From NCBI RefSeq assembly GCF_022662175.1, contig NZ_JAKMCR010000008.1, positions 1 to 64,000 on the forward strand: a DNA stretch of 64,000 nt. Reading direction: 5' to 3'. This document shows, piece after piece, positions 1 through 64,000 of the stretch; the stretch's first letter is position 1, and each line of letters opens with the position of its first letter. This stretch comes from Aestuariivivens marinum (lineage in GTDB: Bacteria > Bacteroidota > Bacteroidia > Flavobacteriales > Flavobacteriaceae). The notes under the pieces are model-generated. The model was not told the origin of the DNA. It did not search any database and saw nothing but the letters and a program-made list of their open reading frames with translations. The translations under genes and the position numbers were made by a program.

Positions 1-87
<87 letters not shown>

Positions 88-95
88 TTTTTGGA

Positions 96-127
96 AACCC
101 TTCACTATTTTTAGTGAAGGGTTTTTT
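96..127 (+). terminator. rRNA operon terminator
   Basis: A perfect inverted repeat (AACCCTTCACTA and TAGTGAAGGGTT) with a short T-rich loop is followed by a run of six T. It sits just after the 5S rRNA and would end the rRNA operon. It could also serve the minus-strand lipoprotein gene that ends at 143. Confidence 0.9.
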
Positions 128-142
128 GTTTAAGTTTCTATT

Positions 143-1078
143 TTATTCTATAATACTAAAAGTTTTAAACATCCCTTTAGATTTACTATTAGGGACTTCT
201 GCAATAAAAGCATAGTTGCCGGGCTCTAAGTTTACCTCAAAATATTGAATGTTACCTGTAAGGCCATTATTTACGCCACCTAAAAAGGTAACACCTTCAG
301 GAGCTGGGGAAATTAAACCTTTTGGGTTCATCCAATTCATCCAGGCTTCAAGTTCATCTAGGTTTGCATTATCACTTAACTTTACAAGATTCACATCATG
401 ACCAACAAAGTTTTCATGAACAATCTGATCCTTAAAAAACACTGATATAATATGGTTTCCTTTAGTGATTTCTTTGTTATATACAATTCCTTCTGTACTT
501 GAAATAGTAATATTAATATCAGCTTCTGGAGGTTGATTGCCACTATCTTCTTCTAGAATATAAAGTTCTTTTGCCATTCCCATAGAGGCATGAAACATAC
601 CATTTTCCATTTTTACATAGCATTCCATAATATGAAATCCTGGTTCAAGTTTAATGGTTACATTTGCAGTCATTCCAGGGGAAATTAAACCGGTACCCCC
701 AACAAATTTAACGTCTTGAAACCATTCTGGTAATGCGCCAAAAGCGTTCATTGCAGCATCCATATCTCCTTTCATAATGTACATCATACCGTCATCAAAA
801 GGTTTCATAACCTGAGATTTGATTGTATCTATAGTCTTGTCATCTGGATAATCATCAAACATTAAAAAATGGGGTTCGTTTGATTTGTTAATATATTTAA
901 ACGTATTCCATCCAGATTTAATGGTATCTACGCATACAAAATCCATTACATTGGTCACCACTTCAATACTGTTGTCGATTTTTTCTGTTGCTACAGAATG
1001 GTTTGTCTTCTCTTTTTTATCAGTTTTGCAGCTTATTATTAAAACAAAGGTTAGTGTTAATAGAATTTTTGTTTTCAT
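143..1078 (-). CDS. Lipoprotein with two cupredoxin-like domains
   Basis: A 311-residue protein with an N-terminal lipoprotein signal (hydrophobic segment ending in IISC, Cys about residue 17), so it should be an acylated envelope protein. The sequence looks like two copies of a plastocyanin-like fold. The first (about 40-180) has the spaced pattern NEPHF, then PGFHIMECYV, then FHASMGM, which would supply His, Cys, His and Met as blue-copper ligands. The second (about 190-311) has GHDV and PGNYAFIAEV, in which the Cys is replaced by Ala. I do not recognise a named family; the copper role is inference from the ligand pattern. Single gene, read towards the rRNA terminator. Confidence 0.7.
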   Translation of the reverse strand: MKTKILLTLTFVLIISCKTDKKEKTNHSVATEKIDNSIEVVTNVMDFVCVDTIKSGWNTFKYINKSNEPHFLMFDDYPDDKTIDTIKSQVMKPFDDGMMYIMKGDMDAAMNAFGALPEWFQDVKFVGGTGLISPGMTANVTIKLEPGFHIMECYVKMENGMFHASMGMAKELYILEEDSGNQPPEADINITISSTEGIVYNKEITKGNHIISVFFKDQIVHENFVGHDVNLVKLSDNANLDELEAWMNWMNPKGLISPAPEGVTFLGGVNNGLTGNIQYFEVNLEPGNYAFIAEVPNSKSKGMFKTFSIIE

Positions 1079-1353
1079 TTATTTAAATTTTATTGGTTTT
1101 ATATTTCATGAGAAATTAGCAAATAATCATTTCGGCTGATATCAACTTTTTGTTAAGACTCATTATAAATCAAATGTTTACATAAATATAATAAATAATT
1201 GTAAGTTATATTTTTTAGTGTACAATAAAGTGTGTTTTGATAAAGCAAGATTTATAAACTAATGTTTGGTCAGTTTTTTCTATTTTCGAGAAATTAATAA
1301 AACTTGCGTTACCACAGCTCTTAAAAACTATTGGAAATATTAATTAAGTATAA

Positions 1354-3033
1354 ATGAAACAAATTTTAATAATTATAAATACAGTTGTTTTAATTTCAAC
1401 TCAAAGTATTTTAGGACAGAGCAATAAAAAAGGAGGTGTTGCATTTGCTGAAGCATTGACTAAGGTATCCACTTCCAATGTTCCAGATGATCAAAAATTA
1501 CTTTTAGTTAGAAAGCTTATGCCTTATGCTACTACTGTAAACCAAAAGAAACAGATTATTGAGGCAGCAGGAAAAATAAAGACCTTTTTGGCACTGGTAT
1601 TTGTTTCAGAGTTTTTAGAAGACAAAGACTTATCCACTGCAGCATCTAATGCAGCAATAAACATCGCATTACCAACCCACGGAAAGAAAAATGGTTTAAG
1701 CGGTGTATTGGTTAAGGCTATTGTGTCTAGGAGCATTAATAATTTTACTGAAGTATATAGTGGATATAAGAAAGCTGATGTAAAAGAATTTTTAAAAAAT
1801 ATGCCAAAAGATGAAGGTTTTGTTTCCATTTTTAATGGAAAGGATTTAACGGGTTGGGAAGGATTGGTTAAAAACCCTATTGAAAGAAAAAAAATGTCTC
1901 AAGAAGAATTGGCACAGGCACAGGCAGAAGCTAATGAACAAATGCAAAAAGATTGGTTTGTTAAAGATGGTATAATTGGTTTTAAGGGAGAAGGCTATAA
2001 CAACATATGTACCATTAAGGATTATGGTGATTTTGAAATGCTTGTGGATTGGAAAATCACAAATGGAGGTGATAGCGGTATTTACCTTAGAGGGACACCG
2101 CAGGTACAGATTTGGGATATTGCAAGAACCAATGTGGGTGCGAAGGTTGGTAGTGGTGGCTTGTACAACAATCAAAAACATGAAAGTAAACCTCTTGTGG
2201 TAGCAGATAACCCTGTTGATGAATGGAATACCTTTCGTATAAAAATGGTTGGAGAACGTGTTACGGTTCATTTAAACGGTATTTTGGTTACCGATAATGT
2301 GCCCTTAGAAAATTATTGGGACCGTAGCAAAAAAATATTTCCAAAAGAGGCAATTGAACTACAGGCGCATGGTGAAGATCTTGGATTTAGAAATGTGTAT
2401 GTAAGGGAAATTATATCTGGAGGTAGTTTATTAACAAAATCAGAAAGAGAAGAAGGTTTTAAATCATTATTTAATGGTAAAGATTTAGATTATTGGGTTG
2501 GAAACAAAGACGTTTATGTTGTTGAGAATAATGAAATTGCTGTTAAACCAAAGCAGGGAGGTTACGGTAACTTGTTTACGGCTAATGAATATTCCGATTT
2601 TATTTTTCGCTTTGAGTTTAAATTAACACCAGGAGCCAATAATGGATTGGGAATTCATGCACCTCTTGAAGGTGATGCTGCATATGTAGGTAAAGAATTG
2701 CAGATATTGGACAATACGGCTCCAATTTATGCAAACTTAAAGCCGTATCAATATCATGGTTCAGTATATGGAATTATAGGAGCAAAGCGTGGGTTTTTAA
2801 ATCCCGTTGGGGAGTGGAACTATCAAGAAGTTATAGTAAAAGGCGATGCTATTAAAATTACGCTTAATGGTGTTGTAATTGTTGAAGGAAACATTAATGA
2901 AGCAACAAAAAATGGTACTGCAGATGGTAAAGACCATCCTGGACTAAAGCGAGACAAAGGACATATTGGATTTTTGGGGCATGGCTCTGAACTTTGGTTT
3001 CGAAATATTAGAATTAAAGATTTAGCACCCTAA
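1354..3033 (+). CDS. Secreted protein with two DUF1080 domains
   Basis: A 559-residue exported protein (signal peptide about residues 1-21). After an alpha-helical N-terminal part (about 25-150, repeat-like helices) come two tandem DUF1080 domains, now called 3-keto-disaccharide hydrolase, a concanavalin-like fold. Each opens with the same motif: GFVSIFNGKDLTGW (about 165) and GFKSLFNGKDLDYW (about 370). Members of the family act on 3-keto-glycosides or bind glycans in the periplasm. Both copies keep the DSGIYLRG or NNGLGIHAP-type block of the family. No other sugar genes lie beside it, so the substrate cannot be inferred. Confidence 0.85.
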   Translation: MKQILIIINTVVLISTQSILGQSNKKGGVAFAEALTKVSTSNVPDDQKLLLVRKLMPYATTVNQKKQIIEAAGKIKTFLALVFVSEFLEDKDLSTAASNAAINIALPTHGKKNGLSGVLVKAIVSRSINNFTEVYSGYKKADVKEFLKNMPKDEGFVSIFNGKDLTGWEGLVKNPIERKKMSQEELAQAQAEANEQMQKDWFVKDGIIGFKGEGYNNICTIKDYGDFEMLVDWKITNGGDSGIYLRGTPQVQIWDIARTNVGAKVGSGGLYNNQKHESKPLVVADNPVDEWNTFRIKMVGERVTVHLNGILVTDNVPLENYWDRSKKIFPKEAIELQAHGEDLGFRNVYVREIISGGSLLTKSEREEGFKSLFNGKDLDYWVGNKDVYVVENNEIAVKPKQGGYGNLFTANEYSDFIFRFEFKLTPGANNGLGIHAPLEGDAAYVGKELQILDNTAPIYANLKPYQYHGSVYGIIGAKRGFLNPVGEWNYQEVIVKGDAIKITLNGVVIVEGNINEATKNGTADGKDHPGLKRDKGHIGFLGHGSELWFRNIRIKDLAP

Positions 3034-3329
3034 AATAAAAAATTTGTAGCCTGTTTAGATTTTAATTATTGGTTCGAGTTTGAGAGTAATAAATGATTTG
3101 CGCGCTTATTTCCTAAATATTTATGCTTTATAAGGCATTGAAGACTGTTTGCATGTGCAACTTTATTAAAAGTTATAGTATTTTAGGAATTAATTCTTGT
3201 CTAGGGACTTATATGGTTTGTACTTTATTATAGTGTTAAAGACTTGTCAAGATTTTAATGTAAGTTTGTTTCTTTTTTTAGACTAAAACCATAAATTTTT
3301 TGTTAAATAAAATTAGTATTTTAGTCTTT
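3034..3329. other. Intergenic region without recognised feature
   Basis: About 300 AT-rich bases between the DUF1080 gene and the DinB-like gene. I found no RNA gene, no convincing hairpin terminator and no coding pattern. The promoter of the downstream gene must lie here but no complete -33/-7 pair is visible. Confidence 0.5.
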
Positions 3330-3830
3330 ATGAACATTATTATCCAATCAACACTAAAAACACTTCAAAAATCAAAATATTTATTATTGAATTTGGATGA
3401 TGCCACTTTAGACAACAAATCTATTTCGCCTTATTACTCCAGTATTGGAGGGCATGTTCGCCATATCTTGGATTTCTATGACTGTATTTTGAATAGTAAT
3501 GAAGGTCATAAAGTTGATTTAACAGCTAGAAAGAGAAGTAAAAATGTTGAAACTTGTTGTCAGCATGCTATGGGTTACTTGGAGCATATTATTGTTAAAC
3601 TTGAAAACTTTGATAGAAATATTGAAGATCAAGTTACAGTTAATGACGATTTAGGAGTTGGGGTAATTGAAATGCCTTATACCTATGCTGCTTTGTTTGC
3701 CCAAGCCAATAGCCATACCATACACCATTACGCCATTATTAGTTATATTTTGGATCGTCTAAATATTGTTATAAATGATACTGATTTTGGGTATAACCCA
3801 ACAACTCCAAAAGCACCTAATCTTAATTAG
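3330..3830 (+). CDS. DinB-like four-helix protein
   Basis: A 166-residue cytosolic protein resembling the DinB/YfiT fold: a four-helix bundle with His residues that can form a metal site, here GGHVRHILDFYDC (about 35-48) and HTIHHYAIISYIL near the C terminus. The family includes metal-dependent thiol S-transferases; the reaction of this member is unknown. The ATG at 3330 is preferred to the TTG at 3300 because family members start a few residues before the first helix. The 3' end overlaps by 8 bp, tail to tail, with the DUF6095 gene. Confidence 0.75.
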   Translation: MNIIIQSTLKTLQKSKYLLLNLDDATLDNKSISPYYSSIGGHVRHILDFYDCILNSNEGHKVDLTARKRSKNVETCCQHAMGYLEHIIVKLENFDRNIEDQVTVNDDLGVGVIEMPYTYAALFAQANSHTIHHYAIISYILDRLNIVINDTDFGYNPTTPKAPNLN

Positions 3831-4065
3831 AACTTTTTTTAAACATACTATCTAAAATTGTATTAATTCCCTTATAGGCTAGGTATAATGCCAAGCAGCA
3901 AAGTACAATGGCTATTATTAGAATAACCATATCAATAGGAGGTTTTATTTTTGTTTGTGAAATGTAAATGAGTGAAGGGCCAGAAAACATGCATGCTAAA
4001 GCGCCCCCCATTAGTTTAAGTCCTTTTAAAAGAATATTTTTATCCGTTCTTTTGATATTTGTCAT
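3823..4065 (-). CDS. DUF6095 small membrane protein
   Basis: An 80-residue protein with two predicted membrane helices (about 14-32 and 43-65) joined by a short polar loop and a basic tail. It matches DUF6095, a small family that in Flavobacteriaceae typically follows murQ. Its start overlaps the murQ 3' end by 26 bp, so the two are translated from one transcript. The function is not known; the pairing suggests an envelope or cell-wall-recycling link. Confidence 0.75.
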   Translation of the reverse strand: MTNIKRTDKNILLKGLKLMGGALACMFSGPSLIYISQTKIKPPIDMVILIIAIVLCCLALYLAYKGINTILDSMFKKSSN

Positions 4066-4870
4066 TATAATGTTGAATTGCTAATCGAACACTTCCAAAT
4101 TTATTTAAAAGCTTTTGTGCTTCACCTAAAGGAATGTTAAGCTCTTTCATTACCATTTTGGTTCCTCTACCCACAAGTTTGTCATTGCTTAATTGCATGT
4201 CTACCATTTTATTGCCCTTTATATGGCCTAGTTGTATCATTGTAGTAGTAGTAATCATGTTGAGGACTAGTTTTTGTGCGGTACCAGCTTTCATCCTAGA
4301 ACTTCCGGTAACAAATTCGGGGCCAACAATAACTTCAATGGGATATTGAGCTGTATTTGATAAGGGACTGTTGTGATTACAAGTTATACAGCCAGTAATA
4401 ATATTATTTTCGTTACATTTTTTTAGTGCCCCAATAACATAAGGTGTGGTTCCTGAGGCGGCAATTCCAACAACAACATCTTTACTTGAAATATTATAGG
4501 CTTTAAGGTCTTTCCAACCTTGGGTGGTTGAATCTTCAGCAAATTCAACAGAGTTTCTAATGGCTGTATCACCACCAGCAATCAATCCAATAACCAAGTT
4601 GCGAGATACACCATAAGTTGGTGGACATTCTGAAGCATCCAAAATACCCAAACGACCACTGGTTCCAGCACCCGTATAGAATAAACGACCACCATTACTT
4701 AATTGTTTTACAATTTTTTGTATTAACAGTTCAATTTGTGGGAGTGCTTTTTCAACTGCAATAGGAACAGTTTTGTCTTCGTTATTTATATTTTGAAGCA
4801 ACTCTTTTACACTCATTTTTTCAAGATGATTGTAGTTGGAATCCTGTTCAGTTGTTTTTATAAAATCCAT
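4040..4870 (-). CDS. murQ: N-acetylmuramic acid 6-phosphate etherase
   Basis: Cleaves the D-lactyl ether of MurNAc 6-phosphate to give GlcNAc 6-phosphate and lactate in cell-wall recycling. The SIS fold is clear: GRLFYTGAGTSGRLGILDASECPPTYG near residue 60-90 holds the sugar-phosphate loop and the catalytic Glu, and the later VVVGIAASGTTPYV and FVTGSSRMKAGTAQKL blocks are diagnostic. It is 276 residues, a little shorter at the C terminus than the usual 300. The ATG at 4870 is chosen over 4879 because a TACTTTTG -7-like box covers 4877-4884. Other recycling genes are not in this window. Confidence 0.95.
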   Translation of the reverse strand: MDFIKTTEQDSNYNHLEKMSVKELLQNINNEDKTVPIAVEKALPQIELLIQKIVKQLSNGGRLFYTGAGTSGRLGILDASECPPTYGVSRNLVIGLIAGGDTAIRNSVEFAEDSTTQGWKDLKAYNISSKDVVVGIAASGTTPYVIGALKKCNENNIITGCITCNHNSPLSNTAQYPIEVIVGPEFVTGSSRMKAGTAQKLVLNMITTTTMIQLGHIKGNKMVDMQLSNDKLVGRGTKMVMKELNIPLGEAQKLLNKFGSVRLAIQHYNDKYQKNG

Positions 4871-5025
4871 ACTCCACAAAAGTACATGAATTTTTTCATT
4901 TAAAAATTCTCCAAAACTAAATGAAAATATATATTAACTTTCTAGTAAATGAGTAAAGTCAAACCAAGTGTGAATTTTCCATAAAATATTTAGGATAACT
5001 ATTTTATCAATGATTATCTGTAAAA

Positions 5026-5841
5026 TTATTTTATGTCATAAGTGAAAGTATCTACCTGTGAAGCCCTAAAGTAGCCCAAAGGATAATTTTTAGGATTAGT
5101 TTCGTTTATACAATTACCCCTTACTGTTGCTGGTTGTACTTCAAAGGGATCACCAGATTCTTCATCAGATTGTTGCAGAAGTATGCTCAAATACTCAAAA
5201 AACTGTTTTGAAATTCCATAGTTTCTTATTTCAAGTATATCTCCAGTTTCTAAATCTTCTTCTGAGTGGAAAGCAAATATTTGATTGCCGTCTGTGAACT
5301 CATCATCATAAACTTCCAGACTTACTATGTTTGTTGAAGTGTTTATAAATTCAAAAAGATAATAATTATTGATTCCTTTGGGGTCCGTGTAATAAGCTTC
5401 AATTTCTGTTTCATTACCACTAAAGCCTCCATCGTTTTTTTGTTCTACATATTCAATTGAACTAACCGGCATGAGTTGTTCTGTAGCGGTAAAAGTTTCT
5501 TTATTGTAGATAATGGTTAAGTGGTATATGCCGTTAATTTCTGGAACAAAGGAGTCATTTTTGTAAACACCTGTTAGCCCTTCTTCAATGAAATTGTAAG
5601 TATTGTTAAATGCATCGGATACTACTACGGTTGCTCCAGTAGCTGGGGGTACATCATCGTTAAAAAAAGGTGCGGTCAATGTCAATTTTACAAATTGTAA
5701 GTTTCCCGTGGTTCCATTAACCCAGTTTATGTTTGCATCTATAACCAATCTTGGGTCGGTGGTTTTTAAATCTACATCTATAACATCTTCACAAGACGAA
5801 AAACTAATAACCAATATCATTATATAGATTAATTTTTCCAT
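5026..5841 (-). CDS. DUF4249 lipoprotein
   Basis: A 271-residue lipoprotein (signal ending in ISFSSC, Cys about residue 17) of the DUF4249 family. The typical start of the mature protein, CEDVIDVDL, and the following beta-rich segment (VVVSDAFNNTYNF and similar) fit. In Bacteroidota these genes stand directly after a TonB-dependent receptor, as here: only 3 bp separate it from the receptor gene. It probably sits on the outer membrane as the surface or periplasmic partner of that receptor. The substrate is not known. Confidence 0.9.
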   Translation of the reverse strand: MEKLIYIMILVISFSSCEDVIDVDLKTTDPRLVIDANINWVNGTTGNLQFVKLTLTAPFFNDDVPPATGATVVVSDAFNNTYNFIEEGLTGVYKNDSFVPEINGIYHLTIIYNKETFTATEQLMPVSSIEYVEQKNDGGFSGNETEIEAYYTDPKGINNYYLFEFINTSTNIVSLEVYDDEFTDGNQIFAFHSEEDLETGDILEIRNYGISKQFFEYLSILLQQSDEESGDPFEVQPATVRGNCINETNPKNYPLGYFRASQVDTFTYDIK

Positions 5842-5844
5842 GAG

Positions 5845-8220
5845 CTAAAACTTAAAATTGTAGGATATAGAAGGGACGACCCCAAATATTGATAAGCGGT
5901 TAGCTTCATTTTTGCCATTATCCTGATTTCTTCTAAAAGCGATTGACGCAGCATTTCTTCTATTATACAAATTATAGATTCCAAATGTCCAATAACTTTT
6001 CCAACCATTAGTTTTATCTGGTTTTGGGGTATATCTTGCTGAAATATCAATACGGTGGTATGAAGGTAATCTATCAGTATTTCTGTCATTATAGTTTGGA
6101 ATGGTTATACCATTAAATTCATATTGACCATTAGGAAAGGTAGTTGGTTGCCCTGTTTGAAATATAAAGTTGGAGTTTAGTTTCCATTTTCCATTCAATT
6201 CATAACTGCCTGTAACAGATAAATCGTGTGTTTTGTCAAAAGGTGTTTTATACCAATGTCCATTGTTAATTCCAGATTCTTGTGATGTTCTACCTTTGGT
6301 TTGCTGTTCTGATTTTGATAGGGTATAGGCTAGCCAACCTTTAAGGCGGCCTTCGTTTTTTCTTAAAAGGAGTTCAAGGCCATAAGCTCTTGCCCTGCCA
6401 TTTAAAATCACCTGTTCTATAGCGTTATTGGCTACTAAATCGGCACCATCAATGTAATTGATCCTGTTTTTAACGGTTTTAAAAAAACTTTCGATTTCCA
6501 ATGTATAGTTGCTTTCTTTGAAATTTGTAAAAAATCCTACTGCAAATTGATCCAACAATTGGGGTTTGACATATTTTCCACTAGGTGTCCAGACATCCAA
6601 TGGGGTGGGTGAGTTTGTATTGGACAGTAGGTGTAAGTATTGACTCATCCTATTGTAGCTTGCTTTAATGGAATTTTTAGCATTGATCTGGTATGCTAAT
6701 GAAGCACGGGGTTCTATATTTAAAAACTTAGCAATTACATCACTGCGTTTAAAAATTTCTACGTCTATTGGATCTGCTTTTTCATAGATTTGAAAGTTAT
6801 CGTTAAATAGGACTGGTTGGTCGTTTTCATAAACGTTTAATTCGTTTTGTCCCATTCGATGAAAAGTACTTAAGCGTAATCCGTATGAAAGGGAAAATTC
6901 ATCAGACACTTGATGATTGGTATCTAAATAAATAGCATTTTCTAAAGCATATTTATCGGTAAGCTTAAACGGGTTTATCCCAGAGGATTCTGTAGTTGGT
7001 TTTATATCTCCTGGATTAAACTTATAATAAATGCTATTTAAACCATATTGAAGTTTAAATTTATTATTTAGGTAATGCTTAAAGTCGTATTTCAAATTGA
7101 AGTTTTTAATACCCGAAACCCAGTCGAATTCTACAAAGTTTAGCTTTAAATCGTAATCATAGTTGGAGTAAATCAAAGATAAATTGGAAAATACTTTATC
7201 TGAAAACAAGTGGTTCCATCTAAAGTTAAAAACAGCATTGCCGTATGAGTTTTCGAATGAATCTTGGATTCTAAAAACATCACGACCAAAATAACCAGAT
7301 AAGTAAATATTGTTTCTGTTGTTTATTTTGTAGCTCAATTTTGTGTTTAAATCGTAGAAATAAGCAACATTATCTAAGTCAAAAAGCGGTAAAAATAAGT
7401 GGGCGTAACTGGATCGGCCTCCAAAAAGAAACGATCCTTTTTCTTTTTTAAGAGGTCCTTCTGCCAAGAGTCTACTAGATACTAAACCAAGGCCTCCGTT
7501 CATATGAAAGGCTTTGCTGTTACCTTCCTTTTGATAAATATCTAAGACCGAAGATACCCGTCCTCCATATCGCGCTGGAATACCTCCTTTATACAAGCGA
7601 AGGTCCTTAATCGCATCTGGATTAAATACTGAAAAAAACCCGAATAAATGTGACGAATTATAAATAGTAGCTTCATCCAGAAGTATTAAATTTTGATCAG
7701 TTGCACCACCCCTTACATTGAATCCGGATGAGCCTTCGCCGGTATTTGTAACACCGGGTAGCAAGGTAATGGCCTTAATGATATCGGCTTCCCCCAAAAC
7801 TACCGGAATATCCTTTATGGTATTGGCAGATAGCCTATTGATACTCATTTGGGGCGTTTTAATATTTAGCCTTTCAATATCTTCTGTAATAATGATTTCA
7901 TCTAAGTTTTCGAGGGACTCCGTTAAACTGAAATTTTTTACAATATTTTCAGATAATGTTAGTGTTTCAGAAATTGTTTTGAATCCTAGATAGCTAATAA
8001 CTATGTTGTAAGTGCCTTTTGGCAATGTAATGGAATAAAAACCATATTCGTTTGTCGTGGTTCCAGATTGTATTTCTGGAAAAATAACATTTACACCTAT
8101 TAAGGTTTCGTTACTATTCTTTTCTGAAATGGTTCCACTTATGGTAAATTTCTCTTGAGCATTTAACAACAAATTATTTAAAATGAATAGCGAAATAAAC
8201 CACAAAAGGATTTTATGCAT
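5845..8220 (-). CDS. TonB-dependent outer-membrane receptor
   Basis: A 791-residue receptor: signal peptide (1-21), a carboxypeptidase-regulatory-like beta domain (about 25-110, with NEYGFYSITLPKGTYN), a plug domain (about 120-230, with GEGSSGFNVRGGATDQNL and YKGGIPARYGGR), then a long beta barrel ending in aromatic SYNFKF. It should import an energy-costly substrate across the outer membrane using TonB. The DUF4249 gene follows in the same operon. The family is broad, and nothing in the context names the ligand. A terminator for icd lies just upstream, so the promoter must lie within about 25 bp of the start codon; none is clear. Confidence 0.93.
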   Translation of the reverse strand: MHKILLWFISLFILNNLLLNAQEKFTISGTISEKNSNETLIGVNVIFPEIQSGTTTNEYGFYSITLPKGTYNIVISYLGFKTISETLTLSENIVKNFSLTESLENLDEIIITEDIERLNIKTPQMSINRLSANTIKDIPVVLGEADIIKAITLLPGVTNTGEGSSGFNVRGGATDQNLILLDEATIYNSSHLFGFFSVFNPDAIKDLRLYKGGIPARYGGRVSSVLDIYQKEGNSKAFHMNGGLGLVSSRLLAEGPLKKEKGSFLFGGRSSYAHLFLPLFDLDNVAYFYDLNTKLSYKINNRNNIYLSGYFGRDVFRIQDSFENSYGNAVFNFRWNHLFSDKVFSNLSLIYSNYDYDLKLNFVEFDWVSGIKNFNLKYDFKHYLNNKFKLQYGLNSIYYKFNPGDIKPTTESSGINPFKLTDKYALENAIYLDTNHQVSDEFSLSYGLRLSTFHRMGQNELNVYENDQPVLFNDNFQIYEKADPIDVEIFKRSDVIAKFLNIEPRASLAYQINAKNSIKASYNRMSQYLHLLSNTNSPTPLDVWTPSGKYVKPQLLDQFAVGFFTNFKESNYTLEIESFFKTVKNRINYIDGADLVANNAIEQVILNGRARAYGLELLLRKNEGRLKGWLAYTLSKSEQQTKGRTSQESGINNGHWYKTPFDKTHDLSVTGSYELNGKWKLNSNFIFQTGQPTTFPNGQYEFNGITIPNYNDRNTDRLPSYHRIDISARYTPKPDKTNGWKSYWTFGIYNLYNRRNAASIAFRRNQDNGKNEANRLSIFGVVPSISYNFKF

Positions 8221-8246
8221 GAATTTTTTTGATAAAAATATAAAAA

Positions 8247-8272
8247 AAGCCCCATTACAGGGGCTTTTAAAC
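8247..8272 (-). terminator. Terminator after icd
   Basis: AAAAGCCCCTGTAATGGGGCTTTTTTT on the minus strand: a perfect seven- to eight-base stem with a short loop and a T run. It stands 18 bp beyond the icd stop codon and separates icd from the TonB receptor operon. Confidence 0.9.
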
Positions 8273-8289
8273 TTAACTTTATATTTTAT

Positions 8290-10702
<2,413 letters not shown>

Positions 10703-10750
10703 AAAATACAAAAGCCATATCATGGTAGAATTTACTACTTTGACATGGCT
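10703..10750 (-). terminator. Terminator of the candidate structured RNA
   Basis: On the minus strand the arms AGCCAT..TCA and TGA..ATGGCT, with an inner GTAG/CTAC stem, form a long hairpin followed by TTTTGTATTTTTA. It fits an intrinsic terminator for transcription coming from the rplS side. Confidence 0.7.
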
Positions 10751-11242
10751 TTCTTTGAAATAACTTTCATTGACCTGTTTGGTATTACTACCAAAATCGA
10801 TTCAAATTTTCATCAAATCTTTTCAATTCAAGTGCTGTTATTTCAATGAAGCATTTGTGTAATTTTCAAAATGTATTGACCTATTACTCGAAATGCTCCC
10901 GGTTAATTGTTTTTCTTGATGCTTGTTTAACTATACATTCGCTTTCACGTTTGAATAGCCCCCAAGCATTGTCCTTAAAACAGTACTACTGTTTTTTTGG
11001 ACTTTCAACTACACGAGTTGCCATTTGCTTTCGCACTTGGGACTTTTTGTAGTATCATGGCGCTCTGCTAACACACGCATACACATGGCGCATCCAACCT
11101 CAAAAAACAATTAAATTTAAAGAACGTTACTTTAAATAAGAATCTCAGCAAATTCATTTTTTAAATGAAACCAAACGAGTTTGTCATTGATTCTTATGCT
11201 AAGATAAATTAAGAATTTAAATTCGCAAATTTTTTATCTTGC
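10703..11242 (-). ncRNA. Candidate large structured RNA, unknown family
   Basis: No believable protein is encoded here, but the stretch is filled with perfect stems. Window coordinates of paired arms: 11201-11207/11234-11240; 11136-11144/11189-11197 (9 bp) enclosing 11153-11159/11163-11169; 11115-11122/11130-11137 (8 bp); 11008-11013/11048-11053 enclosing a hairpin at 11021-11040; 10977-10983/10989-10995 inside 10971-10974/10999-11002; 10919-10925/10963-10969; 10850-10856/10891-10897; 10755-10764/10837-10846 (10 bp) enclosing 10778-10784/10789-10795. Read on the minus strand three hairpins close on GNRA loops (GAAA, GAAA, GTAA) and some pairs become G-U wobbles, so the minus strand is the transcript. 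An intrinsic terminator ends it. The 5' end is uncertain. No tmRNA, RNase P, 6S or group II domain V signature was found. Confidence 0.6.
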
Positions 11243-11287
11243 TAAATATCAACTGCTTATCAACCAAGGTTATTAACAATGGTTAAT

Positions 11288-11321
11288 AAAAAAAGAGCCT
11301 TGATTTTTCAAGACTCTTTTA
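11288..11321 (-). terminator. rplS terminator
   Basis: Minus-strand hairpin AAAAGAGTCTTGA / TCAAGGCTCTTTT with a loop of A, followed by a run of seven T, 25 bases after the rplS stop codon. A further perfect hairpin (11270-11277/11282-11289) lies directly beyond it. Confidence 0.9.
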
Positions 11322-11345
11322 TAATGTGCTGTAGCTAGTAAAATA

Positions 11346-11696
11346 TTAGTGTCTACGCTCTTTAATTCTTGCTTTTTTACCAGTAAGTCCTCTAAAGTAG
11401 AAAATACGAGCTCTACGGACTTTACCACGTTTGTTAACTTCAATTTTTTGTAAAGCAGGCAAATTAATTGGAAAAATACGTTCTACTCCAATTGAACCAG
11501 ACATTTTCCTAATGGTAAAAGTTTCTGATGCACCAGAACCTCTTCTTTGGATAACAGTTCCTCTAAAAAACTGTGTACGAGTTTTGTTTCCCTCTTTAAT
11601 TTCGTAATAAACGGTAATTGTGTCACCAGCACCGAACTCTGGTAGGTCTTTTTTTGTTACAAATTCGTCTTGAACAAATTTTACTAAAGATTCCAT
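11346..11696 (-). CDS. rplS: 50S ribosomal protein L19
   Basis: A 116-residue ribosomal protein, located at the 30S-50S interface. The core FGAGDTITVYYEIKEGNKTRTQFFRG and the C-terminal IEVNKRGKVRRARIFYFRGLTGKKARIKERR blocks are typical. A longer reading frame starts at 11771, but the promoter at 11769-11798 would place the transcript start near 11763, and family members begin with the ESLVKFVQ-like segment, so the ATG at 11696 is used. The gene stands alone, not with rpsP-rimM-trmD as in many other bacteria. The leader may be regulatory (see 11697-11763). Confidence 0.97.
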   Translation of the reverse strand: MESLVKFVQDEFVTKKDLPEFGAGDTITVYYEIKEGNKTRTQFFRGTVIQRRGSGASETFTIRKMSGSIGVERIFPINLPALQKIEVNKRGKVRRARIFYFRGLTGKKARIKERRH

Positions 11697-11763
11697 ATCT
11701 TTATTTTTAAATGTTTGATTCGAAACAACATTCACGATTTTCGCCAGAGGTTGATTCGAAATT
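11697..11763 (-). promoter_or_regulatory. rplS leader, possible L19-responsive structure
   Basis: The predicted 65-base leader can form two hairpins: AATGTT/AACATT (11710-11715 and 11727-11732) close to the start codon, and ATTTCG/CGAAAAT further upstream. An 11-base direct repeat, TTGATTCGAAA on the plus strand, occurs at 11715-11725 and 11751-11761, one copy in each stem-loop. Ribosomal protein genes often carry leaders bound by their product; I recall that an L19-type leader has been predicted for Flavobacteria but could not check it. Confidence 0.45.
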
Positions 11764-11768
11764 GGGTG

Positions 11769-11798
11769 CAAAAATAGTTATTAATTGCCAATATGCAA
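11769..11798 (-). promoter_or_regulatory. rplS promoter
   Basis: Minus strand: TTG at 11798-11796, a 19-base spacer and TATTTTTG at 11776-11769, a full match to the Bacteroidota -33/-7 form. It predicts a transcript start about 65 bases before the rplS start codon. Confidence 0.8.
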
Positions 11799-11889
11799 TA
11801 CTTTGTGGTTGTTTTTTTGTTGAAAAAATAAATTACGATTGCCTTAGTTTTTGTAAATTTAAAAACACATCAATTAAATACGTAATATT

Positions 11890-12264
11890 ATGAATAATAA
11901 TATGGTAGGTTGGTTTGAGATACCTGTTAATAATATGGACCGTGCCAAACAATTTTATGAAACTGTTTTTAATGTTGAAATTAATATCCATGATTTTGGA
12001 GGGCTATTAATGGGATGGTTTCCAGACAGGGGTGAGGCCCATGGTGCCCAAGGGACTTTAATTAAGCAAGATTCTTATATACCAAGTAAGAAAGGGGTAC
12101 TTATCTATTTTTTAAGTGATAATGTGCAAAACGAATTGGATAGAGTGGTTACCGCCGGTGGTGAGATATACCAACCTAAAACACAAATCTCACCAGAGCA
12201 CGGGTATATGGGTGCTTTTATTGATAGTGAAGGAAACAGGATTGCATTGCATTCAAAAAAATGA
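11890..12264 (+). CDS. VOC (glyoxalase/bleomycin resistance) family protein
   Basis: A 124-residue protein of the vicinal oxygen chelate fold: two beta-alpha-beta-beta-beta modules, the first starting WFEIPVNNMDRAKQFYETVF (about 6-25) and the second ending in YMGAFIDSEGNRIALHSKK. The pattern resembles the small putative enzymes related to Streptomyces CFP-29/PhnB. The EGN-IALHS end is family-typical. The metal and substrate are unknown. It is followed 29 bp later by the TrmH-type gene and may share its transcript. Confidence 0.85.
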   Translation: MNNNMVGWFEIPVNNMDRAKQFYETVFNVEINIHDFGGLLMGWFPDRGEAHGAQGTLIKQDSYIPSKKGVLIYFLSDNVQNELDRVVTAGGEIYQPKTQISPEHGYMGAFIDSEGNRIALHSKK

Positions 12265-12293
12265 AAGATTTTTTACTTTCTTAACTTTGTGGC

Positions 12294-12947
12294 ATGATTG
12301 ATATTGACCTGCTTTACCATTTAGAATCGTATTTAACCAATTCTCGAAAAACTAAATTCCAAGACGTTTTATCACAACGCACCAAGCATTTTACAGTGGC
12401 TATTGAAGATGTTTACCAACTACACAATACAAGTGCAGTGATGCGTAGTTGTGATGTATTTGGAATACAGGAAGTTAACATCATTGAGGAAGTAAATACT
12501 AAACGGATTGATCGTGAAATTGCCATGGGAGCCCAAAAATGGGTAGACATTAACCGGTACAATTCAGTAAATGATTGTATTAAGGATTTAAAACAAAAAG
12601 GTTATCAAATTGTAGCAACCACACCCCATGCTAATGATTGTGATTTGCATGATTTTGATGTCACCAAAAAATCATGCTTTTTCTTCGGAAGGGAAACCGA
12701 AGGCTTATCGGATGCTGTTTTAAATAATGCCGATCGTTTTATAAAGATTCCCATGGTTGGGTTTACCGAAAGCTTAAACATTTCGGTATCGGCGGCCATT
12801 ATTTTACAGTTTGCTACAAAGAAGCTAAAGCAAAGCCATATCAATTGGCAATTGAGCGAGTCTGAATTATTGGAAAAACGCTTGGACTGGTGTAAAAAAA
12901 CAATTAAGAGTTATCAAAAAATAGTGGATAGATATTATAATAGATAA
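12294..12947 (+). CDS. trmH: SPOUT tRNA/rRNA 2'-O-methyltransferase (TrmH type)
   Basis: A 217-residue SPOUT-class enzyme, which should methylate a ribose 2'-hydroxyl, most likely G18 of tRNA. The three SpoU motifs are present: NTSAVMRSCDVFGI (about 43-57, with the catalytic Arg), FFGRETEGLSDAVL (about 130-144) and IPMVGFTESLNISVSAAI (about 151-169), which form the knotted SAM site. The C-terminal extension with WCKKTIKSYQKIVDRYY is that of TrmH rather than TrmL or RlmB. Substrate choice is inference. It ends before a two-way terminator. Confidence 0.88.
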   Translation: MIDIDLLYHLESYLTNSRKTKFQDVLSQRTKHFTVAIEDVYQLHNTSAVMRSCDVFGIQEVNIIEEVNTKRIDREIAMGAQKWVDINRYNSVNDCIKDLKQKGYQIVATTPHANDCDLHDFDVTKKSCFFFGRETEGLSDAVLNNADRFIKIPMVGFTESLNISVSAAIILQFATKKLKQSHINWQLSESELLEKRLDWCKKTIKSYQKIVDRYYNR

Positions 12948-12978
12948 GTTCGCTATGTATTTTTTATTTTACATCAAA

Positions 12979-13012
12979 ATAAAGGGGCGTATTAATAATA
13001 AACCCCTTTATA
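12979..13012. terminator. Two-way terminator between convergent genes
   Basis: ATAAAGGGG and CCCCTTTAT form a nine-base stem around an AT-rich loop, with A or T runs on both sides. It lies between the plus-strand trmH-like gene and the minus-strand cytochrome gene and can serve both. Confidence 0.8.
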
Positions 13013-13028
13013 TAACTAGTACGTGGTT

Positions 13029-14516
13029 TTACAAACACATCATATATGCCGTTAAGGCTTCTTTTTCTTCTTTATTTAATTTCAATTCCAATATTATATT
13101 GAAAAACTCAACAGCATCATCTAAGGTTGGAAGTCTACCATCATGTAAATAAGGAGGGGAATCTTTTATTCCTCTCAACGGGAATGTTTTTACGGGACCT
13201 TCAGGCCTTCCCTTATAAAAACGCTCTACTTTTAGGTCATGCAAATAATCATCAACAAAAGCAGGGCCATAATGACAAGTTGCACACTTTGCCTTGCCTT
13301 TAAATAACTTTTCTCCTAGTAACTCTTGCTCGGTAGATTTACTTGGTATTAAATTGCTCATGGCATCTAATTTAGGTGCTGGAGGAAAATCGAGCATGGA
13401 ATTAAAATCACCCATTCTATTAGACAACGCTCTTTGCAACCCTCTTTGCCCAATATGTTGTTGCATGCCCGGATCACCATCAAAATATTCTTCTACTTCA
13501 GCAAAATGATCCATACTTCTAATGGAACGTTTGGAGCCTAATTGCATTGCATTAAAATTACCACGCATGGTCGGAGTATCTACACGTAACCGAGCCAAAT
13601 TGGGTCTGCTGTCTGGCCCTAACTCAATAGCTCCATTGGTATGGCCATTTACATGACATGAAAAACAGGATACTCCCACGCTTGGTTCTAAGGTAACTCT
13701 ATGTGGAGTGTGGTTAAACCATGTGGTTGGAGTAGGGGTTAGCAACTCATTTAAACCTTCCATTTGTTCAGGGGTAAGAAGACCGTTAAAAATCTCATAG
13801 TAATTTGCTAACGTTACTTCTCTTCCTTTAGTTACGTCGCCAAGTTCCTTATGGTTAGATAAGAACATTGGTGGTGGGAACTCTGGTAAATATTCATCTG
13901 GAAAATCATGATCCACATCAATCCTGGCATGCTCAGGATGTACTTTGTTCCAGCTATCTGGAAAAAGCATATGTGCAGTAGTCTGTAATGGATGCGCTAG
14001 AGGTTTATAAGGAAACAGGTCCTTATTTTTAATTTCATCTGGAGAATATTTAGACAAAGCCTCATAAGAAGAAATTCCTTTTGGCAATCTTGTAATGGGC
14101 CCTTTCATTATGGGTTTCCTTCCTCCAGACATCACTTTACCTTCATGGGTTTTACCATTGAAGTCATAACGTGAATTCATGTACTTTTTAACATCGGCCA
14201 TTAATTCTGGCTTTTGTTTTTTGTGGAATGCAACCCACTCTTCCCAACTCATTGGCAATTCTGGAGTTGTAAAGGAACTTTTGCCTTTACCTCCATATCG
14301 CCATAGGTCAAAAGGCGTGCGTTCTCCTTTTTTTAAATCAGGGTAAGGGATTAAGGAGTCAATGTGCCCTGATCCTAATTCATAATCGGGCTCTTCGTAA
14401 TCTTCAATTACTGCACCTGGAGATTGCAATAAATGTAATTTGTTATTAATAATTTGAAAGCTTAAAAGTATTAAGCTTCCAAAAGCTATTAATAGCGCAA
14501 TTCGAATCTTTTTCAT
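13029..14516 (-). CDS. Di-heme cytochrome c peroxidase-like protein
   Basis: A 495-residue exported or membrane-anchored protein (N-terminal hydrophobic segment 5-22). It has two c-type heme sites, CFSCH (284-288) and CATCH (411-415), and the C-terminal segment FPLRGIKDSPPYLHDGRLPTLDDAV, which matches the di-heme peroxidase/MauG superfamily; in that block the Tyr-Leu-His-Asp-Gly sequence is characteristic. It is longer than classic CcpA (about 330), with a roughly 270-residue N-terminal extension, and the hemes lie closer together. Peroxidase activity is not certain; such proteins are often listed as cytochrome B6 in Flavobacteria, which is misleading. It has its own promoter. Confidence 0.8.
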   Translation of the reverse strand: MKKIRIALLIAFGSLILLSFQIINNKLHLLQSPGAVIEDYEEPDYELGSGHIDSLIPYPDLKKGERTPFDLWRYGGKGKSSFTTPELPMSWEEWVAFHKKQKPELMADVKKYMNSRYDFNGKTHEGKVMSGGRKPIMKGPITRLPKGISSYEALSKYSPDEIKNKDLFPYKPLAHPLQTTAHMLFPDSWNKVHPEHARIDVDHDFPDEYLPEFPPPMFLSNHKELGDVTKGREVTLANYYEIFNGLLTPEQMEGLNELLTPTPTTWFNHTPHRVTLEPSVGVSCFSCHVNGHTNGAIELGPDSRPNLARLRVDTPTMRGNFNAMQLGSKRSIRSMDHFAEVEEYFDGDPGMQQHIGQRGLQRALSNRMGDFNSMLDFPPAPKLDAMSNLIPSKSTEQELLGEKLFKGKAKCATCHYGPAFVDDYLHDLKVERFYKGRPEGPVKTFPLRGIKDSPPYLHDGRLPTLDDAVEFFNIILELKLNKEEKEALTAYMMCL

Positions 14517-14585
14517 TTTTGTCTAGTTAGTTTTGATTGGTGCTAAGTGATGATAATTAATGCCAATTTTTTGGATTAATATTCA

Positions 14586-14616
14586 CAAATTTAATCGTTT
14601 GTCTTAAAAAAAGCAA
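14586..14616 (-). promoter_or_regulatory. Promoter of the di-heme cytochrome gene
   Basis: Minus strand: TTG at 14616-14614, a 20-base spacer and TAAATTTG at 14593-14586, about 70 bases before the start codon. Confidence 0.65.
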
Positions 14617-14702
14617 AACAAGACTAGCTTAGGTTTAGCAAATACTTTTTTTATTTGTTTTAAACTATTTAAATATAGATTAGATGATTAAAAAAAAAAG
14701 AT

Positions 14703-15332
14703 TTATAATTTTCTTGCCATCAATATGGTATGTGGTTCAGATTTGATTTCTGAACCTTTGTACTCTACTCTAAACGTTTTTATGTTGCTAAACCTAGCTT
14801 TTTTTAGTTGATGCTTTAAATCCATTAACTTATGAAAATAAAAAAAGACCCTACCAGCATTATTGCTCTTAAAATTAGATTCATTGGGTTCACCTTCAAC
14901 AAAACTTAAATAGATCAATCCGTTAGTATTTAGTAAATTGTATGTACTAGAAATAAATACATTACATTCTTTTTGCGATAAATAGGGTAGGCAGAATCCA
15001 CCAATAACACCATCAAAGGAAGTGTCGAGTTTGGCAATATCCCGATTATCCATAACGGCAAAGTTTGCTGATGGATTGTTCTTTGTGGCCAATTCAACCA
15101 TATTAGAAGCTATGTCTATTCCCAAAATGTTGAAATCTGGTCTTTTGGATAATAAGTACTTTGTAATATTTCCAGGGCCACAACCAACGTCCAACAATTT
15201 GGCTTTGGCTTTGGTAATGGTTTGACAGATATAGTCGTAGGTATGGTTATACACGTTTAAATCCATAAACTTGTTTTCATAGACTTTGGCTATGTTGTTC
15301 CATGTGTTGAATGTTTCTTGGTATTTATCCAT
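14703..15332 (-). CDS. Class I SAM-dependent methyltransferase
   Basis: A 209-residue methyltransferase with the SAM-binding motif LLDVGCGPGNITKYLL (about 46-61), motif II GIDIASNMVELA, and the DGVIGGFCLPYLS segment following. The fold is a standard Rossmann-like class I domain without extra domains. The substrate cannot be told from the sequence. The ATG at 15332 (MDKYQETFNTW) is preferred over 15353. The neighbours do not form a pathway with it. Confidence 0.85.
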   Translation of the reverse strand: MDKYQETFNTWNNIAKVYENKFMDLNVYNHTYDYICQTITKAKAKLLDVGCGPGNITKYLLSKRPDFNILGIDIASNMVELATKNNPSANFAVMDNRDIAKLDTSFDGVIGGFCLPYLSQKECNVFISSTYNLLNTNGLIYLSFVEGEPNESNFKSNNAGRVFFYFHKLMDLKHQLKKARFSNIKTFRVEYKGSEIKSEPHTILMARKL

Positions 15333-15907
15333 TATAAAGTCTATGGTGGACAATCAAAGTTTATCTGATTATAGTCTATTGGTTTTTAACTTGAATCAGT
15401 TTAAGTAGGTCTTTATTTTAAAGGTATTCTGCTCATTTGTTTATGTTTCGCATTCTATTAGTTTTTTTATTTAAAATGCAGTCATTGATTTGTCTATTAT
15501 TTCTTTTTGTCTTTGCCTTATCAATCAGCTAATTTAACAACACCATTGCACCATTTCAATTCGATTTCAACATTGTAATAACTTATTTAGGGCGGTCTTT
15601 TATATGTAAATATCTAATTGGTCCCATTCACCTATATCAGATTCAAAAGTAAGCGCCAGTCTGCCAGATATTTGATTTGCCTTAAAGTAAATAATTTTGT
15701 AGCAATTGTGTCTTGCTAAAGTGGATTTTACTGGTTTAAATTTCACATATTATGCCTGAAACCATTCATAATTTTCAAAATCTTCTTTGTTTTGACTAAA
15801 GCTTATTTAGAGTGAATAGTATAAACAGGGTTGATATTAAGTTTTTAATATTTTTTTACTTTTTCTAAACACTAAATTACAATTATCTTTTTAAGCAATG
15901 GCTAATG
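15333..15907. other. Intergenic region with a coding remnant
   Basis: A gap of about 575 AT-rich bases between the methyltransferase and the acyltransferase-like gene. Apart from the remnant listed at 15600-15797, I see no RNA gene, terminator or repeat. Confidence 0.5.
15600..15797 (-). pseudogene. Decayed gene fragment, unknown family
   Basis: One minus-strand frame reads like protein over 65 codons with a single in-frame TAA at 15752-15750: SQNKEDFENYEWFQA before the stop, then YVKFKPVKSTLARHNCYKII and on to FESDIGEWDQLDIYI with a final stop at 15602. No ATG opens it. The composition (charged and aromatic residues in alternation) looks like the C-terminal end of a real protein. A GTG at 15746 could start a 48-residue peptide. 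I do not recognise the family. Confidence 0.35.
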
Positions 15908-17077
15908 TTAAAGGTAGCTCAACCACCATTTTTTATTATTCAGCTTATATCGGCCAAACCAAACACAGCTAGGGTAGAGCAATAACATTATACCAAACCA
16001 AATAACATATACCCACCCTAGATTTACACCATAGCCTATGAGTTGTTTGTTTGTGGAGACAAATCCTTTCAATATCATGGTATTGAATCCGTAACCTGTA
16101 AACTCAGCAAGAATTGCGGCAAAAAAGTGTATCACGTATATGTGTAGGATATAAATAAAAAAGGGGACTTTACCAAAAGTGGAGCAAAAGTTTACAATGC
16201 GTCCTTTTAAATTCTCAGATTGCCCCAGAAAAACTAATGACGGTCCCAATGTCATTAATAAGTAGGATAATGATGGAGGATATTTTGAAGGATCCAAAAA
16301 AGAGATAAAAGTTGCTTCAAAAAGCTCATACTCAAGCCATGGACGAGAATTACCATACAGATTTATACCCCGAATAATAAAAAAACCTATAATAGCCCCT
16401 ATGCCTATTTGAGTCAATATTTTTTGACGGTATTCAGGCAAAACATCTTTATTATAGAATTTTCCGAAGTAATAGCCCAAGGACATTACGCCAATCCACG
16501 GTATTATTGGGTAAACTATACGCAATTGTATGTAGTTAAACAGAGTGTAATAACCTCTTTCATGGAAGATAGACCAAAGCATGCTGCCTTCAAAGTGTAT
16601 GTTATCCAATATATTATGGCCAAAAATGATGATTAGGCTTATTGCCAAAATGTTTTTCATTGAAAGATGTATGACTGCAGCTAAAAAGATCATGCTTATA
16701 CCTAATGACCAGATTACTAATAAGCCCATAGATTCAAACTGTAAATTAAAACTCCATCCTATATGAACAATAGTAAATTCTATAAATACTAACCAAATAC
16801 CACGTTTTAAAAGGAAATAGGATAATTGTGCCTTAGTTTTTTTTCTACCTACTAAATAAGCAGAAATTCCAGCGAGGAAGCTAAATGCAGGAGCACAAAA
16901 ATGGGTAATCCACCGAGTAAAAAATAATATGTAATTACTTTTCTCGGGATCTGCTGGGTCAAAAATAAAGGAGTTGGCATGAAAATAGTCACGTGTATGA
17001 TCCAGTGCCATGAATATGATAACCATTCCTTTTAGTATATCAAGTGATTTGATCCTATTGTTTTTCAATTGATTCAT
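15908..17077 (-). CDS. DUF1624/HGSNAT-like membrane acyltransferase
   Basis: A 389-residue integral membrane protein with about ten predicted helices. The start, NNRIKSLDILKGMVIIFMALDHTRDYFH, is the signature of the heparan-alpha-glucosaminide N-acetyltransferase-like (DUF1624) group, in which Asp and His of the first helix are conserved. The family moves acyl groups across the membrane onto sugars or similar acceptors; the acceptor here is unknown. It is a lone gene with long gaps on both sides. Confidence 0.8.
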   Translation of the reverse strand: MNQLKNNRIKSLDILKGMVIIFMALDHTRDYFHANSFIFDPADPEKSNYILFFTRWITHFCAPAFSFLAGISAYLVGRKKTKAQLSYFLLKRGIWLVFIEFTIVHIGWSFNLQFESMGLLVIWSLGISMIFLAAVIHLSMKNILAISLIIIFGHNILDNIHFEGSMLWSIFHERGYYTLFNYIQLRIVYPIIPWIGVMSLGYYFGKFYNKDVLPEYRQKILTQIGIGAIIGFFIIRGINLYGNSRPWLEYELFEATFISFLDPSKYPPSLSYLLMTLGPSLVFLGQSENLKGRIVNFCSTFGKVPFFIYILHIYVIHFFAAILAEFTGYGFNTMILKGFVSTNKQLIGYGVNLGWVYVIWFGIMLLLYPSCVWFGRYKLNNKKWWLSYL

Positions 17078-17462
17078 ATTTTGGTTGATGGTTATTAAAG
17101 GTTAGGTTTTGGTTTTGTTGCGTGAAAATCTCTTAGGATTTTGAATCGGCAAACCGAAGGTAGTAAATTTGAACGGACTTTACGATAGGAAATTTAGAAT
17201 CAACTATAAACAAAGTTGTGCTGATTTCTTTTTTAGTTTTTCAATATTCAGTTCATTTAATAGCTTTCGATTTTTTTACTCCGCACAGATATACAATTTT
17301 GTTTTAGAATTATCAAAATCAGCTAAATCAGAAGTAAATTCTGGTTTATTCTCAAATCTGTCTATTGAAATGTTGTCCATGCTCTAATTACCCTCAACTC
17401 ATAATATATTTACGCACTGATATTTTACGGATAATATTTAGTAAACAATAAGTAAAACCAGT
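17078..17462. other. Intergenic region with a coding remnant
   Basis: A gap of 385 AT-rich bases. Besides the broken frame at 17204-17380 no gene, RNA or clear terminator is visible. The promoter of the acyltransferase-like gene should lie at the low-coordinate side of 17078-17200 but no full match was found. Confidence 0.45.
17204..17380 (-). pseudogene. Possible decayed small gene
   Basis: A minus-strand frame opens with ATG at 17380 and reads MDNISIDRFENKPEFTSDLA and on for 34 codons, meets TAA at 17278-17276 and then continues in the same frame for 23 more plausible codons (KNRKLLNELNIEKLKKKSAQ) to a TAG. The two halves look like one helical, charged protein with a stop mutation. It could also be a real 34-residue peptide, or chance. 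I do not recognise the family. Confidence 0.3.
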
Positions 17463-18497
17463 TTAATTCTCCACAATTTCTACCTCAAAGAGTTTGTCCC
17501 AACGTTTTCCTGTGACAAAAATGGTATTGGTTTCTGGGTTATAGGCAATGCCATTCAATACATCCAACTTTTGATGCTGAGTGACTTTTTCTTTTAGTGA
17601 TGAAAAATCAATCACCCCAATAACAGCACCATTGTTTGGGTTTATTATAGCTACGCCATCTTTTTGGTAGCGATTAGCATATATTTTCCCATTAATCCAT
17701 TCCATTTCGTTTATACCCACTATTTTTCCCTTGTTGGTATATACCTGTATGTAGCTTTGTTCAACAAGGGTGTTGGAATCCAGCAACCAAATATTTTCGG
17801 TGCCATCACTCTTGTAAATGGTGGTGTCGTTATTGCAAAGTCCCCAACCTTCCTTACTGTTACCATATTTAAAGCTACTTATTTTATCGAAGGTATTTAC
17901 ATCATAAACAAAACCAGTGCCTTCACGCCACGTGAGTTGGTAAATTTTATCATCTAAAATGGTGAGGCCTTCCCCAAAATACTCGTCGGCCAAATCCATA
18001 TTTTTAATGATGTTACCAGTTTTATAGTCTATTTGACGTAATTGGGATTCCTTATACTGCCCAGTGCTTTCATATAAGTTGCCATTAAAAAACTCAAGGC
18101 CTTGAGTATAGGACGTGATATCGTGCGGATATTCATTTACAATGTTATAGGTATATATTTTTGGAGCCTCGTTATTCAATATGGTGATTGAGGTAGAGGC
18201 TACCTGTTTTTCATTATTGTAATATACAGTGGCTTCAATGTTGTGTTTTCCCAGTTTAATATCAGTAAGTGGTGTGGACTCTTCAATTTTTTGGCCGTCC
18301 ATTATAAAACAAACAGAATCGATAATATGATTTTTTTTGTTCTTTAGTTTAATTTCAAGTGTTTCATTCAGGAAAATATTACCCTTTTTAGCGTTGGTGC
18401 TTAAACTAAAGTCGCTTTTTCTTTGCTTGGTATTTGAGCCACAGGATATAAGAGTTGTGCTTAAGAATATGATACTTAGATATTTGAAAACCTGCAT
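17463..18497 (-). CDS. Glutaminyl-peptide cyclotransferase (lipoprotein)
   Basis: A 344-residue lipoprotein (signal ending TTLISC, Cys 19) of the glutamine cyclotransferase family, a five-bladed beta propeller related to the plant (papaya-type) enzyme. It should turn N-terminal Gln into pyroglutamate. An Ig-like N-terminal part (about 30-105) precedes the propeller, whose signature segments are seen: YPHDITSYTQGLEFFNGNLY, LTWREGTGFVYDV, EMEWINGKIYANRY and LNGIAYNPETNTIFVTGKRW. The location is periplasmic, tethered to the membrane. It is a single gene, divergent from the SRP RNA. Confidence 0.92.
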   Translation of the reverse strand: MQVFKYLSIIFLSTTLISCGSNTKQRKSDFSLSTNAKKGNIFLNETLEIKLKNKKNHIIDSVCFIMDGQKIEESTPLTDIKLGKHNIEATVYYNNEKQVASTSITILNNEAPKIYTYNIVNEYPHDITSYTQGLEFFNGNLYESTGQYKESQLRQIDYKTGNIIKNMDLADEYFGEGLTILDDKIYQLTWREGTGFVYDVNTFDKISSFKYGNSKEGWGLCNNDTTIYKSDGTENIWLLDSNTLVEQSYIQVYTNKGKIVGINEMEWINGKIYANRYQKDGVAIINPNNGAVIGVIDFSSLKEKVTQHQKLDVLNGIAYNPETNTIFVTGKRWDKLFEVEIVEN

Positions 18498-18550
18498 TGT
18501 TTTTTTAAATTTTAAGCAAGATATTTATTTAAAATCGGTTTAAAAAATCA

Positions 18551-18580
18551 TTGTGAAAATTTTAAAAGATTGTATCTTTG
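18551..18580 (+). promoter_or_regulatory. SRP RNA promoter
   Basis: TTG at 18551-18553, a 19-base spacer and TATCTTTG at 18573-18580, a full match to the Bacteroidota consensus. It ends six bases before the mature RNA. Confidence 0.85.
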
Positions 18581-18585
18581 CACCC

Positions 18586-18680
18586 GGCAAGTCCTACACA
18601 ACCAGCTCCTGTTGAATCCTCCAGGGCGGGAACGCAGCAAAGGTATACGGTTGTAGCGGTGTGATGTAGGTAGCTTGCCT
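18586..18680 (+). ncRNA. ffs: Signal recognition particle RNA, small bacterial type
   Basis: The ends GGCAAG and CTTGCC pair, and the arms fold back along TCCTACACAACC and GGTTGT...GTGTGATGTAGG. The apical part has the conserved SRP domain IV motif, with GGGCGGGAACGCAGCAA holding the GGAA-type tetraloop and the symmetric loop that binds Ffh. It is about 95 bases, the small type that lacks the Alu domain. A T run follows at once and ends transcription. It works with Ffh and FtsY in co-translational membrane targeting. Confidence 0.95.
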
Positions 18681-18791
18681 TTTTTTATGCACTAAATTTA
18701 GATTTGGTTTTAAAAATTTTTACTTTCACTTTGTGAACTTTAACGTCCAGTATGGTTTGTGTATTTTTTTAATTGGAATTTAACTTATAAA

Positions 18792-19595
18792 ATGGATAAA
18801 ATAGTTTTAATAACTGGAGGATCTTCAGGCATCGGAAAATCTGTAGGGGAGTTTTTAATTGAAAAGGGTTTTGTAGTTTATGGTACCAGTAGATATCCTG
18901 AACGTTATCCGGAAAGCAGATTGCCTTTGTTAAAAATGGATGTAAAGGCTGTTGAAACTATTAATAATACGGTAAAAACCATTATTGAAAAAGAAGGTAG
19001 ATTGGATGTACTGGTTAATAATGCCGGCGCAGGTATTACGGGACCTATTGAAGAAATACCCGAAAAAGAGATTAAAGCCAATTTTGAAACTAATTTTTTT
19101 GGTCCTATAAATGTTATCAAAGCAGTATTGCCACACATGCGGCTGCAACAATCTGGTTTAATCATTAATATCACCTCTATTGCTGGCTATATGGGACTTC
19201 CGTTTCGAGGTGTTTATAGTGCAAGTAAAGGGGCATTGGAGCTTATTACCGAAGCATTTAGAATGGAATTAAAACCGTTTAATGTGCACATGACCAATGT
19301 GGCTCCAGGTGATTTTGCTACCAATATAGCAGCGGGACGTTATCATGCGGCTTTAAAGACAGATTCGCCATATAAAGACGTTTATGGCAAGACATTAAAT
19401 TTAATGAATGCCCATGTTGATTCGGGGAGTGATCCCAACCTAATGGCAATGGCCATTTTTAAGGTGATTCGAGCGAAATCCCCTAAAGTGCATTATAAAG
19501 TTGGGGAGTTTATGCAAAAGGTATCCATTGTTTTAAAACGCATACTACCAGATACCATTTATGAAAAACTGTTGATGAACCATTATAAACTTTAG
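18792..19595 (+). CDS. SDR family oxidoreductase
   Basis: A 267-residue classical short-chain dehydrogenase. The NAD(P) motif is LITGGSSGIGKSV (about 6-18), followed by the NNAG motif (LVNNAGAGITGPI), the active Ser in NITSIAGYMG and the Tyr-x-x-x-Lys pair in YSASKGALE. The C-terminal part resembles the retinol-dehydrogenase-like group that acts on hydrophobic alcohols or ketones; the substrate is unknown. The ATG at 18792 is preferred over the earlier one at 18759, which would add an unrelated 11-residue tail. Confidence 0.9.
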   Translation: MDKIVLITGGSSGIGKSVGEFLIEKGFVVYGTSRYPERYPESRLPLLKMDVKAVETINNTVKTIIEKEGRLDVLVNNAGAGITGPIEEIPEKEIKANFETNFFGPINVIKAVLPHMRLQQSGLIINITSIAGYMGLPFRGVYSASKGALELITEAFRMELKPFNVHMTNVAPGDFATNIAAGRYHAALKTDSPYKDVYGKTLNLMNAHVDSGSDPNLMAMAIFKVIRAKSPKVHYKVGEFMQKVSIVLKRILPDTIYEKLLMNHYKL

Positions 19596-19638
19596 GTTTT
19601 GGTATACTATTTGTTTTCTGTTTAAAAAAATAGTCTAT

Positions 19639-20070
19639 ATGAACAAAAGCTTAAAGTATTTGTCGGTTATATTGATCTTAATTTTTGTAACTAGTTGTCA
19701 GGATATTTTGGAATGTGTCATTAACAGACACCCTGAATTACCTGATAGAATGTTGGCAACCGGTCAAGTCGACCAATATTTTTTTGAAGAAATAAAGGCT
19801 GAAATTAAAAATGAACCTAGGGATGATAGTTACTATTATTACTTTTCTATTGAAGGTGATTTACCCAGAGGACTGGAATATATAATTGACTATCGTTCTG
19901 TAATTATTCAAGGGTTCCCTTTAGAACCGGGAAGGTTTAATTTTACAGTACGTTTAAGTGTTGAGCAAGCCAATGATTATTTTGAAAATTGCGAAAGTAC
20001 TTTAAATGATTGTGATGGCTTGTGTAAAGAAACCACATCACAAAGGTATTCGGTTAGAATTCAACAATAA
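19639..20070 (+). CDS. Hypothetical lipoprotein with Ig-like fold
   Basis: A 143-residue protein with a lipoprotein signal (VILILIFVTSC, Cys about 21). The mature part is short and beta-rich; GDLPRGLEYIIDYRSVIIQG followed by PLEPGRFNFTVRLSV recalls the putative-Ig (He_PIG, cadherin-like) pattern in which a GLPxGL turn leads to a GxPxxxGxxxFTV strand pair. Four Cys near the C terminus (CESTLNDCDGLC) may form disulfides. No named family is recognised. It lies 43 bp after the SDR gene and could be read with it. Confidence 0.6.
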   Translation: MNKSLKYLSVILILIFVTSCQDILECVINRHPELPDRMLATGQVDQYFFEEIKAEIKNEPRDDSYYYYFSIEGDLPRGLEYIIDYRSVIIQGFPLEPGRFNFTVRLSVEQANDYFENCESTLNDCDGLCKETTSQRYSVRIQQ

Positions 20071-20202
20071 TAGGTAAAACAAGCGATTTACTAAGTTTAA
20101 CTTTTAAATTTGTTGATATATTTTAATTAAAAATCACTGCCTTAGTGTCTTAAAATTGTAAATTCGCCAAAAATTTATAGTTTCAACTAAACAATAACAT
20201 CA

Positions 20203-20859
20203 ATGAAGTTTTTTATAGACACGGCTAACTTAAGTCAAATAAAAGAAGCCCAAGATATGGGTATTTTAGATGGCGTTACTACCAATCCTTCCTTAATGGC
20301 TAAAGAGGGCATTACAGGACATGATAATATTATGAAACATTATGTTGATATCTGCAATATTGTGGATGGTGATGTAAGTGCAGAAGTAATCTCTACCGAT
20401 TTTGAGGGTATGATACGAGAAGGAGAAGCCTTGGCAGAATTGCACGATCAAATTGTTATTAAATTACCTATGATAAAAGATGGGGTTAAAGCTTGTAAAT
20501 ATTTTTCAGAAAAGGGCGTAAAAACCAATGTTACTTTAGTGTTTTCACCAGGGCAGGCATTATTGGCGGCAAAAGCAGGTGCAACTTACGTATCTCCATT
20601 TATTGGGCGTTTGGATGATATTTCTACTGATGGTTTAAACCTCATTGCAGAGATACGACAGATTTTTGATAACTATGGTTTTGACACTGAGATACTGGCT
20701 GCATCTGTACGTCATACCATGCACGTTATAGATTGTGCAAAATTAGGAGCTGATGTTATGACGGGGCCATTAAGTTCTATTGAAGGTTTGTTAAAGCATC
20801 CTTTAACTGACATTGGATTGGCTAAGTTTTTGGAAGATTATAAAAAAGGTAACCAATAA
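20203..20859 (+). CDS. fsa: Transaldolase, small (TalC/FSA-like) type
   Basis: A 218-residue TIM-barrel enzyme of the small transaldolase group. [16 protein letters not shown] starts it, the [13 protein letters not shown] block follows, [14 protein letters not shown] carries the Schiff-base Lys in IKLP, and [10 protein letters not shown] supplies the phosphate end. It moves a dihydroxyacetone unit in the non-oxidative pentose phosphate route, or cleaves fructose 6-phosphate if it is a true FSA; sequence alone does not decide. It has its own strong terminator. Confidence 0.92.
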
Positions 20860-20880
20860 AGGTTTTCTTAGTTATAAAAA

Positions 20881-20918
20881 ATCCGCTTCTAGTTTCTGTT
20901 CTAGAAGTGGATTTTTTT
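20881..20918 (+). terminator. Terminator after transaldolase
   Basis: ATCCGCTTCTAG and CTAGAAGTGGAT form a 12-base stem (one G-T pair) around TTTCTGTT, with a run of seven T after it. It may also serve the convergent gene that ends at 20937. Confidence 0.9.
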
Positions 20919-20936
20919 AGGATATTATTTTAAAAT

Positions 20937-22346
20937 TTACCTGTTAATAGCACCTAGAAGCTCCTCTTCAAAATCACGATCAAAAATATTGGAGTTACTA
21001 TTTACAATCTTTTTGTGCCTATCAACTATAAACGTTTTGATCATAGGGTAAACAGCAAGCATTTCCCTAGCTGTTTCTGGATTTGTGAATAGGTATTCAT
21101 TTTCCAGTGTTAAATGACTTCGTTTAAGAGCTTTTTTTATAGTTTCTGTATTATAGTTATCAATATTAATTCTCATAAAAGTAACCTCAGGATATTTAAT
21201 TTCCAATTCCTTTATTTTATTATGGCTGTCTTTAAAATGACCATAAGCTGAAAGGGACCAAAAACAAATAACGGTTGGGGTTTGTATTTTAGAGTTTAGG
21301 TTGTTTTCATTGTTTTGATAATCCTTAATAGTAACGTTTGGTAGATAATTTCCCGACTTTAGATTTTTTATGGCTAATGCATGTTGTTTTATCATTTTCT
21401 TTTTTTCATCATCGTTACTTTTAGCTAAATAAGATTCAATGATGGTTTCACTATGCTTTTCATTTTTATTTTTAGCTAAAAACCTAGCAGTGTAATAGTA
21501 AAGTAAGTCGTTTTTTATACTTGTATTGTCAATTAAGCTATCAATAAACTTTAATTTATCTAATGTATAACATACATGGTTATCGTCTTCAGTATGATTT
21601 AAATGGGTTCTAAGTGCTAAATTGCTAATACTAGTGCGTAGAAATGACTGGTAAGTAAAAAGATCTTTTAAAAGGGAATCGTTGTGGTTAATCGACTTTC
21701 TATAAGAATAAAACCCTTCTGGTAGCGACTCCATTAATTCAGATTTACTCTTGGTATAATGATACAATGGATATATTTCCTTTTTAAAATAATAATTGTA
21801 ATTAATGTTTGCTCTTGCAACGTCATTGAAGAACGTAGAGGTTTCGTATTTTTCTTTAAACTCAGCTAATTCTTTATTCTTTTGGTCTTTAATGGAATCA
21901 ACTTGATGCTCAAATTTTGCAGGTTTCAATTGGCAATATTGATACAAATTTTTATCATCAATTTCATTTTGCAAGAACTCATTAACGAGGTAGTTGTTTT
22001 TTTTAGCTCCTGAACCAGTATATACAAGTGATTCGTCAAAGTCCAAAGTATTTAATCTAAACATAATACTGTCTAGAGGTTCCAAAAACACCATTTGAAA
22101 TTCATCGGCATGGCGAAAGGTATAAAAACCGGCTTCTAAGTTGTTTATTTTATAAGTGAACTTGTAATTGCCATCCAATAATATGGTATCTAAAACTTTT
22201 TCTGATTTTGAGAGTACAATGAAATTGCATTTCGGATTTATAATCTGCCCTCCAAAATAGGCATAATTACTATCTTGTGAATTCGTGCCTTTTTTACATC
22301 CAAAAAGCGAAATTGCAAATATTAAGATTCCAATGTAAAATTTCAT
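20937..22346 (-). CDS. Thioredoxin-like lipoprotein lacking the CxxC site
   Basis: A 469-residue lipoprotein (signal ending ISLFGC, Cys about 17). The N-terminal third resembles the DUF4369-type beta domain often found in front of TlpA-type thioredoxins, the middle is helical, and the last 130 residues have the TlpA layout: LPNVTIKDYQNNENNLNSKI, then TPTVICFWSLSAYGHFKDSH, where the usual WxxxCxxC is replaced by WSLSAYGHF. Both active-site Cys are missing, so it cannot act as a thiol oxidoreductase. It may be a binding or structural protein. The ATG at 22346 puts the signal peptide at the N terminus. Confidence 0.75.
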   Translation of the reverse strand: MKFYIGILIFAISLFGCKKGTNSQDSNYAYFGGQIINPKCNFIVLSKSEKVLDTILLDGNYKFTYKINNLEAGFYTFRHADEFQMVFLEPLDSIMFRLNTLDFDESLVYTGSGAKKNNYLVNEFLQNEIDDKNLYQYCQLKPAKFEHQVDSIKDQKNKELAEFKEKYETSTFFNDVARANINYNYYFKKEIYPLYHYTKSKSELMESLPEGFYSYRKSINHNDSLLKDLFTYQSFLRTSISNLALRTHLNHTEDDNHVCYTLDKLKFIDSLIDNTSIKNDLLYYYTARFLAKNKNEKHSETIIESYLAKSNDDEKKKMIKQHALAIKNLKSGNYLPNVTIKDYQNNENNLNSKIQTPTVICFWSLSAYGHFKDSHNKIKELEIKYPEVTFMRINIDNYNTETIKKALKRSHLTLENEYLFTNPETAREMLAVYPMIKTFIVDRHKKIVNSNSNIFDRDFEEELLGAINR

Positions 22347-22486
22347 AAATCCCTTTCTCTTTATTTTAGGTGTTAACACCCAAATACACCAACAAAAATA
22401 TATCTTGTATTTATAATGTCCTGTTAATAGCCTGTTAAATCTTGTTTTTGTTATAAGCCTCTTAATTTCAGTTATTAAAAATATAG

Positions 22487-24175
<1,689 letters not shown>

Positions 24176-24200
24176 AAGTTATTAAAAATTATAATAAAAA

Positions 24201-24250
24201 AAGCAGAAATAAGAGATAGAACTAATCTTCGGCCATTTCTGCTTTTATTT
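24201..24250 (+). terminator. Terminator after the ABC-F gene
   Basis: AGCAGAAAT (24202-24210) pairs with ATTTCTGCT (24235-24243), followed by TTTATTTTTTT. The right arm lies inside the 3' end of the opposite-strand DUF2007 gene. Confidence 0.65.
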
Positions 24251-24464
24251 TTTTAACAATGGCCATAGCTTCATCAAGTTCATCATTATTTACAAAAATT
24301 TCTTGAAAGCCTGGAACAATTCCCCCTCCAAAACCTGCAAGACGAGCCGATTCGGTTTCATCCTTAACAATAGCATTAATACCATTTTCTTCTAACTCTT
24401 GTATAATGTGCTGAGTAATGACTAAACTTCCTGTGAAAATTTTTGTGTAATTTGAATCTCCCAT
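24222..24464 (-). CDS. DUF2007 putative signal-transducing protein
   Basis: An 80-residue cytosolic protein of the DUF2007 family, a ferredoxin-like fold similar to the PII/GlnB proteins. The start YTKIFTGSLVITQHIIQELEENGINAIVKDE and the C-terminal EIFVNNDELDEAMAIVKKI segment are typical. It may sense a small ligand, but no function is proven. It is read away from pheT and in the same direction, 79 bases after it. Confidence 0.8.
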   Translation of the reverse strand: MGDSNYTKIFTGSLVITQHIIQELEENGINAIVKDETESARLAGFGGGIVPGFQEIFVNNDELDEAMAIVKKIKAEMAED

Positions 24465-24543
24465 CTGTGCAAAGATTTAATATAGTGTATTAAATATACG
24501 TAATAAAAGGAACAACAAAAATTTTATTGAAAATTTATTTGAA

Positions 24544-26970
24544 CTATCGCAATTCAGCCCCAAGCAATTTTTCAAAATTGGTTTGAAGCTTATCCATAAT
24601 CTTATCAATTTGTTTATCGGTTAAGGTTTTGTTGTCATCCTGCAATGTAAAACTAACCGCATAACTCTTTTTGCCCTTAGGTAAATTTTTTCCTTGATAC
24701 ACATCAAAAAGATTCACCTCTTTTAATAACTGCTTTTCGCTTTGTTTGGCAATTTTATAGATGTCTGCAAATGAGATATGTTCATCTAGAAGCAAAGCAA
24801 AATCACGTCTTACCTGTGGGTATTTGGGTATGGGTTTAAAAGTGATCTTATTTCGTTTCACCAATTCAAGAATAGCATCCCAATTAAAATCGGCATAAAA
24901 CACTTCTTGTGAAATGTCAAAAGCTTTTAAAATGGATTTTTTTACCAATCCAAAATCAACTAATTTGATTTTACCTTGATTAATAGTTAAGCCTTCTCCA
25001 AATAAATCATTAGAGATGGGTGCTTCCATGTATCTAGAAATGCCAAGCCGTTCTAAAACAGAACTAATAATGCCTTTCAAAAAGAAAAAGTCGCTTTTGC
25101 CTTGGAGAGCATGCCAGTTTTCCGAGTTTCTACTTCCTGTAACTAATAGACTTAAATGCTTTAATTCTTTCCTTTCATCATCAAGTTGATGATAGGTTTT
25201 CCCAAACTCAAAAAGTTTTAGATCATTTCGCTTTCTGTTAATGTTATGGGAAACCGTTTCCAAACCCGAAAACAATAATGATTGTCTTAACACAGATAAA
25301 TCATTACTTAAGGGGTTTAATATTGCAACATTATTTTCATCTTTTAACTCTTCACTTAGTACAGTATAATTAGGTGTGGTAAGAGAATTAGAAAGGATTT
25401 CGAAAAACCCTTGTGATGCTAATAGGTCCCCTATAACATCTTGAACTTTATGATCTTCAAAACGTGAGGTATTAGAAATCGATGCGTTTAGTTTTGTGGT
25501 TGTATTAATATTGTTGTAACCATACACTCGTAAAATTTCCTCTATGATATCGGCTTCACGCTGTACATCATTTCTATAGGCTGGTACGGTTAGTCCCAAA
25601 CCAGTTTCGGTTACATTATTTACCTTTATTTCTAGAGACGTAAGTATGCGTTTGATAATTTCTCTAGGGATTTCTTCGCCAATAAGTTTTTTAGCGTTAT
25701 CAAAACTCAGGCGTACTTCAAAATCTTTAATTTTATTAGGATATATATCAGCAATATCACTAGTAATTTCACCGCCTGCAATATCCTGTATTAAAAGTGC
25801 AGCACGTTTTAGGGCATACTCTGTAATATTTGGATCAATACCGCGTTCAAATCGGAATGACGCATCAGTATTTAATCCGTGACGTTTAGCTGTTTTACGG
25901 ATACTTACGGGATTAAAATAAGCACTTTCAAGGAATATGCTTGTAGTGCTTTCGGTTACTCCAGAGTCTATACCTCCAAAAACACCAGCAATACACATAG
26001 GTTTTTTAGCATCACAAATCATTAAATCGTCCTCATGAAGTTCACGCTCTACACCGTCCAAGGTTGTAAATTTAGTCCCACTTTTTAAAGTTTTTACTTC
26101 AATCTTGTTTCCAGTTACTTTAAGTGCATCAAAAGCATGAAGTGGCTGACCCAATTCATGTAAAACATAATTTGTTGCATCTACAATATTGTTTATAGGG
26201 CTTAACCCAATGGCTTTTAAACGATGCTGTAACCATTCTGGAGAATCTTCAACCTTTAATCCGGAAATTGTAACTCCACAGTAACGAGGTGCCAAATCTT
26301 TATTAATAACATCGACATCAATTTTTAATGTACGATTGTCTGTATGAAAAGCACTTACAGAGGGGGTAATAAGTTCTAGATTAACATCTCTTTGTAGAAA
26401 GCCAGCTTTTAGGTCTCGTGCAACACCCAAATGACTCATGGCATCGGCACGATTGGGAGTTAAACCAATTTCAAATACACTGTCGTTTTCAATTTTAAAA
26501 ACATCTGCTACTGGAGTCCCAGGTTTTAATTTGGAATCGAGTACCATAATACCATCATGCGATTTACCCAATCCGAGTTCATCTTCAGCACAAATCATCC
26601 CATGACTTTCTTCGTCTCTTATTTTTCCTTTTTTTATAGTCCAAGATTCACCTGTCTCGGTATATAGGATGGTTCCAATAGTGGCAACAGGGACTTTTTG
26701 ACCTTTGGCGACGTTAGGAGCGCCACAAACTATCTGTAAGGGGTGTTCGCCGCCTACATCAACAGTAGTTACTTTTAATTTATCTGCATTGGGGTGTTTT
26801 TCGCAGTTAAGTACCTCGCCAATAACCACGCCTTTCAGCCCGCCTTTAACCGATTGATAACTTTCAACGCCTTCAACCTCTAAACCTAAATCGGTCAATA
26901 ATTCACTTATTTGTTCTGGAGACCAATTGGTTTTAATAAATTGTTTTAACCAGTTATAAGAAATCTTCAT
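24544..26970 (-). CDS. pheT: Phenylalanine--tRNA ligase beta subunit
   Basis: An 808-residue subunit that pairs with PheS to charge tRNA-Phe. Domains in order: an OB-fold EMAP-II-like tRNA-binding domain (about 40-150), the B3/B4 editing domain (about 210-390, with FRFERGIDPN), B5 (about 400-475), the catalytic-like core without active site, and the C-terminal ferredoxin-like anticodon domain (about 715-808, ending FEKLLGAELR). Length matches the family. pheS is not adjacent, as is usual in Flavobacteria. A promoter is visible at 26994-27024. Confidence 0.97.
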   Translation of the reverse strand: MKISYNWLKQFIKTNWSPEQISELLTDLGLEVEGVESYQSVKGGLKGVVIGEVLNCEKHPNADKLKVTTVDVGGEHPLQIVCGAPNVAKGQKVPVATIGTILYTETGESWTIKKGKIRDEESHGMICAEDELGLGKSHDGIMVLDSKLKPGTPVADVFKIENDSVFEIGLTPNRADAMSHLGVARDLKAGFLQRDVNLELITPSVSAFHTDNRTLKIDVDVINKDLAPRYCGVTISGLKVEDSPEWLQHRLKAIGLSPINNIVDATNYVLHELGQPLHAFDALKVTGNKIEVKTLKSGTKFTTLDGVERELHEDDLMICDAKKPMCIAGVFGGIDSGVTESTTSIFLESAYFNPVSIRKTAKRHGLNTDASFRFERGIDPNITEYALKRAALLIQDIAGGEITSDIADIYPNKIKDFEVRLSFDNAKKLIGEEIPREIIKRILTSLEIKVNNVTETGLGLTVPAYRNDVQREADIIEEILRVYGYNNINTTTKLNASISNTSRFEDHKVQDVIGDLLASQGFFEILSNSLTTPNYTVLSEELKDENNVAILNPLSNDLSVLRQSLLFSGLETVSHNINRKRNDLKLFEFGKTYHQLDDERKELKHLSLLVTGSRNSENWHALQGKSDFFFLKGIISSVLERLGISRYMEAPISNDLFGEGLTINQGKIKLVDFGLVKKSILKAFDISQEVFYADFNWDAILELVKRNKITFKPIPKYPQVRRDFALLLDEHISFADIYKIAKQSEKQLLKEVNLFDVYQGKNLPKGKKSYAVSFTLQDDNKTLTDKQIDKIMDKLQTNFEKLLGAELR

Positions 26971-26993
26971 AAGTCATGTACTATTTAAGCTAG

Positions 26994-27024
26994 CAAAGAT
27001 AAAATAATGCTTGAAAGCATTCAA
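26994..27024 (-). promoter_or_regulatory. pheT promoter
   Basis: Minus strand: TTG at 27024-27022, a 20-base spacer and TATCTTTG at 27001-26994. The start codon is 24 bases further on. I saw no leader peptide of Phe codons or attenuator in the short leader. Confidence 0.75.
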
Positions 27025-27103
27025 AATATTGGGATATTAAAAACTATAATAATTTAACAACGATGGTAGGTAAGGAAATATGTTTTGTGTCGTGTTATTT
27101 TTA

Positions 27104-28093
27104 TCATTTTAAAATACTATTAATCTGATTGAGCTCTTCTTCGCTAAAATTTAAATTATTCAATGCTTTTACATTTTCCTTCAATTGCTTGGTAGAGCTG
27201 GCACCTATAAGAACAGAGGACATTTGCGGTTGTCGTAATATCCAGGCAATAGCCATTTGGGATAGTTTTTGTTCACGATTTAAAGCAATTTGGTTTAGTT
27301 GTTTTATTTTTTCAAGATTACTGTTAACTGTATCTTCATTTAAAAAAATAGAACTGCCACCAGCACGAGAATCTTTAGGAATCCCATTTAAATACCTATT
27401 TGTAAGCATCCCCTGAGCCAAAGGAGAAAATGCAATACCACTTATACCATTAGTTTCTAGGGTATCAAAAAGTCCATCTTCAACCCATCTGTCAAGCATG
27501 GAATATCGTACTTGATTTAGAATAAAAGGAACATTTAATGCTTTTAAAATTTCTGCAGCCTTTTGTGTTTCGGCAGGTTTGTAATTGGATATACCGACAT
27601 ACAATGCTTTTCCTTGTCTAACAATATCAGCCAAAGCACCCATAGTCTCTTCTAAAGGAGTATTAGGGTCTGGTCTGTGGTGGTAAAAAATATCAACATA
27701 GTCTAACCCCATACGTTTTAGACTCTGGTTTAAACTGGCAATTAAGTATTTTCTAGAGCCCCATTCACCATAAGGTCCATCCCACATTAAGTAACCGGCT
27801 TTAGAAGCGATAAAAAGTTCATCACGATGCGATTTAAAGTCGGAGTTCAATATTTTACCAAAGTTTTCCTCGGCTGAGCCTGGAGGAGGGCCATAGTTAT
27901 TGGCTAAATCTATATGTGTAATACCAAGATCGAATGCACAACGCAAAACTTGTTGTGCATTTTCAAAATCATCATTATGTCCAAAATTATGCCATAATCC
28001 CAAAGAAATGGCAGGTAAAAGTACACCGCTTTTTCCAGCTCTTTTATAGGTCATGGCATCATAGCGGTTTCTAGCGGCTTGATATGCTGTCAT
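27104..28093 (-). CDS. Aldo/keto reductase (YghZ-like, L-glyceraldehyde 3-phosphate reductase)
   Basis: A 329-residue aldo/keto reductase of the AKR14/YghZ group, an NADPH-dependent TIM barrel. Seen in order: MTYKRAGKSGVLLPAISLGL, the catalytic Asp and Tyr in HIDLANNYGPPPGSAEENFG, the Lys in IASKAGYLMWDGPYG, the His in IFYHHRPDPNTPLEETMGAL, and the cofactor motif IGASSTKQLKENV near the end. YghZ reduces L-glyceraldehyde 3-phosphate and methylglyoxal; the same is likely but not proven here. Confidence 0.88.
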   Translation of the reverse strand: MTAYQAARNRYDAMTYKRAGKSGVLLPAISLGLWHNFGHNDDFENAQQVLRCAFDLGITHIDLANNYGPPPGSAEENFGKILNSDFKSHRDELFIASKAGYLMWDGPYGEWGSRKYLIASLNQSLKRMGLDYVDIFYHHRPDPNTPLEETMGALADIVRQGKALYVGISNYKPAETQKAAEILKALNVPFILNQVRYSMLDRWVEDGLFDTLETNGISGIAFSPLAQGMLTNRYLNGIPKDSRAGGSSIFLNEDTVNSNLEKIKQLNQIALNREQKLSQMAIAWILRQPQMSSVLIGASSTKQLKENVKALNNLNFSEEELNQINSILK

Positions 28094-28121
28094 TATATTT
28101 ATAGGTTATATATTGATTCCG

Positions 28122-28310
28122 TTAAGCTTTAAAAAAGAGTTTTATAGTAACTATAAACAAAATAAATGCAATAAAGGCAATAAGAATCCAAATGCTGCCT
28201 GCATAAAAGCGTTTATGAAGTTTTAGGTCCTTTCTATATGTAAATGCGATAATTACTGTAAACACAATAAAAAATAAAACTCCAAAAATGATTTGACCTT
28301 TACTGAACAT
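28122..28310 (-). CDS. Small two-helix membrane protein
   Basis: A 62-residue protein starting MFSKGQIIFGVLFFIVFTVI, with two membrane helices (about 6-25 and 38-58) joined by YRKDLKLHKRFYAG. A longer frame starts at 28394, but a TAAATTTG -7 box on the minus strand at 28326-28333 puts the transcript start just before 28310, and the longer form would run into the divergent gene. No function is known. It is 28 bp from the aldo/keto reductase gene and probably cotranscribed. Confidence 0.65.
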   Translation of the reverse strand: MFSKGQIIFGVLFFIVFTVIIAFTYRKDLKLHKRFYAGSIWILIAFIAFILFIVTIKLFFKA

Positions 28311-28351
28311 ATAGTTACTTTTATGCAAATTTAATGAAATCGTAAAGATAT

Positions 28352-28738
28352 ATGAAGAATAAAATTGAGGCTGTAAAGGTATTTCATACCGCATTTAAAA
28401 TTGGCCACCGGGAAACGCCAAAAGCAAATTTGGGTCTAGAAAAAAATATGCTTAGGTTTAACTTAATGCGGGAAGAAAATGAAGAATATCTAGAAGCTGC
28501 CAATAACGATGATTTAGTTGAGATTGCCGATGCGCTAGGGGATATGCTCTACATCTTATGTGGAACTATTATAGAACACGGTATGCAATATAAAATTGAA
28601 GAAGTTTTTGATGAAATACAGCGTAGTAATATGAGTAAGTTGGGAGAAGATGGCAAGCCCATTTACAGGGAGGATGGCAAAGTTTTAAAAGGGCCCAATT
28701 ACTTCAAACCCAACATTCAATCTATATTAGAAAAATAA
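28352..28738 (+). CDS. MazG-like NTP pyrophosphohydrolase
   Basis: A 128-residue all-alpha NTP pyrophosphatase fold (MazG/HisE type). The metal-binding motifs are visible: MREENEEYLEAA (about 38-49), with Glu spaced as ExxEE, and EIADALGDMLYILCGT (about 57-72), with the ExxD pair. It should remove pyrophosphate from an unwanted or damaged nucleotide. Single-domain, shorter than E. coli MazG. It is not part of a his operon, so phosphoribosyl-ATP is an unlikely substrate. Confidence 0.8.
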   Translation: MKNKIEAVKVFHTAFKIGHRETPKANLGLEKNMLRFNLMREENEEYLEAANNDDLVEIADALGDMLYILCGTIIEHGMQYKIEEVFDEIQRSNMSKLGEDGKPIYREDGKVLKGPNYFKPNIQSILEK

Positions 28739-28743
28739 ATAGA

Positions 28744-28776
28744 TAAATAGAGAAGACTACAGGCTTCTCTATTTAT
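28744..28776. terminator. Two-way terminator between convergent genes
   Basis: AAATAGAGAAG and CTTCTCTATTT form an 11-base stem with the loop ACTACAGG, between the MazG-like gene and ilvE. A and T runs on each side let it work in both directions. Confidence 0.85.
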
Positions 28777-28779
28777 TTT

Positions 28780-29847
28780 CTAATCAACTTTATAACGCCA
28801 ATCAAAAGGGTCTTCAGTCTTGTTGGTTTGTATATCGGTAATACGCTTTTTTAAATAACTGGCATAGGTATCGTCTAAATCAGGTAACTCATAATCTGTA
28901 CCGTTGTAACCAAATCCAGATATTGGAGAAACAACAGCGGCTGTGCCAGCACCAAACATCTCTTTTAAGGCTCCATTTTCAGCTGCTTCAACGACTTCGT
29001 AAACTGATAATTTTCTAACCTCTATGGGGATGCCTTCAGATTTAGCTAACTCTATTATACTTTTACGGGTTATACCGTCCAAGATACGATCACTGGTAGG
29101 CGCAGTGATTAATGTATCGTTAATACGCACAAAAATATTCATGGCACCAGCTTCTTCAATATATTCGTGGGTATTATCATCTGTCCAAACCACTTGCTGG
29201 TAACCCTTTTCAATGGCTAATTGTGTAGGGTAGAATTGTCCGGCATAGTTTCCTCCTGCTTTGGCATAACCTACACCACCATTAGCAGAACGGGAATATG
29301 TTTGTTCTATTAAAACTTTAACCTTTCCAGAAAAATAAGATCCTGATGGCGCGGTTGCAATTATAAACTTATATTCATCGGCAGGCGAGGCATGAAATCC
29401 GTTTCCGGAGGCAAACACAAACGGCCTGATATAAAGGGAGCTGCCTTCGTTTTTTGGAATCCAATCGCTATCTACTTTAAGTAAGGTTTTTAAGCCTTCC
29501 ATAAAATAAGTTTCCGGCAGTTCTGGTATGGACAATCGTTTTGAAGAAATATTCAAACGCTTAAAATTGTCTAACGGACGAAATAACCAGACATTATCAT
29601 TGGCATCTTTATAGGCTTTCATGCCTTCAAAAACTGATTGGCCATAGTGGAAAATCTTAGCCGAAGGATCTAATGAAATATTTTGGTAGGGCATCACTTT
29701 GGGTACTTCCCATTCACCATTTTTATAATTGCAAACCAACATATGATCAGAAAAGATACTGCCAAACTTCAAATTATCAAAATCTACATCGTTAATCTTA
29801 GAGGCACTTGTTTTTATAACCTCTATAGTATTAGTTATACTATTCAT
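28780..29847 (-). CDS. ilvE: Branched-chain amino acid aminotransferase
   Basis: A 355-residue fold-type IV PLP aminotransferase that makes Leu, Ile and Val from their keto acids with glutamate. It is of the longer, eukaryote-like BCAT group: FGSIFSDHMLVCNYKNGEW near the start, FHYGQSVFEGMKAY, YIRPFVFASGNGFHASPADEY, KAGGNYAGQFYPTQLAIEKG (with the region of the PLP Lys) and EEAGAMNIFVRINDTLITA. A -7 box (TAAATTTG, 29867-29874) is seen upstream on the minus strand, without a clear -33. Confidence 0.95.
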   Translation of the reverse strand: MNSITNTIEVIKTSASKINDVDFDNLKFGSIFSDHMLVCNYKNGEWEVPKVMPYQNISLDPSAKIFHYGQSVFEGMKAYKDANDNVWLFRPLDNFKRLNISSKRLSIPELPETYFMEGLKTLLKVDSDWIPKNEGSSLYIRPFVFASGNGFHASPADEYKFIIATAPSGSYFSGKVKVLIEQTYSRSANGGVGYAKAGGNYAGQFYPTQLAIEKGYQQVVWTDDNTHEYIEEAGAMNIFVRINDTLITAPTSDRILDGITRKSIIELAKSEGIPIEVRKLSVYEVVEAAENGALKEMFGAGTAAVVSPISGFGYNGTDYELPDLDDTYASYLKKRITDIQTNKTEDPFDWRYKVD

Positions 29848-29939
29848 AGCTCTGTTATTTACGAAACAAATTTAAGTAAAAACGTTTTTAAAAAAGGGGT
29901 ATATTTACACAAATCACTTAAAATTAAAGTTTTCCTATT

Positions 29940-30440
29940 ATGAAGTCATTACTGCTTGGGTTAATTGCTGCTCTATTGTTAAATTCCTGTAAGAACAAAG
30001 AACAAAACCAATGGTCTAATGAAAATATGACAACTACAGAATACGCTTCTTTTGGCAAAGTAATAATTTCAGATGATGCCATTGCAGCAAAATCTATGGC
30101 GACTCATTACAACAAAATGCAAGTAGGCGATAGTATAAATTCTAAAATGATAGCTACCGTAATCGATGTTTGTCAGACCAAAGGCTGTTGGATGACACTG
30201 AAGCTGGACGGCCAAAGTGAAGTGATGGTCAAATTTAAAGATTATGGTTTTTTTGTTCCAAAAGATATAAAAGGAGAAACTGTAATTGTTAATGGTTTCG
30301 CTTATGTAGAAGAACAGTCTGTGGACGATCTTCGACATTATGCAAAAGATGCGGGGAAAACTATAGAAGAAATTGAAGCAATTACCGAACCTAAGAGGAT
30401 ATTTGTTTTTGAAGCGGATGGTGTGCTTTTAAAACAATAA
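29940..30440 (+). CDS. DUF4920 lipoprotein
   Basis: A 166-residue lipoprotein (signal ending LLLNSC, Cys about 17) of the DUF4920 family. The core, ATVIDVCQTKGCWMTLKLDG followed by VMVKFKDYGFFVPKD, is diagnostic; the two Cys around QTKGCW are conserved and might bind a metal. The fold is an OB-like barrel. Function unknown. It precedes mnmD with only one base between, a gene order I recall from other Flavobacteriaceae. Confidence 0.85.
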   Translation: MKSLLLGLIAALLLNSCKNKEQNQWSNENMTTTEYASFGKVIISDDAIAAKSMATHYNKMQVGDSINSKMIATVIDVCQTKGCWMTLKLDGQSEVMVKFKDYGFFVPKDIKGETVIVNGFAYVEEQSVDDLRHYAKDAGKTIEEIEAITEPKRIFVFEADGVLLKQ

Positions 30441-30441
30441 T

Positions 30442-31146
30442 GTGAAGCGGAAAATTATTTTAACGTCAGATGGTTCGACCACCATTCATTTGCCCGAATG
30501 GAACGAGCAGTACCACTCTAAGCATGGTGCCATTCAGGAAGCGTACCACGTTTTTATAAAACATGGACTGCATTATTATTGTCATTCAGTTACTGAGCGC
30601 TCGGGACAAGAATTTGAGTCATCAAATTCTGAGATTGCCATACTTGAAATGGGTTTTGGTACTGGTTTAAACGCATTTATAACCTTATTAGAATCCAAAA
30701 AACTAAAAGTCAAAATTGACTATATCGGTATTGAGGCTTTTCCGGTTACCATAGATGAGGTATTAAATCTTAATTATCCAAAAGCATTAAATATGAAAGG
30801 AGGTGATGCCATTTTTAAAGGGCTGCATAGCATTTCCTGGGAAGAACGTCACAACATTGATTCCTTTTTTTCATTAGCTAAGCAGAAAAAATATTTTGAA
30901 ACTATTGATGATGAGGATAAGTTCAATATCATTTACTTTGATGCGTTTGGTGCTAGGGTGCAACCTGGTTTATGGACTAAAGTAATCTTTAAAAAAATGT
31001 ACGATGCTTTAAAGGTTAATGGTATTTTAGTGACATACTCAGCTAAAGGTAGTGTGCGTAGAGCTATGCAAGATGTAGGTTTTAAGGTTGAAAAATTACC
31101 TGGACCGCCTGGTAAACGTGAAATGCTTAGAGCAGTAAAATATTAA
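30442..31146 (+). CDS. mnmD: tRNA mnm5s2U34 methyltransferase MnmD
   Basis: A 234-residue protein equal to the methyltransferase half of MnmC (DUF752), which makes the last methyl transfer in 5-methylaminomethyl-2-thiouridine at the tRNA wobble base. SAM motif: ILEMGFGTGLNAFITLLE (about 69-86); the catalytic block is FNIIYFDAFGARVQPGLWT; the C terminus has the PGPPGKREMLRA segment. The oxidase half of MnmC is absent, as usual outside Gammaproteobacteria. The start is GTG at 30442, one base after the stop of the upstream gene. Confidence 0.93.
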   Translation: MKRKIILTSDGSTTIHLPEWNEQYHSKHGAIQEAYHVFIKHGLHYYCHSVTERSGQEFESSNSEIAILEMGFGTGLNAFITLLESKKLKVKIDYIGIEAFPVTIDEVLNLNYPKALNMKGGDAIFKGLHSISWEERHNIDSFFSLAKQKKYFETIDDEDKFNIIYFDAFGARVQPGLWTKVIFKKMYDALKVNGILVTYSAKGSVRRAMQDVGFKVEKLPGPPGKREMLRAVKY

Positions 31147-31222
31147 AGAGGTTATGTGTTAAACCTAATATAAACTGCTGGCATTCCCATATCCTATTTT
31201 GTAACTTTATAAAAAAATAGAT

Positions 31223-32131
31223 ATGCGGGTTTTAATAACGGGAGCAACAGGGCTAATAGGACAGGGTATTGTTAAACAATGTCATGAAAGAGGAATAGAT
31301 GTAAACTACTTAACAACCAGTATTTCAAAGATAGAATATGGTAATAATTATAAAGGTTTTTATTGGAACCCTAAGACCCAAGATTTAGATAAACAATGTT
31401 TTAAAGGTGTTGATGCCATAATTCATTTGGCCGGAGCATCAATTGCTAAGCGTTGGACACCTAACTATAAGGAGGAAATTATCTCTAGTAGGGTCACTAC
31501 CACAAATTTACTCATCAATACTTTAAAAGGTGAATCCCATAACATTAAACAAGTGATATCGGCAAGTGCGATTGGCTTATATCCAGATTCCTTGGTTAAT
31601 TATTACGATGAAAGCTTTAAGCCTTTTGGTAAAACGTTTTTAAGTGCTGTTGTACAGCAATGGGAGCAAGCTGTAAATGAATTTTCAAAATTAAATATAA
31701 ATATTGCTAAGGTTCGTATAGGGCTTGTGCTTTCAAAGGAAGGAGGAGCGTTACAAGAAATCGCTCAACCTATTAAGTTTGGTTTGGGTGCTGCATTTGG
31801 TTCAGGAAAACAATGGCAATCTTGGATACATATTGAAGATTTAGTAAAACTGTTTGTTTATATTCTTGAGTATAATTTAGTTGGTGTTTATAATGGAGTC
31901 GCTCCCAACCCTGTTACCAACAAAGAATTAGTTAAGGCCATTGCCAAAAGATTAAATCGACCTTTGTTTTTGCCTAACATACCTAAGATTTTTATGAAAT
32001 GGCTATTGGGGGAAATGCATACCATTTTATTTGAAAGCCAACGTGTGAGTTCAAGGAAAATTGAAAATAAGGGATTTCATTATAATTATAATTATTTGAA
32101 ACCGGCCCTCAAAGACTTGCTAGGAAAATAG
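31223..32131 (+). CDS. TIGR01777 family epimerase/oxidoreductase
   Basis: A 302-residue extended SDR protein (SDR39U1-like). The NAD(P) motif is VLITGATGLIGQGIVKQC (3-20), followed by VDAIIHLAGASIAKRWTPNYKEEI, where the family WT block is typical, and SASAIGLYPD (the Tyr region). The C-terminal DUF1731 domain is present (FLPNIPKIFMKWLLGEM). E. coli YfcH and human SDR39U1 belong here; the reaction is not known. Confidence 0.88.
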   Translation: MRVLITGATGLIGQGIVKQCHERGIDVNYLTTSISKIEYGNNYKGFYWNPKTQDLDKQCFKGVDAIIHLAGASIAKRWTPNYKEEIISSRVTTTNLLINTLKGESHNIKQVISASAIGLYPDSLVNYYDESFKPFGKTFLSAVVQQWEQAVNEFSKLNINIAKVRIGLVLSKEGGALQEIAQPIKFGLGAAFGSGKQWQSWIHIEDLVKLFVYILEYNLVGVYNGVAPNPVTNKELVKAIAKRLNRPLFLPNIPKIFMKWLLGEMHTILFESQRVSSRKIENKGFHYNYNYLKPALKDLLGK

Positions 32132-32140
32132 ACAGTTAAA

Positions 32141-33313
32141 TTAGTCTTCAATTCGGTTTTCATCAAATGCTGAAGGGAGTAGTTTTGGAATAAATTTAAT
32201 AACTAAGGGAAGCAATAAGGCCCCTCCTGGCAATATAAAGATGGCCAAACTTGGGATGGATTTAAAAATATCCAACAACTGTTCTTGTACTTTTTTTTGT
32301 TCTTCCTGGTTGAGTTCCCTATGGGTTGAATGAGTTAATAATATGAGCAGTTCTTTACTGTCCTTTAATTCTTTGTATAATCGCTTACTATTTCTAGAAA
32401 TAAGTTTGCTAACCATTTTACTTGAGTTGTCATAAAAACTCTGCACAATATTTTTAGAGCTTAATAAGGCAATTTCATTTTTATGCTTAGTGTAAAACGA
32501 ATTAACAAATGCGATCGATTCTTTTGTTTTATAAGGTACTATATTAAAATCGCTTCCTAATTTTGAAATAAACTTAGTTTCATTGGTATCAATAACCCTG
32601 TCACTCCAACTGGCCATACAGGTGAGGTCCAAAACATAATATTTTTCTAAGGTTGTTGTAATTAAGTCAATGGCTGAAACGTATTTCAATGGTTTTGCAT
32701 CGTGATAGCGTATTGAAGATTCAAAAAGTTTTATTAAACTTTCATCATATTGATTTTTTTTGGTTTTGGCATCTATTGCATCTAAAACAATGGCTTCTAT
32801 GGCCCGCTCCAATTGTTTAATGTAGTCTATTGATATAATGCCTTCTTTTAAAAATTTTTTATAAGCAAGAATATCAACAAACAACAAAGCATTAATTATA
32901 AAATAGTTAAAGTTTTTTGTTAGTGCGTTATGGTCTATATGGATGCGTTTATGTATTACTTTTTCTAGCTGTACATTAGAGGACTTACTACCCAATATAC
33001 CATCAAAAAAAGAAGTTTTTAACTCGTTTATGGCTGTGTAAAATTGTAAAACACTGTCAACAAAACCTATTTTAGGATTTACGTTATGATGAGTATACAA
33101 AAAAGCAATGGTCAAGTTGATCTTACAAATCTCATCTTCCAAAAGATCGTGTTTTTCAATTATATTAGCAACAATACTGAGGTTGCTACCATAGATAAAA
33201 CCACATGATCGTAATGCAGTATAAAAAGTGTCTTGGTCTGCATTTAAAAAATCAGTATTGCTGATAGTTACTCTTAGTAGTTTTTTTATCCAACCTGTAG
33301 CCGATGGGTTCAT
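32141..33313 (-). CDS. LETM1-related biofilm-associated protein
   Basis: A 390-residue mainly helical protein. The C-terminal segment, SIPSLAIFILPGGALLLPLVIKFIPKLLPSAF (about 353-384), with one membrane helix flanked by prolines, matches the membrane segment of mitochondrial LETM1 proteins, and the whole matches the group named LETM1-related biofilm-associated protein in Bacteroidota. Eukaryotic LETM1 takes part in cation exchange; nothing shows that this one does. The preceding 340 residues have no known domain. It is a lone gene. Confidence 0.75.
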   Translation of the reverse strand: MNPSATGWIKKLLRVTISNTDFLNADQDTFYTALRSCGFIYGSNLSIVANIIEKHDLLEDEICKINLTIAFLYTHHNVNPKIGFVDSVLQFYTAINELKTSFFDGILGSKSSNVQLEKVIHKRIHIDHNALTKNFNYFIINALLFVDILAYKKFLKEGIISIDYIKQLERAIEAIVLDAIDAKTKKNQYDESLIKLFESSIRYHDAKPLKYVSAIDLITTTLEKYYVLDLTCMASWSDRVIDTNETKFISKLGSDFNIVPYKTKESIAFVNSFYTKHKNEIALLSSKNIVQSFYDNSSKMVSKLISRNSKRLYKELKDSKELLILLTHSTHRELNQEEQKKVQEQLLDIFKSIPSLAIFILPGGALLLPLVIKFIPKLLPSAFDENRIED

Positions 33314-33477
33314 TGCGTATAAGTTGAGCGCAAAATTAAGTTTTTTACTGTAAAGAGACGATATTTATTTTCCAAAACGATAGCATTTATGTATTATTTA
33401 AGATTTGTTGGATTAAATATTTTTTTTAAAACCCATACTTTTTATTAGTTTGCTTAGCAAAACAAATAAAAGATATT

Positions 33478-34443
33478 TTGAAAATAGTAGTTTTAGACGG
33501 ATACACATTAAACCCTGGTGATTTAAGCTGGAATGCTTTAGAACATTATGGAGATTTAAAAGTTTATGATAGAACACCATATAGCAATGAGGCGATTTTT
33601 GATCATATTGGAGATGCTGAGGTTGTTTTTACTAACAAAACACCTGTGCCTAAGGAGGTTATCCTTGGTTGTAAGCATATAAAATATATAGGTGTTTTAG
33701 CCACAGGGTATAATGTCGTGGATGTTGGTGTAGCTAAAGAGTTTGGTATTACAGTTACCAATGTTCCTGCATATAGTACCAATGCCGTTGCACAGTTTAC
33801 AATGGCTTTACTGTTGGAAATGTCCCACCATGTTGGTGACCATAACTTAGCAGTTAAAAATGGTGATTGGATTACGTCTCCTGACTTTTGTTTTTGGAAT
33901 TCACCTTTAATTGAGCTTAATGGTAAGACTCTTGGTATTATTGGTTTTGGTCGAATTGGTCAAGCCACGGCAAAGCTAGCACAAGCATTCGGTTTAAAAG
34001 TTTTATTTCACAGTAGAAGCCGAAAACCAGAAATGGAAACAGATACTTGTAAATATGTTGAACTTGATATATTATTTGCTAAATCGGATATAATAAGTTT
34101 ACATTGTCCGCTTTTTGAAAATACCAAAGGCATTATTAATAAGCATAATATCGAAAAAATGAAAAAAGGTGTTATGCTTATCAATACCTCAAGAGGGGGG
34201 TTGGTTGTAGAAGAAGATTTGGCTAGTGCGTTAAATTCTGGTAGAGTTTCCAATGCTGCTGTTGATGTAGTGTCGAATGAGCCTATTAGTAAAGATAATC
34301 CTCTACTTAAAGCAAAAAACTGTATTATCACACCACATATTGCTTGGGCACCTATAGAGGCTAGACGACGTTTAATGCATATTGCTATCGAAAATTTAAA
34401 GGCTTATATTAGCGGAAACCCTGTGAATGTTGTTAATGACTAG
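33478..34443 (+). CDS. D-2-hydroxyacid dehydrogenase
   Basis: A 321-residue NAD-dependent dehydrogenase of the glycerate/phosphoglycerate type. Cofactor motif: GKTLGIIGFGRIGQATAKLA (about 145-164); catalytic Arg in INTSRGGLVVEEDLA, Glu in DVVSNEPISKDNP and His in CIITPHIAWAPIEARRR. In the last block the Trp and Ala after His are those of the hydroxypyruvate/glycerate reductase group, so hydroxypyruvate is the likely substrate. The start is TTG at 33478; no ATG is near. The 3' end overlaps the lycopene cyclase gene by 11 bp, tail to tail. Confidence 0.88.
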   Translation: MKIVVLDGYTLNPGDLSWNALEHYGDLKVYDRTPYSNEAIFDHIGDAEVVFTNKTPVPKEVILGCKHIKYIGVLATGYNVVDVGVAKEFGITVTNVPAYSTNAVAQFTMALLLEMSHHVGDHNLAVKNGDWITSPDFCFWNSPLIELNGKTLGIIGFGRIGQATAKLAQAFGLKVLFHSRSRKPEMETDTCKYVELDILFAKSDIISLHCPLFENTKGIINKHNIEKMKKGVMLINTSRGGLVVEEDLASALNSGRVSNAAVDVVSNEPISKDNPLLKAKNCIITPHIAWAPIEARRRLMHIAIENLKAYISGNPVNVVND

Positions 34444-35131
34444 CTTGCAAAGCAGATCTTTCTTTAAGTTTCATTATAAACAAGCATAAAAGAATAAGTG
34501 AGAAGGCATAAAAAACATCTTCAATGGGTATAGTAAATAATCTAATACCTAAATTTTCAGTATTGTTATACCAAACCACTTCATTTTTTATTGTACTTCC
34601 TGTTAACAACCCATTGACTAAAAAAAATGGGATTAGTATAACTAAGAAGGTTAGATAAAATCCTTTGAGTAAGTCTAAACTTTTGTTAAGGACGATTAGT
34701 AACAATATAGCAGCAATGCTAAAGTTTATAAAGGTATACCATCTGTTGTAATTATATAATGCCATTACAGTAAAGCCAATAATAAAAATGTAGCTAAGCA
34801 TTTTAGTTGTTTTGGTAGATAACTCCATTTTTGGAAAGTAATACAAAAGAGCATAATGCGTAAATACGCAGGCATAAGGTATACATATAAAGAACAACCA
34901 TTCTTCAATTGGAAGGTTAAATAGATTTATACCTAAAAGATAATTGTTATTAAACCCCCAAAAGCCATTAATTGTAAACGCAATATCCCAAGGAATAAAT
35001 ACAACCATACCTGCCAAAACACTTATTATAAAGGGTTTCCAAAGCTTATAGAATTTTAATTTGGGATGAAAACTGAAGATGAAAGGGATGGATATTGATC
35101 CTAAATTTAATAACAGATAGAGGTAATTCAT
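34433..35131 (-). CDS. crtY: Lycopene beta-cyclase, CrtYc/CrtYd fused type
   Basis: A 232-residue membrane protein with about seven helices, made of two lycopene-cyclase domains (CrtYc-like and CrtYd-like) in one chain. Each half has the acidic motif of the family: LPIEEWLFFICIPY (about 76-89) and IPIEDVFYAFSLIL (about 197-210), where Glu is needed for protonation. It turns lycopene into beta-carotene in the inner membrane. This heterodimer-derived type differs from FAD-linked CrtY of proteobacteria. It is the last gene of the carotenoid operon, 3 bp after crtZ. Confidence 0.93.
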   Translation of the reverse strand: MNYLYLLLNLGSISIPFIFSFHPKLKFYKLWKPFIISVLAGMVVFIPWDIAFTINGFWGFNNNYLLGINLFNLPIEEWLFFICIPYACVFTHYALLYYFPKMELSTKTTKMLSYIFIIGFTVMALYNYNRWYTFINFSIAAILLLIVLNKSLDLLKGFYLTFLVILIPFFLVNGLLTGSTIKNEVVWYNNTENLGIRLFTIPIEDVFYAFSLILLCLFIMKLKERSALQASH

Positions 35132-35134
35132 CCG

Positions 35135-35584
35135 TTATTTTTTGAAATATTTAAAAGGAACAAACAACATACCAAAACATTCACCATCTTCTTTACCTAA
35201 GTGCTTGTGATGAATTTTATGTGCACGCCTAACGCCTTTAGCGTACCAGTTGTTAGCATTTCTAAAAAGTTTAAAGCGCTGGTGTATAAAGATGTCGTGA
35301 ACCAAAAAATAGGAAAGTCCATAGGAAAAAATACCTAACCCAATTGGTAGTCCTGCCCAGAGGTCTTGATACTTCCATAGTAATAAAAAACCAATGCTAA
35401 CCACAGCGTAGAATACGAAAAAAACATCATTGCGTTCAAACCAACTATCATGATCCTTTAAATGGTGGTCTTTATGGAGGGTCCATAAAAACCCATGCAT
35501 GATATACTTATGGGTAAACCATGCCATAAATTCCATAAAGCAATAGGTGCCCAAAAAAACAAGTATCCAAATAAGTGTTTGCAT
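35135..35584 (-). CDS. crtZ: Beta-carotene hydroxylase
   Basis: A 149-residue di-iron membrane hydroxylase that adds OH at C3 and C3' of beta-carotene to give zeaxanthin. The His clusters of the fatty-acid-hydroxylase superfamily are all present: HKYIMHGFLWTLHKDHH (about 25-41), HDIFIHQRF (about 97-105) and HKIHHKHLGKEDGECFG (about 117-133), separated by membrane helices. Length is usual for CrtZ. It is 9 bp after crtB. Confidence 0.95.
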   Translation of the reverse strand: MQTLIWILVFLGTYCFMEFMAWFTHKYIMHGFLWTLHKDHHLKDHDSWFERNDVFFVFYAVVSIGFLLLWKYQDLWAGLPIGLGIFSYGLSYFLVHDIFIHQRFKLFRNANNWYAKGVRRAHKIHHKHLGKEDGECFGMLFVPFKYFKK

Positions 35585-35593
35585 GTGCTTAAT

Positions 35594-36433
35594 TTACATT
35601 AAATTTAATTGATATTTTACATAACTACGCATTAACAGCTCCAGTTTTTTATGATTGGAAACTCTAATACGGGTGTTTTTAATTTCTAGGGCTGGAGTCT
35701 TTTTTAATTTTTTTAGTAATTGCTTATAATACCTGTAAGCCATAAACACACCAAATTTAGCTTCAATCGGCAATTTTTTTATACCGCTTAACCCTTTTTC
35801 AAAATCATTTTCAATGTCTTCTATGATTTCCTTTTTTGAAGTTTCATTTAATTTTTTTAAATCGGTGTTTGGGAAATAAGTTCGGTCAAGTCCTTCAAAA
35901 TCTGCTTTAAGATCCCTTAAAAAATTAACCTTTTGAAACGCAGAACCAAGTGCCATAGCAGCATCCTTGAGTTTTTCATATTCATTGTTATCTCCTTTAA
36001 CAAAAACTTTTAAGCACATAAGGCCAACCACATCCGCAGATCCATAGATATAGGCTTTGTATTCTTCATCAGTTAGATAATTAGTTTTATGTAAATCCAA
36101 ACGCATGCTTGCCATGAATGAATCCACTAAATGTTTATCTATATTGTATTTGTGGTAGGTAAGTTGGAAAGCATTTAAAATAGGGTTTAGGCTAATTTTA
36201 TCTCGTAAGGCATTTTCTAAATCATTCGAAAACCTATTAAAAAGTGTTTCTTTATCATAATCATGGAAAGAGTCCACAATTTCGTCTGCACAGCGTACAA
36301 AACCATAAATATTGTAAATGTCACTTCTAATGGATTTGTAGAGCATTTTAGTGGCCAAAGAAAACGATGTGCTGTACGTTTTGGTAACTATTTTACTGCA
36401 CTTATAAGAAACGTTGTCAAAAATATATTTCAT
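35594..36433 (-). CDS. crtB: 15-cis-phytoene synthase
   Basis: A 279-residue enzyme that joins two GGPP to phytoene. The two Asp-rich motifs are visible: CADEIVDSF (about 47-55) and FLRDLKADFEGLDRTYFP (about 167-184); between them lies YKAYIYGSADVVGLMCLKVF. It belongs to the squalene/phytoene synthase fold. GGPP synthase is not in the window and must be elsewhere. It is translationally coupled to crtI (4 bp apart). Confidence 0.95.
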   Translation of the reverse strand: MKYIFDNVSYKCSKIVTKTYSTSFSLATKMLYKSIRSDIYNIYGFVRCADEIVDSFHDYDKETLFNRFSNDLENALRDKISLNPILNAFQLTYHKYNIDKHLVDSFMASMRLDLHKTNYLTDEEYKAYIYGSADVVGLMCLKVFVKGDNNEYEKLKDAAMALGSAFQKVNFLRDLKADFEGLDRTYFPNTDLKKLNETSKKEIIEDIENDFEKGLSGIKKLPIEAKFGVFMAYRYYKQLLKKLKKTPALEIKNTRIRVSNHKKLELLMRSYVKYQLNLM

Positions 36434-36437
36434 AAGC

Positions 36438-37901
36438 TTAACCGTGGTATTTAATGATTAAATTTGCTGCTAATTTCCCTGATATTAAGGAGGGTGGTAC
36501 TCCAGGACCAGGAACTGTTAGTTGACCCGTAAAAAATAAACGTTTAATTTTTTTACTTTTCAATTTAGGTCTTAAAAAGGCAGTTTGTAATAAGGTGTTG
36601 GCCATACCATAAGCATTTCCTTTATATGAGTTGTAATCTTTTACAAAATCGTTTACACAATAGCTCTCTTTAAATATAATATTTTTTCTAATATCTTGAG
36701 AGGTCAAGAACTCAAAACGATTTATTATTTCGTTAAAATAGTGCTCCCTTAAAATGTTGGTATCCTTTAAACCTGGTGCCAGGGGAATTAAAAAGATACC
36801 AGCTTCCTTACCTTCTGGTGCTAAATGGGAATCGGTTATGCTAGGAAAACTGGCATAGAAAAGGGGGTTTTCAGGCCATTTGGGATTATCGTAAATAGCC
36901 TGGGCATGCGTGTTAAAGTCGGTATCGAAAAATAAAGTGTGATGATTTACATTCTTTATTTTTTTATCAAAGCCAACATAAAATAATAGGGAGGAAGGAG
37001 CAAAGGTTTTTTTATTCCAATATGTTTCGGAATATTGTCTAAACTCTGGTTCCAAAAGTGTTTCAGAATGATGGTAATCGGCACCACTTAGAACAATGTC
37101 AAAATCATATGTTTTTCCTGAACAAACCAAACCTTTGGCACAGTTTTTTTCTACAATAATTTTTTCAACGGGAACATTGGTTATAATTTTTACACCCAGT
37201 TCTTGGGCTAAGCTTTGTAATGCCAAAATGACTTGATACATTCCTTTTTGAGGATGGTAAGTGCCAAGACCGAAATCAGCATAATTCATAAAACTATAGA
37301 AAGAAGGGGTGTTACTAGGTTTAGCTCCAAGAAATAGTACTGGAAACTCAAGAATTTTGGCTAATCGATCATTTTTAAAAGCTTTTCTAACATCTTTTTT
37401 TATGTTACCTAAAAATTGACCTAGATTTCTTATTGTTGTCGAGTTAACTAACTCCAGAGGTGACATTCCAGGATTGTACACCAAATCCTTTATGGCAATA
37501 TTGTAATTATTTTTAGCTTTTCGTATGAATTTTTGCAACTTTTTTGAACTTCCGGGCTCTTCTTTTTCAAATGCAGCTGTAATTTTTTCTAAGGTATCTT
37601 CAATGGTGATAAAATCATTCTTTCCAAAATAAATACTATAGGCAGGATTTAACTTTTCTAAGGTGTAATAGTCGGTAGGTTTTTTACCAAAATCTGCAAA
37701 AAAACGCTCAAAAACGTCTGGCATCCAGTACCATGTAGGGCCCATATCGAATATAAATCCATCTCTTTTTAATTGTCTGGCGCGACCACCAATGTTATTG
37801 TTTTTTTCAAAAATAGTAACCTCATATCCAGCTTTTGCCAAATAGCATGACGCCGAAAGAGAAGAGAATCCAGATCCTATTACTGCGATTGATTTTTTCA
37901 T
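36438..37901 (-). CDS. crtI: Phytoene desaturase
   Basis: A 487-residue FAD enzyme that desaturates phytoene to lycopene. N-terminal dinucleotide motif: VIGSGFSSLSASCYLAKAGY followed by FEKNNNIGGRA. The C-terminal family signature, RLFFTGQLTVPGPGVPPSLISG, is complete. GPTWYWMP near residue 55 is typical of CrtI in Bacteroidota. The ATG at 37901 (MKKSIAVIG) is preferred over 37913. It lies 47 bp after the regulator gene, with no terminator between. Confidence 0.95.
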   Translation of the reverse strand: MKKSIAVIGSGFSSLSASCYLAKAGYEVTIFEKNNNIGGRARQLKRDGFIFDMGPTWYWMPDVFERFFADFGKKPTDYYTLEKLNPAYSIYFGKNDFITIEDTLEKITAAFEKEEPGSSKKLQKFIRKAKNNYNIAIKDLVYNPGMSPLELVNSTTIRNLGQFLGNIKKDVRKAFKNDRLAKILEFPVLFLGAKPSNTPSFYSFMNYADFGLGTYHPQKGMYQVILALQSLAQELGVKIITNVPVEKIIVEKNCAKGLVCSGKTYDFDIVLSGADYHHSETLLEPEFRQYSETYWNKKTFAPSSLLFYVGFDKKIKNVNHHTLFFDTDFNTHAQAIYDNPKWPENPLFYASFPSITDSHLAPEGKEAGIFLIPLAPGLKDTNILREHYFNEIINRFEFLTSQDIRKNIIFKESYCVNDFVKDYNSYKGNAYGMANTLLQTAFLRPKLKSKKIKRLFFTGQLTVPGPGVPPSLISGKLAANLIIKYHG

Positions 37902-37948
37902 ATTGTTTAACAAATATAATTAAAAGTTAAACAAAAAACAAATCGAGA

Positions 37949-38851
37949 TTAAAAATCATCAACTAAACTTTCAATGGAATTGTAAATGAAAACTTTATGG
38001 GAAGGTAAGCTAAAATTACTTAAGTCTTTTAGCTTAGGTCCTAATATGTGTAATCTTGAGTTTTCTTTTTTAAGCAGTAATTCATTAAAATCATTAATGT
38101 AATCTGGAATTTTATCAGTTTCAGGTTGTATTGTAAAATAAGTTATAAAGGTAATATCGTCATAATAGTCATGAAGATCAAGAAGGCTTTCCATAGGGAC
38201 ACTTTCACCTAGAAAAATAGAATGAAAACCTTTACTGCGTAACTGATAATTGATGAACAACAGGCCAATATCATGAATCTCATTTTCTGGTAAAAAGAGA
38301 ACATAAGTTTTTGTTATGGGTTTGGGTTCTAAACTCTGTAAACGTTCTATGTTCAATAAAATTTTTTGCTTTATGTGTATGGACAAAAAATGTTCGTGTG
38401 CTGGAGTAATGGTTTTGGTTTGCCATAGCAGACCAATTTCATTTAGTAAAGGTAGAAAAACAGTATAAAATATCTCGTTAAATGTTTTGTTTTCAATTAA
38501 GTTGTTATAGGTATTGTAAAATAAGACTTGATCAAAATTTAACATCGCCATTTTAAAAGCATTAATACCATGATCTTCCACCTTAGACCGTGAAGCTATC
38601 TCTCTAACCTTAATTGGTATTTCTTCTTCGCCTAAACTTGCAATTTTTGATATTTTTAAACCATTATTATTAAGGTAAGATATATTTAAAAGCTTTTGTA
38701 AGCTTGCATTGCTATAATTTCTAATATTAGTTTCAGAGCGATTGGGACTTAACAAATTATAGCGTTTTTCCCATATTCTAATAGTGTGTGCTTTAATGCC
38801 TGTAAGATTTTCAAGATCCTTGATGCTAAAATTAACTTGAATATTGTTCAT
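37949..38851 (-). CDS. CarH-type MerR regulator with B12-binding domain
   Basis: A 300-residue regulator. Residues 8-75 are a MerR winged helix (LENLTGIKAHTIRIWEKRYN). Residues about 95-165 match the helical cap of cobalamin photoreceptors, with the W-x9-EH motif complete (W143, E153, H154). Residues about 180-300 are the Rossmann-type B12 domain with E-x-H-x-x-G (E191, H193, G196). In Thermus CarH the corresponding His residues bind adenosylcobalamin from both sides: in the dark the tetramer represses, light breaks it. This gene leads the crt operon, so it should control it and itself. Light dependence is inference. Confidence 0.88.
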   Translation of the reverse strand: MNNIQVNFSIKDLENLTGIKAHTIRIWEKRYNLLSPNRSETNIRNYSNASLQKLLNISYLNNNGLKISKIASLGEEEIPIKVREIASRSKVEDHGINAFKMAMLNFDQVLFYNTYNNLIENKTFNEIFYTVFLPLLNEIGLLWQTKTITPAHEHFLSIHIKQKILLNIERLQSLEPKPITKTYVLFLPENEIHDIGLLFINYQLRSKGFHSIFLGESVPMESLLDLHDYYDDITFITYFTIQPETDKIPDYINDFNELLLKKENSRLHILGPKLKDLSNFSLPSHKVFIYNSIESLVDDF

Positions 38852-39211
38852 CTTTTATTTATTATTTTTAAACAAAATTACAAATATTTATTGATATCTA
38901 TAAAATAAAATGCAGTAATTAGTCATTTTACTCGCCTAATACAAATTAAAACTATACACTTTAGGACGTTTTTGCTTTAATTCCTAAGAATTTAATAGTC
39001 ATACATTCTCAAAATTTTTGAACTTAATTTTACAAATTGAAAAGTTGATTTTTTTAGAAATAGAAATATTACAGGCATATCAGTATTTAGTTTTGTTTTA
39101 TCTGTCAAACTTGTTTTTCTTTGTTTCGATTTACAAAAGCAGGTGTTTTTTGGATCTGATTTATTGGGATATTAACACATTAAATAGAGATTGGTATTGA
39201 AAATTCTAAGA
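38852..39211. other. Divergent intergenic region, regulator to multiheme cytochrome
   Basis: 360 AT-rich bases between two divergent genes, holding both promoters. A TAGTTTTG -7-like box on the plus strand at 39088-39095 may serve the cytochrome gene. No RNA gene or coding remnant is seen. Confidence 0.45.
38873..38880 (-). promoter_or_regulatory. Possible -7 box of the carotenoid operon
   Basis: TAATTTTG on the minus strand, about 22 bases before the regulator start codon, matches TAnnTTTG. No TTG stands at the right distance upstream, so an alternative sigma factor or activator could be involved. A near-palindrome (TTAATTCCTAAGAATTTAA, about 38978-38996) lies further upstream and is a weak operator candidate. 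Confidence 0.4.
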
Positions 39212-41467
39212 ATGAACATTTTTTATAAACCAATAATAACATTATCACTATTGGTTATTATAACTTCTTGCAAGAATAAAGTAGATCAATACGTTACTGT
39301 TGATGAATTGAATAAGACTGTATTTACATCAACTGATTTAATTCCTGACAATCATTTTTTGGGGGATGCAACCTGTAAAACATGTCATGCTAAAGAGCAT
39401 GACTATTGGAAAGGCTCCCATCATGATAAAGCTATGCAAATAGCTTTGGACACCACCATTTTAGGTGATTTCAATAATGTGAAATTTACCAGCCAAGGTA
39501 TAACTTCACGATTTTTTAAAAAGGATAATGAATACTTTGTTAATACCGAAGGACCAGATGGTAAATATCATGACTATAGAATAGTATATACTTTTGGTGT
39601 TTCACCACTGCAGCAGTACATTGTTAAATTCCCTAATGGCCATTACCAATGTTTAAGAACGGCTTGGGATACCCAAGAAAAAAAGTGGTTTGATTTGTAT
39701 CCCGATTTTAAAGTAGTGCATTCTGAGTGGTTACATTGGTCTAGGGGGGGCTTAAATTGGAATACCATGTGCGCCGATTGCCATTCCACTAACGTTAGGA
39801 AAAATTATAATGAAAATGCGTCCAGTTACAATACCAAATATGCTATTATAAATGTGAATTGTGAAGCCTGCCATGGTCCTGGGAAAACCCATGTGGAACA
39901 AGCCAAAGCATTAGGAAGTAATTACAAGTTCTCCGGCGACCTTACAATGACTTCCCATACTAATCCTAAGACTTTAGTAGATGCTTGTGCCAGATGTCAT
40001 ATGAGAAGGGAACAGATTTCAGAATTTTATAATTTTGAAGGAAGTATGTTGGATCATTATTTTCCACAATTAATAGCAGAACCCATTTATTATCCGGATG
40101 GCCAAATTTTAGATGAAGACTATGTTTATGGTTCTTTTGTGCAGAGTAAAATGTACCATAATGGTGTAACGTGTACCAATTGCCATAACCCTCATTCATT
40201 AAAACTTAAATTTGAAGGTAATAAACTTTGTGCACAATGTCATTTACCTGAAACTTACGATAGTCCCAGTCACCATTTTCATACTATAGGTACTGAAAGT
40301 TCAAAATGCATTAATTGTCATATGACCGGAAGGTATTATATGGGCAATGACTTTAGGCGCGACCATAGTTTTAGAATTCCCAGGCCAGACCAAAGCCTTA
40401 AATATGGTACACCCAATGCCTGTACCCAGTGCCATACAGATAAAGACAACCAATGGGCTTGGAGTGCCTATATTAAGCAATATGGAAAGCCCAAAAAGAA
40501 GCATTTTTCCGATTTGTTATTACCTGGTTTAAGGGGTGGTGACGATGGTTTTAAGCATTTGAAAACATTGGTTAAAGATACCATATATCCAGAAATAGCA
40601 CGAGCTTCTGCGGTTAAAGCGATGGTTAATTATAATGATCCCGCGGTAATAGATAATTTATTGTACTTTTTGAATGATGATTCACCACTGGTTAAGGGGG
40701 CTAGTTTGGATATTTTGGGTGAAATAAACACAAATGACTATAACAATTATTTTTTACCCTTGTTGAAAGATTCTAAACGATCGGTAAGGGTCAAAGCGTT
40801 CTTTGCATTGGGAAGTTTGGATGAGGCACTTGTGCCAGAGCCATATAAAGAGGTATACAGCAAAGTGAAGGTGGAATTTGAAACTAGCTTAGAAGTCACT
40901 TCCGATTTTTCTGGGGGCAAAGTAAAACAAGGTAATTATTATTTAAAACAAGGTAATTTATCTGAAGCTATTAAATCGTATGAAGCAGCCTTGAAAATAG
41001 ATAATTTAAACAATATAATAAGAACCAATTTAGCGAATCTTTACTATAGAAATGGTGAATTTATTAATGCCGAGCAGGCCTTTAAAACTATTATACAACA
41101 GGAACCCGAATATGGACCTACCTATTATTCCTATGGTTTATTATTGGCAGAATTAAATAGAATTGAAGAGGCCATTGGGCAAATGAACTTGGCCATAAGG
41201 TATATGCCAGACAATCTAAGGGTGTATTATAATTTAAGTTTGCTATACGATAAAATTAAATTCTTTGATAAAGCGGTAGAAACAGCTAAGAGCGGATTTG
41301 AACAAGCACCACAAGATGAAAGTATGCTTTACATTTTGGCTTATGCCTACTCAAAAAACAATCAAATGGAAAAAGCCAAAAAAATGGCAAAAACTCTGGT
41401 TGATTTGTATCCCCAAAATACTAATTACCACACATTTTATAGGCAGTTGAATACTATACAACAATAA
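39212..41467 (+). CDS. Eight-heme lipoprotein cytochrome c with TPR domain
   Basis: A 751-residue lipoprotein (signal ending IITSC, Cys about 20). Eight CxxCH heme sites are seen in order: CKTCH, CADCH, CEACH, CARCH, CTNCH, CAQCH, CINCH and CTQCH, all in the first 400 residues, in the layout of the cytochrome c554/c-prime family. Then come HEAT-like helices (about 430-540) and three or four TPRs (about 570-750, for example YYLKQGNLSEAIKSYEAALK). The protein probably moves electrons at the outer face or in the periplasm; the TPRs would bind a partner. No reductase genes lie next to it, so the substrate is open. The ATG at 39212 opens the signal peptide. Confidence 0.88.
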   Translation: MNIFYKPIITLSLLVIITSCKNKVDQYVTVDELNKTVFTSTDLIPDNHFLGDATCKTCHAKEHDYWKGSHHDKAMQIALDTTILGDFNNVKFTSQGITSRFFKKDNEYFVNTEGPDGKYHDYRIVYTFGVSPLQQYIVKFPNGHYQCLRTAWDTQEKKWFDLYPDFKVVHSEWLHWSRGGLNWNTMCADCHSTNVRKNYNENASSYNTKYAIINVNCEACHGPGKTHVEQAKALGSNYKFSGDLTMTSHTNPKTLVDACARCHMRREQISEFYNFEGSMLDHYFPQLIAEPIYYPDGQILDEDYVYGSFVQSKMYHNGVTCTNCHNPHSLKLKFEGNKLCAQCHLPETYDSPSHHFHTIGTESSKCINCHMTGRYYMGNDFRRDHSFRIPRPDQSLKYGTPNACTQCHTDKDNQWAWSAYIKQYGKPKKKHFSDLLLPGLRGGDDGFKHLKTLVKDTIYPEIARASAVKAMVNYNDPAVIDNLLYFLNDDSPLVKGASLDILGEINTNDYNNYFLPLLKDSKRSVRVKAFFALGSLDEALVPEPYKEVYSKVKVEFETSLEVTSDFSGGKVKQGNYYLKQGNLSEAIKSYEAALKIDNLNNIIRTNLANLYYRNGEFINAEQAFKTIIQQEPEYGPTYYSYGLLLAELNRIEEAIGQMNLAIRYMPDNLRVYYNLSLLYDKIKFFDKAVETAKSGFEQAPQDESMLYILAYAYSKNNQMEKAKKMAKTLVDLYPQNTNYHTFYRQLNTIQQ

Positions 41468-41473
41468 TTTATG

Positions 41474-41558
41474 TGCGCACGAGAAGACTCGAACTTCCAC
41501 GACCTAAGTGGTCATTAGGCCCTCAACCTAACGCGTCTACCAATTCCGCCACGTGCGC
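41474..41558 (-). tRNA. tRNA-Leu (GAG)
   Basis: On the minus strand the gene starts GCGCACG and closes with CGTGCGC plus A; CCA is not encoded. The D arm is GCGGAATTGGTAGACGC, the anticodon stem-loop TTAGG-TTGAGGG-CCTAA gives GAG, a long variable arm follows as usual for tRNA-Leu (TGACCACTTAGGTCGT) and the T arm holds GTTCGAGTC. Length 85. Confidence 0.95.
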
Positions 41559-41583
41559 AAAAATAGAAAGCAGCAAAAATAGA

Positions 41584-41613
41584 AAAAGTTAAGCAATAAT
41601 AGTTAACTTTTTT
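41584..41613 (+). terminator. Terminator beyond the multiheme cytochrome gene
   Basis: AAAAGTTAA and TTAACTTTT form a nine-base stem with an eleven-base loop, then a T run. The opposite-strand tRNA-Leu lies between it and the cytochrome gene, so the plus-strand transcript would run antisense through the tRNA before it ends. Confidence 0.6.
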
Positions 41614-41825
41614 ATTGTAATTGGTCTTGTGTTTTTTCTAAATATTGCAGATACAATATCGTGGGATTTGTATATGTTTTTAAATATCTAATTTTATTTT
41701 TTTGAATAGAGAAGTAAATAGTAATAAAATAATAGCAATAGTTTAGGATACGACTGATCTCATTTTTATGGAAATTAATATATTTGGCACAAAATAAAAT
41801 AATTCAGATTAATTAATAAAATAGA

Positions 41826-42872
41826 ATGAGTAAAGTAGTCACATTCGGAGAGATCATGTTACGATTGGCTCCAGAAGGTTTTTTAAGGTTTTCGCAGGCC
41901 AGTAGTTTTGATGTGGTTTATGGTGGTGGTGAGTCTAACGTAGCCGTATCGTTGGCCAATTATGGGATTCCGGTGGATTTTGTAACGCGTTTGCCTAAGA
42001 ATGACATAGGTGAATGTGCGATGATGGAGCTGCGAAAAAGAGGTGTTGGTGTGGACAAGATTATTTGGGGTGGTGACCGATTGGGTATCTATTTTCTAGA
42101 AACTGGAGCCGTGTCAAGGGGCAGTAAAGTAGTTTATGACAGGGCACATTCGGCGATGTCTGAAATCAAATTGGGAATGATAGATTGGGATGAAGTCTTT
42201 CAAGGTGTGGAATGGTTCCATTGGACGGGGATTACACCTGCAATATCTCAAGGTTCTGCAGATGTTTGCTTGGAGGCTGTAAAAGTGGCGAGTGAAAAGG
42301 GTATTACTATTTCAACAGACTTGAACTACAGGGCCAAGTTATGGAAGTATTGTGATGCGGCTCATAGAGAGTCCATTATGACAGAGCTTACCTCGTATTG
42401 TGATATTGTTTTAGGTAATGAAGAAGATGCAGAGATGCACTTCGGGATTAAGCCAGAGGGGATTAGTGTACAGACCGAAGGGCACAACGTTAAGGCAGAA
42501 GCCTTTTTGTCGGTATGCCAACAAATGATGAAGAAGTTCCCAAAGGCCAAGAAGGTAATTACCACTTTGCGAGGATCCATTTCAGCTTCACATAACACTT
42601 GGGCAGGTGTACTCTATGACGGAAAGACCTTGTTTGAGACACGTCAGTACCAAATTACAGATATAGTTGATAGAGTTGGAGGAGGAGATTCTTTTATGGG
42701 TGGATTGATTTACGGTTTGTTGAAATATCCGGAAGATGATCAAAACGCACTGGATTTTGCCGTGGCGGCATCCTGTTTGAAGCATACCATTAAGGGAGAT
42801 GCCAATTTAGTGACCGTAGCTGAAGTGGAAAAGCTCATGGGGGGAGATGCGTCGGGGCGTGTGGCACGATAA
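41826..42872 (+). CDS. kdgK: 2-keto-3-deoxygluconate kinase (PfkB family)
   Basis: A 348-residue sugar kinase of the PfkB/ribokinase fold. N-terminal substrate part: TFGEIMLRLAPEGFLRFSQA and the first PfkB signature around YGGGESNVAVSLANYGIPVDFVTRLP; second signature with the catalytic Asp: DRVGGGDSFMGGLIYGLL (about 278-295). It phosphorylates KDG to KDPG. Together with the aldolase gene 35 bp downstream it forms the lower end of the alginate/pectin or glucuronate route. A TATATTTG -7 box at 41779-41786 precedes it, without a clear -33. Base use is less AT-rich than that of the neighbours. Confidence 0.93.
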   Translation: MSKVVTFGEIMLRLAPEGFLRFSQASSFDVVYGGGESNVAVSLANYGIPVDFVTRLPKNDIGECAMMELRKRGVGVDKIIWGGDRLGIYFLETGAVSRGSKVVYDRAHSAMSEIKLGMIDWDEVFQGVEWFHWTGITPAISQGSADVCLEAVKVASEKGITISTDLNYRAKLWKYCDAAHRESIMTELTSYCDIVLGNEEDAEMHFGIKPEGISVQTEGHNVKAEAFLSVCQQMMKKFPKAKKVITTLRGSISASHNTWAGVLYDGKTLFETRQYQITDIVDRVGGGDSFMGGLIYGLLKYPEDDQNALDFAVAASCLKHTIKGDANLVTVAEVEKLMGGDASGRVAR

Positions 42873-42907
42873 ACCTAAAAATAAAATAAAGCTAATTTAA
42901 AAAAACA

Positions 42908-43579
42908 ATGGCACAATATACAAGAATTGAAGTGGCTCAGGTAATGAAGGATACGGGGATGGTTCCTCTATTCTTCAATAGCGACTTAGAATTGAGCAAG
43001 AAGGTATTAAAGGCCTGTTATGATGGTGGGGCGCGTTTGTTGGAGTTTACAGCACGAGGGGATTTTGCACATGAAGTATTTGGTGAACTTGCCAAATATG
43101 CCATTAAGGAACTTCCAGGGATGATCATGGGTGTGGGATCGGTTACCGATGCTGCCCAAGCGAGTTTGTATATGGCATTAGGAGCGAATTTTATTGTTAC
43201 ACCCGTGTTAAGGGAAGATATTGCCATAGTATGTAACAGAAGAAAGGTATTATGGTCCCCTGGTTGTGGTAGCCTTACGGAAATTACTCGAGCAGAAGAA
43301 TTGGGCTGTGAAATTGTAAAATTGTTCCCAGGGGATATATATGGTCCCCAGTTCGTAAAGGGCATCAAGGGACCCCAACCCTGGACGAGTATCATGCCAA
43401 CAGGAGGTGTCTCTCCAACAGAGGATAATCTAAAGGGCTGGTTCAATGCAGGTGTAACTTGTGTAGGAATGGGTTCCCAGCTAATATCTAAGACCATTAT
43501 TGCCACTAAGGATTTTAAAAAACTTCAACAAGATGTTAAGGATGCATTAGCTTTAATAAAGAAAGTTAGAGGTTGCTAA
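42908..43579 (+). CDS. kdgA: KDPG/KHG aldolase
   Basis: A 223-residue class I aldolase (Eda type) that splits KDPG into pyruvate and glyceraldehyde 3-phosphate. It has the catalytic Glu region FTARGDFAHEVFGEL, the VGSVTDAAQASLYMALGANFIVTP block, GCGSLTEI, and the Schiff-base Lys in EIVKLFPGDIYGPQFVKGIKGPQPW followed by PTGGVSPTEDNL. Operon with kdgK. It is the longer Bacteroidota type. Confidence 0.95.
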   Translation: MAQYTRIEVAQVMKDTGMVPLFFNSDLELSKKVLKACYDGGARLLEFTARGDFAHEVFGELAKYAIKELPGMIMGVGSVTDAAQASLYMALGANFIVTPVLREDIAIVCNRRKVLWSPGCGSLTEITRAEELGCEIVKLFPGDIYGPQFVKGIKGPQPWTSIMPTGGVSPTEDNLKGWFNAGVTCVGMGSQLISKTIIATKDFKKLQQDVKDALALIKKVRGC

Positions 43580-43760
43580 TTAATGTGTTATTGATCCTTT
43601 TTAGTTGTAATAAAGACTAAAAATGTATGATTGATTTAGTGTTATATATTATAAATTTACAACTAATTGGTGAATGGTTTTATAAAAAGTAAGGATTCAC
43701 AGAATGTCGATTCTACAAAATACGTTTAAAAGATATCAATTAAACATAAAGAAAATAAAA

Positions 43761-43793
43761 AAAAGCCTGAAAACATTAAGTTTCAGGCTTTTT
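43761..43793 (+). terminator. Terminator after kdgA
   Basis: AAAGCCTGAAA and TTTCAGGCTTT form an 11-base stem with the loop CATTAAG and an A run before and T run after; it may also end the tRNA-Lys transcript from the other side. Confidence 0.85.
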
Positions 43794-43816
43794 GAATAAT
43801 CTTGAAAAATTTCCAG

Positions 43817-43889
43817 TGACCGGGCTGGGGCTCGAACCCAGGACCCTCTCCTTAAAAGGGAGATGCTCTACCAACTGAGCTACCCGGTC
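43817..43889 (-). tRNA. tRNA-Lys (TTT)
   Basis: On the minus strand GACCGGG pairs with CCCGGTC; D arm GCTCAGTTGGTAGAGC, anticodon stem-loop TCTCC-CTTTTAA-GGAGA giving TTT, T arm CTGGGTTCGAGCCCCAG, discriminator A, no encoded CCA. Length 73. A perfect promoter lies upstream. Confidence 0.97.
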
Positions 43890-43917
43890 TTGTGCAGTAC
43901 CTTCCGTAATGCGGGTG

Positions 43918-43947
43918 CAAATATAAAATGTTTAATCTATAAAACAA
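43918..43947 (-). promoter_or_regulatory. tRNA-Lys promoter
   Basis: Minus strand: TTG at 43947-43945, a 19-base spacer and TATATTTG at 43925-43918. It predicts a 5' leader of about 20 bases that RNase P would remove. Confidence 0.85.
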
Positions 43948-44023
43948 TGCTTTTTTTGAATTAATTTTCGTTTTTTTGCATCACTTTATTCTATGTTTTT
44001 AATAATCAATTTGTAACCGTAAA

Positions 44024-44542
44024 ATGATAGTGGTTTTAATAGGGTATATGGCATCTGGAAAGTCTACCATTGGAAAAATGTTAGCTAAAAAATTGAACTA
44101 TAATTTTATAGATTTAGACGATTACATAGAAGTTTCTGAAAATAAATCGGTTTCAAATATCTTTAAAACCGAGGGTGAAATTTATTTTAGAAAACAGGAA
44201 ACCCATTATTTAAAGGAATTATTGCAATCAAAAAATAACATCGTATTATCATTGGGTGGAGGTACGCCTTGTTTTGGAGACAATATGGATATAGTATTGA
44301 ATTCAAATGCTAAGAGCATCTATTTAAGAACATCTATTAATACCTTGGTTGAAAGATTAAAGACAGAAAAGAGTAAACGCCCATTGATTGCACATATCGA
44401 AACCGATGAGTCGCTAATTGAATTTATAGGCAAACATCTTTTTGAGCGTGCTACCTATTACAATAAAGCAAATGTGATACTTTCAACTGATAATAAAGCG
44501 GAAAACGATATTGTTGAAGAATTGGTTGCGAATTTATTCTAA
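44024..44542 (+). CDS. aroK: Shikimate kinase
   Basis: A 172-residue P-loop kinase that makes shikimate 3-phosphate in aromatic amino acid synthesis. Seen: Walker A GYMASGKSTIGKML (6-19), the shikimate-binding DLDDYIE and EIYFRKQE blocks, LSLGGGTPCF, and the lid Arg in RLKTEKSKRPLIAH. Typical size. It ends overlapping the opposite-strand phosphoribosyltransferase gene by 9 bp. Other aro genes are not here. Confidence 0.95.
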   Translation: MIVVLIGYMASGKSTIGKMLAKKLNYNFIDLDDYIEVSENKSVSNIFKTEGEIYFRKQETHYLKELLQSKNNIVLSLGGGTPCFGDNMDIVLNSNAKSIYLRTSINTLVERLKTEKSKRPLIAHIETDESLIEFIGKHLFERATYYNKANVILSTDNKAENDIVEELVANLF

Positions 44543-45037
44543 AACAACCTTGCAGTTATTGCCTTCGAGAATCACTTCAACATGCTCATGTAGCGATGTT
44601 GATAATGAAATACCTTTAAAATCGGCCTTAACAGGATATTGCTTATGGTTTCTGTTTACCAAAACAGCTGTTTTAAATTGCTTTAAAGGTACATCTAAAA
44701 AATGCTTTACACCATATATTAAGGTTGAACCTGAGTATAATACATCATCAACTAAAACCAAAGACTTATTTATATATTCTGAAGGCGGGATAGAAGTCTT
44801 AATTTCTGTTCTAGGATTTTTTTTGTCAATATAAACTTCACAAAGTATAGGTTCAATATTGGATATGTCTTGAAGCGTTTTTTTTATTTTTTTTGCCAAC
44901 AAAACACCATTATTGGCTATGCCAGCTATAATAATTTCACTTTCATTGATATTGCTTTCATAAATTTGATAAGCAATTCTTCTAATCTTATTTTTAATGT
45001 CATCGTGATGTAGAATCACGTTATTTTTAATAGTCAT
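44534..45037 (-). CDS. Phosphoribosyltransferase (PyrR-like)
   Basis: A 167-residue type I phosphoribosyltransferase. The PRPP motif is SLVLVDDVLYSGSTLIYGVK (about 91-110), and the N-terminal IIIAGIANNGVLLAKKI holds the pyrophosphate loop. The layout and length are like PyrR, which binds pyr mRNA or acts as a weak uracil phosphoribosyltransferase; no pyr genes or attenuator lie here, so only the enzyme class is safe. It is followed upstream in the same direction by the S4-domain gene (27 bp). Confidence 0.85.
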   Translation of the reverse strand: MTIKNNVILHHDDIKNKIRRIAYQIYESNINESEIIIAGIANNGVLLAKKIKKTLQDISNIEPILCEVYIDKKNPRTEIKTSIPPSEYINKSLVLVDDVLYSGSTLIYGVKHFLDVPLKQFKTAVLVNRNHKQYPVKADFKGISLSTSLHEHVEVILEGNNCKVVLE

Positions 45038-45064
45038 TCCCGTGCAATTGTTTAAGTTATAAAA

Positions 45065-45436
45065 TTACTCATTTTCTTCAGTAAAATTATCAATATCCCT
45101 TCTATCTTTTTTAGTTGGTCGTCCAACACCCTTTTTGCGATAGTAATCTTTTGCATATTGTAATAGTTCCTGGGCTTCAAAAGCTTCTTTTGGAGTAGTG
45201 TCTGTTCTATAAATATCCACTAATTTTGCTCCAACCCTGTTGTCCGGAACATCATTAATGGTAAATGTATAATTTATTTGGTTTTTGCGTATTTCAATTT
45301 TATCTTGTGGGTAAACTTCCCTGCTGGGTTTGGCAATGTCTTTATTTATCTTTACTTGACCTTTTTTACAAGCGGTAGTAGCTAGTGATCTTGTTTTAAA
45401 ATATCTAACACACCATAAATACTTGTCTATACGCAT
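45065..45436 (-). CDS. hslR: S4-domain RNA-binding protein (Hsp15-like)
   Basis: A 123-residue protein with an N-terminal S4 domain, MRIDKYLWCVRYFKTRSLATTACKKGQVKIN, and a basic C-terminal tail (KKGVGRPTKKDRRD). It matches the heat-shock protein Hsp15, which binds stalled 50S subunits carrying peptidyl-tRNA. The ATG at 45436 is used; a TAATTTTG -7 box on the minus strand at 45473-45480 excludes the longer start at 45475. Confidence 0.88.
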   Translation of the reverse strand: MRIDKYLWCVRYFKTRSLATTACKKGQVKINKDIAKPSREVYPQDKIEIRKNQINYTFTINDVPDNRVGAKLVDIYRTDTTPKEAFEAQELLQYAKDYYRKKGVGRPTKKDRRDIDNFTEENE

Positions 45437-45472
45437 ATTATTTAGTCTAAAAACTACGTTAATGTTGTTGTG

Positions 45473-45480
45473 CAAAATTA
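45473..45480 (-). promoter_or_regulatory. -7 box of the hslR-phosphoribosyltransferase unit
   Basis: TAATTTTG on the minus strand, 37 bases before the start codon. A TTG lies 23 bases further upstream (45504-45506), slightly long for the consensus spacing. Confidence 0.5.
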
Positions 45481-45724
45481 TATTTAAATTGTATCTTGCG
45501 CCTCAAAAATAACAATAATGAAACGGTTATAAATAAATTAATCATTATTTAGTTTAGGACTGTTACTTTTTCACTACTAAAAAACATATCATATGAAATG
45601 AGCAAAATATATTTAATTTTTTGCATACCGTCAAAAGGATTAATTTTTTTATAAAGCGCGCCGGTTTATTTAAGCAGAAAATTTTATTTGTTTCCATTTC
45701 GCCTAAAATAAAAATTTTAAATTG

Positions 45725-46663
45725 ATGAAAATAGAAAGATTAGCTTTAGTTGTTTTATGTACTTTAATCGGTATTGTATCTTGTAAAAAAGATGATAATG
45801 GTTCAGATATAACTCCTGTTGAAGTTAGGGATCGTACAGAGCAACAAATGGCAGACAATGATTCTCTTGTTGAATATTTAAATAATCATTATTATAATTT
45901 CGAAGTTTTAACTGGATTAGAAGACCCTAGTCTTTCGGATATAGTGATTACTAAATTGGAAGAAGGAGAAAGTATACCAACAGGACATAAACTACTAATG
46001 GATGATGTTGAAGCTAACGATTTGGTCTATGCGGAAACAGATTATAAAGTTTATATTTTAAGGTTAAACCAAGGTGGCGGTATCAAATCTCCCACATTTG
46101 CGGATGAAGTTAGAATATTTTATGAAGGTTTTTTACTAAGTGGGGAGGTTTTTGATAGTGCTAGTACACCTGTTGATTTCGATTTGGTTTCGCTCATACC
46201 AGGTTGGAGAAAAGTAATACCTACTTTTAATGTTGCAGAATCCTTTATTGAAGTAGGAGATGGTACTGTAGATTATAAAAATACAGGATTGGGTGTTATG
46301 TTTTTACCTTCGGGATTGGGTTATTTTTCAAATGCAACTTCAGCAATACCTGCCTATAGTCCAATTATCTTTAAGTTTGAATTGGTGCAAATGTTTGAAA
46401 ATGACCATGATGGAGATGGTATTCTATCTTATCTTGAAGATTTGAATGGTGATGGTGAGTTTATTGTAAATACTGAGGATTTAACGGATGCTACAGATGA
46501 TGATACAGATGGGGACTCCATACCAGACTATGCAGATAACGATGATGATGGTGATGGTATTCTAACTAAAGATGAAGATATTGATGGAGATGGAGATCCA
46601 AGAAATGATGATACAAACGGTAACGGGATACCAAACTATTTAGACCCAGAAGATAAAGGTTGA
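45725..46663 (+). CDS. FKBP-like lipoprotein with Ca-binding acidic tail
   Basis: A 312-residue lipoprotein (signal ending IGIVSC, Cys about 20). Residues about 115-225 match an FKBP-type peptidyl-prolyl isomerase domain: DEVRIFYEGFLLSGEVFDSA, LIPGWRKVIPTF and the final FKFELVQM strand. After it come about 80 residues of DxDGDGI repeats (HDGDGILSYLED, TDGDSIPDYADNDDDGDGIL, NGNGIPNYLDPEDKG) of the type-3 thrombospondin or dockerin sort, which should bind calcium. It is probably an envelope folding factor. The ATG at 45725 directly follows an in-frame TTG. Confidence 0.85.
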   Translation: MKIERLALVVLCTLIGIVSCKKDDNGSDITPVEVRDRTEQQMADNDSLVEYLNNHYYNFEVLTGLEDPSLSDIVITKLEEGESIPTGHKLLMDDVEANDLVYAETDYKVYILRLNQGGGIKSPTFADEVRIFYEGFLLSGEVFDSASTPVDFDLVSLIPGWRKVIPTFNVAESFIEVGDGTVDYKNTGLGVMFLPSGLGYFSNATSAIPAYSPIIFKFELVQMFENDHDGDGILSYLEDLNGDGEFIVNTEDLTDATDDDTDGDSIPDYADNDDDGDGILTKDEDIDGDGDPRNDDTNGNGIPNYLDPEDKG

Positions 46664-46764
46664 AAATCTTTTATTATGCTTATTAATTAAATAACTTTTG
46701 TCTCTGTAAATTAAAAAGTAAATGGGTTGTATACTTGGGTAATGTCTAAAATTTACAGATAAGC

Positions 46765-47355
46765 ATGAACAAACAAAAGGCTCAACCACTTATCGATTAT
46801 ATCAACAAGTATGTTTTACTTACACCTGAAGAGGAAAACATATTATTATCATTCATACGTTTTCGTAGGTATTTAAAAGGACAATATATTGTACAACAAG
46901 GTGATGTTTGTAAACATGAATGTTTTGTATTGTCTGGTTGTACAAAAACTTTCTATTTAGATGAGGAAGGGCAGGAGCATATCATCATGTTTTCAATAGA
47001 AGATTGGTGGGCTTCAGATATGGGAAGTTTTATAACCCAAACGCCGGCCGATTTTAATATTCAATGCTTGGAACATACCGAGCTGGTCATGTTTTCGTAT
47101 GACACCATAGAAGACCTTTATGCTAAAATCCCAAAGTTGGAGCGTTTTTTTAGGCAAATAATTGAAAAAGCATTTGTGGCCTCACAGAAACGAATTGTTA
47201 GGAACTTTAGTTTAACGGCAAAAGATCAGTATCTCTATTTTAAGGAGCAATACCCCGAAATTGAACAGCGTATTCCACAATACATGGTGGCTTCTTACCT
47301 TGGTATTACAAAGGAATTTTTGAGCAAAATTAAGAGTCAGTTGGCTTTGGAATAG
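46765..47355 (+). CDS. Crp/Fnr family transcriptional regulator
   Basis: A 196-residue regulator with an N-terminal cyclic-nucleotide-type beta roll (about 20-130: GQYIVQQGDVCKHECFVLSG, DEEGQEHIIMFSIEDWWASD) and a C-terminal winged helix whose recognition segment is YMVASYLGITKEFLSKIKSQ. No Fe-S Cys set of Fnr and no clear cAMP-binding Arg-Ser pair are seen, as in the common Bacteroidota group. The YceI gene follows and may be a target, but this is inference. Confidence 0.88.
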   Translation: MNKQKAQPLIDYINKYVLLTPEEENILLSFIRFRRYLKGQYIVQQGDVCKHECFVLSGCTKTFYLDEEGQEHIIMFSIEDWWASDMGSFITQTPADFNIQCLEHTELVMFSYDTIEDLYAKIPKLERFFRQIIEKAFVASQKRIVRNFSLTAKDQYLYFKEQYPEIEQRIPQYMVASYLGITKEFLSKIKSQLALE

Positions 47356-47500
47356 ATCAATAAACAACCGTTTCTCAATTTTCATTCAATTATAATTAAA
47401 CTAGTTTAATATAATTTCGTAATCTAGTTCATTTTTATTAACGTCAATACTTTAGATCTTTGTAATAGAAAATTTTTATTAAAATTAAAATAATATAATA

Positions 47501-48073
47501 ATGAAGAATTCAATTAAAACAGCATTAGTATTAGTGGCCTTTGCATCATTTTCCTTTACGACATTAAAAAGGGAAAGAAAAGCTATTAAAATTGAGGAAA
47601 GTAATGTAGTATGGAAAGGTTATAAAGTTACAGGATCTCACCATGGAACCATAGCAATTAAATCTGGTGAGTTGGTTTTTGAAGAAGATAAATTGGTAGG
47701 AGGGGAATTTGTAATTGATATGAAGTCTATTACCGTTAATGATTTACAAGGTGAATACAAAGGGAAATTGGAGGGACACCTAAAGTCTGATGATTTCTTT
47801 GGTGTAGCAAATCATCCTACATCATCATTAGTGTTCACGAATGTAGAATCTAGTGGTAAAAACGCTTATTCTGTTACTGGAGACTTAACCATAAAGAACA
47901 TTACCAATCCCATAACATTTGATATTTCAGTTTACGGAAGCAAGGCGACGGCATCATTAAAAATTGATCGCTCTAAATATGATGTAAGATATGGTTCTAC
48001 AAGCTTTTTTGATAATTTAAAGGATAAAGCGATTTACGATGAATTTGATTTGGTTTCAGATCTCCAGTTTTAA
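47501..48073 (+). CDS. YceI family protein
   Basis: A 190-residue secreted protein (signal peptide about 1-22) of the YceI family, a lipocalin-like beta barrel that binds polyisoprenoid or amide lipids in the periplasm. Typical blocks: SNVVWKGYKVTGSHHGTIAI, GGEFVIDMKSITVNDLQGEY, HLKSDDFFGVANHPTSSLVF and the C-terminal DRSKYDVRYGSTSFFDNLKD. Its own terminator follows. It stands alone behind the Crp-like regulator. Confidence 0.93.
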   Translation: MKNSIKTALVLVAFASFSFTTLKRERKAIKIEESNVVWKGYKVTGSHHGTIAIKSGELVFEEDKLVGGEFVIDMKSITVNDLQGEYKGKLEGHLKSDDFFGVANHPTSSLVFTNVESSGKNAYSVTGDLTIKNITNPITFDISVYGSKATASLKIDRSKYDVRYGSTSFFDNLKDKAIYDEFDLVSDLQF

Positions 48074-48095
48074 ATTGATACTGATTGATGGTTAA

Positions 48096-48125
48096 GAAGC
48101 GTTCATTTTTTGAACGCTTTTTTTG
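48096..48125 (+). terminator. Terminator after the YceI gene
   Basis: AAGCGTTCA and TGAACGCTT form a nine-base stem around TTTTT, then seven T. Confidence 0.92.
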
Positions 48126-48161
48126 TGTTAGAAAACCACTAATATTAAAGACAATTTTGTG

Positions 48162-49340
48162 TTAGACTTTTCGGGTTATTAAAACGCTTTTCTTACCCTT
48201 TAAATTGGAAGTAAAAAAGAGATAGAGGTCTCCACCATCTTTTATGTTTAGTTTTTTTCTTATTTGCGTTACGCTTTCAGGAAAGTTTCTCGTAGTGATA
48301 TTAGCTTTTGTTATCTCTCTTTTTTTTAACTCTTTTTTACTGTAAGGCAAAACGGATTCAATTTTAAATACCCTACCTGGGAAATCAATCAGATGATCAT
48401 TGGTATATAAATGCGAATGTTGATGTAGTTTATAAAGGTTTAGTTTATTTGAAACCGAATGAAAGCCACCAGCTTTTAGTATGGCACTATTGGGTTCGTA
48501 TAAATAGGTAAGGGGCGAACTATATTTTGTTTTGGTTAATTTTTCAAAATCAAATGAAAAATCAAATTTTTCGTTGCCTAGTTTTTTAAAGTTAATGGTT
48601 TTAATTAAGATATTGTCGTTAAATCCATCTTCCAAAATCCATAGCAATTCTTTAACCTCGTTGTTTACTGCTACAACATGAATGGTCTTAACATACCTTA
48701 ATTCATTTATACCTGCAGATATATCAAGTAAAGGCGAAGTCTTAATCATGATGTTTCTAGAATACGCAAAGAGTAAATTCAAATGACTTGGAACATTGGG
48801 TAGACAATCTTTTAAAAAGAAAACCTTTCCTTTAGAATCATGTCTTCTGGATGGATCAACGTAAATCCAATCGAACTTTTCGCTGATGCCTTCTAGATAA
48901 CTAATTCCATCTACAGCATGTGTTTCTATATTGGTTATTCTTAATTGTTTATAATTGTGGTTTACTATAGTAGAAAGATTTGTGTCTAATTCACAATGTG
49001 TTACATTGTTAAACCACTTGGAAAAATATAGACAATCTACACCAAAGCCACCTGTAAGATCTATTAAGGAATTTCCTTTTATTAAGTTTGATTTATATGC
49101 TGCGGTAATTTCAGATGAGGTTTGCTCTATGTTAAGTTTATTGGGATAATAAATGCCTTTGCAATTAAACCATGTTGGGAGTTTTTTTTTACTTCGTTTT
49201 TTGGCTTCAATCTGCTCTATAATATCTCTAGTTTCAACAGCTTCAAAAGAGGTGCCTTTTAAGAGAATTTTATTGATACTATAATCTAAATTCTCTTTAA
49301 TGAATTCTTGAATTTCAGTATTTAAAATTGATTTATTCAA
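48162..49340 (-). CDS. THUMP-like/PG_1098-type methyltransferase
   Basis: A 392-residue protein resembling Porphyromonas PG_1098: an N-terminal helical part, a class I methyltransferase core (LIDLTGGFGVDCLYFSKWF about 95-113, then DWIYVDPSRRHDSKGKVF), a ferredoxin-like insert, and a C-terminal THUMP-like domain (SVTQIRKKLNIKDGGDLYLF). The DPSRR block replaces the NPPY of N6-methylases. The substrate is probably RNA, but this is inferred from the THUMP-like domain. It lies 5 bp after the AI-2E permease gene and shares its direction. Confidence 0.8.
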   Translation of the reverse strand: MNKSILNTEIQEFIKENLDYSINKILLKGTSFEAVETRDIIEQIEAKKRSKKKLPTWFNCKGIYYPNKLNIEQTSSEITAAYKSNLIKGNSLIDLTGGFGVDCLYFSKWFNNVTHCELDTNLSTIVNHNYKQLRITNIETHAVDGISYLEGISEKFDWIYVDPSRRHDSKGKVFFLKDCLPNVPSHLNLLFAYSRNIMIKTSPLLDISAGINELRYVKTIHVVAVNNEVKELLWILEDGFNDNILIKTINFKKLGNEKFDFSFDFEKLTKTKYSSPLTYLYEPNSAILKAGGFHSVSNKLNLYKLHQHSHLYTNDHLIDFPGRVFKIESVLPYSKKELKKREITKANITTRNFPESVTQIRKKLNIKDGGDLYLFFTSNLKGKKSVLITRKV

Positions 49341-49345
49341 AAAAA

Positions 49346-50434
49346 CTATAAATCCTTAGTTAGCTTTTTTACAATCTTGTTTTCCGATAAAAAGGCCTTT
49401 AAAATAACTTTAATCGAAGTATAGGCAGGTACTGCTATAATCAAGCCCAAAACACCAAACAATATCCCAGCAATAAGTATTACTAAAAATATTTCTAACG
49501 GGTGCGATTTTACACTCTTTGAAAAAATTATTGGCTGACTAAAAAAGTTATCAACTAGCTGTCCAATGGCTATAACCAAAAGTACCCATAATGTTTTGTG
49601 CATAATAACTTCACTAAAACTTTGGTCCAAACTACTGGTCATTGTTAAAGTTACCATTAAAAAGGCTCCAATAAGGGGGCCAACGTAAGGGATTAAATTA
49701 AGTAAAGCACACAAAAATGCAATAACTATTGCATTATCTACACCAATAATGAATAGACCTATAGTGTAGATGATAAAAAGGATTAAAATTTGAAAAATGA
49801 GTCCTACAAAATACCTGGACAGTAAATCTTTTATTTTGGTTGAAGAGGTTTTCCAACGTGTTTCCTTGTTGTCTGGTATTAAAGTTAATATTGCATTTTC
49901 AAACAATCTACTATCCTTTAAAAAGAAAAACGAAATAAACAATACTGAGAATAATCCAATGCTAAAACTGCCCAAACCACTAACCACCGAGTTTAAAAAA
50001 TTTGGGATTACAGAGTAATCTATTTTTGAAAGTAGGTTAGAATCCTTTAAGGATTGTTCTACATCAATTTGATGTAAATTAAAGTAACCAACAATCTCTG
50101 AATATAAATGTTCAATATTACTTTGCAGTTCATTAATATTTAAAAGGGATAAATTGTGGCCTTGTTCAATGATGAGCGGAATGAATAGTCCCATCAAACC
50201 AATGAAAATACTTAAAAGCAGCAGCATTGAAACAACTACTGCAATGGTGTTTTTAAATTTTAAACGATGCTGTAAAAACAATACAATAGGCCTTCCAATA
50301 AGCGAAATTACTACTGCTATGGCAATGTAGCCTATAACCGATTGTATTTTGAACAGAAAATAAAGGACCAATAAAATACTAACTATAATAGCTATTGCCC
50401 TTAAAATACCTTTTGAAATCGTTTTAGAATCCAC
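49346..50434 (-). CDS. AI-2E family transporter (permease)
   Basis: A 362-residue integral membrane protein with about eight helices, in pairs at the N and C ends with a long loop between about 65 and 150. It matches the AI-2E/PerM group: the C-terminal part FLCALLNLIPYVGPLIGAFL and LVDNFFSQPIIFSKSVKSHPLEIFLVIL is the family signature. Some members export autoinducer-2, others act as Na+/H+ antiporters; the function of this one is unknown. Confidence 0.9.
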   Translation of the reverse strand: MDSKTISKGILRAIAIIVSILLVLYFLFKIQSVIGYIAIAVVISLIGRPIVLFLQHRLKFKNTIAVVVSMLLLLSIFIGLMGLFIPLIIEQGHNLSLLNINELQSNIEHLYSEIVGYFNLHQIDVEQSLKDSNLLSKIDYSVIPNFLNSVVSGLGSFSIGLFSVLFISFFFLKDSRLFENAILTLIPDNKETRWKTSSTKIKDLLSRYFVGLIFQILILFIIYTIGLFIIGVDNAIVIAFLCALLNLIPYVGPLIGAFLMVTLTMTSSLDQSFSEVIMHKTLWVLLVIAIGQLVDNFFSQPIIFSKSVKSHPLEIFLVILIAGILFGVLGLIIAVPAYTSIKVILKAFLSENKIVKKLTKDL

Positions 50435-50572
50435 CTAATGGGTTTTGGAAAGTAAATCTAGTTATTTCATTTAATAAATAAAAGCTAAAAAAAAGATATG
50501 TATGATAAGTAGAGTAATGTCTTCAAGTTTTTAGCTTTTGTTATGTTTTATGACAGAAGAGTTAATATTGTT

Positions 50573-51001
50573 TTATCCTTCTATAACTTCTTTATATTCC
50601 ATAAAAAAGGCTTCAAATAAAGTCATGGTCTCATTAAAGAATACCATCACTTGTTGCCAAGAGTTTTTGTTATGAATGGAGACTTTTAATTCCAATGGCA
50701 CATAAATACGGGAAATTTCTTTGTAATTGTCTAAAATATAGGCCTCATCATAAATTGCATTGGGCAGGTAGTTTTCCAGTAGAATTGATTTTAAAGCTAC
50801 TAACTTTTCCCAATAGTTTATGCGGTGTTCCAAATCGTCCTCTAAATCTAATGCTACCAGTGCTTTTTTTGTGTCGAAATGAAATTTAAAGCTTAGACCT
50901 TTGAGTTTGGTATTATATAAAATCCATTTTTGTGGAAAGGATTTTCCAAAGTTAATCCAAAACTCCCGACGCAATAACCGTGATTCTTCCTTGCTAAACA
51001 T
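50573..51001 (-). CDS. DUF4268 protein
   Basis: A 142-residue cytosolic protein of the DUF4268 family. Signature: REFWINFGKSFPQKWILYNTKLKGLSFKFHFDTKKALVALDLE; the fold recalls the restriction-enzyme-associated PD-(D/E)XK-neighbour domain, but only the small domain is present, so it has no nuclease part. Function unknown. Its ATG overlaps the stop of the ZIP gene by one base (TAATG), so translation is coupled. Confidence 0.85.
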   Translation of the reverse strand: MFSKEESRLLRREFWINFGKSFPQKWILYNTKLKGLSFKFHFDTKKALVALDLEDDLEHRINYWEKLVALKSILLENYLPNAIYDEAYILDNYKEISRIYVPLELKVSIHNKNSWQQVMVFFNETMTLFEAFFMEYKEVIEG

Positions 51002-51675
51002 TAGATTATATAAGCTGTTGCGACCCCAAGAATAATTGCAATGAATTTTGAAAGGTTAAACTTATGTCCGTCACTGCTTTCAAACAAAATGGTGGTAGAA
51101 ATATGAAAAAAGATACCTATAACTACAGCATTGATAATTTGGGAATAATCTGCAATAGCAGTAGAGTTATTGGATATTAAGGTACCTAATGGTGTCATTA
51201 CCGCAAATACCAATAGAAAAAAGGCAATCTGTATTTTACTATATTCAGAATGTAGTAAAAACACGGTTATAAGTGTAGCAATTGGGATTTTATGGATGAG
51301 TACACCGTAAACCATATCATTATGCTCGTGTATTGGGAAGCCTTCTAAAAAACTATGGATGCAAAGGCTTATAAATAACAACCAAGGGAAAACCGTTTCG
51401 TTTTTGTGTAAGTGTACATGGCCGTGTTCTGCACCTTTTGAGAACAGTTCTAATACAATCTGCAACAAAATACCACACATAATATAGAGCCCAGTGAGCT
51501 TAGCCTCTAAATGATGATAAACTTCTGGGAGTAATTCAAAAAGGGTAAGGGCTAATAAAAAAGCACCACTAAAGGAAAGTAACAGTTTTACATTCCATGA
51601 TGTTTTGCTTTTTATAATACTTGCTATTAGTACACCAAGAACTACTGCATAAAAGGGTAATAAATAATCGTTCAT
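51001..51675 (-). CDS. ZIP family metal transporter
   Basis: A 224-residue membrane protein with about seven or eight helices of the ZIP family. Helix 4-like CIHSFLEGFPI and helix 5-like IHKIPIATLITVFLLHSE hold the conserved His and Glu of the transport site; a His-rich loop (GHVHLHKNE) lies before. It should carry Zn2+ or Fe2+ into the cytosol. It is between a methyltransferase and a DUF4268 gene in one operon. Confidence 0.88.
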   Translation of the reverse strand: MNDYLLPFYAVVLGVLIASIIKSKTSWNVKLLLSFSGAFLLALTLFELLPEVYHHLEAKLTGLYIMCGILLQIVLELFSKGAEHGHVHLHKNETVFPWLLFISLCIHSFLEGFPIHEHNDMVYGVLIHKIPIATLITVFLLHSEYSKIQIAFFLLVFAVMTPLGTLISNNSTAIADYSQIINAVVIGIFFHISTTILFESSDGHKFNLSKFIAIILGVATAYII

Positions 51676-51684
51676 AGAAATGTA

Positions 51685-52416
51685 TTATTTAAAAATCATG
51701 ATTAAACGGTCAGAGGTTTTGGTATCGAACTTACGTAATTTATAATCACCAAAAACTTCCAATAAATTTACTTCAGCTTGATCAAAAAGGGTTTCAAAAT
51801 CGCTAAGAGTAAAGGCTTTTACGCGTTCGGTAAATTTATATACCTTAGCGTCCACTTCAAATAGGATGTCCTTAAAAATGTAACCATCCTTTTCATATCG
51901 GTTCAATCTAAATTCAATACCATCAACTATTTTAACGTTTTCAGGCACTAAATTATCTATAACCTGGGTGCTATTCATAAAATCAATAACACCAAAACCA
52001 TATTCTTTTAAATCGCCTTTAATGGCTTTAATGGTATTAAGGTTACTGGCATCATTTTCAAAGTAACCAAAACTGGTGAATAGGTTAAACACGGCGTCGA
52101 ATTCCTTTCCAAACGGTTGGCTCATATCGTGTACTTTAAACCGTAATCTATGGTTTTCGTATTTTTTTGCAAAATTTATACTGTTCTCACTTAAGTCAGC
52201 TCCCGTAACATCAAAACCTATTTTATTTAAATAACGTGCATGTCTACCCCTACCGCAAGCCAGGTCTAGAATCGTGCCTCCAATTGGAATATTCAAATAA
52301 CGGGTAAGATTGTCCATAAAAGCATGTGCTTCAGTAGCATCCCTATCTTTGTACAATATGTGGTAATACGGTGTATCGAACCAAGAAGTGTACCAAGTTG
52401 TAGTGTTGTTGGTCAT
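51685..52416 (-). CDS. Class I SAM-dependent methyltransferase
   Basis: A 243-residue methyltransferase. SAM motif: TILDLACGRGRHARYLNKIGFDVTGADLS (about 43-71); motif IV region FDAVFNLFTSFGYFEND. The start WYTSWFDTPYYHILYKDRD is typical of a Bacteroidota group with unknown small-molecule substrate. First gene of the operon with the ZIP and DUF4268 genes, 9 bp before the ZIP start. Confidence 0.88.
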   Translation of the reverse strand: MTNNTTTWYTSWFDTPYYHILYKDRDATEAHAFMDNLTRYLNIPIGGTILDLACGRGRHARYLNKIGFDVTGADLSENSINFAKKYENHRLRFKVHDMSQPFGKEFDAVFNLFTSFGYFENDASNLNTIKAIKGDLKEYGFGVIDFMNSTQVIDNLVPENVKIVDGIEFRLNRYEKDGYIFKDILFEVDAKVYKFTERVKAFTLSDFETLFDQAEVNLLEVFGDYKLRKFDTKTSDRLIMIFK

Positions 52417-52430
52417 AATATTTTGGTAGT

Positions 52431-52515
52431 TCCCTCGCCCCGATAACTATCGGTGCGGGTAAGGCTTTCCACTATATCCCTGAAACAAGTTCGGGGGATG
52501 CCGCTTCTATCCTTA
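52431..52515. repeat. Two-hairpin intergenic repeat element
   Basis: A more GC-rich island between two divergent genes. It has the palindrome CCGATA-AC-TATCGG (52439-52452) and then ATCCCTGAA with TTCGGGGGAT (about 52476-52499), followed by GCCGCTTC. I recall near-identical text from intergenic spaces of other Flavobacteriaceae, which suggests a dispersed repeat; only one copy is in this window. Confidence 0.5.
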
Positions 52516-52585
52516 ACCTATATTTTTGTAATTTTTATGTTTGCCGTAAAATTACATTATTTTTGCAACCTATTCGAATTAAGAT

Positions 52586-53743
52586 ATGGAAGAAAATTTT
52601 AAAATGGTCGCCAAAACCTTATTTGGTTTTGAGGAGCTATTGGCCGACGAGCTATTACAATTAGGAGCCCAAAAGATACAAAAAGGGACACGTATGGTGT
52701 CGTTCTACGGTGACAAAGGCTTTATGTACAAGGCTAATTTAGGGTTGCGTACTGCCATTAAAATTTTAAAACCCATAAAAACCTTTTCCGTTAATAACGA
52801 AAAAGATCTCTATAACAATATTTATGCGATGGATTGGGAACAGTACTTAAGTGCTACAGGAAGCTTAGCCATAGATGCTACGGTGCATTCACATTTGTTT
52901 AAACACTCCTTGTTCATTGCCCAAAAAACAAAGGATGCTATAGTTGATAAGTTTCGAAACACTACAGGACACAGACCCAATGTAGACTTAAAATTTCCGG
53001 ATGTAAAAATTAATGTGCATATTGATAGACATTCGTGTACAGTGTCTTTAGATGCTTCTGGTGACTCCTTGCACAAGCGTGGCTATAAATCGGCTACAAA
53101 CATTGCTCCTATAAATGAAGTATTAGCAGCTGGATTAATTATGTTGTCTGGTTGGGATGGACAGTGTGATTTTATGGATCCCATGTGCGGTAGTGGTACC
53201 CTGCTTATTGAAGCGGCGATGATAGCCTGTAACATTCCACCTAATTTGATGCGTAAAGAGTTTGCATTTGAGCGTTGGCAAGACTGGGATGTTGATTTAT
53301 TTGAAAAAATTGAAGACTCGCTTTTAAAGAAAACTCGGGACTTTCATTATAAAATTATAGGCTACGACAAAGCACCCAGTGCAGTGGCAAAAGCTAAAGA
53401 GAATGTAAAGCATGCCCAATTGGAGGATTTTATACATGTTCAGCATGAAGATTTCTTTAAAACCCAAAAGGGAGGCGACCAAAAATTGCATATGGTGTTT
53501 AACCCTCCTTATGGTGAACGTTTGAATATAGATATGCAGGATTTTTATAAAAGCATAGGAGATACATTAAAACAAAGCTACCCAGGTACCGATGCTTGGT
53601 TTATAACCAGTAACCTTGATGCGTTAAAACATGTAGGCTTACGGCCTTCAAGAAAAATTCAACTGTTTAATGCAAAGCTGGAGGCTCGCTTAGTAAAGTA
53701 TGTGATGTATGAGGGGAGTAAGAAAGGGAAGTATATGAAATAA
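52586..53743 (+). CDS. THUMP-domain 23S rRNA/tRNA methyltransferase (RlmL-N type)
   Basis: A 385-residue RNA methyltransferase: N-terminal THUMP domain (about 50-160) and a class I core with FMDPMCGSGTLLIEAAMIA (about 193-211) and the amino-methylase motif NPPYGERL (about 308-315). This is the layout of the first half of E. coli RlmL, which makes m2G2445 in 23S rRNA. The second RlmL half is absent. The exact RNA site is inferred. Two TATTTTTG -7-like boxes lie upstream (52521-52528, 52558-52565). Confidence 0.9.
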   Translation: MEENFKMVAKTLFGFEELLADELLQLGAQKIQKGTRMVSFYGDKGFMYKANLGLRTAIKILKPIKTFSVNNEKDLYNNIYAMDWEQYLSATGSLAIDATVHSHLFKHSLFIAQKTKDAIVDKFRNTTGHRPNVDLKFPDVKINVHIDRHSCTVSLDASGDSLHKRGYKSATNIAPINEVLAAGLIMLSGWDGQCDFMDPMCGSGTLLIEAAMIACNIPPNLMRKEFAFERWQDWDVDLFEKIEDSLLKKTRDFHYKIIGYDKAPSAVAKAKENVKHAQLEDFIHVQHEDFFKTQKGGDQKLHMVFNPPYGERLNIDMQDFYKSIGDTLKQSYPGTDAWFITSNLDALKHVGLRPSRKIQLFNAKLEARLVKYVMYEGSKKGKYMK

Positions 53744-53789
53744 CGAGCATTGTTAAACAACTTGTTTGGAAGAGAATCTGTTCAGTCCA

Positions 53790-53898
53790 AAATGTCATTC
53801 AGAAGAGTAAGGTGATGTGACAATCCCTTTCATTTTACTGGTTATTATAAATTTACAGAAGGTTTTATTATTTGTTCTTCAGATCTCACGATGACCTA
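53790..53898. repeat. Possible degenerate GTCATTC/GATGAC intergenic repeat
   Basis: The stretch begins ATGTCATTCAGAAGAGTAAG and ends CAGATCTCACGATGACCT, so its ends are imperfect inverted repeats. I recall similar GTCATTC...TCTCACGATGAC elements in gaps of many Flavobacteriaceae chromosomes. This copy would be degraded. It lies in the 290-base gap before parE. Confidence 0.4.
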
Positions 53899-54034
53899 AA
53901 AGAGATAGGTATAGTTAACCAAAGGTTCTCAACAATATTGTATTTTTATTGTTAATTACTTTGTTTGGTCGCTGTTTCATTTTTTATGTTGAAATGTTAT
54001 ATTAGCGTTCTATCATTTAATTTCACAAGTATTT

Positions 54035-55894
54035 ATGGCAGTGCAATCTAATTATACCGAAGACAATATACGTTCACTTGACTGGAAGGAACATATTCGT
54101 ATGCGACCAGGGATGTATATTGGGAAGCTCGGTGACGGATCATCGCCAGATGATGGTATCTATATCCTGTTGAAGGAAGTGCTCGATAACTCCATAGACG
54201 AATTTGTTATGGGTGCGGGCAAGACCATTGAAATATCCATACAGGGAAATAAGGTGATTGTTAGGGATTATGGTCGTGGCATTCCACTGGGGAAAGTTGT
54301 AGACGTCGTGTCTAAAATGAATACAGGTGGTAAGTATGACACCAAAGCTTTTAAGAAGTCAGTAGGCCTAAACGGGGTAGGTACTAAAGCTGTAAATGCC
54401 CTTTCCCATTACTTTAGGGTAGAATCTACCAGAGATGGAAAATCTGCTTCAGCAGAATTTGAGCAAGGGAATTTAACCCATCATGAATTGTTGGACGATA
54501 CCTCGAGACGCAAAGGGACTAAGGTCTCATTTATACCAGATGATTCTATTTTTAAGCACTATAAGTTCCGTAGTGAATATGTGGTAAAAATGCTTAAAAA
54601 CTATGTTTACCTCAATCCCGGGCTCACCATTGTCTTTAACGGGGAAAAATATTTTAGTGAAAATGGATTAAAGGATTTGTTAAGTGATAATAGCAATGAA
54701 TCTGATTTATTGTATCCTATCATACATTTACGAGGTACCGATATTGAAGTGGCGATTACCCACAGTAAAAGTCAATACAGTGAAGAATACCATTCGTTCG
54801 TTAACGGACAAAACACCACTCAGGGTGGAACGCACTTAAATGCCTTTAGGGAAGCTTTGGTAAAAACCATTCGGGAGTTTTACGGAAAAAACTTTGATGC
54901 TTCAGATGTTAGAAAATCCATTATAAGTGCCGTGGCCATTAAAGTTATGGAACCTGTTTTCGAAAGCCAGACCAAAACTAAGTTGGGATCAACCGATATG
55001 GGTGGTGATTTGCCTACCGTTCGTACTTATATTAATGATTTTGTAAAAACCCATCTCGATAACTTCTTACATAAAAACCCCGATACAGCAGAGAAGATAC
55101 AACGTAAAATTTTGCAAGCAGAGCGAGAGCGAAAAGAATTGTCCGGAATTCGTAAATTGGCACGTGATCGTGCCAAAAAGGCGAACCTCCATAATAAGAA
55201 ACTACGTGATTGCCGTGTGCATTTTGGTGATACTAAAAATGAACGAAATTTAGAAACAACTTTATTTATTACCGAAGGAGATTCAGCATCAGGAAGTATT
55301 ACCAAATCGCGTGATGTAAATACGCAGGCTGTGTTTAGCTTGAAAGGAAAACCCCTTAATTGTTATGGGCTGACCAAAAAAATTGTTTATGAAAATGAAG
55401 AGTTTAATTTGCTTCAGGCGGCTTTAAACATTGAAGAATCACTTGAGGATTTGAGGTATAATAATGTGGTAATTGCTACCGATGCCGATGTAGATGGGAT
55501 GCATATTCGACTGTTATTGATAACGTTCTTTCTTCAATTTTTTCCTGAATTAATAAAAGAAGGTCATCTATATATTCTGCAAACACCCTTGTTTAGGGTG
55601 AGAAACAAAAAGGAAACCATTTATTGTTATTCTGAAGAAGAACGATTGAATGCTATTGAAAAGTTGAAGCCTAAGCCTGAAATAACACGATTTAAGGGAC
55701 TAGGTGAGATATCGCCGGATGAATTTAAACACTTTATAGGAGAAGATATTCGATTAGACCCTGTAATGCTGGATGATAACATGTCCATTGAAGAGCTGTT
55801 GGCATTTTATATGGGTAAGAATACACCCTCTAGACAGGAATTTATTATTGATAATTTAAAAGTAGAGTTAGACCTTATTGAAGAAGAAAAATAG
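54035..55894 (+). CDS. parE: DNA topoisomerase IV subunit B
   Basis: A 619-residue type IIA topoisomerase ATPase subunit. Order: GHKL ATPase (about 15-220; [41 protein letters not shown]), transducer (about 225-390), and TOPRIM ([18 protein letters not shown] about 411-428; [18 protein letters not shown]), then the tail with RFKGLGEI. It decatenates sister chromosomes with ParC. It stands at the head of a three-gene unit; the next gene follows without a gap. Confidence 0.96.
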
Positions 55895-56371
55895 ATGCGT
55901 ACCAATAACGGTAAAATTAGAAATATCATCATTTCGGTATATTTTATACTCATTGTTGCAGCTATAATCTCATCTACCGTTTTTAGTTTATTTCAAAATC
56001 TTACAGGAAGTCCAAAACTTACTTTTTTTGTTTTGTTATTTGGGTTTATCGGACTGTTTTTGTTGGTACATTGGATTTCAAGGTATTTTGAATACGACAG
56101 TGATGGCATGAAAGTTATTGTCATTAATAAAGGACTGTTATTATCAGATTACTTAAATTACAGGGAGCATAAAGTAGAGTTTGAAAAAAAGGATTTAATC
56201 GCTTATAAGTTCCGCAATTATTTGGTGTATAAAAGTTTGGTGCTTTATTTAAAAAGCCGAAATGGTGGCAGTAAGAAAGTAAGTTTTAATATCACCTTAG
56301 TAGATAGAAGAAAACGAAAATATATTAGGCAGTCCTTAAGGAAAATGGTTAAAGCCAACCAAGGAATGTAA
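55895..56371 (+). CDS. Membrane protein between parE and parC, PH-like domain
   Basis: A 158-residue protein with two membrane helices (about 10-32 and 41-62) and a cytosolic beta-rich basic part (about 70-155: FEYDSDGMKVIVINKGLLLS, KKVSFNITLVDRRKRKYIRQ). The pattern of two helices and then a beta sheet with a final helix is like bacterial PH (YcxB-type) proteins. The ATG directly follows the parE stop codon. No function is known; its place inside the topoisomerase IV unit suggests co-expression rather than chance. Confidence 0.75.
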   Translation: MRTNNGKIRNIIISVYFILIVAAIISSTVFSLFQNLTGSPKLTFFVLLFGFIGLFLLVHWISRYFEYDSDGMKVIVINKGLLLSDYLNYREHKVEFEKKDLIAYKFRNYLVYKSLVLYLKSRNGGSKKVSFNITLVDRRKRKYIRQSLRKMVKANQGM

Positions 56372-56421
56372 ATTACAGATAAACATTACTTTAAGTGATA
56401 TTGAGGAAAAGTTAAAAGTTG

Positions 56422-59079
56422 ATGATAGAAGAAGAGAACGACGATTTAGTTAACGAACAGGATAAACCAAAGGAAACCATTACCCGGGTTACCGGGATGT
56501 ATAAAGACTGGTTTCTGGATTATGCTTCGTATGTTATTTTGGAACGTGCAGTACCCGCTATAGAAGACGGTTTTAAACCTGTACAACGACGTATTATGCA
56601 CTCTATGAAGGATCTGGACGACGGACGCTATAATAAGGTAGCCAACATCGTTGGGCATACCATGCAGTACCATCCCCATGGCGATGCCAGTATTGCAGAT
56701 GCCATGGTTCAGATAGGGCAAAAGGATTTACTAATAGATACTCAAGGAAACTGGGGTAACATTTTAACTGGAGATAGTGCGGCTGCATCACGTTACATTG
56801 AAGCTCGGTTATCAAAATTTGCCTTAGATGTTGTATACAGTCCTAAGATTACCGAGTGGCAAGCCAGTTATGATGGCCGTCGTAAGGAACCTATAAATTT
56901 ACCGGTTAAGTTTCCTTTGTTATTAGCACAGGGAGGAGAAGGTATAGCAGTGGGCTTGTCTACAAAAATATTACCGCATAATTTTGTAGAACTTATAGAG
57001 GCCTCTATTAAGCATTTGCAAGGGAAACGATTTAAATTAGTCCCTGATTTTCCAACAGCCGGTATCGCTGATTTTTCCAATTATAATGATGGTTTGCGAG
57101 GTGGTAAGGTACGTGTTCGGGCTAAAATATCACAGTTGGATAAGACCACATTGGTGATTTCTGAAATACCATTTGGAACGACTACCTCTTCTTTAATCGA
57201 TTCCATATTAAAGGCTAATGATAAGGGTAAAATTAAAATCAAACGCATCGAAGACAATACCGCAGCTGAAGTTGAAATATTGGTACACTTGCCCTCTGGT
57301 CTATCACCAGATAAGACCATCGATGCCCTTTACGCCTTTACCAGTTGCGAATCTTCCATTTCACCTTTAGGTTGTGTCATTGAAGATAATAAGCCTTTGT
57401 TTATTGGTGTTTCTGAGATGTTGAGACGGTCTACTGACAATACTGTTCAGTTATTAAAACAAGAACTGGAAATAAAGTTAGGCGAACTTGAAGAACAATG
57501 GCATTTTGCTTCTTTAGAACGTATTTTTATTGAGAATAGGATTTATCGGGATATTGAGGAAGAAGAAACCTGGGAAGGTGTGATCAATGCTATAGATACA
57601 GGTCTTCAGCCTCATGTTAAGCATTTAAAACGTTCGATTACAGAAGAAGATATTGTGAGGTTAACCGAAATCCGAATTAAACGTATTTCAAAATTTGATA
57701 TTGATAAAGCCCAACAAAAAATTGAGGCTTTAGAAGAGCAAATAGCTGAAGTAAAGTATCATTTGGCTCATCTTATCGATTATGCTATTGCGTATTTCAC
57801 CAGACTAAAAAATGATTATGGTAAAGGCCGTGAACGCAAAACCGAAATCCGAATTTTTGATGATGTTGATGCTACAAAGGTGGTTATTAGAAATACGAAG
57901 CTTTATGTGAATAGGGAAGAAGGCTTTATTGGTACTGCTTTGCGTCGTGATGAGTACGTATGCGATTGTAGTGATATAGACGATATTATCGTGTTTACAA
58001 AACAAGGTAAAATGATGGTGACTAAAGTAGACACCAAAACCTTTGTTGGTAAGGATATTATTCATGTGGCAGTCTTTAAAAAGAAAGACAAGCGTACCAT
58101 ATACAACATGATTTATCGTGATGGTTCCCGCGGGCCTTCCTATATCAAGCGTTTTGCTGTGACCGGCATCACTCGGGATAGGGAATACGATTTAACCAAT
58201 GAAAATAAGGGTTCTACGGTACTCTATTTTTCGGCAAATCCAAATGGGGAAGCCGAAGTGGTTACCGTGTTATTGCGCCAAGCAGGAAGCATTAAAAAAT
58301 TAAAATGGGATATCGATTTCGCCGATATCCTCATTAAAGGACGGGTTTCTAAGGGTAATTTAGTGACCAAGTACAGCGTGAAGCGTATCGAACTCAAGGA
58401 AAAGGGGTTGTCTACTCTAAAACCGCGAAAAATTTGGTTCGACGATGCAGTACAGCGTATCAATGTAGACGGTAGAGGGGAGCTTATAGGTGAATTTAGG
58501 GGTGAAGATAAACTGTTAATCATTACCCAATCGGGTGTTGTAAAAACTCTTACTCCTGAAGTGACCATGCATTTTGATGATGATATGATTGTTCTTGAAA
58601 AATGGGTCCCCAAAAAACCAATATCTGTTATTTATTACAATGGAGAAAAGGAATTGTATTATGTTAAACGCTTTTTAATTGAAAACGAGGGCAAAGAAGA
58701 AAATTTTATTTCAGATCATCCTAACTCTCAATTAGAGATTGTGTCTACCGATTGGAAACCAATGGCTGAGGTGGTGTTTGCTAAAGAACGGGGTAAGGAT
58801 AGAAAGGACAATATGCAAGTGGATTTGGAAGCATTTATAGCTGTAAAAGGTATTATGGCTTTAGGAAACCAGTTGACAAAAGATAGGATAAATCAAATAA
58901 ATCTTTTAGATCCATTGCCTTATGAGGCTCCTAAAGAGGTCCATGCAGATGATTTAGAAGTGGTAGATGAAGAAGAGGTTGTTGGTGAAACAAAAAAAGA
59001 GTCAGAGGCTTCAACTAATGGCGAAGCCAATAATGATGATTTAGAAATAGATAGAGAGGGACAGATTACCTTGTTTTAA
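56422..59079 (+). CDS. parC: DNA topoisomerase IV subunit A
   Basis: An 885-residue cleavage subunit. Core: DWFLDYASYVILERAVPAIE at the start, DGFKPVQRRIMHSM, GHTMQYHPHGDASIADAMV, TQGNWGNILTGDSAAASRYI with the catalytic Tyr in SRYIEARLS, then the coiled coil (about 410-460) and a C-terminal beta-pinwheel (about 490-800). No GyrA-box is visible, in keeping with topoisomerase IV. A polar acidic tail of about 50 residues ends in DREGQITLF. The ATG at 56422 follows an in-frame TTG and is the usual start. It overlaps terC by 4 bp, tail to tail. Confidence 0.95.
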   Translation: MIEEENDDLVNEQDKPKETITRVTGMYKDWFLDYASYVILERAVPAIEDGFKPVQRRIMHSMKDLDDGRYNKVANIVGHTMQYHPHGDASIADAMVQIGQKDLLIDTQGNWGNILTGDSAAASRYIEARLSKFALDVVYSPKITEWQASYDGRRKEPINLPVKFPLLLAQGGEGIAVGLSTKILPHNFVELIEASIKHLQGKRFKLVPDFPTAGIADFSNYNDGLRGGKVRVRAKISQLDKTTLVISEIPFGTTTSSLIDSILKANDKGKIKIKRIEDNTAAEVEILVHLPSGLSPDKTIDALYAFTSCESSISPLGCVIEDNKPLFIGVSEMLRRSTDNTVQLLKQELEIKLGELEEQWHFASLERIFIENRIYRDIEEEETWEGVINAIDTGLQPHVKHLKRSITEEDIVRLTEIRIKRISKFDIDKAQQKIEALEEQIAEVKYHLAHLIDYAIAYFTRLKNDYGKGRERKTEIRIFDDVDATKVVIRNTKLYVNREEGFIGTALRRDEYVCDCSDIDDIIVFTKQGKMMVTKVDTKTFVGKDIIHVAVFKKKDKRTIYNMIYRDGSRGPSYIKRFAVTGITRDREYDLTNENKGSTVLYFSANPNGEAEVVTVLLRQAGSIKKLKWDIDFADILIKGRVSKGNLVTKYSVKRIELKEKGLSTLKPRKIWFDDAVQRINVDGRGELIGEFRGEDKLLIITQSGVVKTLTPEVTMHFDDDMIVLEKWVPKKPISVIYYNGEKELYYVKRFLIENEGKEENFISDHPNSQLEIVSTDWKPMAEVVFAKERGKDRKDNMQVDLEAFIAVKGIMALGNQLTKDRINQINLLDPLPYEAPKEVHADDLEVVDEEEVVGETKKESEASTNGEANNDDLEIDREGQITLF

Positions 59080-59864
59080 TTAGATGTTTTTTTAGTTCTA
59101 TAGTTCAAAAATTCTACAAATAGAGAAAAAGCAATAGCAAAGTAAAGATATCCTTTGGGAATTGCTCCTACGTTTTTGTCAAAAAATGTCGTGTGTGATA
59201 GATGTGCAGCCTCAGTTATTAGCATAAAGCCAATCAAAATCAAAAAGGCAAGCCCGAGCATCTGTATACTTGGGTGTGTGTCAATGAATTTTCTAATGGG
59301 ATTAGCAAAACCAATCATTATGGCTATTGAGATAACTACAGCTATTATCATTAAAGCTAAATTGTAATTATGATTTTCATGTAACCCATTGGTCATACCC
59401 ACAGCAGTTAATATGGAATCTATTGAAAAAATAAAATCGATAATTAAAATTTGTGTTACAGCTTGGGATAATGAATGGATCTTTTTATTCTTTATCACAT
59501 TTTTATCATGATTGGGGGTTTCAACTTTTTCTTTTATTTCGGAAGTACTTTTATAAATTAAGAACAGCCCTCCTAAGAATAGTATGATGGCTTGCCAACT
59601 TAGACCTATACTTAACCAAGTGGTATCAATTTTATAAAATGGCTCCTTTAATGCTATTAAAAAGCTTACAAAAAACAATAAAGTTATACGTTGAACCATT
59701 GCAAGTATTAATCCAATATTTGTTGCTTTGCTTCTTTGTTTTTCCGGTAGTTTATTTGCCGCAATGGATATAAAAACAATATTGTCTATACCTAAAATAA
59801 TTTCTAAAAAAGTTAAGGTCAATAATGCCATGATGGCATCACTGGTAAGAAAGAAATCAAACAT
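59076..59864 (-). CDS. TerC family integral membrane protein
   Basis: A 262-residue protein with seven predicted helices. The family motif is LTFLEIILGIDNIVFISIAANKLP (about 17-40), with the second copy LIIDFIFSIDSILTAVGMT (about 140-158); the paired Asp are conserved. Members export Mn2+ or help metal-load exported proteins. No tellurite genes are near. A TATTTTTG -7-like box lies 17 bases upstream (59881-59888, minus strand). Confidence 0.9.
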   Translation of the reverse strand: MFDFFLTSDAIMALLTLTFLEIILGIDNIVFISIAANKLPEKQRSKATNIGLILAMVQRITLLFFVSFLIALKEPFYKIDTTWLSIGLSWQAIILFLGGLFLIYKSTSEIKEKVETPNHDKNVIKNKKIHSLSQAVTQILIIDFIFSIDSILTAVGMTNGLHENHNYNLALMIIAVVISIAIMIGFANPIRKFIDTHPSIQMLGLAFLILIGFMLITEAAHLSHTTFFDKNVGAIPKGYLYFAIAFSLFVEFLNYRTKKTSN

Positions 59865-59938
59865 GAAACTTTGGTTTTACCAAAAATAATAAAAGAAAAT
59901 GTATGCACTATCTCTAGAAATCAACTTATTTTATGCAT

Positions 59939-60636
59939 TCAATTAATAAAATTATGCAGGAGTATCAATCTTCCAAAACTAAATGTCCTTCTGCTTGTAA
60001 ATCCAATATTTTTGCAAAGAGAAATAGAATTTTTTGATTTGATCCACATGTAAAAGGGGTGTTTTTCTTTTATGGAAAATACCTTTAGAAAGATAGTTGA
60101 TTAACTGTTTAGTATTGCCTTTACAGAATGATTATGGCATATTATTACCGCATTAATTTCAATAAAATCATGGGTTTGCATATACACCAATAGCAGCAAT
60201 CAATTGATCTTCTTTATAAATCCCAAAGTATTGTACTTGTTGTTGTGTTTTTTGATTTAAAATATTCAGGATAGGCCAATTTTACGAGTTGGATGAGGTC
60301 GTTGTGATGTGTGTGGGTGAGTTCAATATTTTTCAGTAATATAATAATCAATTGAGGTATATATATTATTTGTAAACCTATATATTGCTTGGGAGCTTTA
60401 AAATTTATAGGCATTTTAGGTTTATCTCAAACAATAAAGAAATTCTTAGTTATACAGGCATGCTTTTGTATGGTATAGCAGGTATCTTGGTCATTGATAA
60501 AGTCACTAAAAGATGCATAATCTAAATGATAGAATTTCACATTATCATAATCAATAGCTTGATCCCATTGATGTTTGGTAAGTGAACACCAAATTGGATT
60601 GTTTAAAGGAGCCTTGTCGAGTAAATTAATAGGAAA
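59939..60636 (-). pseudogene. Broken GNAT (FR47-like) acetyltransferase gene
   Basis: Minus-strand reading starts right after the miaA stop: FPINLLDKAPLNNPIWCSLT and on to ITKNFFIV, then an in-frame TGA at 60429-60427, then the same frame goes on through MPINFKAPKQYIGLQIIY to LAYPEYFKSKNT. A frame change leads to QQVQYFGIYKEDQLIAAIG, another to HDFIEINAVIICHN, a third to GNTKQLINYLSKG with KTPLLHV, and finally KNIGFTSRRTFSFGRLI before a stop. The order matches FR47-like GNAT enzymes (acetyl-CoA loop, TP-LHV strand, GF end). At least one stop and three or four frameshifts make it dead. No start codon is left. Confidence 0.8.
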
Positions 60637-61551
60637 CTAATTTTCAGTATCAATTTTTTCTTTTATAGCATTTATGATAACATCAATAGGCGTTAAGTAG
60701 TCAAACCAAATAACATCTTCTCTTTTTCTAAACCAAGTAAGTTGTCGTTTAGCAAATCGACGCGAGTTCTTTTTTATTTCAGAAATTGCAAAATCCAACG
60801 TCCATTTGTTACTAAAATAATGAAACAATTCCTTATAGCCTACGGTATTCAAAGCATTTAACTGTTGGTATGGTAATAAAGCTCTGGCTTCATCGATTAA
60901 TCCTTGTTCAACCATTAAACCCACCCGCTGATTGATACGATCATAAATTATGTCCCGTTCGGCTTTTAAACCAATAGTTATGATCTTAAAGTTACGTTTA
61001 TTTTTTCCTTTGTTTAAAAAGGATGAATACGGCTTACCGGTACCAATGCAAATTTCTAAAGCTCTAATTACTCTATGTGGATTATCAACAGCAATGGTAT
61101 TAAAGGCTTTTATGTCTAAGGTTTTTAATTGATTTTGTAAACTGGCTAGCCCTTTGTCTTGAAGTTGCTTGTTCAAGTTTTTACGAATCTTTTTATCTAC
61201 ATCTGGAAATTCATCCAATCCATTGGTAACAGCATCGACATATAGTCCAGAACCACCAACCATAATAACGACATCATGCTTTTTAAATAGCATATTTAAA
61301 CAAGATATCGCATCTTTTTCAAAAGCACCAACACTATAATGGTCTTGTATGGATTTATGATGGATAAAATGATGCTTAGCCTGAGATAATTCATCTTGGG
61401 TTGGGGCAGCTGTACCAATTTGCATTTCTTTAAAAAATTGGCGAGAATCAGCCGAAATAATTTCAGTATTAAAATGTTTAGCCAATTTAATACTTAATGT
61501 TGTTTTACCGATGGCCGTTGGTCCAATTATGGAAATTAGGTGTTTAGTCAT
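60637..61551 (-). CDS. miaA: tRNA dimethylallyltransferase
   Basis: A 304-residue enzyme that adds a dimethylallyl group to N6 of A37 in tRNAs reading UNN codons. P-loop GPTAIGKTTLSIKLAKHF (about 9-26), substrate block ISADSRQFFKEMQIGTAAPT, VGGSGLYVDAVTNGLDEFP, HRVIRALEIC, and the C-terminal KKNSRRFAKRQLTWFRKREDVIWFD. The ATG at 61551 overlaps the end of the channel gene by 8 bp and is the family start; a longer frame to 61608 has no support. Confidence 0.95.
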   Translation of the reverse strand: MTKHLISIIGPTAIGKTTLSIKLAKHFNTEIISADSRQFFKEMQIGTAAPTQDELSQAKHHFIHHKSIQDHYSVGAFEKDAISCLNMLFKKHDVVIMVGGSGLYVDAVTNGLDEFPDVDKKIRKNLNKQLQDKGLASLQNQLKTLDIKAFNTIAVDNPHRVIRALEICIGTGKPYSSFLNKGKNKRNFKIITIGLKAERDIIYDRINQRVGLMVEQGLIDEARALLPYQQLNALNTVGYKELFHYFSNKWTLDFAISEIKKNSRRFAKRQLTWFRKREDVIWFDYLTPIDVIINAIKEKIDTEN

Positions 61552-62398
61552 GATGCAATTTACAGCCACATTTAAAGCAGAATTCTGCATCATCACGGTG
61601 CGTTTCATTTAAACAATTTGAACAACATTGTGGGTTAAGCGGCAATGATGCGGTTGGTTCATTGGATTTTTGGGATTTACTTTGACTCGTGTATTCAGCC
61701 GAAACAATACCCGTTGGCACAGCAATAATGCCATAACCTAAAATCATAACCAACGATGCTATAAATTGTCCTAAAGGCGTTTGAGGCGCAATATCACCAA
61801 AACCTACTGTGGTTAAGGTAACAATACACCAATATACACTTTTTGGAATATTGGTAAATCCGTTAGCTTCACCTTCTATTAAATACATAATGGTTCCCAA
61901 AATAATAGCCACAATAAGTACGGCAAACAGAAATACCGAAATTTTTGCTCTACTAGCTTTTATGGCATTGACCAAAGTATTTGAAGCTCCTAAATAACGT
62001 GCCAGTTTTAAAATTCTAAATACCCGTAATAAGCGTAATGCCCTTAAAGCGGCTAAGGCATGTACACCACCAATAATTAAAGAAATGTATTTTGGGATGG
62101 TGGATAGAAAATCTATTATCCCATAAAAGCTAAAAATATACTTAAATGGGTTTTTAACAGTTATGATTCGGGCTATGTATTCAATACTAAACAGAATGGT
62201 AATGACCCATTCCGATATGTTTAAAAAGCCATGGAGCTTAGTGTCAATACTGTTAACACTTTCTAACATAACTAGTACAACACTGGCCAAAATGGTAATT
62301 AGAAGAACAATATCAAACAATTTTCCAGCAGGCGTATCTGCTTCATAAATAATTTCTTGAAGTTTTAATCGCCATCGGTTGATTGTAAATTTGCTCAT
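61544..62398 (-). CDS. Voltage-gated-type K+ channel with C-terminal zinc ribbon
   Basis: A 284-residue ion channel with six helices: S1-S3 (about 25-110), an S4 with spaced Arg (LRALRLLRVFRILKLARYLG, about 118-137), S5, the pore with selectivity filter TLTTVGFGDIAP (about 193-204) and S6. The filter is the K+ type. The tail (about 255-284) has CSNCLNETHRDDAEFCFKCG, two CxxC pairs, a zinc ribbon. It should form a tetramer in the inner membrane. Translationally coupled with miaA downstream. Confidence 0.9.
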   Translation of the reverse strand: MSKFTINRWRLKLQEIIYEADTPAGKLFDIVLLITILASVVLVMLESVNSIDTKLHGFLNISEWVITILFSIEYIARIITVKNPFKYIFSFYGIIDFLSTIPKYISLIIGGVHALAALRALRLLRVFRILKLARYLGASNTLVNAIKASRAKISVFLFAVLIVAIILGTIMYLIEGEANGFTNIPKSVYWCIVTLTTVGFGDIAPQTPLGQFIASLVMILGYGIIAVPTGIVSAEYTSQSKSQKSNEPTASLPLNPQCCSNCLNETHRDDAEFCFKCGCKLHHD

Positions 62399-62425
62399 AT
62401 ACTCAAAAGTAATAAAAAAGATAGA

Positions 62426-64000
62426 TTATTTTTTCTTTAATAATATGAGTGTGTTTTTTTGAATGTCAACCACCTTATTCATAAACTCTTTCAAATAGGG
62501 ATAATATTCGGGTGAAAACTCAGAAGATTTAAAATCAATTCTAAACAGTACATTTAAGATATTATTAGTAAGTTGGGTTGAAAAGCCTATTCTGCCAGTA
62601 TTATTTGGCAGTGCTAGACTCGCATTTTCAGGTTGTTCAACAAGTTCATATTGATTACCTAAATCTAAACTTAGAAGAAAAAGATAACTGTCATTATAAC
62701 CAAAATCAATAGGGTAGGTTCTTTCTTGTAATTTAAAAGGATTTTCCTTAAAAAATTTAATAAAAAAAGGATTTAGATATATATTGTCTCCAGTACCAGC
62801 ATCGAGATATTCAATATCGTAACTTTTAGAAAAATCATAGCTGGTTATATCTTCAGTATCAACTTTAAAGTTATAGATTTCAGCATTTGAAAAACTATCT
62901 TGTAAGTTATTTAAATGAGATTCACTATTGGAAAAGTAATTTTTCTTTTCGTTTAAGGCATGATAGCCCGTAGTTTTACTTTTAATGCTACCAGTTATAG
63001 TATTATCATTATTTATGGTCAAATCCATATTAAGGTATACGGCAGAAGGCCTTTTAGGTTTTATATCTATCCATTCACTTCCATTTTTAAAATCCATTAA
63101 GCGGCCATAGCTATTTAAACACCTAAAAGGGACTTCACCAAAGCTTAAAAAGTCATCTGTAGCATCCAGCAAATAGGATTTGGAGTCTATGGTTATTTGA
63201 ACAATTAAATAATTAAAATCTGAAATAACAGGAAATATTTTTGTGGGAAAGCCATTGTCCCTTGTAGAAATTAAAACAGGATGAACATCAATACCAGCTT
63301 CTTTTAATAGATTGTGTAGTAAGATATTTATAGAAGACACATTGCCAGTTTTATCTTTAATTAAGTCTTTAACTGATACATCTTCAAAAATTCTATACTT
63401 TCCGTTCCATGTAAAATTTTGCTGGACAAATTTGTAGATTTTATCAGCTTTTTTAAGTAAGTCAGTTTCATTAATAAGGTTGGAATCAAAAAAATCCTCT
63501 AGGTTTATTGACTTAGATAGTTGTCTACCTATGTCTTTATCTGTTCTAAATTCCCTGTCAGCTGTTTCCCATGTTTTGGTATAATTATATTCCTGGCCTT
63601 CAAAGTTTTTAAAGGTCATTAATTCATATTCAATTCTGGCCAAGTAATTAGATTTATGTGTCATATAATCCTCTTCAATGAAAGCAGGGATATCTTTCAT
63701 GGCATAATGACTAACACCACAATCTGAATACGCACCACGACTACCCTCCAAACATCTTTTTTTAATCTCGGAAGTGTTAATATCCAATTTTTTATGTCCT
63801 ACCAATTTAATATTATAGGTCCAGTTGGCTGGAATACTGGTTTTATAATCGCTATACAGTTTTGGAATATCACTTTGAAACTCCCAGCCTTTATATTTAA
63901 ACATAAAAGGTGAAGTTAAGGTGTAGCTATAAGTAATAACAGACCCTTCCTTAACGTTAGGCAAGGTAAATTTAACCAAGGTATAATTGTCATTGTATTT
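62426..64000 (-). CDS. DUF3857/transglutaminase-like protein, 5' end missing
   Basis: The frame is open to the window edge (KYNDNYTLVKF precedes the first possible TTG at 63979), so the N terminus lies outside; about 525 residues are seen. It begins inside a DUF3857 domain (VKEGSVITYSYTLTSPF), goes on with a transglutaminase-like domain (about residues 190-310) and ends with a beta-rich DUF3858-like part. In the transglutaminase block the catalytic Cys position reads GNVSSINILLHNLLKEAGID and the His position FNYLIVQI, so Cys and His are lost; only LDATD keeps the Asp. It is therefore probably not an active peptidase, and may bind peptides in the periplasm. Confidence 0.8.
   Translation of the reverse strand, partial: KYNDNYTLVKFTLPNVKEGSVITYSYTLTSPFMFKYKGWEFQSDIPKLYSDYKTSIPANWTYNIKLVGHKKLDINTSEIKKRCLEGSRGAYSDCGVSHYAMKDIPAFIEEDYMTHKSNYLARIEYELMTFKNFEGQEYNYTKTWETADREFRTDKDIGRQLSKSINLEDFFDSNLINETDLLKKADKIYKFVQQNFTWNGKYRIFEDVSVKDLIKDKTGNVSSINILLHNLLKEAGIDVHPVLISTRDNGFPTKIFPVISDFNYLIVQITIDSKSYLLDATDDFLSFGEVPFRCLNSYGRLMDFKNGSEWIDIKPKRPSAVYLNMDLTINNDNTITGSIKSKTTGYHALNEKKNYFSNSESHLNNLQDSFSNAEIYNFKVDTEDITSYDFSKSYDIEYLDAGTGDNIYLNPFFIKFFKENPFKLQERTYPIDFGYNDSYLFLLSLDLGNQYELVEQPENASLALPNNTGRIGFSTQLTNNILNVLFRIDFKSSEFSPEYYPYLKEFMNKVVDIQKNTLILLKKK

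Follow-up and report, generated by a model that had tools for sequence, protein, structure and literature searches.

What occupies the interval between rplS and icd in Aestuariivivens marinum? A first-pass annotation, made from the letters alone, had proposed a structured RNA of about 400-530 nt read from the minus strand. The window referred to below is the whole stretch of 64,000 nucleotides that was analysed, and all coordinates are counted from its first letter. Within it, the locus and its surroundings are laid out as follows.

11726-11753: L19-Flavobacteria ribosomal protein leader (RF03130), 29 nt, upstream of rplS, from the Rfam scan.
11346-11696, minus strand: rplS (ribosomal protein L19), the upstream neighbour of the RNA (Pfam PF01245, 1.1e-42).
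11286-11320, minus strand: conserved intrinsic terminator of rplS, between rplS and the RNA gene (window sequence; consensus AAAGCCtTga..tcaaGGCTTTTTTT in 157 relatives).
11246-11289, minus strand: promoter-proximal block, an inverted repeat TTATTAAC-N4-GTTAATAA with two further GTTnATA(A/T) units, conserved in 157 relatives.
11226-11253, minus strand: probable Bacteroidota-type promoter (TTG ... AAAATTTG), from conservation in 157 relatives.
10703-11219, minus strand: structured non-coding RNA of about 515 nt, from folding and covariation, its 5' end placed by the position of the promoter.
8290-10500, minus strand: icd, monomeric isocitrate dehydrogenase, the downstream neighbour (Pfam PF03971, E 0).
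18578-18684: small SRP RNA (RF04183), 104.8 bits, from the Rfam gathering scan of the window.

As far as sequence comparison can establish it, the interval contains a minus-strand gene, about 515 nt long, for a conserved, highly structured RNA; it is present as a single copy in its own genome and situated between rplS and icd. That this is a real conserved non-coding RNA gene is close to certain. The first-pass proposal is thus upheld by the existence of homologues, by compensating changes and by an excess of G-U over A-C appositions.

Folding energy provides a starting point. The minus strand from 10700 to 11242 reaches -143.2 kcal/mol (z -5.5), a value matched by none of 100 dinucleotide shuffles, and the segment 10705-11220 gives a z of -5.7 with again 0/100 shuffles as good. 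The plus strand is close behind (z -5.6, 0/100 shuffles), so folding energy alone cannot choose the strand, whereas covariation can. For this purpose, 216 full-length copies, remaining after 26 loci with fragmentary profile matches and L157 (a planctomycete chance match) had been dropped, were reduced by redundancy clustering, which removed 54, to 162 non-redundant copies with a mean identity of 65%. All columns were compared against all others by a G-test with APC, and the scores were set against 20 null alignments in which substitutions were redistributed along the tree. Eleven pairs reach E<=0.05 and lie above every null score, the lowest of them at 71.1 and the highest null score at 69.7. 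All eleven are mostly standard base pairs (79-99%). Ten are inside the RNAalifold consensus structure derived from the same alignment; the eleventh belongs to a 5' closing helix. Among the 50 highest-ranked covarying pairs, 46 fall inside the predicted structure; lower in the ranking the agreement declines (61/80 and 70/140).

A second comparison employed 55 diverse copies (alignment A3, with L100, L224, L087, L269 and L191 omitted from 60 selected copies). Here 93.6% of cells are paired, compared with 83.0% after shuffling of partners and 38-47% when they are slid; 65 of 83 pairs carry double changes, and none of 500 shuffles reaches any of the measures. The structure came from this very alignment, which gives it an advantage in the slid control; the all-against-all test is free of such bias. 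The strand follows from the wobble pairs. Across 156 pairs of the 162-copy alignment, 2481 cells are G-U and 412 are A-C, and in the 117 best-kept pairs the counts are 1965 and 189, an excess that identifies the minus strand as the RNA strand.

The same alignment bears on whether the interval could instead encode a small protein on either strand. In agreement with the first-pass annotation, which saw no plausible protein, no conserved ORF was found on the sense strand of the 162 copies: the longest sense ORFs have a median of 34 aa versus 33 in shuffles. On the antisense strand, ORFs exceed their shuffled counterparts in length (median 46 aa versus 33, one shuffle per sequence), extend up to 124 aa, and in up to 147/162 sequences some antisense ORF covers one same column. 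A purine-rich RNA strand could explain these long antisense frames. No start or stop is widely shared, the most common stop being found in 20/162 copies on the sense strand and in 36/162 on the antisense strand. Gap runs are out of phase (158 of 2616 are multiples of three), and double changes preserve base pairs. A protein gene is therefore very improbable on either strand.

The consensus structure from 162 relatives resolves the RNA into several domains, listed here from 5' to 3'.

11143-11190, minus strand: 5' closing helix 11186-11190/11143-11147, with one significant covarying pair.
11117-11135, minus strand: 5' hairpin with loop UAACGUU, from the consensus structure; AACGTT occurs in this region in 129/162 copies.
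10903-11113, minus strand: central multibranch domain; in its closing helix 11102-11113/10903-10915 (helix 1), 96.8% of cells are paired.
11021-11040, minus strand: central-domain hairpin with a GNRA loop (GAAA), two significant covarying pairs; GNRA in 64/132.
10919-10969, minus strand: helix 10962-10969/10919-10926 with the GNRA hairpin 10940-10949, containing the pair with the strongest covariation; GNRA in 133/159.
10848-10899, minus strand: 3' domain helix with a near-invariant GUCAAUACAUUUUGA hairpin, from covariation and the consensus structure.
10755-10846, minus strand: long-range helix 10837-10846/10755-10764 around the GNRA hairpin 10779-10794, from covariation and the consensus structure; GNRA in 101/126.
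10703-10753, minus strand: terminator whose stem, GAAAGCCAURUCA/UGAUAUGGCUUUU, is nearly invariant in sequence, from the consensus structure and an exact pattern scan.

Two small hairpins lie within the 5' closing helix, and the strands that close the central domain are AUUGUUUUUU/AAAAACAAUU. Most of the stems that had been picked out by eye in the window correspond to this consensus once positions are converted (subtracting a position of the L031 copy from 11243 gives the window position). The stems 10755-10764/10837-10846, 10919-10925/10963-10969 and 10850-10856/10891-10897 all fall on consensus helices, as does the intrinsic terminator at 10713-10750, and the GAAA loops at 10940-10949 and 11026-11035 and the GTAA loop at 10778-10795 are consensus hairpins. 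Two stems needed trimming. For the 5' hairpin drawn at 11115-11122/11130-11137, the inner six pairs form the consensus helix. In the window, all 9 bp of the stem 11136-11144/11189-11197 pair perfectly, but relatives support its inner part only, where it overlaps the closing helix 11186-11190/11143-11147 that holds the eleventh significant pair. The relatives keep the stems through compensating changes.

Two further GNRA loops (139/158 and 110/158) bring the total to five, each fraction being taken over the copies with a four-base loop; base composition alone would lead one to expect 3.8%. The hairpin with the 139/158 loop, second of the five, is shortened in the window copy. Together with conserved junction nucleotides, these loops hint at tertiary docking, although no such contact was located. 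A kissing loop through AACGTT was also considered: the motif is present in 129/162 copies, but its variants are mostly not palindromic, so the idea remains speculative.

How widely is the RNA distributed? Homologous copies, sought by blastn, were found in both genus and family. The RNA is present in 4/4 genomes of the genus, the organism's own included, and the three relatives share 80-84% identity with it across more than 600 bases. Across the family, blastn (E<=0.001, own genome included, the weakest matches not checked singly) finds it in 196/397 genomes and 138/237 genera. An exact pattern for the terminator hairpin, AAGCCATRTCA-N6-30-TGATATGGCTTT, occurs in 183/397 family genomes and 123/237 genera (own included), while a reversed-pattern control has 0 occurrences among the matches listed; in a class-wide draw, the exact pattern is found in 3/372 genomes, all three of them Flavobacteriaceae. 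A scan of named genomes with a 22-base signature returned 115 stretches, of which 114 have a profile match; the exception is L157, the planctomycete chance match. Algibacter, Lacinutrix, Winogradskyella, Tamlana, Seonamhaeicola, Bizionia, Olleya and Formosa are named carriers among the matches listed. Applied to whole genomes, the covariance model R1 identified the RNA in 11/395 genomes of an order draw and 5/395 of a phylum draw, again all Flavobacteriaceae. These R1 counts are probably too low, given that seven candidates per genome were scored under strict filters and that many rows come from a large genus lacking the RNA; for that reason, blastn and the pattern were used for distribution. 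On these samples, the RNA appears restricted to Flavobacteriaceae, in about half of the sampled genera. As a side observation, a contig labelled Chlorobiota (L086) carries the RNA beside rplS and icd of flavobacterial type (90% and 77% identity) and is probably a mislabelled bin.

Thirty genomes, chosen as blastn or R1 negatives, were examined in the region following rplS; one of them, G163, does match weakly by blastn (E 2.5e-4). A diverged copy lies in the gap between rplS and icd in ten of the thirty (L295-L298, L300, L301, L305, L307, L309 and L312), recognised by eye and by script from a 5' hairpin of the GTTCTTT type plus a terminator stem. In L296, L297 and L307 the terminator stem is re-paired with other letters, and in three genomes of the diverged-copy set (G004, G024 and G035) the exact terminator pattern also matches. 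When R1 was run on 24 of the 30 loci, it gave weak matches at the right place in L296 (23.6 bits, E 0.04), L301 (E 0.06) and L297 (E 0.6), and a weak match at another place in L294 (E 0.56). Three loci, L306, L311 and L317, have rplS-icd gaps of 235-286 nt with neither the 5' motif nor the terminator stem; they come from three genomes of one large genus, which, from its size in the sample, is probably Flavobacterium. The other 17 loci have no terminator stem of this RNA's type after rplS, and L310 has the 5' motif only. In L302, from genome G163, an unrelated opposite-strand ORF follows rplS, yet the genome holds the terminator pattern; a relocated copy of the RNA is possible there.

Since GNRA loops and nested stems are reminiscent of introns, the interval might be thought to be what is left of a mobile element, such as a group II intron, a retron or a MITE. 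In its own genome the RNA has one copy by blastn (next match E 0.04), its position beside rplS is fixed in relatives, the 22-base signature has 0 matches in the viral collection, no intron or retron family appears among the 14 matches of a permissive Rfam scan (to E 10), and the base pairs are still under selection. The check on an intron or transposon origin that the first-pass annotation had proposed accordingly gave no sign of mobility. As stated, a mobile remnant is refuted by the single copy, the fixed site, the lack of an intron family and the selected pairs, and such an origin is hardly credible.

The Rfam scans also address whether a known housekeeping RNA could be present here in diverged form, an idea that size and wide distribution, both like those of tmRNA or RNase P, might encourage. 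No Rfam 15 family overlaps the RNA at threshold, either in a permissive scan of 10000-12000 or in the gathering scan of the whole window, and the L19-Flavobacteria leader alone reaches threshold nearby. Twenty homologous loci gave the L19 leader in 20/20 and Flavo-1 in 5/20, both upstream of rplS, and nothing else, so the absence of an Rfam match extends from the window to these loci. Elsewhere in its own genome, RNase P (205 bits), tmRNA (150 bits), 6S-Flavo (103 bits) and SRP RNA (105 bits) are each accounted for. That the RNA is the genome's main copy of any of these four is thereby refuted, and a divergent housekeeping RNA is scarcely tenable. Separately, in the five relatives with Flavo-1 (RF01705; L205, L213, L236, L241 and L262), that RNA stands directly upstream of the L19 leader.

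Upstream of the RNA, rplS was found in 68/80 named loci. Of the 12 without it, ten start so near the RNA that the gene would not be included, L153 lacks rplS in the preceding 2 kb, and L157 is the chance match. All 30 of the fetched terminator-pattern loci have rplS upstream. For the downstream side, 209 loci have a complete 3' end. In 132 of them icd is on the same strand at a distance of up to 350 nt, and in 42 it is farther away; it was not found in six that have over 2.5 kb of sequence, and 29 are unclassed, some genomes being counted twice where the named and unnamed collections overlap. Between the RNA and a distant icd, an ORF of about 190 aa intervenes in 39/42 loci. This ORF is absent from the window, and the two examples tested, at L145:4883-5455(-) and L117:4016-4588(+), are pentapeptide-repeat proteins. 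A different protein follows rplS in L299, L319, L320, L321 and L323, where monomeric icd was not found; with its start of ...GDEMTRII, it is presumably isocitrate-dehydrogenase-like.

This arrangement invites the suggestion that the RNA is a very long 5' leader acting on icd, or on whichever gene comes next, as a riboswitch or attenuator, with the terminator serving as expression platform. The frequent proximity of icd on the same strand, and the fact that the terminator precedes it, are what such a leader would predict. The association with icd is not constant, though: the downstream gene varies from locus to locus while the RNA does not, the ORF of about 190 aa comes before icd in nearly all loci where icd is distant, and in 4/6 of the loci without icd the next ORF is on the opposite strand. 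The terminator stem, moreover, has no alternative partner in the consensus structure, the consensus fold alone being considered. A leader is thus improbable. Since icd follows so closely in 132/209 loci, an effect in cis may nonetheless occur in many species.

An independent, trans-acting RNA is favoured over a leader by the variable downstream neighbours and by the conserved rplS terminator, which separates the RNA from the gene before it. Between that terminator and the RNA lies the block conserved in 157 relatives, which reads, 5' to 3', TTATTAAC-N4-GTTAATAAC, GTTnATAA, GTTGATA and then AAATTTG. The motif at 11226-11253 is one which we take to be a Bacteroidota-type promoter, and the adjoining block at 11246-11289 is, from its sequence, a possible operator. 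Within the genome, the palindrome of the block is exact only at the RNA locus; elsewhere it has two-mismatch matches, about as many as the control. The palindrome scan of the organism's own genome gave no further exact palindrome, and no regulon emerged from it.

On this view, transcription would start at the RNA's own promoter and end at its own terminator, and the compactly folded product would act in trans; action in trans has a high probability. It may serve as a regulator or scaffold, either as the RNA component of a ribonucleoprotein or as an RNA particle. Its size, its GNRA loops and the conservation of its junctions point in this direction, and such a mode of action is an even bet. Taken as a whole, the best explanation is a folded RNA that is transcribed independently and acts in trans, possibly as an RNP or RNA particle; a probability of roughly 0.8 may be given to this explanation. 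A bolder version, in which a large ornate RNA specific to Flavobacteriaceae uses its UAACGUU loop and GNRA contacts to build an RNA-only or RNP particle with a novel cellular role, is tentative and rather unlikely.

A trans-acting RNA could also be an sRNA that base-pairs with mRNAs through conserved single-stranded segments. Conserved unpaired segments do exist, namely the UAACGUU loop, CAUGA and UGAAAG, and a promoter-like block plus a terminator would suit such a gene. Typical antisense sRNAs are smaller and less ornate than this RNA, which, at about 515 nt, has many nested covarying helices and GNRA loops. Base-pairing as its mode of action is unlikely.

Large ornate RNAs without an established function form a known broad category, of which OLE, GOLLD and ROOL are useful points of comparison. 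Their models, presumably contained in Rfam, gave no match in the scans of the window and the 20 loci. OLE RNA is described as an RNA of about 600 nt from Bacillota, large and ornate, its biochemical role not established (PMC12054373, PMC12265935). The new RNA is likewise a large, ornate, conserved non-coding RNA; unlike OLE, it has no Rfam match and belongs to another phylum. GOLLD and ROOL are described as large structured RNAs that form homo-oligomers (PMC12286853). The new RNA shares with them its size and structure, and its mostly palindromic loop could, as a speculation, permit self-contact. It differs from them in having no Rfam match, in being chromosomal and beside rplS, and in the absence of its signature from viral contigs.

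Closer to hand, 6S-Flavo RNA (RF01685; PMC2864571) is a Bacteroidota non-coding RNA gene whose model has 108 positions. Both are thus Bacteroidota non-coding RNA genes, with 6S-Flavo the shorter and separately present in the same genome. The L19-Flavobacteria leader (RF03130) shares the rplS locus; that leader of 29 nt lies upstream of rplS, whereas the new RNA lies downstream. The icd-II motif is described as a three-stem-junction leader, mostly from Polynucleobacter, that overlaps the icd ribosome-binding site (PMC8632094). It and the new RNA are both structured RNAs near icd; its three-stem junction and its overlap with that ribosome-binding site set it apart.

Four signature strings returned 0 papers from the CC-licensed PMC literature. 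Within the available text of that literature, including PMC9723704, PMC11109978, PMC8632094 and PMC2864571, no description of the RNA was found; a prior description elsewhere, for example among the new F. psychrophilum RNAs in the supplementary tables of PMC9723704, is possible. Judged from sequence, the RNA is best placed in a class of its own that is new, homology to the known large ornate RNAs not having been detected.

Structured RNAs of such size are rare in bacteria, and examples without a known function, such as OLE, GOLLD and ROOL, have proved informative. About half of the sampled genera of Flavobacteriaceae carry this RNA by either measure of distribution, yet nothing in Rfam 15 represents it. 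With a defined locus, a promoter candidate, a secondary structure and a pattern of presence and absence across the family, its function is directly testable.
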